Of a stretch of 26,645 nt of DNA, positions 1 through 26,645 are shown in pieces. Below the pieces are notes generated by a model. That model did no database searches. It saw nothing but the letters and a program-made list of their open reading frames with translations, and was not told the DNA's origin. Made by a program: the position numbers and the translations under genes. Position 1 is the stretch's first letter; every line of letters begins with the position of its first letter. The stretch is from a virus, in the IMG/VR virus record IMGVR_UViG_3300017527_000170, positions 1 to 26,645 of that record. One strand, 5' to 3'.

Positions 1-57
1 AAATTCATTTTCCATTATATTTCCTGCTTAAGTCTTTGATCGTGAAATATTACATGA

Positions 58-177
58 GTTAATTCTGGATGTGATGGACATTATACTATCGCTTCCGGAT
101 ATCATGTTGTAAATCGTATAGGTTACTGGATTACTGAAAACCCACACGATTTTTTAACTGATGTAATTGATGACTAA
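58..177 (+). pseudogene. Possible C-terminal remnant of an upstream gene
   Basis: A 39-codon open stretch follows a TGA at 55-57 and ends in TAA at 175-177, 17 bases before the ATPase start. Its translation looks protein-like, with the segment GYWITENPHDFLTDVIDD, but there is no ATG, GTG or TTG in frame. The frame +1 to it is open from 32 to about 112 and gives an equally plausible peptide. A frameshifted or degraded gene end, a recoded gene or a sequencing indel would all explain this. It may also be chance. No function is recognised. Confidence 0.25.
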
Positions 178-194
178 ATTTTGGAGAAAACTGA

Positions 195-857
195 ATGAAT
201 AACATAAAATTAGCTGTAGTTGCTTTACCTGCAATAGGTAAAACAACTTTATTACAAACACTTACAGATACACTTGTAATTGCAAGAGACGGTAAAAGAT
301 ATCCATTTGCACAACCACATATCAATGTTCCAGATTACACTTCAGTAAGTGAATTAATTGATATCATAGCTAATACTGTCGAAAAATATGAAGATAAATT
401 CGGTAAATTACCTAAAACTGTTGCTATTGATTCAATATCTAAAATTTTATTAGATATCGAAGGTTATTGTTTAGCTACTATAAAATCATTTCCATACGGA
501 AAAATAAATACAGAAATTAAAGAATTTGTAGATTTTATTGAAAGAGATCTTGCTGAAGTATTTAACATAGTTTTAGTATCACATGCTTTATATAATGAAG
601 ACACTGTAGGATACTCACTAGTTAATGCTGGTGGAAGCTACGGCAAGAAAGGCGGAATTCTCTCTGAAGTAGATGAATCAGTATTTTTAGAATTAAAAGG
701 TAAAAAACGTATAATTCATTACCGCAATCCTAAAATGTGTGCAAGAACTACTGTTGGTGACTTACCAGATAGCATAGAAGCTCCAGAATTTAATCTTCAA
801 GACCATTTAACTATGTTACAAAATAAACAGTCTAAAGCAGCTGAATGGAGTTTATAA
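195..857 (+). CDS. Sak4/RecA-like phage recombination ATPase (AAA_24-type)
   Basis: A 220-residue P-loop ATPase. The Walker A region is A10-LPAI-G15-K16-T17; the usual first glycine is alanine. Walker B is the hydrophobic strand TVAID79 followed by S80, and a third strand ends LVSHA (117-121), as in RecA-fold proteins of the Sak4/AAA_24 group. A late basic segment with CAR...LP also fits that group. Family members are thought to act in phage recombination or strand annealing with an SSB partner, and an SSB-like gene lies 395 bases downstream; in N4 an ATPase gene likewise sits next to SSB gp45. The start is supported by GGAG at 183-186, 8 bases before the ATG. Role inferred from fold and context. 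Confidence 0.75.
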   Translation: MNNIKLAVVALPAIGKTTLLQTLTDTLVIARDGKRYPFAQPHINVPDYTSVSELIDIIANTVEKYEDKFGKLPKTVAIDSISKILLDIEGYCLATIKSFPYGKINTEIKEFVDFIERDLAEVFNIVLVSHALYNEDTVGYSLVNAGGSYGKKGGILSEVDESVFLELKGKKRIIHYRNPKMCARTTVGDLPDSIEAPEFNLQDHLTMLQNKQSKAAEWSL

Positions 858-860
858 GAC

Positions 861-1043
861 ATGCTGTGTTTATTTCGTAAGCACCGGTATGAACATATAG
901 GTAATTTTAGCGAGTATGACAGAAGAGGCTTATATCAATGCAGTAACTGCAAAAAAATTGTTATGAGTTTACCTTCCGAATTTTTTGACAAGCAAACAAA
1001 AAAAGGCAAATTCCGTCTTGAAGACGGTATATATGTGCCTTAA
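861..1043 (+). CDS. Small Cys/His protein, possible zinc-binding
   Basis: A 60-residue protein with C3, H8 and H12 near the N-terminus and a CxxC pair (C27, C30) in the segment YQCSNCKK. This spacing could bind one zinc ion, as in many tiny phage zinc-ribbon proteins. The start lies 3 bases after the ATPase stop, and its ribosome site GGAG (847-850) lies inside the end of that gene, so the two are probably translated from one message. The second half is basic (KQTKKGKFR). No specific function is recognised; nucleic-acid binding is only a guess from the zinc-like motif and charge. Confidence 0.6.
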   Translation: MLCLFRKHRYEHIGNFSEYDRRGLYQCSNCKKIVMSLPSEFFDKQTKKGKFRLEDGIYVP

Positions 1044-1061
1044 CAAATTAACGTTCTTTAC

Positions 1062-1148
1062 GCTAAATGTTGAATGGGGTGAGTTAAAGTAGCAGACGGA
1101 TACATAGCTCATCATTAAACCTTCGATGGGAGGCAGTCAGCATTTAGC
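1062..1148 (+). ncRNA. Candidate three-way-junction structured RNA
   Basis: Hand folding gives three nested helices. P1 pairs 1062-1073 with 1137-1148: 12 base pairs, one G-U. P2 pairs 1078-1086 with 1105-1113: 9 pairs, two G-U, with an 18-base loop (1087-1104). P3 pairs 1120-1124 with 1129-1133: 5 pairs, with a GATG loop. The element fills the non-coding gap between the Cys/His gene and the SSB gene. It matches no tRNA: there is no T-loop in the right place. I recognise no riboswitch or ribozyme core (hammerhead, twister, HDV, TPP, c-di-GMP). It could be a leader element controlling the SSB gene, a small phage RNA, or a processed message segment. Support is complementarity only. Confidence 0.45.
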
Positions 1149-1163
1149 TATTTACCTAATTTT

Positions 1164-1192
1164 CGTAATGAAAGTTTATTCATTGCGTTTTT
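1164..1192 (+). terminator. Weak rho-independent terminator-like hairpin
   Basis: Bases 1164-1172 (CGTAATGAA) pair with 1179-1187 (TTCATTGCG) across a 6-base loop: 9 pairs including one G-T. Five Ts follow (1188-1192). It lies just downstream of the candidate structured RNA and upstream of the SSB gene, so it could end the ATPase transcript or attenuate read-through. The stem is AT-rich, so strength is doubtful. Confidence 0.45.
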
Positions 1193-1221
1193 AACCCGGG
1201 AATTTTCCCAAAACTAAAATA

Positions 1222-1236
1222 ACACACTGAGTGTGT
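1222..1236. promoter_or_regulatory. Perfect 15-base palindrome just before the SSB ribosome site
   Basis: ACACACTGAGTGTGT has 7-base arms around a central G (1229). Read as a hairpin it is a 6-bp stem with the 3-base loop TGA. The AGGA ribosome site (1237-1240) begins at the next base. Options are an operator for a dimeric protein, an RNA hairpin that hides the ribosome site, or an N4 vRNAP-type hairpin promoter; those have 5-7 bp stems and a 3-base loop with a central purine. The sequence does not decide between them. Confidence 0.4.
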
Positions 1237-1251
1237 AGGAATAATATATAT

Positions 1252-1941
1252 ATGAGTTTTTTCAAATCCTCAAAAAAAGCAGAAGACATTAAACAAGGTG
1301 GTAGTAACCATATCAACACTTCTGGTGTTTATCCAGTTACAATTCTTGCTCCGATAGTAAGTGTATCTAAAGGAGGTTCTACTTCTATTGATATGTTTAT
1401 TGAACATGCAGGACAAAAACAGACTATCTACGGGAATCTTCGTATTACCAATAATGATGGTTCTCCTAATAAAATAGGAGCTAAAATCTTTAATCAGCTA
1501 ATGATTATTGCAGGTGTAGATGAAGTAGCAGATCCTGTAGAAATTGAACTGCCTATCGGTAAAAAAGAAGCTATGAAAGATGTAGCTGCTTTAGAAGATT
1601 TAGCAGATATTGATGTTATGATGCGTATTCAAATGGAATATGATAGTTATAATGGTAATATCACAGAAAAGAAAGTTATTAAAGCTTTCTTTCGTTCTGG
1701 TGATAATGCTTCCGCTGAAGAAATTGTTAACGGAGAAGAAGCTGGTGAAGCCTTTAAACGTGAATCTAAATACCTAAATAACATTACATTTAAAGACAGT
1801 GTAACACCCGAACAAGTTAAACAATGGATTGCCGATAAACGTCCAAAAGGTACAGCCGAAAATTCTGCTGATGAAGAGTCTTCTACTAAAAAACCTAGTT
1901 TTGGTAAAAAACGTTCTTTTGGTAAAAAGAAAGAAAGCTAA
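1252..1941 (+). CDS. SSB-like single-stranded DNA-binding protein (N4 gp45-like position)
   Basis: A 229-residue protein starting MSFFKSSKKAEDI. I chose the ATG at 1252 over an in-frame GTG at 1231 because AGGA (1237-1240) precedes the ATG, while the GTG falls inside the palindrome. The N-terminal half has the alternating beta pattern of an OB-like phage SSB (GVYPVTILAPIVS, then SIDMFIEHAG and YGNLRITNNDG), followed by a GxKIFNQLM helix. The C-terminus is lysine-rich with SFGKK twice in the last 17 residues, not the acidic tail of bacterial SSBs. N4 SSB (gp45) serves replication and recombination and also activates host RNA polymerase at late promoters, using its C-terminus. Position next to the ATPase and upstream of the convergent vRNAP gene fits N4. 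Identification is moderate. Confidence 0.65.
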   Translation: MSFFKSSKKAEDIKQGGSNHINTSGVYPVTILAPIVSVSKGGSTSIDMFIEHAGQKQTIYGNLRITNNDGSPNKIGAKIFNQLMIIAGVDEVADPVEIELPIGKKEAMKDVAALEDLADIDVMMRIQMEYDSYNGNITEKKVIKAFFRSGDNASAEEIVNGEEAGEAFKRESKYLNNITFKDSVTPEQVKQWIADKRPKGTAENSADEESSTKKPSFGKKRSFGKKKES

Positions 1942-1943
1942 TC

Positions 1944-2108
1944 GTGTGGAATACCTTTAAAGCAATAGGTATTACTTTACTTGTTGTATGCGGTATTGGA
2001 ATAGCAGCTCTCATTATTTATTGGGGAGCTGTTATTTTAGTGTTAGGAGGTCTTTTAATACTTGTTTTTGTAGTAGTAGCAGACCATTATGATAGCAAAC
2101 AAGAGTAA
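1944..2108 (+). CDS. Small membrane protein, two predicted helices, GTG start
   Basis: A 54-residue frame from GTG (1944) to TAA (2106-2108), beginning 2 bases after the SSB stop. The translation starts VWNTFKAIGITLL and is almost wholly hydrophobic from about residue 6 to 47, enough for two membrane-spanning helices around the YWG segment at about residue 28, with a short polar tail (DHYDSKQE). The long hydrophobic run without stops and tight packing between two genes support coding. The ribosome site is poor (purine-rich end of the SSB gene), so translation may depend on coupling to SSB. Size and topology resemble small phage inner-membrane proteins such as holins or exclusion proteins, but nothing specific identifies it. 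Confidence 0.55.
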   Translation: MWNTFKAIGITLLVVCGIGIAALIIYWGAVILVLGGLLILVFVVVADHYDSKQE

Positions 2109-2130
2109 AACTAATAGAGAGGAATATTAG

Positions 2131-2313
2131 ATGGTTAAGTTTACCAATATCAAGAATGAGAAGGATGTGGTGGAGTGGGATAGTAAATCAGGTACATTCT
2201 ACTTTAAGGAAAAGAAGCGGTCTGGCCTACGATCCTATCGAGGTGATGACGATTCTAAGATGCAGATCATGTGGGATGATGACGGAACAATGACCCCGTA
2301 CTGGGGTTGGTAA
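2131..2313 (+). CDS. Small acidic/aromatic protein of unknown function
   Basis: A 60-residue protein preceded by a good ribosome site (GAGAGGAA at 2115-2122). It is strongly charged, with an acidic DDDSK...WDDDG stretch, and ends in PYWGW. No family is recognised. Codon choice differs from its neighbours: lysine is mostly AAG rather than AAA, and GTG, GAG and TGG are common. The row 2221-2280 has 28 G/C in 60, against 15 in 60 at 2581-2640 in the vRNAP gene. This suggests later acquisition or a different expression demand. It is the last rightward gene, ending 9 bases before the converging vRNAP stop. Confidence 0.65.
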   Translation: MVKFTNIKNEKDVVEWDSKSGTFYFKEKKRSGLRSYRGDDDSKMQIMWDDDGTMTPYWGW

Positions 2314-2339
2314 AAAATTAGTTTACATTCCTACTAATT
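2312..2339 (-). terminator. Terminator-like hairpin at the end of the leftward late transcript
   Basis: AATTAGT (2316-2322) and ACTAATT (2333-2339) are perfect complements with a 10-base loop that contains the vRNAP stop codon. Read on the - strand, the hairpin is followed at once by six Ts (2317-2312). The position, exactly where convergent transcripts meet, supports a role as late terminator. The stem is AT-rich. A GC-rich 5-bp hairpin inside the preceding + gene (2293-2307) may add to the barrier. Confidence 0.5.
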
Positions 2340-5300
2340 CTCCAGCGGGTACTACTAAAGTTTGATCTAATATATCAAAAGGAGTATTAAATCTATTAAA
2401 TAATCCCATATAAAATATACTTGTATCAGTAATATCATCCATATTTCCAAATAAATCATCTAATAATAAAATACTTAAAGCAGAAGCTGGTTTTTCTTTA
2501 AATTGTTTAAAAATAATTTTCTGAATTCTGAAATAAAATTTAGTAAACATTAATAGACCTACATCATTAACCCACTGCATTTCTCTAGAAGTTGGTACAT
2601 CATAGTTAACAAAAGTTTCTATAATTTCATTTAATATCTGTCTACGATAATTTTCTTTAGCTTCTTTAGTTTTTAACCTTTTAGGAATTGCACTAATTCT
2701 TGTACGATATAGTGCATATCTAGCCATAAAATCACTTACTTGTGTAGCTTTAAGCAATAACTGATAAGGTTTAGTATCTTGTGTAAGATATAAATGTTTA
2801 TAAGTAGAAGTAGCAAAATCAGGCAAATATCTATTTGCTATCTGCTGTACTTTATCTCCAAGTTTAGCTTTAGACGAATAAATATCTTCTTCAAAATTTA
2901 CGTCTTCAATAATACTCTGAAATATTCCTTCATCTAGTAATTCTGATACTACATTTTCAGATATGTCTGTTTCTAACCTGGCTAATTCTACTTGCAATTT
3001 TTTAAGTTTAATTTTAGTCAGTGCCTTATCAGAAGCGATAATTCTTTTTACGATATCTCTTCGTGATACTGCTTTACTATATTTATCTAATTCAATTACA
3101 GCTTCACTTTGATACTTTGCAATATTTTGTGTATTTACACCTTTAACCCAAAGTAAAATATTATTACTTATAAAATTAGGTAATAAAATAACACCTGTTT
3201 TAACTACAATATTACTTTTAGCTATATCAACAACTTCTGTCCATATTTTTCCTATATCAACATTAGGAGCATCAGGAAAGAATGAATTTTGTAGTATCCA
3301 AGTTAAACCTTCATTCATATTTCTAAAACCAGCTCCGACTAAATTTTGTTGATCTGTTAATCTTAATTTTCTAAAACCAAAAATTAAATTAACAAACTCT
3401 TTCCGTATCATTACAGGATTACCTTTACCCCAAATATCTTCCATATCTTTTTTCATTTCTTTGGGCATAAGTCTATACATTTCACGTAATTCTTCATCCG
3501 GACTAGTATCACTAATATCTACAAAAGCACTTTGATCTTGTAAAAACTGTGCATCAAATTGTCCTTTAGCAATAAGTAAAACCTGTTTATTAACTTTTAC
3601 AGAATTTACTTTGTCTACAATACTTCCAAATGTCCTACCTAAAGAATAATCAAATCTATTATCTCTATTTAATATTGTATCCTTTGCAAAATCAGTCATA
3701 ACATAACGATAAGAGGCTGTACTACCGCTTTCATTAACTACTGGGACCAAAGCTATACCTTTAGTTTTAAATCCCTTAGAAGTGAACTGAGCCTTAATAT
3801 CTGAAGCAGTAGCTTTCTTTATTTGTCTTGTTTTAGTTTGAGCATCAAAATACGTACCATCTGTAACATGAGTAGTATAAATATCTTCTAAAGTAGTACC
3901 ATTAGCCTGTCTACTAGTCAAAGAAGCTATAGTTTTAACCCATGGCGAATTAGAAGCAGATTTATTTACGTATAGGTATCTAGGCTCTGTATTATCATTA
4001 GTATCCATACGTAATTTAGTATCTTTTACTAATCTGTACCCAGCTTTACTCATCTGTTCGATTGTTTTTTGTTTTTTATCTCCAACCTTTATATCAATAT
4101 TAGGATCAAAATTTTCTTTAGTATAACCTTTAGCAGTTAAAGCTTTATTACCATGGAAAAGTTTTTCTAAAGACTGCTTTTTAGCTAATACCTGTAAATT
4201 AAATAATGCAGCTATACCATTAACTTTACCGTCTACTTCATTTTCTCTTGCGTATACATCAGCAGCTAAATCTTTTTCCTTTTGAGATGTAGCTAATAAA
4301 CTGTATAAAGTAGCTAATTCATCTATTAATAATTCTGCTTTAGCAATATCGCCCTGAGCTTCTACACTTACATTATTTAAACTAGCTATATTAAAAGCAT
4401 TACGCATCTGTCCAGATACAAAATCATCTCCTTTAGCCATAAGATTTCCTAATCCTCTAGCTTGATGAATATAGTACCAACTATTAGATCCATCTTTTTT
4501 ACCACCAAATTCTGTAGATAATAGTTGAGTTTCTACATCCTGTATAAATATTGCTAAAGATGCAGGATCTCTTAATATTTGCATTAAATTGTCAGGTGTA
4601 TATTTATCAGGCTCCACAGTAGTTAAAAGAGCTGTTATATCTGTTTTCATAAAAGACTTATAAACAGCAGCACTTTCTTCTTTTGTAAGTTTAGTATGTA
4701 AACTATCATTTAGCTGTTTTATTACATTATCTGCTTCATGCATTCTAGCTTGATCAATAGTCTTTTTAGAAATTCTTAACATAGAATGCCATACAGAATT
4801 ATTTTCAGTTAATCCCTGCATCTCTCTGACTAATTTAGTAATAAAACTTCTTTCTGTAAGAGCTATATTAAAGCTAATTTGTTTTATAGCTTTTCCTAAT
4901 GCACCATAAATTTTTGGATCTAATAATGAAACCAATGTACCTACAGTTCTTCCTACTTTGGTAGTAGGCTTATTGTCACTTATATTATATTTATGTGCAG
5001 GAGCAAATATGAATTTATTTAGTAATCCTAAAGTTTTTTCATTTACTCCATCTAAAGATTCAAAAATCCTTAAAAACCCATATTTATTTTTTTCATTAGT
5101 AGTCATCATTTGATCTACTAAACGTCTTAAAGCTACATCTCCCGATAAGTTATTAACTTTTACAATTCTATTTGAAATATTAATAATAGCATCATGAAAC
5201 CAATTTTTTAGTTTATCCCACAATGTGTTGGTTTTTTCTGTTTTTGTTTTTTGTTTTGTTTTTATAGATGCTAATTTCTTAACCATTCTCTCATTAGATA

Positions 5301-8300
5301 ATCCATAAGCTACAAATTCATGTAAATAAGGATTTATCTTTTTAGTAGTAATATGTCCAGTATTAGGATCAGTGACTTTTACTTCCTCTATTCTAGTACT
5401 ATTAAATATATAATCGTATGTCTCTTTAGCTGTTGTTATTTCTTCTTTACTAGGTTTTTTCTCACCTTCTGGAAGAAAGTCTTTATATGTAAATACCTTT
5501 TCAGCTTGAGTATATAACCGTTTAAGAGCACTTCTGAGTCTAGGATTACTATCTATAGCATTTTCTGTTACAGCGTGTATAAGCTCGTGTACGTACACTT
5601 CTTGAGCTGATAACTGAGCATTATTATTAACTGTACTTGCTGAACCTAATATATGTATATCCTGAGAACCGTCTTCAAATGTTCTTTGAGCACCAAAAGT
5701 AATATCAGTAGTTTCACCTACTTTTAAATCAATACTGCCTTGTAATTTAACAAAATTATCCATTAATTCTTCTAAACGTGCAGTATGAGCTAAAGAATCT
5801 TTTTTAGTACCTATTGAAGCAATAGCATTAAATACTGTTTTAATATTTGTAGCATTAACAGTAGCACTCATCAACGTAACAAAATTATCAAAATCTACTG
5901 TGCGTGAAGAAGATCCTTTTATGGTACTAAAAGCACTATCTATTAAATTTTCTAATTCCTGTTCTTCAGATAGTTTCAATATTCCTTGTAAGACTACCTT
6001 ATTACCGCCTGGTGTATGTGCAGCATTAGCTACTGTAATTACAGGATTATCCTCTATAAACGTTTTACGTTTAGCTTCTAATTCCAATAAAGCTCTTTTA
6101 TAGAGTGTACGAAATTCAGCAAAAGATGTTTTTTCTGTCTTAAACCCGTCAGGTGTTTCTCTTATTACATTTATAACTTTTTTGCTAAACAGTTTATTAA
6201 CAACAGATTGAGCATCTTTAGTATCATTAATCAATTTATTATATTGATCTACCAAAATGCTTTCAGGTCTTTTAGGCAATACGATAGAATTCGGTTTAGC
6301 TTTTTTATATGCCATACCAACACTAACTAAACTAGCATCAACCTCTTTCAGTAAATTATAAGTTTGAGTTGTAAATTGTAAAAATGCTTCATTATAAGAT
6401 TTTGTACCTTCTTCTACAGTAGCTAAAGAGTGAATACCTGCATCATGAATACTAATTGCAGATACAGTTGTAAGCATAGCTTGCTGTATAGCAGAATCTA
6501 AATTATGAATATTAACTACTGCTCCAGATACGCCAGGTGTACTAAATTCATATGCTGTTGAGTAATTCGTTAAACTACTGGACTTAGTTCCGTTTGGAAG
6601 GTTGCCACTGTACTGCTGTTGATTTTTATGTCCAGAATCATATTGTCTTTTAATTCCGCCTTTAATAGCTGCAATACCATCATCTAAACCATCTGATAGT
6701 GGACCTTTTATTACTGGCATAGTATTTCTTATACTTTCTATAATAGCTTCAACTTCTTCTAAAGATAAATTTCTTTCTTTTAAAAGAGTTTGATTAGCTA
6801 TTTCAGCAGTAAATTTACTATTAAATAAAGCAAACATTATTTCAAAAGATTGGTTGATGTAGTTTCTATAAACCATAAATGAACCAAGTCTCTCTGTAAG
6901 TGCTTGTTCTAAAGCTAGACCGTAAGTTTGTTGTACAGCCTCAAGAAAAAGTTTTTTCTGTGTACTGTTTAAAACAAAATTTTTAGCTTCTGTTTGTGGG
7001 TTTAAAGGAGCTTGATTATTTGTTATCTTGTTATATAAATTTTCTAAAGTAGCAAGAGTTTCAGGATTATTATTAGCAGCAGCTAATTCAGAATAAAACT
7101 TTTCTAACACGGTATTAGAAAAAGAAACTTTAGCTTTTTCTATAGAAGCTCCATAATTAGTAAGCATTAAAGGATCTTTAGAATACAATCTTCCTGTATC
7201 AGATATCAAACTACTGGAATCTTCATAAAATGATCCAACAAGAGATTCTATAGCTAAAATAACAGGAGCTGATTTAAGACCTGATTTTTTATATAGCTCG
7301 ACGAAAGATGACCAGGAAACAGCTAATTTTTGATATAAGTCATAATTTTTAAGCTGACCTCTCCAAGTAGGATAATCACTAAAAGTAGAATCGTTAGATA
7401 CACCGATAGCTGCTCTATCATCAACACTACCTGTCAGAGATTGCATCATACCGATAGCTACACCACTAGTTACAGCATCTGTCTCTATTGCAATATTAGT
7501 AACAAACGGAGTAAACGCTAATCCACTTAAAGCAGTTAATTCCGTCTGTCCTTCAATAGCTTTACTATAAACAGCTAGAGCATTTAAAGCTTCAAATGCT
7601 CCTACACCCCTACTTGAACCATCCGGTTTTATTAAAGCCTGTAATACGATTTTCTGAGATTCTTCACTTAAGTTATCAGCTGCAATAGCATCAATAGCTT
7701 CAGCGTTATTTTTAAAAATATCTTCAAATTCTTGAAAACTATCTTCTGGACTTTGCTTATCTATATCACCACCAAAATTTTGTACAACAGCTAATTTAAA
7801 CTGTTCCAATAATTCTGGTGTGTTTACCTCAAGATTAAAAGAATCTAAACCGATTAAATGACGCATCATATTATCGTCTAATGGGTTTAATGTATTATTA
7901 TCAATAAAAATACGTCCATTACGAGATACAAAGTATTTCATAAAAAAACTAGCGTTAGGACTTTTTAGCTGACTCTGAAAGTCCATAAAATTATCTATAG
8001 ATCTTTGTATTTTATTATTATGTGCTTCAGCTTTAATACGCTGTGTTATGTGTAATGCTTCTATTTGAGCTTCTGTTTTATACCCTAAAATTTCTTTATA
8101 TGTATTTTCATCCATACTAAAAAACTTATTACTAAAATTTGTTTTAATTTTCCATGGATCTTTTTGTAGTTTCTTTAATACTTTTTTAGTTTTTTCAGGA
8201 ACTTTTTGGAGAGTTCTCCGCATAAAAGATACTACTTTTCTGACAATCTTTTTCTCCGGAAAAGAACGATATTCTTTAGCTCCTAATAATTTTGAGACTA

Positions 8301-9489
8301 TAGAAGTTTCTCTGTGCTGAGCATTTAAAGCAGTAGCTTTATCTTTGTTAAGTACTTTAAGAAACATAACAATATTCTGAGAAGGATCTTGATCCATAGG
8401 TATTTCAGTACCTACACCGGTAAATCCTTCTAAAATTGTTTTTTCTACTGGATCTTGACGTATATATCCATCATGCATCATAAAAGAAAGAGCTAATTGT
8501 CCTAAAGCTACTTTCATCTTTTCAGAAAATGCTCCATCAATTTCATTATTTTTAGCTTTAAACCCTAATAAATTAAATACATCAGTACCGATAGAATCTA
8601 TTACCTGTGCTTGAAGTACTATATCCGATAATCCTTCTCGTTCTGTGTCAGTTACTTCCGTTGAAGTATTTCTACCTAACATTCTATTAATATCAGCATC
8701 AGTATTACTGAGTGTTCCTAAAGAAACAGTAGCTTGCCAGTTATACACAGCAATACTTACAGCATCTAATACAAGAGGATCAATAGTTAAATCACTAAGT
8801 TTAGTTCCGGACATTAAATAAGCTAGTACGTCTTGTCTTAACTCTTTAGGCTGTAAAGGTCTAGATTGATTACCGCTACCTTTACGTTCATTAAATACTG
8901 CATTAAAGCCTCTATTAGTCATAAAATTCATTAGTGGAGGTTTGCTATTACTACCTTTAAATAAACTCGCTAATCTACTGGATAAGCCGTTGATTTCACT
9001 AATAACTGCTTTATCTGCTTCATTGGCTTGTTCTAACTCTTTTAAACCCTCATGAGTAGTTAAGTACTCTGCTAATGTAAGGCTTTTAGCATAAAATTTA
9101 TTAAGCTTAGTTCTGGAAAAAGATAATAAGTTGGAAAGATGCTTACTTGTTGCAGTAAAATTAGTACGCTTCATATCACCAATAACTACTGTGTCTGCAT
9201 TTACAATAGTATCTCCAGCACTTTTAATTTGACGTAATGTTAACTCTATTTCTTCATCAGTCATACTTAAAGGGATAAAGTCTAATTGTAATGCTGGCAA
9301 CTTAGATGCTCCAGCAGCTTCTAAAAGACTGTTTCTTTCTTTTAATGTAGTAGATAGAGCAGCATTCAGAGCTGTTTCTTTTTCTCTTATAGATTTTTCA
9401 GAATTACTAAAAATACTTATAGCTTGTTGTAATGCTGAATCTTTTTTGATGCTTACATTATTAAATATCTTATTTATTTCACAAGCCAT
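2323..9489 (-). CDS. N4-type virion RNA polymerase with a fused zincin-like domain
   Basis: A 2388-residue giant with all T7/N4 single-subunit polymerase motifs in order. The T/DxxGR motif is SRNGR526 followed by IFIDNNTLNPL. Motif A is ETD671AVTSGVAIGMMQ. Motif B is Rx3Kx7YG (R767, K771, Y779, in GRLYSKDPLMLTNYG). Motif C is SIH1015D1016AG. Spacings are near those I recall for N4 vRNAP. In N4 this protein is packaged and enters the host with the DNA to transcribe early genes. After the polymerase comes a zinc-metallopeptidase-like segment: H1301-E-L-I-H1305 and a probable third ligand E1391 in HEFVAYGLS. The remaining ~950 residues resemble long helical tails of large ejected phage proteins. 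It is shorter than N4 vRNAP (about 3500), with the polymerase nearer the N-terminus. The start overlaps the upstream stop as TAATG. Polymerase call strong; peptidase activity inferred. Confidence 0.9.
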   Translation of the reverse strand: MACEINKIFNNVSIKKDSALQQAISIFSNSEKSIREKETALNAALSTTLKERNSLLEAAGASKLPALQLDFIPLSMTDEEIELTLRQIKSAGDTIVNADTVVIGDMKRTNFTATSKHLSNLLSFSRTKLNKFYAKSLTLAEYLTTHEGLKELEQANEADKAVISEINGLSSRLASLFKGSNSKPPLMNFMTNRGFNAVFNERKGSGNQSRPLQPKELRQDVLAYLMSGTKLSDLTIDPLVLDAVSIAVYNWQATVSLGTLSNTDADINRMLGRNTSTEVTDTEREGLSDIVLQAQVIDSIGTDVFNLLGFKAKNNEIDGAFSEKMKVALGQLALSFMMHDGYIRQDPVEKTILEGFTGVGTEIPMDQDPSQNIVMFLKVLNKDKATALNAQHRETSIVSKLLGAKEYRSFPEKKIVRKVVSFMRRTLQKVPEKTKKVLKKLQKDPWKIKTNFSNKFFSMDENTYKEILGYKTEAQIEALHITQRIKAEAHNNKIQRSIDNFMDFQSQLKSPNASFFMKYFVSRNGRIFIDNNTLNPLDDNMMRHLIGLDSFNLEVNTPELLEQFKLAVVQNFGGDIDKQSPEDSFQEFEDIFKNNAEAIDAIAADNLSEESQKIVLQALIKPDGSSRGVGAFEALNALAVYSKAIEGQTELTALSGLAFTPFVTNIAIETDAVTSGVAIGMMQSLTGSVDDRAAIGVSNDSTFSDYPTWRGQLKNYDLYQKLAVSWSSFVELYKKSGLKSAPVILAIESLVGSFYEDSSSLISDTGRLYSKDPLMLTNYGASIEKAKVSFSNTVLEKFYSELAAANNNPETLATLENLYNKITNNQAPLNPQTEAKNFVLNSTQKKLFLEAVQQTYGLALEQALTERLGSFMVYRNYINQSFEIMFALFNSKFTAEIANQTLLKERNLSLEEVEAIIESIRNTMPVIKGPLSDGLDDGIAAIKGGIKRQYDSGHKNQQQYSGNLPNGTKSSSLTNYSTAYEFSTPGVSGAVVNIHNLDSAIQQAMLTTVSAISIHDAGIHSLATVEEGTKSYNEAFLQFTTQTYNLLKEVDASLVSVGMAYKKAKPNSIVLPKRPESILVDQYNKLINDTKDAQSVVNKLFSKKVINVIRETPDGFKTEKTSFAEFRTLYKRALLELEAKRKTFIEDNPVITVANAAHTPGGNKVVLQGILKLSEEQELENLIDSAFSTIKGSSSRTVDFDNFVTLMSATVNATNIKTVFNAIASIGTKKDSLAHTARLEELMDNFVKLQGSIDLKVGETTDITFGAQRTFEDGSQDIHILGSASTVNNNAQLSAQEVYVHELIHAVTENAIDSNPRLRSALKRLYTQAEKVFTYKDFLPEGEKKPSKEEITTAKETYDYIFNSTRIEEVKVTDPNTGHITTKKINPYLHEFVAYGLSNERMVKKLASIKTKQKTKTEKTNTLWDKLKNWFHDAIINISNRIVKVNNLSGDVALRRLVDQMMTTNEKNKYGFLRIFESLDGVNEKTLGLLNKFIFAPAHKYNISDNKPTTKVGRTVGTLVSLLDPKIYGALGKAIKQISFNIALTERSFITKLVREMQGLTENNSVWHSMLRISKKTIDQARMHEADNVIKQLNDSLHTKLTKEESAAVYKSFMKTDITALLTTVEPDKYTPDNLMQILRDPASLAIFIQDVETQLLSTEFGGKKDGSNSWYYIHQARGLGNLMAKGDDFVSGQMRNAFNIASLNNVSVEAQGDIAKAELLIDELATLYSLLATSQKEKDLAADVYARENEVDGKVNGIAALFNLQVLAKKQSLEKLFHGNKALTAKGYTKENFDPNIDIKVGDKKQKTIEQMSKAGYRLVKDTKLRMDTNDNTEPRYLYVNKSASNSPWVKTIASLTSRQANGTTLEDIYTTHVTDGTYFDAQTKTRQIKKATASDIKAQFTSKGFKTKGIALVPVVNESGSTASYRYVMTDFAKDTILNRDNRFDYSLGRTFGSIVDKVNSVKVNKQVLLIAKGQFDAQFLQDQSAFVDISDTSPDEELREMYRLMPKEMKKDMEDIWGKGNPVMIRKEFVNLIFGFRKLRLTDQQNLVGAGFRNMNEGLTWILQNSFFPDAPNVDIGKIWTEVVDIAKSNIVVKTGVILLPNFISNNILLWVKGVNTQNIAKYQSEAVIELDKYSKAVSRRDIVKRIIASDKALTKIKLKKLQVELARLETDISENVVSELLDEGIFQSIIEDVNFEEDIYSSKAKLGDKVQQIANRYLPDFATSTYKHLYLTQDTKPYQLLLKATQVSDFMARYALYRTRISAIPKRLKTKEAKENYRRQILNEIIETFVNYDVPTSREMQWVNDVGLLMFTKFYFRIQKIIFKQFKEKPASALSILLLDDLFGNMDDITDTSIFYMGLFNRFNTPFDILDQTLVVPAGELVGM

Positions 9490-9767
9490 TATATAATACC
9501 AGAAGTAATTAACAGTCCTATCATACCTACTAGTTCTTCGTCTTCCAACCTTAACTGGGTTCCCAGTAGATCAGCGTCTTCTAAAATAGTTTGTCGTAGT
9601 ATAGGTTTTCTGTCTATGCTAGTTTTAGCTGATCCATCAAAACCAGATACAGATTTAGTTTCTGGTTTGTATATTATTATTGTTACATCTGGATCTACAG
9701 GTGTTGCTGAATATCCCCAAGATACACCCCAACTTAATCCCCAGGAATTACCCCATGAACTAGACAT
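9489..9767 (-). CDS. Small protein with N-terminal SWG repeats, next to the fibre gene
   Basis: A 92-residue protein whose N-terminus is four tandem copies of a four-residue unit, SWG followed by N, L, V or Y (residues 4-19; tryptophans at 5, 9, 13, 17). A probable beta strand (VTIIIYKPET) follows, then polar residues, and a hydrophobic end (MIGLLITSGII). The ATG follows the fibre stop directly (TAAATG), and its own stop overlaps the vRNAP start (TAATG), so it should be co-translated with both. Similar tryptophan-glycine repeats occur in small proteins near phage tail genes, but no function is known to me. A fibre accessory or virion-associated role is a guess from position. Confidence 0.6.
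   Translation of the reverse strand: MSSSWGNSWGLSWGVSWGYSATPVDPDVTIIIYKPETKSVSGFDGSAKTSIDRKPILRQTILEDADLLGTQLRLEDEELVGMIGLLITSGII
9711..9758 (-). repeat. Four 12-base tandem units coding SWGx
   Basis: The 12-base period is visible on the + strand as CCCCA recurring at fixed spacing. The W-G codons are conserved while the fourth codon varies. This explains the tandem peptide repeat in the 92-residue protein. Confidence 0.7.
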
Positions 9768-12700
9768 TTAAGGATTCCAAGGATCTAGTTCAGTACCGGT
9801 TCCTGTGACAGTAGTATCAGCAACTGATTTGATGTTTACATCCAACTCGTTAGCTACTGTGTAAGTCATCGGATCAGTTTTTGAATTAATAGCAGTTAAC
9901 TTTGCATCTTGACCTGCTGTTAAACCTGAGCCAGAGCTGTAAGGTACAACATGATCAGGTGCGAATATTAACGTCCCACCAGAAGTATCTACAAGATCAA
10001 CACTTGCACCTGATATTGAATCTCTACCGTAACCACTACTAATAACTAATGGTACAGAAGGACTAGAAGTATTCTTGATAATGAAACTAGTTAACACGTA
10101 ATTAGCTGTATCTATTGCATCAATAAAAGCAAAATCATCTTGAATACCTGTAGCAGTATTAAGCCAGTAAACTTCATAAGCATATATCTGAGGCCATGTG
10201 ACAGAACCACCTGCTATATTGATATTAACTAGATCATTAGTGTCATCAATAGTTATACCGGTTACTGATGAACCATCTATTGCATTCGTATTATATACAG
10301 TGTCATCTTCCTGATTAGCAATGTAAGAAATATCATAACTACTGGTTGAAATACTACCAACAACAGCTTCAATCATTAATTTAGCAGTTGCACCAGCGAC
10401 ATCAGATAATCTAACTCTTACAGTTCTATCAACACTGTATGTTTCTGAGAATTGATATGATGTGCTACCTGGTACACCGTTATACAGTTCAGCAGAGTTT
10501 GCCGTATCGTAGAGCTGTACTCGTGTTGTTGTTGTTATATCAGAAATCGTAACAGTTGCAGCTTGTGCAGGTAAATAATAAGTTCCGTCATCAGCTTGAA
10601 ATCTTGTGAAGTCTGGATGATCAGCACCACTTCTTTCAACATAAAATCCTACTAATGTTGGTGTAGCACCCTCTTTATATCCGTACTCTGTCTCCACAGC
10701 TGAAGCGTTGTGGATAACCATGTCAGGCAGTTCAAAATACCTTAAGCCTGTTCCACCAGCTATGACCGTATTAGGATTATTTGCGGCATTGTAGTTAAGT
10801 TGGTTTGCGATATCCGATCCACTATTAGTTCCACCGTCTACAATCTTATAAGCGAATACTTTACCACCTACAGTCCCACCAGCAACTAAAGTCAGATCTG
10901 CTGTAATACCTGGATCTGCACCAGAATAGCCATGATCTTCATTAGCTAGACCGACTTGGTAGAGTGTAGATCGTAATGCTGTATCTCCGCTTGCCGCTAA
11001 AATATCAACTCTATCTTGCTTACTTCCAGCCAAGAATGCTTTGATCAGTAAATACTCTGAAGTGTCTGTAGTTGCTGTTCCGTCATGATCAGGATCAGAC
11101 CAGTATTGTAAAGCCTCATTGACTACATTATTCGTTAGAGTAAGTGCAGTAGAATCCCCTGAAGATGTCTGCCTATAATGCGTTGTTGCTCCTGTGATAC
11201 CGCCTACAGTCTTAACAGCACACCATCTCTCAATCGGGTTAGTGCTATCAGCAGCATCATAAACCTCACTACCAGCACCCTTCCACTTGGTCATATCTGA
11301 GCATGTCATACCGTCAATCAGATCTACTCTAACCAGTCCACCGATGACATCCATCAACAAAGGCGTGTTGTAATAACTTGAGTTAGTGCGGATCAAATCA
11401 GCTAATGCAGACCTTACATCTAATGCTTCCTGATCAGCTACTATGGCTAATACTTTAGTTGTACGATTGTAAGTGTAATCCGTTGTTATAACTAAATCGT
11501 GAGATAAATTGTAAGCTTCATCAAAATCTAATGTGATATTATAATCATCGTTGTATGGAGTAACATCCTGACGATTAACAGGTACATAACCCTGCTTCAA
11601 TACCTCGATGTCTATCGGATCCGTATCAGGATATGTATAGACTAAAGATGTTCCTGTAGTGCTAGTTGCTGTTTGACTGTCATCTTCAAAGTATCTGATC
11701 AGTGATGAAGCTGTATCTGAATTTATAGTAAGAGATACAATTGGAGGTGAAATAGTTAATGTTCCTACAGTAGCATTTGATCTCAATTGAGAGAAGCCAC
11801 TGCTGCTATCTACAGCTATTGTTAATGTTCCTGTACCTGTGTACTCAATATCGTATGAGCCTTCACCATTTGCAACAGTCATGCCTGAAGCAGACCATGA
11901 TCCTGCACCATGATTGCCAGTAATCTGAATAGCTAATCCTGGGAAATTCTTAAAAGTACAATTTTGTAGTTGTTCAAATTCAGCTTTAGAAGTGACGATT
12001 ACAGGATTAGAGTAACTGTTACCGTCGAAAGTAGCACCCGCTGTCATATCACAATCATTAATATAGAAATCAGTAAAGGACACAAACGAAGCCCCCTCAA
12101 CTGTCGCAGGATCTCTTAAAGTAATTTCATTAGCATTCAGAAATACACCCCCATCAAGTTCCATAGTCGCTGTAGAACTAGCGGGAACTATCAAGTCCCA
12201 TTGGTTTGACCCGTTGATAGTACAGGCCATTTTAAGAGTACCGGAAGACGGAGCAACAATACCGACTCTTCCATTTGATAATTCTGTTTGAGCCTCTGTT
12301 GTATCAACAAATTCTATAGCGTCATACTTTAAATCTGCATAACATCCTGCTGCAAATTTTAACCCTCGTGACAAAAATAGCTGTGTGTCACCTTGAAGAA
12401 AACTGCAGTCAATTGGGCTTCCATATACTACTTTTTGTATTTCCTTTGTGCCGATGGGGCTTAAAGAGCCACCACCACCAATTGATATAAAATCATCAAT
12501 CCTTACTGCTTCATAAAACGCTAAGTGATAATTTGAAAGTAAAGTAGAGTGATGCCAAGCGTATGAGACTTTGGCTATGTCTGTTAAGTCTACTGAACCC
12601 GGTTCTGTTAAGTCTAATGAACCCGTTGACGTGTCTAGCGGTGTTGCTGAAGATGGTTGAAATTGAAACAAGTTATCCGTTGTACTCCTATTAGCCTTTT

Positions 12701-13760
12701 CCCCTTCAGTAAGATTGTAAGCAGCCCATTCTCCAACGCTGTCTTCAAGTACAACAATAAAGCCATCACCCTGCAAATTAAGAGCGTCAGCCATGCCCAA
12801 TCTATTTTTAAAATGCACTGCGAAAATAGCGTTAGCACTGAAATCAAGTACAGTACCATTCCAGTTATGCCGAATAATATTTAACGCATCTGCAGCCTGG
12901 GAGCTAATGAAAGATAGTGCAAATCTATTCTTAACCCAACGGCTGCTTTCAGAGCTATCCGAAGTTCCCGAATACACAGTAGGCTCTGTATTTATCGCTG
13001 TTATATCCAAAATAGGATCTTCTATGGTTGCACCGGCATCAACTTCAGTACCAATTAAGTTATCACCAAAACCGTGATAAAGCGGTGTTACATTATTGTC
13101 ATCCAAATAAGGCTGTTTATTTTCACCAGTACCATCATCCCCGATTACTAGCGTTAAGCATCTGACTACTCCAGTTTCAGGGTCAGAGTTCGGAACTATT
13201 AATACACCGTCGTCTTGAATATTATAGTAAGTAACTAATGACATAGTTCCATTACCTATAATGTTGTGAATATATGTATAGTCCTCAACTTCGTTTATCG
13301 TTTCTTGTGTACCCGCACTGGACATTACGAAGAATAAACAAAGATTATTATCGTTAGTGCCTGAAAGCGTACCACCTGGCAATGCTGAACTGCTAATAAA
13401 AAGATCCGTTATAGCTAAGGGAAAGGTTGTTGTTGCATCCTCTCCACGTATTGCATAACTTGCTACTGCAAAATCATCTGAGTTAGTGGTGTTAATTGTT
13501 GGCTCTGTTTCAGTTGTAGAAGCTGCTACCTTTGCCCACACATGCACCCTTGCTGTTGTGTTAGCATTACCATCCCCCGTTAAAGTAACTTCAGTCCAAC
13601 CAGTAACCCCTGTTAGATATAAGTTCCCACCTAAATCATCATCTTTCCAGGCTACCAACACCAATCTATCACCAATAGCGTACCCAACAGGTAATTTACC
13701 TTCAGGCGTTAGCGTAGGAGCTTCAGGGGCGGATATTTTTTCTGCGACAATTGATGGCAT
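9768..13760 (-). CDS. Putative tail fibre / receptor-binding protein
   Basis: A 1330-residue protein rich in Gly, Ser, Thr, Asp and beta-forming residues, with few charged helices. This is the composition of phage fibres and tailspikes. The N-terminus (MPSIVAEKISAPEAP) would be the virion-anchoring end. The region around residues 515-680, with short strand-turn stretches such as DGNSYSNPVIVTS and LQNCTFKNFPGLAIQITG, looks like a beta-helix. The C-terminal part (SGSGLTAGQDAKLTAINS, then ELDPWNP) is typical of phage tail proteins. Its codon use is more GC-rich than its neighbours (25 of 60 G/C at 11341-11400), fitting a horizontally exchanged adsorption module. The ribosome site is weak; a 7-codon upstream frame (13760-13783) ends in TAATG at this start and could provide coupling. 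Host range role inferred. Confidence 0.7.
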   Translation of the reverse strand: MPSIVAEKISAPEAPTLTPEGKLPVGYAIGDRLVLVAWKDDDLGGNLYLTGVTGWTEVTLTGDGNANTTARVHVWAKVAASTTETEPTINTTNSDDFAVASYAIRGEDATTTFPLAITDLFISSSALPGGTLSGTNDNNLCLFFVMSSAGTQETINEVEDYTYIHNIIGNGTMSLVTYYNIQDDGVLIVPNSDPETGVVRCLTLVIGDDGTGENKQPYLDDNNVTPLYHGFGDNLIGTEVDAGATIEDPILDITAINTEPTVYSGTSDSSESSRWVKNRFALSFISSQAADALNIIRHNWNGTVLDFSANAIFAVHFKNRLGMADALNLQGDGFIVVLEDSVGEWAAYNLTEGEKANRSTTDNLFQFQPSSATPLDTSTGSLDLTEPGSVDLTDIAKVSYAWHHSTLLSNYHLAFYEAVRIDDFISIGGGGSLSPIGTKEIQKVVYGSPIDCSFLQGDTQLFLSRGLKFAAGCYADLKYDAIEFVDTTEAQTELSNGRVGIVAPSSGTLKMACTINGSNQWDLIVPASSTATMELDGGVFLNANEITLRDPATVEGASFVSFTDFYINDCDMTAGATFDGNSYSNPVIVTSKAEFEQLQNCTFKNFPGLAIQITGNHGAGSWSASGMTVANGEGSYDIEYTGTGTLTIAVDSSSGFSQLRSNATVGTLTISPPIVSLTINSDTASSLIRYFEDDSQTATSTTGTSLVYTYPDTDPIDIEVLKQGYVPVNRQDVTPYNDDYNITLDFDEAYNLSHDLVITTDYTYNRTTKVLAIVADQEALDVRSALADLIRTNSSYYNTPLLMDVIGGLVRVDLIDGMTCSDMTKWKGAGSEVYDAADSTNPIERWCAVKTVGGITGATTHYRQTSSGDSTALTLTNNVVNEALQYWSDPDHDGTATTDTSEYLLIKAFLAGSKQDRVDILAASGDTALRSTLYQVGLANEDHGYSGADPGITADLTLVAGGTVGGKVFAYKIVDGGTNSGSDIANQLNYNAANNPNTVIAGGTGLRYFELPDMVIHNASAVETEYGYKEGATPTLVGFYVERSGADHPDFTRFQADDGTYYLPAQAATVTISDITTTTRVQLYDTANSAELYNGVPGSTSYQFSETYSVDRTVRVRLSDVAGATAKLMIEAVVGSISTSSYDISYIANQEDDTVYNTNAIDGSSVTGITIDDTNDLVNINIAGGSVTWPQIYAYEVYWLNTATGIQDDFAFIDAIDTANYVLTSFIIKNTSSPSVPLVISSGYGRDSISGASVDLVDTSGGTLIFAPDHVVPYSSGSGLTAGQDAKLTAINSKTDPMTYTVANELDVNIKSVADTTVTGTGTELDPWNP
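12580..12627 (-). repeat. Two 24-base tandem units in the fibre gene
   Basis: Units 12580-12603 and 12604-12627 differ at only two positions and code the eight-residue pair SLDLTEPG / SVDLTDIA-like. It is a recent in-frame duplication in a linker of the fibre. Confidence 0.7.
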
Positions 13761-13803
13761 TACACTAAGTTATCCCGCGCCATGAGTCTTAACAACTACC
13801 ACT

Positions 13804-13944
13804 TTATGGCGCTGGTGGAACAGTCAGTACAATCGTGTTGCTGTCTGTATCCTGAATATCCAGCGTTAACTTGATATGCAGTCTGCCGTTTTTAATCTCT
13901 GCTGCTTGTAGCAAAAGCCCTAGAAAGTTAAATAGATCAAACAT
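13804..13944 (-). CDS. 46-residue protein between membrane protein and fibre
   Basis: A short frame from ATG (13944-13942) to TAA (13806-13804), translation MFDLFNFLGLLLQAAEIK and on to a proline-rich end (VPPAP). Its start overlaps the stop of the 154-residue gene as TAATG, the same junction seen elsewhere in this operon, which supports expression. The N-terminal 13 residues are hydrophobic and could insert into or lie on a membrane; the rest is a polar beta-like stretch (LHIKLTLDIQD). No family is recognised. The next 43 bases (13761-13803) contain only two tiny frames of 7 and 10 codons. Confidence 0.55.
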   Translation of the reverse strand: MFDLFNFLGLLLQAAEIKNGRLHIKLTLDIQDTDSNTIVLTVPPAP

Positions 13945-14408
13945 TAGTCAGTCTCCGGTTTTGTTTGGTTACGACGAAAAAATATCACTTCTTCAAGTCT
14001 CAGTATTCGTTCAGCATTTGTGTCAATGCGACCTTCCATCCGATCTCCATCATGCTTATAAAAACGATCTTTAGTTTTCTTCTCAATCGCAGACCGGATG
14101 GAATCAATGTTACCGCGCATACGCTGATGCTCTTGTCTAACACCATCAATCTCTGTGCCATGATCTGCAAGAACCTTCAAAGCTGTGCTGATATTCTGCT
14201 GCATTTTATCCAGTTCTAAACTGTTCACTTTTTCTGATAGTTGCGAAAAAGCATAGATGCCTCCGAAGGCATTCATTAAGAATAACACAACTAATGTCCA
14301 AATGCCTTTGGATATAGTGCTGATCATCTCCAGCTTTTCTTCTAAACGTATTATCCGTGCACGTTCATCTGCAATCATTTCTGTATCTGACATAGGTGGA
14401 GGACTCAT
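13944..14408 (-). CDS. Single-pass membrane protein with coiled coil
   Basis: A 154-residue protein: a charged N-terminal helix (about 12-30), one membrane segment (about 35-55, GIWTLVVLFLMNAFGGIYAF), then a long helical coiled-coil region (56-145) ending in RNQTKPETD. Small phage proteins with this layout are often placed among holin or spanin-like lysis genes or tail-associated membrane proteins; no motif decides here. The ATG at 14408 has no clear ribosome site, and M6 is an alternative start. Base composition matches the fibre rather than the upstream ejection genes, so it probably belongs to the same exchanged module. The lysis role is only a possibility. Confidence 0.6.
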   Translation of the reverse strand: MSPPPMSDTEMIADERARIIRLEEKLEMISTISKGIWTLVVLFLMNAFGGIYAFSQLSEKVNSLELDKMQQNISTALKVLADHGTEIDGVRQEHQRMRGNIDSIRSAIEKKTKDRFYKHDGDRMEGRIDTNAERILRLEEVIFFRRNQTKPETD

Positions 14409-14448
14409 TTTATTTATTATTAATTGTTGATGAAATATCTATACTTTC

Positions 14449-14469
14449 TAAAAATGCTAAACATTTTTA
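14449..14469 (-). terminator. AT-rich hairpin in the gap before the fibre module
   Basis: TAAAAATG (14449-14456) pairs perfectly with CATTTTTA (14462-14469) across a 5-base loop. It sits in the 66-base gap between the 113- and 154-residue genes, the largest gap of the ejection/fibre part of the operon and the point where base composition changes. It could weaken transcription or mark a module border. There is no separate T-run, so terminator activity is doubtful. No convincing promoter boxes were seen. Confidence 0.3.
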
Positions 14470-14474
14470 TACAC

Positions 14475-14816
14475 CTAAGTTATAAATTTTAACTCAGAGA
14501 TTAAATTTAACTCATCTCTAATTACTTTAAGACCTTTTATTTCTTTTCTCTTTCCTTCTAACTGTTCTTTACCTTGTTTAATAAACATTTGAGCAGTTTT
14601 CAGCATAATATTTTTATTACTTTCATTAGATGCAGCAATAATAGCTTTAATCTGTGAAAGTGTTTCTTTATTATCAATAGCTGCCTTACAAATAGTATCT
14701 GCTAATTCATCAGTGTCTACAGTAACTTTTACAGAAGGTGTTTCTCTACTGTCTAAAATTTCTTTTAGCGGTACACCAAACTCAAGAAGTTGCTCAAGGC
14801 TAAGATCTTTAGACAT
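14475..14816 (-). CDS. 113-residue helical protein of unknown function
   Basis: A charged, mostly helical protein (MSKDLSLEQLLEFGVPLKEI...). The central and C-terminal parts, from about residue 30 on, are rich in Lys, Glu and Ile with heptad-like spacing, so coiled-coil interaction is likely. Its start lies inside the end of the 1311-residue gene (8-base overlap), so translation is probably coupled. The position directly after the largest ejection-type protein suggests a virion accessory or chaperone role, which is inference only. No signal peptide or membrane segment is seen. Confidence 0.6.
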   Translation of the reverse strand: MSKDLSLEQLLEFGVPLKEILDSRETPSVKVTVDTDELADTICKAAIDNKETLSQIKAIIAASNESNKNIMLKTAQMFIKQGKEQLEGKRKEIKGLKVIRDELNLISELKFIT

Positions 14817-17800
14817 TACATTCTCTTATCATTGTCTGTAAAGCTCGTAGTATATCATCTTGTTTGATAATCATGTCCTTATAAGTTCTGACAGCAGCTT
14901 TATGAGGTTTAGCGTCTAACAGAATTTCCTCTTTTTTAAAACCGTCATATTCTTTAGGATCTGGTATTTCCATATCTAGAATAGCATTAAAAGCAGGTAC
15001 AGGTATAAATACAGTCTTTACTGGTTTCGCAGTAGTTTCAGTATCCTTAACAACTTTTTGTTTAACTTCTTTAGATTCTTTTTTTGCAACAGAAGGTACA
15101 GTTTTTGTACTAGAGTCTTCTTTATGTATTTCTTTAATTCTTTGAACCTGATTGGCATGAAATACTACAATTTCTTCAAAACGAAATTCAGGATCTTCGT
15201 AGAGTAAACCATCATATCCCTGGGCTATTAACTCATCTCGTTGTTTTTTAGTGATACTTGTAATCTGAATGGTATCATCATCTTTAACTAGGTAAGGATT
15301 TTTTATATTTACAGCAAACTCGATTAAATTTTTACCAAATACTCTAGAGTATTCTACATTTTGGGATAGGTAAAATCCTATCTTGTCTGCTGATTTAGCG
15401 CCTACCCAAATTCTGTTATTTTCATCGTTAACTTTATTAGACCTTCTAGACTGTATTACTAATTTTTCTGGATCTAAATCTGTACTATGATAAACAATAT
15501 TTTGTACATGGCTAGTAGGAAATATTGTTTGTTTTTTAAGTCCTAACTCTTTAACTGTTTCGTTTTCTTCTTTAGTTTTTGTACTAGAGTCATTTTCTGC
15601 TTCGGTTTCTTCTTTAACTTCTGTGTCTATTGCAGCTCTTTGAGTTTTTAAATCAACTATATTGGCAGTAACTTTATCTATTTCTTCTGATACTTCGTTT
15701 TGTCCTTCATATAAATTAATAATTTCTGCTTGAGCATTAGGGTCTAATAATTCTACTTCACCGTTTAGTATAGTTAATACTTCTTCAACTACTTCAGCAT
15801 CTGTCCAATCAGAATTATTTTTATAGCTCTCACTATTAAATTCTTCTCTTATTTCATTTACTGTTTTGCCTCCAGATACAGGAAATAAAGGTTTACTTCC
15901 TCCTATCTTAAGCTTGAAAAAACTTTTATCGACATCAGTTACTGACCAATCTTTTCTGTTAAGCCCACCTATACTCTGTAAAAATTGCTGTACGTTAATA
16001 TTATCTTTTAAAGTTTTATTGATAAGTTTACTGATATCAGTCAACTGTTGTTCTAATAGAGATAGTTCTTTTTTTAGTTTAAGTATCTGAGTATCGATTT
16101 TTCCTTTACTGTCAAAAGCTTTAATTTTTTCAGGGTTTTCTCCTGTTAATCCTAAATCAGTTTGTCTAGGTTTAATTACTTCGTCTTTTTTTGTTTTGGT
16201 TTCTTCTTTAACTTTTGTAGATCGTACTGTATCTGTTTTTGAGAGGGTTGTTTTCTCTGCAGCTACAGGCTTTGCATTCCCAGTAGATTCGGTAGGAGCA
16301 GCAGTTTTCTGTTTACCTTTTTCTTTTACTTCGGTTTTTGTACTAGAATCACCTTCTACCTTAATAGCTTCATTAGCTCGATTGTATATGTCCCTTAATG
16401 TTTTAATATTAGATTTAGTAGCTTCACCTTTAACTTTATTAACTTCAACTAAAAGAATATTTTTAGTAGCAGTATTCTTTATCTTTTTAATACGTTCAAC
16501 AGTTTGAGACTTAACACTGGCTAGTGTTACTTTAGGTTTAACTGTAGTAGGTTTTTCAATGTCTTTAGCAGGCTCCTTAGCTTCTGTAACAGGTTTACTT
16601 TTAGAAGTATCACCTTTGTATGGCTTTATATCAGGAGTCCTTAAATCGGCTTCTGTAAGGGGAGATTCACCAAATTTTTCCTTAACATTAGAGTCAAATA
16701 GCCTCATAGCTGTACTCAGGTCTTTAATCTCCTGAGACAACTGCTTAATAAAGCCAGGAGAGTGGCTTCCTGTAGCGTATGAAGGCTGATTAGGTTGAGT
16801 AGAACGACTGCTTAACTTTTCATTTATACGGTCTCTAAGACCCTTTAGCTGCTGCAGAGTAAGCTTTGCTGCTTTATAGTCTTCTGCTGCAATAGCTAAC
16901 GTCACATTTTGTCTATGTTGACTTAAACCTATAAATTTTTCCTTAGTACTACCAGTAGCTATATCTGCAGCTACTTCAGCTAAAGATTTTTCTCCTATAG
17001 GTCTAGTAATATTGATATCATTAAATTCATCCTGTAATTCTATTTTTTCCTGCGTAGCTTTAGGAAGATCACTAAATATTGTACTTCCACGTATTGTTTT
17101 AACAATATTACTTGTTACATCTCTACCTTCATCAATAGCTGAAACAACGGTATTGATAGCGTCTCTAGAATCTACTGTGTCCTCAACTGCAGATACTATC
17201 CGTTTTTCTGCTTCAGCTACGGTGGTAGCAGATTCTTCTACAGCCTTTAATTCAGAATGTATGGTAATAACAGCTTTTAGCTTCTTCTGCATTTCCAGAA
17301 TTCTAGCGTCTGCTTCTTCAGCTTCTTTTCCGTCTAAAGATTCTCGTTGATTATTTGCTTTACTCAGATTAACTAATGTTTCTTTAATATGAGCCATACG
17401 GTCTTCAGCATTAGAGAAAGTAGTTAAATCTTTTTCTAAGTTTATTTCTGCTAACTCAAGAAAATCTTCAGCTTCTGCTGCAGACTTTTTACGCTTTTCT
17501 GTATTAACAGCTATTTTTCTTTCTACAAATTTTGCAGTTGCATCTATACCAGATTTAGCTAATTTTCCTGTATCTGAAGGTACGCTGTGTGCAGTTTTTA
17601 TAGCTCCTCCAGCTCCAGCTCCTATAGCAGCATTTACTGCTGATGGACCTACTACACGATCATCCAGCAATCCTGTCAGTTTATCTTGTAAACCACTAGC
17701 TTTAGATAAATATTCAGCAGTAAATTCTTCTCCTGATTCTGCTATTGTTCCAGTACCTAAAGCAGCTCCAGTATTCACAAAAGGTACTTTAGATATAGCA

Positions 17801-18744
17801 GTTCCAAGTCTTCCAGATTTTTCTGCTAAAGCCTGTTTAAGTTTAATTTTTTTACCGAGTAAAAAACGAGATTCTATTAGTTCTACTGCAGTACCTACAG
17901 CGTTAGCTACTAGAATTGTGTTATATGCGTTTCCAGTAGGTAGTTGTCCATCATGACTATCTTTGTAGACTGTGATGGATTGTTCCATACGTTCACCCAT
18001 ACTACCGATAAAGGTACTAGCCAGTATAGAACCTTTAGCTGCCATAGCCATCATAATTGGATAAGAGTTTGCGATAACTTCAGGTAACGCATGAATATTG
18101 CTACCTACCGTACCAGCCATGTTTACAACAACATCAGCTATTCCAGTATTATCGTTGTAGTTATCTGTTAACTGTTGACTTAATTTTTGTACATTTCTAT
18201 CATTGTAGAAATATCCTGTACCTTCCTGTATTAAATCGCCTAATTCATCAGCACCTTGCAAAGCAGCTTTAGCAGGATCTCCAAAAAACTTATTGAATAC
18301 AGGTGCTACAGCTCTATTAAATGATGGAACAGTATCAGCTACGAATTGTCCTAAAGCTTTATCTGCTGGTGCTAGTAAATTAGATACTATATTAGGTGCA
18401 GATAATACTAAATTATCTAGATGTCCTACACCAGCTATTCCAGCACCAGCTATATTACCAAAGTATTTAACACCTTTTTCAAAAGCATTTTCAGAAAATA
18501 AAGCAGTATCATTTTTTAAATTGTAGTAGGACCTACTTTTTTGATACTCTCTTTCAGAATCTTCTAAAGACGGTATAGAACTTCCTTCAAAATTAAATTC
18601 AGGAATAGCTCTAACCTCACCAAGATCAGGAAGACCTAAAGTATTTTTCTTCTGTTGAGTAGTAACACCTAATGCGTTACGTTTAGAATCTACGACAGAA
18701 GTAAATAATGCAACATCCTGTTGAAGAGTATCTGAATCAGCCAT
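14809..18744 (-). CDS. Large putative ejection protein with ADP-ribosyltransferase-like domain
   Basis: A 1311-residue modular protein. Residues about 95-390 are hydrophobic and small-residue-rich (AGIAGVGHLDNL, MMAMAAKGSILASTFIGS, ESGEEFTAEYLSKA, AAIGAGAGGAI), typical of phage internal or pilot proteins that enter membranes during DNA entry. Then come long charged helices (390-800). Linkers carrying the peptide DSSTKT recur at 799, 1052 and 1210. Between the last two lies an ADP-ribosyltransferase-like segment: Y1085-H-S-T, FYLSQN, a GYDGLLYED turn and E1190-E1191 in EEIVVFHANQV. This order resembles ART domains of polyvalent phage proteins. Such enzymes could modify host proteins at infection onset. 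Start and stop overlap neighbours, including TAATG with the 701-residue gene. Catalysis and ejection are inferred; the ART match is moderate. Confidence 0.7.
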   Translation of the reverse strand: MADSDTLQQDVALFTSVVDSKRNALGVTTQQKKNTLGLPDLGEVRAIPEFNFEGSSIPSLEDSEREYQKSRSYYNLKNDTALFSENAFEKGVKYFGNIAGAGIAGVGHLDNLVLSAPNIVSNLLAPADKALGQFVADTVPSFNRAVAPVFNKFFGDPAKAALQGADELGDLIQEGTGYFYNDRNVQKLSQQLTDNYNDNTGIADVVVNMAGTVGSNIHALPEVIANSYPIMMAMAAKGSILASTFIGSMGERMEQSITVYKDSHDGQLPTGNAYNTILVANAVGTAVELIESRFLLGKKIKLKQALAEKSGRLGTAISKVPFVNTGAALGTGTIAESGEEFTAEYLSKASGLQDKLTGLLDDRVVGPSAVNAAIGAGAGGAIKTAHSVPSDTGKLAKSGIDATAKFVERKIAVNTEKRKKSAAEAEDFLELAEINLEKDLTTFSNAEDRMAHIKETLVNLSKANNQRESLDGKEAEEADARILEMQKKLKAVITIHSELKAVEESATTVAEAEKRIVSAVEDTVDSRDAINTVVSAIDEGRDVTSNIVKTIRGSTIFSDLPKATQEKIELQDEFNDINITRPIGEKSLAEVAADIATGSTKEKFIGLSQHRQNVTLAIAAEDYKAAKLTLQQLKGLRDRINEKLSSRSTQPNQPSYATGSHSPGFIKQLSQEIKDLSTAMRLFDSNVKEKFGESPLTEADLRTPDIKPYKGDTSKSKPVTEAKEPAKDIEKPTTVKPKVTLASVKSQTVERIKKIKNTATKNILLVEVNKVKGEATKSNIKTLRDIYNRANEAIKVEGDSSTKTEVKEKGKQKTAAPTESTGNAKPVAAEKTTLSKTDTVRSTKVKEETKTKKDEVIKPRQTDLGLTGENPEKIKAFDSKGKIDTQILKLKKELSLLEQQLTDISKLINKTLKDNINVQQFLQSIGGLNRKDWSVTDVDKSFFKLKIGGSKPLFPVSGGKTVNEIREEFNSESYKNNSDWTDAEVVEEVLTILNGEVELLDPNAQAEIINLYEGQNEVSEEIDKVTANIVDLKTQRAAIDTEVKEETEAENDSSTKTKEENETVKELGLKKQTIFPTSHVQNIVYHSTDLDPEKLVIQSRRSNKVNDENNRIWVGAKSADKIGFYLSQNVEYSRVFGKNLIEFAVNIKNPYLVKDDDTIQITSITKKQRDELIAQGYDGLLYEDPEFRFEEIVVFHANQVQRIKEIHKEDSSTKTVPSVAKKESKEVKQKVVKDTETTAKPVKTVFIPVPAFNAILDMEIPDPKEYDGFKKEEILLDAKPHKAAVRTYKDMIIKQDDILRALQTMIRECNV
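15100..15117 (-). repeat. Linker repeat copy 1 (DSSTKT), 3' border of the ART-like domain
   Basis: AGTTTTTGTACTAGAGTC on the + strand. It is identical over 18 bases to the copy at 15574-15591 and codes DSSTKT at residue 1210 of the 1311-residue protein. Confidence 0.85.
15574..15591 (-). repeat. Linker repeat copy 2 (DSSTKT), 5' border of the ART-like domain
   Basis: Same 18 bases as copy 1, offset by 474 bases (158 codons), so recombination between the two would stay in frame. It codes DSSTKT at residue 1052. Confidence 0.85.
16333..16350 (-). repeat. Linker repeat copy 3 (DSSTKT), diverged
   Basis: GGTTTTTGTACTAGAATC differs from copies 1 and 2 at two positions. It codes DSSTKT at residue 799, before a helical segment that runs to copy 2. 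Confidence 0.75.
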
Positions 18745-20849
18745 TAGTCGGTACGAAAATCAATTAAGTATAACTTAAGTTCTTCTATCTCATCCTTAAA
18801 CTTACTACGCTGTGTTTCTGTAGTAGCAGAAATATTTAATATATCTTTTTTAGTGTCTAGAAGTTTAAATATTTCACGTAAAGATAAAGCGTTTATTACT
18901 TCTGAATTCTCTCTGAGATAAGTATTCTTTAAAACGTTAAATCTATCTTTAAAAGATGTATTTTTCTTGTCTTTAGAACTTAAATTTTTTCTATATCTTT
19001 TAAAACTGTCTTCAGCTACTTTTAAATTAAATTTTAAGTCTTTTACTTCACTGGACAATCTACTTGGTACAGTTCTCTGTTTATTGCGATTTAACGGTGT
19101 AAGCTTTTCTTGTCCTACACGCGGTGGCAAATCTATGTCGCTATGCTCATCAGACGATATACTTCTTTGATCTTTTTTGACTGCTTCTTCTAACTCCCGT
19201 ATACGCTGGCTAGTCTTAGGTGGTCCAGTTTCGTTAGTTTTTTTGTTTACTAATGAAGGGTGTTTTTTAGGCGTAAGCACATCAGATAATGTAGAAAGAA
19301 GGAATTTATTAAAGTCATCACCCATTCTGCTATAGGCTATCGAAGTATCTGTTCTATGAAGAATTTCTTGTCTAGCTTTCGGAGATTCTATCTCATCGAA
19401 ATCTTCAGGAGCTATAGAATCTATCTGCTCTTGTGTAAGATCAGCAACTTCTTTTCCCGTTATATTACTTGGTACAGTAGTTGCTTTTTTCTCTAAAAGT
19501 GTAGATTCAGGCTTCTCTAAAGGTTTAGGTTTAGGTTCAGGTGTAGGTGTAGGTTTAGATTCAGAAATAGTTGTTTCTGATTGATCTGCTTGGTCAACAG
19601 CTTCTTGGTATCTTTTGTTAAATAACTGTGTGTTACGTATAGTGTCAGTTACACCAGATTTACCCAAGACATTACCAGCAATAGCTCGTTGATCAGATTT
19701 TAATTGCTGTTCCATCTTAAGTATTGCTTTATCTACAACTGCATCTAGTTTAGAAGCTGCTTGTAAATTAGCATTTTCAGGGTTATTAGGATTAGCTAAT
19801 TGTTCTATACGAGCCTCAAAATCCTGTTTATCAACTCTTTCATCGTCTATAGCTTCTTTAGTTGCCTGTAAAAACATCCAAGGTTTTACAGTATCTTTAT
19901 TTCCTGTAAGTCTGTTACTTACGTCAACAATAAGGTTTTTAAAATCTACTCCTGAAACATCACCAACAGTTATATCATACCATTCCCACCACCCAACTTT
20001 TTGAGACATATTTTTATTAATATAGTCTATAACTTCTGTTGGTTTAGTATGTAAAACAGCTAATGCTTCTTCCGAGGTATAGCCATATTCTGCAGCTCTT
20101 TGTTGTTTTTCAAAAGCTACTTCTTGTAATTTTAATTCGTGTAATTCCTGAAACTGCTCACTTTGTGCATTAACAATAGCCTGGTCTTCAGATGTTAACT
20201 TATTAAGATTATCTTTATAGCCTTTAAAGTCTGCTTCCATTTTAGCTATTTGAACAGGAGTAGCATTTTTAGACTTACCAAACTCTCTAATATCTAAGTT
20301 TGCTTGTCTTTCTGTACGTACAGGTTGAAATGTAGATTTTTGTAGAGCTAAACCAAAAGCATTTTTATCTGCTTCTATTTGAGCTTGAGAGTCTACTAAA
20401 TCTTGCCCAGTACCTGTAGGAGTAGCAAATCTAGGATTAAAACCAGCATCTAGAGTTACTCGACTAGCCAAGTCTGGATTAGTATTAAGAATATTTTGAA
20501 TAGCTTCTCTGTTTCGTTGTACATTTGCAGTATATTGATCTTGCTGACTAGCACCAAAAACGTCAAATTGTTTATTTCGTAATGCACTCTCTGCTTGTTG
20601 TATACCAGCAGCATCAACATATGATTGACCCAAAGAAGTGGGATCTAACTGTGCTAACTCTTCTTGAGTCTTAGCTTGTCTAAGAGCATTTTGAAACTGA
20701 TCTGTAGCAGATTCCTGTATACCGGTTTCTACCTGTTTAGCTGTAGTAGCTAGTTTATTTAGTCCAGAAGTAATTAGTGCTCCAGCTTTAGTTATGTCAG
20801 GAGCTTTAAAGTTAGATACTTCAGTAGGACTGTAATCTATATTAGCCAT
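18744..20849 (-). CDS. Putative internal virion protein (701 residues)
   Basis: A Gln-, Asn- and Lys-rich, largely helical protein with no membrane segment. The N-terminal 300 residues (ITKAGALITSGLNKLATTAK, then QNALRQAKTQEELAQLDPTS) have the feel of internal core proteins of short-tailed phages. A proline dipeptide linker (KPTPTPEPKPKP) at about residue 431 separates this from a charged C-terminal half with helical heptads (FKDEIEELKLYLIDF). Its stop overlaps the 1311-residue start and its start overlaps the 183-residue stop, both as TAATG, so the three are likely made together. An ejection or core role is inferred from composition and order; no catalytic motif is seen. Confidence 0.6.
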   Translation of the reverse strand: MANIDYSPTEVSNFKAPDITKAGALITSGLNKLATTAKQVETGIQESATDQFQNALRQAKTQEELAQLDPTSLGQSYVDAAGIQQAESALRNKQFDVFGASQQDQYTANVQRNREAIQNILNTNPDLASRVTLDAGFNPRFATPTGTGQDLVDSQAQIEADKNAFGLALQKSTFQPVRTERQANLDIREFGKSKNATPVQIAKMEADFKGYKDNLNKLTSEDQAIVNAQSEQFQELHELKLQEVAFEKQQRAAEYGYTSEEALAVLHTKPTEVIDYINKNMSQKVGWWEWYDITVGDVSGVDFKNLIVDVSNRLTGNKDTVKPWMFLQATKEAIDDERVDKQDFEARIEQLANPNNPENANLQAASKLDAVVDKAILKMEQQLKSDQRAIAGNVLGKSGVTDTIRNTQLFNKRYQEAVDQADQSETTISESKPTPTPEPKPKPLEKPESTLLEKKATTVPSNITGKEVADLTQEQIDSIAPEDFDEIESPKARQEILHRTDTSIAYSRMGDDFNKFLLSTLSDVLTPKKHPSLVNKKTNETGPPKTSQRIRELEEAVKKDQRSISSDEHSDIDLPPRVGQEKLTPLNRNKQRTVPSRLSSEVKDLKFNLKVAEDSFKRYRKNLSSKDKKNTSFKDRFNVLKNTYLRENSEVINALSLREIFKLLDTKKDILNISATTETQRSKFKDEIEELKLYLIDFRTD
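19522..19557 (-). repeat. Six hexamer units coding an XP dipeptide linker
   Basis: Six 6-base units of the form GGTTTA, GGTTCA or GGTGTA follow each other on the + strand. On the coding strand they give alternating proline with K, T or E. This is a flexible, extended interdomain linker in the 701-residue protein. Confidence 0.8.
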
Positions 20850-21400
20850 TAGAAAGTACCTGTTATTTTACGATTTTCAGCCTGATTTAATGCAGCTTGT
20901 ATTGCAGGTTGTGTATCTCTACCACTAGCAATTGAAGCAGCTTTTGCTCTATCTGCTATTTGAGCATTCGTAAGTTGTGCCTGATTATACAAATTAGTTT
21001 TAGTAAGATCCTCTGTTAAGTTAAAAGCATCTTTATAAAGTTTTAGTTGTTCTAGTCCTGTGTATGCTTCAGTCAATCCTGCAAAAGTGTTTAATCCGGG
21101 AATAAGTACGCCATCTTTACCAAGTAGCTGCAATTTATTTTTATTAGGAAGTCCTCCTGCACCATAGGTACTAGAGTCACTTGCGTCAAAGTTAGGAAAA
21201 TTAGGGATATAGTTATTACTTTTGAAAGGTAAAGTTGCTGGATTTGTGTTAGAAAAACTTCCTAAGTTAAAAGCTAAATCATCTCCACCAATAGTACTTT
21301 TTTGTGTGTGAGGACCAAGCTGAGCAATTCTAGGAATGATGTTGTGTGATTGCTGTGGAGGATAATACTGCTTATTAAAATCAAAATTTGTATCTGCCAT
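20849..21400 (-). CDS. Small putative internal virion protein (183 residues)
   Basis: The N-terminal 100 residues are polar, rich in Asn, Pro, Gly and Phe and probably disordered. The C-terminal third is a helix with the pattern LYNQAQLTNAQIADRAKAAS. That pattern (asparagine-rich helix, then a DR pair) is common in small internal proteins of podoviruses, comparable in position and size to T7 gp14-type proteins. A good ribosome site, AGGA, lies 9 bases before the ATG. The stop overlaps the 701-residue start (TAATG). It is likely ejected with the 701- and 1311-residue proteins; this is inferred. Confidence 0.55.
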   Translation of the reverse strand: MADTNFDFNKQYYPPQQSHNIIPRIAQLGPHTQKSTIGGDDLAFNLGSFSNTNPATLPFKSNNYIPNFPNFDASDSSTYGAGGLPNKNKLQLLGKDGVLIPGLNTFAGLTEAYTGLEQLKLYKDAFNLTEDLTKTNLYNQAQLTNAQIADRAKAASIASGRDTQPAIQAALNQAENRKITGTF

Positions 21401-21438
21401 CGGTCTATTCCTGAAACGTTATTAACTATGAGTATAAC

Positions 21439-23484
21439 TTATATATACTCCAAATTTAAATTATTATCTACGTAGTTGTGCATTTGGTCAAATACCAACA
21501 ATCCCGGAGCAGTGTTTAGAGTTCTACTAAAAAATGTTTCAGGAGTTTCATACACGTAATTTCGTGTATCTATAAGTGCTGATGGGTTTATAGCTGTATC
21601 TACTTTAAGAAACTCTGCTGCAGCTTCTAATTCTTTTTCTGCTTCTTCGCTGTTTTGTAGAAATGTAAGCCTATCTTCTTCTAGAAGTTCAAATTCTGTA
21701 CTAGTGTATATATTAGTTACTTGAGTTACGGAGTTAACAGATTTCAGAAAAATTTCAGCAGTTGTTAGTTCAGAAAAATCTGTTGTAAGCGTTGTTGATA
21801 CAAATACTGCTGCAACCAATATTAAAGCTCGTGCAGCATCATTATCCTCAAACCTTATAAGAAGTGATCTTAGTATGTATTCAAAAGTAAATTTGATTAC
21901 TAGAAATGTAGCTATTGCTGTAACTACCTCAATACTGGTTCCACCAGAAGGAATAGCTAAAATAATTCCTACAGCAGTAAGTACAAAGTTAAGTATACTT
22001 GCAAAAGCTTTTGTTTTATACCATTTAACGTATTGAGAATCAGAAGCATAGACTGTTACATTAGCTGTTAAAGGTATAAGTAAATCTCCTTCAAGAGCAG
22101 TTAATGTATCTAGATAAGGTTTAGTTAAAGGTACTATAAAATTGCTTTGATTATCAGTTAAATCATCACCTTCAGTATAATTCTCTAAAAAAACCAGAAA
22201 GTTTTTATCCTTTTTAACTGTTTTTACAGTATGTTTAGAGTAGAGTCCATGAACTATCAGTTCTACGTATTCTGAAGGTGTGTGTTGATACTGGATAGTC
22301 ATATAGCTTATATTAGCGTTTACTAGAGCCTCTATAGGAGTGCTATCTAAATCAGCACCTGCAAAAGAAATAACAACTTCACCAAAAGATCCAATCTTTC
22401 CTAAATTGGTGGTAGACGTTATGTAATTAAAAACTATTTCGTAATCGAATGTAGCAGATTCTACAAACACAACATTTCTAGGAGCTAATTTTCCTGCAGC
22501 TACTGCTGTGTCATATATCGTTTTACTCACTCTTGAAGTAGAAATAAAATCTTTAAATGTTTCATATATAGCTAGTTTCTCTACAGGAGAAGTGCCATAA
22601 ATATTTAAACCGTAAAGTAAAAATATATCTGATATTTTATCTAAATCATCTATATCTGTTAATTCACCAGAATCTGTTTGTTGTTTAGTAAGACTTTCTG
22701 TAAATGAATCTAAATCTACTTTAGTTTTGGAAAGCAACTGTTTTGTAGTTTTGTATACATCACTAGTTTTATCAGAATTTACATTAGAATCATCAATACG
22801 TATTGGTACTACAGGAAATAACGTTGATGTATCAAAAGTATTAGTGACTACTAACGTAGGATATGTATTTAATGAAGGTTGGTACAGCCAGGTAATATCT
22901 ACTGCTGGTGCAGCTACAGTTTGATATATAACTGTGTAGTATATCTCATTAGCGGGATAATCCAGTATAGGACCATAAGTAGAAACATTAATACCGTTTT
23001 CCAGTAATGCGGTAATTTCAGTTTTAGCAGCATTTTCCGTAAACCCTACAACATTCCATACAATAGCACCTATAGTTAAAGTATGACTATTATAATCATA
23101 GTTACTTTCATTTTCTTGTAACCACCATCTACCCCAAACTTCTATAGTTGGACGGTATAAGAAACTTTCAGATATTGTTATAGCTTCACCAGCTATACTT
23201 GTCAGTACCGGTAAAACTTTTTCAATATTATACCTATCATTAGCTAAATTAGATTCGGGTAATCCGTAAGTATAGTTGTTTTTTCCATAACTGTAGTAGT
23301 TATTTAACATACTTTTATACCCTGTTAAGTTATTTAACAGCAGTATATTAGATAGATCGGTATTCTGATTAATACTGGAAAGTACAGCATTAGTTAATCT
23401 GTCTTCAGGTATTTCTTCATGTATAGCTGTGGTAGCTACCTGTACCGCTACTAAGGTTTTACCTTTGAATGGTCCAAAACCCAT
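21439..23484 (-). CDS. Virion protein with hydrophobic C-terminal region (681 residues)
   Basis: The first ~490 residues are soluble and mixed beta (MGFGPFKGKTLVAVQVATT, WGRWWLQENESNYDYNSH). Residues about 490-541 form a hydrophobic stretch (ILNFVLTAVGIILAIPSG, then TAIATFLVIKFTFEYILRS), and another lies at about 548-565 (ALILVAAVFVSTTL), together enough for two or three membrane segments. The last ~80 residues are polar. A virion protein with such a segment could insert into the host envelope during DNA entry. It starts 4 bases after the stop of the 280-residue gene, and a 38-base gap follows it. N4 has several structural genes between capsid and vRNAP, but I cannot assign a specific one. 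Confidence 0.6.
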   Translation of the reverse strand: MGFGPFKGKTLVAVQVATTAIHEEIPEDRLTNAVLSSINQNTDLSNILLLNNLTGYKSMLNNYYSYGKNNYTYGLPESNLANDRYNIEKVLPVLTSIAGEAITISESFLYRPTIEVWGRWWLQENESNYDYNSHTLTIGAIVWNVVGFTENAAKTEITALLENGINVSTYGPILDYPANEIYYTVIYQTVAAPAVDITWLYQPSLNTYPTLVVTNTFDTSTLFPVVPIRIDDSNVNSDKTSDVYKTTKQLLSKTKVDLDSFTESLTKQQTDSGELTDIDDLDKISDIFLLYGLNIYGTSPVEKLAIYETFKDFISTSRVSKTIYDTAVAAGKLAPRNVVFVESATFDYEIVFNYITSTTNLGKIGSFGEVVISFAGADLDSTPIEALVNANISYMTIQYQHTPSEYVELIVHGLYSKHTVKTVKKDKNFLVFLENYTEGDDLTDNQSNFIVPLTKPYLDTLTALEGDLLIPLTANVTVYASDSQYVKWYKTKAFASILNFVLTAVGIILAIPSGGTSIEVVTAIATFLVIKFTFEYILRSLLIRFEDNDAARALILVAAVFVSTTLTTDFSELTTAEIFLKSVNSVTQVTNIYTSTEFELLEEDRLTFLQNSEEAEKELEAAAEFLKVDTAINPSALIDTRNYVYETPETFFSRTLNTAPGLLVFDQMHNYVDNNLNLEYI

Positions 23485-23488
23485 AACA

Positions 23489-24331
23489 TTAAACTATGGT
23501 AATTGTTACTGTATCGAACGATCTAGAATTTTCTGTACCAGTTATTTCTAGCTGGAATGTAATTTCACCAGCAGCTGCAGGAGCAGTAAAGTTAGGAGTA
23601 GCACTAGTATCATCATCCAGTAGTGGATCAGCTGCCCCGGTAGTATTGCTACCAAGTACTATTGACCACGAATATCCACCAGTTGTACTAATATCTTCAG
23701 GATTATCAGGATCATCAAAAGGAGCAGTAGATCCAGTACCATCAAGCATGACAAAAGAACTTTTGCCTACTTCTTGATTTGGACCAGCATCAGCTGAAAA
23801 TTTATAAATACTTCCTGTAACTTCTACACCTTGACGTAATTTTATAATTAAATCTTCAATGTCATCATTTCTAGCACCATCAGGAACTTCTAAAGAATCT
23901 CCAAGTACAGACTTATTAACGTTCCATGAATCCATAAGTATTTTAAGAGCTTTTTGTTCTGCATCTCTAGAAAATCCCTTGATTTGAGCTTGCTGCAATT
24001 CTTTCTGTTTTCCTACAGCACCTAGTACAGGAGAACCCTCTAAAGTATCTTCTACCTGTGCTCTTTCCGTAAGCAACTTCTGGCCTAACAGAGCAGCTTC
24101 TGCAGCTGTTCTAAGAGCAGATGCTGATACTTGTTCCTGTATTCCTACATACGCTACAGCCTGCTGTAAAGCAGCTTGTAATGCACCAAGATATACTGTG
24201 GCATAATCTTTACCTGTAATACGACCTTGCACAAATTGATCTTCAATATGAACATTGATACTGTCCATAAATTTATCAAAATAACCAGTACCATTTTTTG
24301 TACCGGTTGTAATGTCTGTAATATCTGCCAT
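23489..24331 (-). CDS. Virion structural protein with C-terminal PKD/Ig-like domain
   Basis: A 280-residue protein in two parts. Residues 1-175 are helical and polar (MADITDITTGTKNGTGYFDK, then GRITGKDYATVYLGALQAAL), resembling a conserved structural protein next to the capsid gene in N4-like phages. Residues about 180-280 form a PKD/Ig-like beta domain: DAGPNQEVGKSSFVMLDGTG, then a W in YSWSIV, FTAPAAAGEITFQLEITG and a terminal strand DTVTITIV. Such domains on phage virions often decorate the surface and bind carbohydrate. AGGA lies 9 bases before the ATG. The domain call is good; the exact role is inferred. Confidence 0.65.
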   Translation of the reverse strand: MADITDITTGTKNGTGYFDKFMDSINVHIEDQFVQGRITGKDYATVYLGALQAALQQAVAYVGIQEQVSASALRTAAEAALLGQKLLTERAQVEDTLEGSPVLGAVGKQKELQQAQIKGFSRDAEQKALKILMDSWNVNKSVLGDSLEVPDGARNDDIEDLIIKLRQGVEVTGSIYKFSADAGPNQEVGKSSFVMLDGTGSTAPFDDPDNPEDISTTGGYSWSIVLGSNTTGAADPLLDDDTSATPNFTAPAAAGEITFQLEITGTENSRSFDTVTITIV

Positions 24332-24351
24332 CAGTATATCCTGGAGTTACT

Positions 24352-24957
24352 TTAGTGCTCTATAGAACCAGCCATAGCTTGACGTTGTGCTAAAGCTTTA
24401 AGTTCTGCTGTGTTAAGAGGAGGAAGTACTTCAATATTAAATTCAGGTACTAATTTACCTTTACGAATTTTTTCACCTCTAGGACCTTTTACAGTAGTAA
24501 ATGCAGAATATTTACGTTCTTTCATTGCATCATATATGATACTAGGTACATGCCAACCATCTTCAGCATTAAAAGGTACATATTTTTTAAATGTTCCTAA
24601 CTTAGCAGATCCAACAGAAATAATTTCACCTTCCCATTGAGACTTATTAGGATTCATACAACTTACTCGTATACGTACTAGACGATTAACGTTTTTACGT
24701 ATTTGGGTAGTTCTTTCTTTAAGAAACTGATCATGAGTTATGTGATATTTCTTTTTGTTGATTGTGGTATTTAGTAATTGAGTTGTTGATACTTTAGGTT
24801 CTGTATTAGGTTCTAGTACAAGCCCAATTTTAGCCTTTAATTTATCAAGACCTATTTTTGGATGGTACTTAATATTCATTAAGTCAGCTCGTTTCTTCAA
24901 TGTCTCTAGTTCACTGGGAATTTCACTAACTTCTTCTGTTTGTGTTTCGTCATTCAT
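24352..24957 (-). CDS. Putative head-associated protein with SAP/HeH-like N-terminus
   Basis: A 201-residue basic protein. Residues about 16-47 (LETLKKRADLMNIKYHPKIG, then DKLKAKI) have the two-helix pattern of SAP/HeH nucleic-acid-binding motifs that phages often attach to head and other proteins. The middle (IRVSCMNPNKSQWEGEIISV, then YVPFN and GWHVPSIIYDAM) looks like a compact beta domain. This gene follows the capsid gene and a strong hairpin, so its expression may be set below that of capsid. Likely roles are a head-completion or DNA-contacting virion protein; neither is proven. AGAG upstream of the ATG serves as a modest ribosome site. Confidence 0.6.
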   Translation of the reverse strand: MNDETQTEEVSEIPSELETLKKRADLMNIKYHPKIGLDKLKAKIGLVLEPNTEPKVSTTQLLNTTINKKKYHITHDQFLKERTTQIRKNVNRLVRIRVSCMNPNKSQWEGEIISVGSAKLGTFKKYVPFNAEDGWHVPSIIYDAMKERKYSAFTTVKGPRGEKIRKGKLVPEFNIEVLPPLNTAELKALAQRQAMAGSIEH

Positions 24958-25002
24958 AATATTCTCTACTCAAGTAGGTTTTTGTTGGATGTATTATTAA
25001 AA

Positions 25003-25028
25003 GGTAAGCCCTCTTTCGAGGGCTACCA
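25003..25028 (-). terminator. Strong hairpin between capsid and downstream genes
   Basis: AGCCCTC (25007-25013) and GAGGGCT (25018-25024) pair perfectly. GGT/ACC extends the stem past one bulged A, giving 10 pairs with a stable GAAA loop on the - strand. A short T-run (TTACCTTTT) follows. It lies 17 bases after the capsid stop. It probably ends most capsid messages, allowing partial read-through into the 201-residue gene, or protects the 3' end of the capsid message. Confidence 0.75.
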
Positions 25029-25044
25029 GTTTGTTACTTACTGC

Positions 25045-26598
25045 TTACCATTCAGCAATGGTCCAAACTACAGCCAGACGTTCTGGACGTAGAATCATAG
25101 TACCGTAGTACCATTTAATGCTGTAAAACCCTGTTTCGCCATAAGGATCTTCAGGACGTACAGTTTCACCAGGCTTCTTGTGATTGATCTTAAACTTGAC
25201 AGTTTTACCATCAGTTTGAAAACCGATAGTAGTAAAAGATCCGTCACCAACAACAAGCATTGGATAAGCATTGTAGTGAATAGCAGTACCTGCAGGATTA
25301 GAGCCAAAACGGTAAGAAGTAGATTCTTCAGAAGCGTTTAAAACCTCTAGACCAGTACCTTCTTGATGCATCATTTCTGGAACAACGATAAAACGGAAAT
25401 TATCAATTGCACCAAACTCACCACGAGCAGTATTACCTGCATCAGCATACTGAGCTACTGGGATAAATGCCTTATTACCATGGTAATCAGTCATACGCAT
25501 GATAGAAGGTTGTAACTCAGAACCTACATAGATATATCGAGCAGCATTAACTACTTTAGTATCAACCATACGAGAACCGGAAATAACTTTAGTTACTTTA
25601 GGTGTACGGTTATTATCTAGTTCAATACCTAATTTTACTAGATCATCGTAAGTAACAGCATCATTGGTATTATCAGAATCAAAAGGATTAGCTACATCAT
25701 TACCCTGCAATGCTGCAATTCCAGAAGCACCGCCAGTATAACGAACTACACCAGCACCATTGATTAGATCAATCTGAAGCTGATCTTCTGTAATCTCATT
25801 AGCTGCCTTAACAGACTCACTAGTAAGATGTCCCAGTCGTTCAGGGTCAGAATCAAAATTCAAAGATTCCTCTGTATATTCATCAAAGAAACCAAATTTT
25901 TCGATATTTCCTTCAAGTTCGATACGTTTCATACCAACACGGTTAACTCGACCACCAGATTCTGACAGTGCAGGAATCTTACCCTGGATACTACCAATAT
26001 CCTTAGAAGAACCGTAAAGGTTACCATATGGAAGCTTATTATTAACACCTAGAACTGACGTAACAACAGTGTCATAAGCACCAGCTTCAACAGCATCTTT
26101 CATTTCCAAGAAACTAGCATGAATACTCGCACCAGCATTGGTGATACTATCCATTACAAAACCTTCGTTTAATCCCCAAGCAACAAAGTTAGCTTCAGCT
26201 TCTAAAAGAGCAGCAGCAGCACTAGATGCAGAACCACGAAAATACAAAGTTTGTCGGATATCTGCACCAGTTTTTAGTACAGAGACGTAATCTATGTACG
26301 GAATAGTATCACCATTAGCATCAGTACCACCAGCAGACGGTACAACACCACCAGCAACAGTAGCATCTAAACCTTGTTCGTTAAGGTTACGATCATCCAG
26401 AATAGGCATATAGTGAAACTGCTTAATCTTCTTACCCATGTTTTTGGGCATTGCAGTAACATTTGCAAGCTGACCGAAGTACGCTTCTTTAGCAGCTTCA
26501 ACCAGAGCTTTTTTATTGAAATAATCCGTACGTGTTTGAGTACCGATAGAAGAATCAGTACCTCCAGCCGGATCATTATACATTTGTTCGTTTGCCAT
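25045..26598 (-). CDS. Major capsid protein, N4 gp56 family
   Basis: A 517-residue protein, starting MANEQMYNDPAGGTDSSIGT. It has the family hallmarks: an N-terminal YFNKKALVEAAKEAYFGQLA segment, the KIKQFHYMPILDDRNLNEQG stretch, a long helix ending SVKAANEITEDQLQIDLING, and a beta-rich C-terminus (RPERLAVVWTIAEW). Members form HK97-fold shells in N4-like and other phages. Length is slightly above the usual ~400 residues, with insertions around residues 440-490. The ribosome site GGTGAA lies 5 bases before the ATG. The capsid leads the leftward structural cluster visible here and is followed by a strong hairpin, suiting very high expression. The 47 bases upstream hold no clear gene end or promoter. 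Confidence 0.92.
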   Translation of the reverse strand: MANEQMYNDPAGGTDSSIGTQTRTDYFNKKALVEAAKEAYFGQLANVTAMPKNMGKKIKQFHYMPILDDRNLNEQGLDATVAGGVVPSAGGTDANGDTIPYIDYVSVLKTGADIRQTLYFRGSASSAAAALLEAEANFVAWGLNEGFVMDSITNAGASIHASFLEMKDAVEAGAYDTVVTSVLGVNNKLPYGNLYGSSKDIGSIQGKIPALSESGGRVNRVGMKRIELEGNIEKFGFFDEYTEESLNFDSDPERLGHLTSESVKAANEITEDQLQIDLINGAGVVRYTGGASGIAALQGNDVANPFDSDNTNDAVTYDDLVKLGIELDNNRTPKVTKVISGSRMVDTKVVNAARYIYVGSELQPSIMRMTDYHGNKAFIPVAQYADAGNTARGEFGAIDNFRFIVVPEMMHQEGTGLEVLNASEESTSYRFGSNPAGTAIHYNAYPMLVVGDGSFTTIGFQTDGKTVKFKINHKKPGETVRPEDPYGETGFYSIKWYYGTMILRPERLAVVWTIAEW

Positions 26599-26645
26599 CT
26601 TAATTCACCATAAATATTAAGTTAAATAAATTTTTCCATACCAAC

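Follow-up and report, generated by a model that had tools for sequence, protein, structure and literature searches.

A structured RNA encoded upstream of the SSB gene of an N4-like phage, probably a stand-alone small RNA

The Sak4-SSB gap and the fold of the 1062-1148 unit

The window, by which is meant the whole 26.6-kb virus fragment that was analyzed, was assigned to an N4-like phage and carries genes for a virion RNA polymerase, Sak4, and a single-stranded DNA-binding protein (SSB). The named-phage relatives of this SSB are Alteromonas podophages in every case, which makes it likely that the phage is N4-like and probably marine. On the plus strand, a Sak4-like ssDNA-annealing ATPase gene (195-857; PHROG 124, E = 8e-19), which forms the other border of the hotspot considered below, is followed by a 60-amino acid open reading frame (861-1043) and by the SSB gene (1252-1941; PHROG 743, E = 3e-19), which begins at GTG 1231 in the list of open reading frames. 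The first gene of the minus block encodes the N4-type virion RNA polymerase (2323-9489). Positions 1044-1230 contain no open reading frame and constitute the sole large non-coding gap of the plus block, as the initial annotation had stated.

Within this gap, positions 1062-1148 of the plus strand fold into a three-way junction exactly as initially described, with helices of 12, 9, and 5 bp and an 18-base loop. The unit begins with G and ends with C, as do related units, and is closed by P1, a 12-bp helix between 1062-1073 and 1137-1148. Enclosed by P1 are P2 (1078-1113), a 9-bp helix between 1078-1086 and 1105-1113 whose 18-base loop (1087-1104; AAGTAGCAGACGGATACA) may contain 3 further bp, and P3 (1120-1133), in which 5 bp (1120-1124/1129-1133) carry the loop GAUG. 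The P3 hairpin, together with the end of J2/3 before it and CA behind it, makes up a core at 1115-1135 (UUAAACCUUCGAUGGGAGGCA); the core of this unit type has the form CUUCGAUGGGAG. The unit is preceded by the linker UUUAC (1057-1061), which matches the (U)UUAAC found before units in relatives, and is followed by UAUUUA (1149-1154), the motif behind most related units.

A minimum free energy of -31.1 kcal/mol was obtained for 1062-1148, compared with a mean of -16.5 (S.D. 2.9) for shuffled sequences (z = -4.98), and none of the 200 shuffles folded as well. The reverse strand was unremarkable (-15.0, z = -1.6), the stability of the unit relying on G-U pairs and being lost on the other strand. 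The fold is thus specific to the plus strand, which identifies the signal as RNA on that strand. No reading frame extends over 1062-1148. When the longer stretch 1044-1255 was folded, the unit, the terminator-like hairpin behind it, and both hairpins that precede SSB all remained intact, and no alternative pairing between unit and terminator was seen. A compact folded RNA is very probably encoded just before the SSB gene.

The element at 1062-1148 is a real structured RNA and, as had been proposed, an unrecognized one. Searches of the whole window against Rfam 15 matched no family at the gathering cut-off, the region 1000-1260 gave chance matches only at E ≤ 10 (13 and 10 bits), and no Rfam family was found in 20 related loci. 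ARAGORN detected no tRNA or tmRNA in the window, and allowing introns did not change this result. In place of the tandem repeats of a type III (ToxI-like) antitoxin, the window contains a single unit with no repeat and no Rfam match, and there were no toxin-type matches among the adjacent open reading frames tested. Distant blastn of the unit against phages produced no match, a covariance model of the unit type recovered no further members from 654 kb, and the P3 core was found in none of 84,980 genomes, which gives no sign that the core mimics a bacterial RNA. Glutamine riboswitch and self-cleaving ribozyme motifs were considered and had no Rfam support. The exact 18-base loop matched IMG/VR five times, approximately the number expected by chance, in other contexts and without the fold.

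The sole detectable homologue of the window unit was found in another species, as the third unit of locus L067 (L067:3399-3466), for which there are five contigs, identical to each other and belonging to one species. A pattern search with P3 plus linker likewise gave matches confined to five identical contigs of one species. When L067:3399-3466 was folded independently, its minimum free energy structure had the same three-way junction topology, which supports the initial suggestion of a phage small RNA. A 21-base match around P3 is nearly identical in the two units, and one pair of P3 is exchanged (C-G to U-A); the sequences of P1 and P2 differ, and pairing is preserved in both units. Identity between the window and L067 was 65% over 68 aligned bases of the unit, compared with 79-81% for the flanking genes and 86% for the SSB leader, and the unit therefore changes faster than the genes around it. 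Compensatory changes, with which the initial annotation had let the structure stand or fall, are present in this homologue, but the searched data hold two distinct sequences of the type only, and the shuffle control of the two-row alignment was not significant (117/500). The strength of the comparison accordingly lies in the independent folds and not in counts of covarying pairs.

Downstream hairpins and arrays of stem-closed units

The terminator-like hairpin that had been noted behind the unit (1164-1187, 9 bp; 1164-1192 with its T tail) occurs at the same place in 8 sequences, in which every cell pairs and 7 of the 9 pairs have changed on both sides, a result equalled by none of 500 shuffles. 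This hairpin separates the unit from SSB. Beyond it lie two SSB-leader hairpins. The first (1198-1209, GGG..CCC) is kept in relatives that have no unit, and the second (1222-1236, ACACAC-UGA-GUGUGU) is situated just before the ribosome site; in relatives, where its pairing was read by eye, the stem sequence of the latter varies and the triloop is UGA, UAA, or UGU. Approximately ten relatives have the leader hairpins and lack the unit. The hairpins belong to SSB, and a possible regulatory leader of this gene would be 1198-1236 rather than 1062-1148; they are a candidate SSB translational operator. Gene 32 of phage T4, which encodes its SSB, is autoregulated via its leader, a structured RNA near the SSB start; a similar mechanism could apply to the hairpins at 1198-1236. 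In contrast to that leader, the 1062-1148 unit precedes a terminator-like hairpin and is missing from many relatives.

Approximately 100 loci were gathered through SSB and Sak4 alignments, and their Sak4-SSB gaps were compared by eye and by folding. In these relatives, the number of stem-closed units in the gap ranges from zero to four, their bodies mostly differ, and in many genomes the gap is short and holds the SSB leader only. Units were present in six lineages: L090 (four), L067 (three), L093 and L083 (two each), and L091 and the window (one each). In a further group (L078, L086, L087/88, and L092), other long structured non-coding stretches occupy the gap. The arrays have a layout with a recurring AU linker, UUUAAC-[G..P1..C]-UAUUUAUUUAAC-[G..P1..C]-UAUUUA, and units of 53-108 bases. 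At the unit borders in the six lineages, P1 is closed by a G-C pair, the sequence ahead of the unit is usually UUUAAC or something close to it, and UAUUUA or UAUCUA usually stands after the unit; the linker of L083 differs (AUCAUACUAC). The window unit has the features of the class proposed on this basis, namely a body of the form G-P1...P1'-C between Sak4 and SSB, with UUUA(A)C in front and UAUUUA behind. Neither the AU linkers at the borders, nor the two conserved hairpins before SSB, nor the tandem arrays in relatives had been part of the initial annotation.

An anchored P1 of at least 9 bp was present in 9 of 13 units, compared with ∼2e-4 expected per random stretch of the same regions. 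This contrast is inflated by selection, and some of the borders were set by eye when the position of P1 could already be seen. Of the roughly five units that have a linker at each end, four show a P1 of 9-10 bp (L090u3 has 1). Folding no better than chance was observed for L090u1 (z = +1.2), L090u3 (z = -1.0), and L093u1 (z = -1.3). Two other unit types are shared between genomes, with compensatory changes in P1 (L067u2/L090u1 and L083u1/u2/L093u1), and cores are kept while stems change, namely P3 of the window type, UGAUUGGCCAUAUAC, and CUGAYCACUCAAGC. Three covariance models found no new members in 654 kb; in IMG/VR, the cores of the two other types identified true units in already known contigs only, the remainder being chance matches. 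A two-linker pattern search matched the L090 contig alone. The linker TATYTATTTAAYG was found only within arrays, in three of the 15 records that were searched in full, and not once in the reversed control. Its interpretation as an RNAPII promoter was abandoned, since complete records contain no copy of the motif elsewhere. A literature search of limited coverage found no account of such arrays.

The Sak4-SSB gap of L090 includes an HNH-like open reading frame of homing-endonuclease type at about 3233-3672, recognized by eye (Pfam HNH_3, E 0.13 only). Behind L067 unit 3, positions 3467-3620 hold a possible remnant of an endonuclease C-terminal domain (SKTFHVGLFHSLVEAVIARNN), for which Pfam gave no confirmation.

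A probable self-contained small RNA and competing readings

We assign a probability of roughly 0.55 to the reading that 1062-1148 forms a small phage RNA complete in itself, in which P1 seals a three-way junction with AU linkers on both sides and a terminator-like hairpin behind, and that it is the single member here of a fast-changing structured-RNA array in an N4-like (Schitoviridae-type) clade. This reading builds directly on the fold, its strand, the re-paired homologue in a second species, the shared unit borders, and the covarying hairpin downstream. The unit would be co-transcribed with the middle operon and freed through cleavage of the AU linkers by an RNase E-like enzyme, in the manner of tRNA arrays, and its 3' end would be made or trimmed at the hairpin 1164-1187, such that a stable RNA of ∼87-130 bases persists. 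Action in trans could be mediated by the conserved core, comprising the P3 hairpin YCUUCGAUGGGAGR and the adjoining junction. Fast turnover of the body beneath constant linkers fits an arms race, and the guess ranked first for a role is for this reason that of a decoy for, or an inhibitor of, a host factor that binds or cuts RNA; that the RNA targets a host RNA-targeting factor in this way is only a guess.

Stable structured RNAs, RNA C and RNA D, are encoded in the tRNA cluster of phage T4. Like the units of the present clade, they are small structured phage RNAs with no assigned function that are clustered with tRNAs; T4, however, belongs to another phage group, no shared sequence is known, the window unit has no Rfam match, and several unrelated bodies occur here under one linker near SSB. 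Ordinary phage tRNA arrays resemble the present arrays in having stem-closed units with short AU linkers between them, and a similar linker accompanies the insert-bearing tRNAs of this clade, but the units were not called as tRNAs by ARAGORN or Rfam and lack a CCA end, a D arm, and an anticodon arm. A phage non-coding RNA that blunts host defence is provided by pseudo-ToxI of phage PhiTE (Blower 2012; PMC3475682), a precedent for phage RNAs able to act as decoys or inhibitors. Pseudo-ToxI and the type III antitoxin RNAs are, like the arrays here, structured units in tandem with varying copy number; ToxI units are near-identical 36-base pseudoknots (PMC3475682), whereas those described here are P1-closed, diverse in length and sequence, and without an Rfam family.

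The element is probably a small RNA that stands alone as part of a variable array, rather than the leader sensing SSB or ssDNA that the initial annotation had also suggested. In a cis-acting leader or attenuator, the junction would bind SSB or another ligand and set either read-through of the hairpin 1164-1187 or opening of the SSB site. The unit does share its strand with SSB and precedes it, a terminator-like hairpin stands between them, and the conserved hairpins next to the ribosome site hint that SSB itself may be regulated through its leader. Nevertheless, an SSB-responsive element would be conserved with the gene that it controls, and this explanation is unlikely because many relatives have SSB and the leader hairpins and no unit, while others with the same leader carry two to four unrelated units. 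Furthermore, the conserved terminator-like hairpin cuts the unit off from SSB, unit and terminator stay intact in the longer fold with no alternative pairing, and evolution of the unit outpaces that of the genes.

A structured spacer or processing signal, in which units without a target do no more than shield or insulate the ends of the two messages, Sak4 and SSB, is given the same low probability but is a live rival. The wide variation of bodies while P1, linkers, and downstream hairpin persist is consistent with such a function, but a plain spacer would have no need of the cores that are kept within units as stems change. Slightly more doubtful, and likewise a live rival, is a now functionless remnant of mobile or tRNA-derived sequence in an insertion hotspot, such as eroded tRNA-like genes or intron and homing-endonuclease debris. 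The HNH-like gene in the L090 gap, the possible endonuclease remnant behind L067 unit 3, and the position of the arrays next to tRNAs with an interrupted anticodon loop all point in this direction; debris would, however, be expected to lose pairing, whereas the unit folds strongly and pairing in P1 and P2 is restored between species. A DNA-level element (an origin, a recombination site, or a hairpin promoter for virion RNA polymerase) is very improbable. Short hairpin promoters are indeed used by the N4 virion RNA polymerase (PMC4496689), but the N4 early promoters lie at the left end of the genome only (PMC4496689) and are unlike an 87-base junction whose stability needs G-U pairs and is lost on the other strand.

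Extending the small RNA reading to the clade gives a rather doubtful proposal, in which N4-like phages would carry a diversifying structured-RNA array with several unrelated folds per genome, each directed against a different host RNA-targeting defence factor, and insert-bearing tRNAs within these arrays would serve as further decoys. If true, the array would represent an RNA counter-defence repertoire beneath constant processing linkers. Little is known of structured phage RNAs besides tRNAs, and a hotspot adjoining a core replication gene, where whole folded RNAs are swapped and their borders kept, supplies concrete sequences for tests of counter-defence and RNA mimicry. Alteromonas phage R22Y, an isolate whose SSB belongs to this family, carries a structured RNA and a tRNA-like sequence just behind SSB, which makes bench work feasible.

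Interrupted tRNAs and other structures in the clade

With introns allowed, ARAGORN revealed tRNAs with insertions of 43-130 bases in the anticodon loop in non-coding gaps of the clade. The linker-like sequence CTATTT(A/G)TTTAA stands before tRNA-like genes in L093 and in the contig of L090, and three stem-closed stretches lie upstream of the tRNA in the latter, which suggests that units and insert-bearing tRNAs may share one processing route.

Downstream of SSB in L093, positions 4406-4604 of the plus strand encode a near-perfect tRNA (acceptor CGCAAGG/CCUUGCG, D arm, T arm, and ACCA end) with ∼105-130 bases inserted in the anticodon loop; the insert had no Rfam match to a group I intron. After SSB in phage R22Y (L010), the region 3721-4056 contains a 12-bp stem-closed unit (3721-3774), which lies at about 38653-38706 on the minus strand of PP212876.1. 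Behind this unit is a tRNA-like region that is interrupted and has two T arms, identified by ARAGORN as tRNA-Phe with a 91-base insert. The reverse strand of the L090 contig has a 564-base non-coding stretch (L139:4163-4726), in which the three stem-closed structures are followed by a tRNA-Leu-like gene (Thr according to ARAGORN) with a long anticodon-loop insert. Further tRNA-like genes with inserts of 43-130 bases were observed at L124:687-894 and, within non-coding gaps, at L142 c3367-3516 and L153 c815-933 and c2968-3122. A very strong non-coding structure unrelated to the array (best z = -9.3) was present in the contig of the closest relative (L152; G013:53952-54237).
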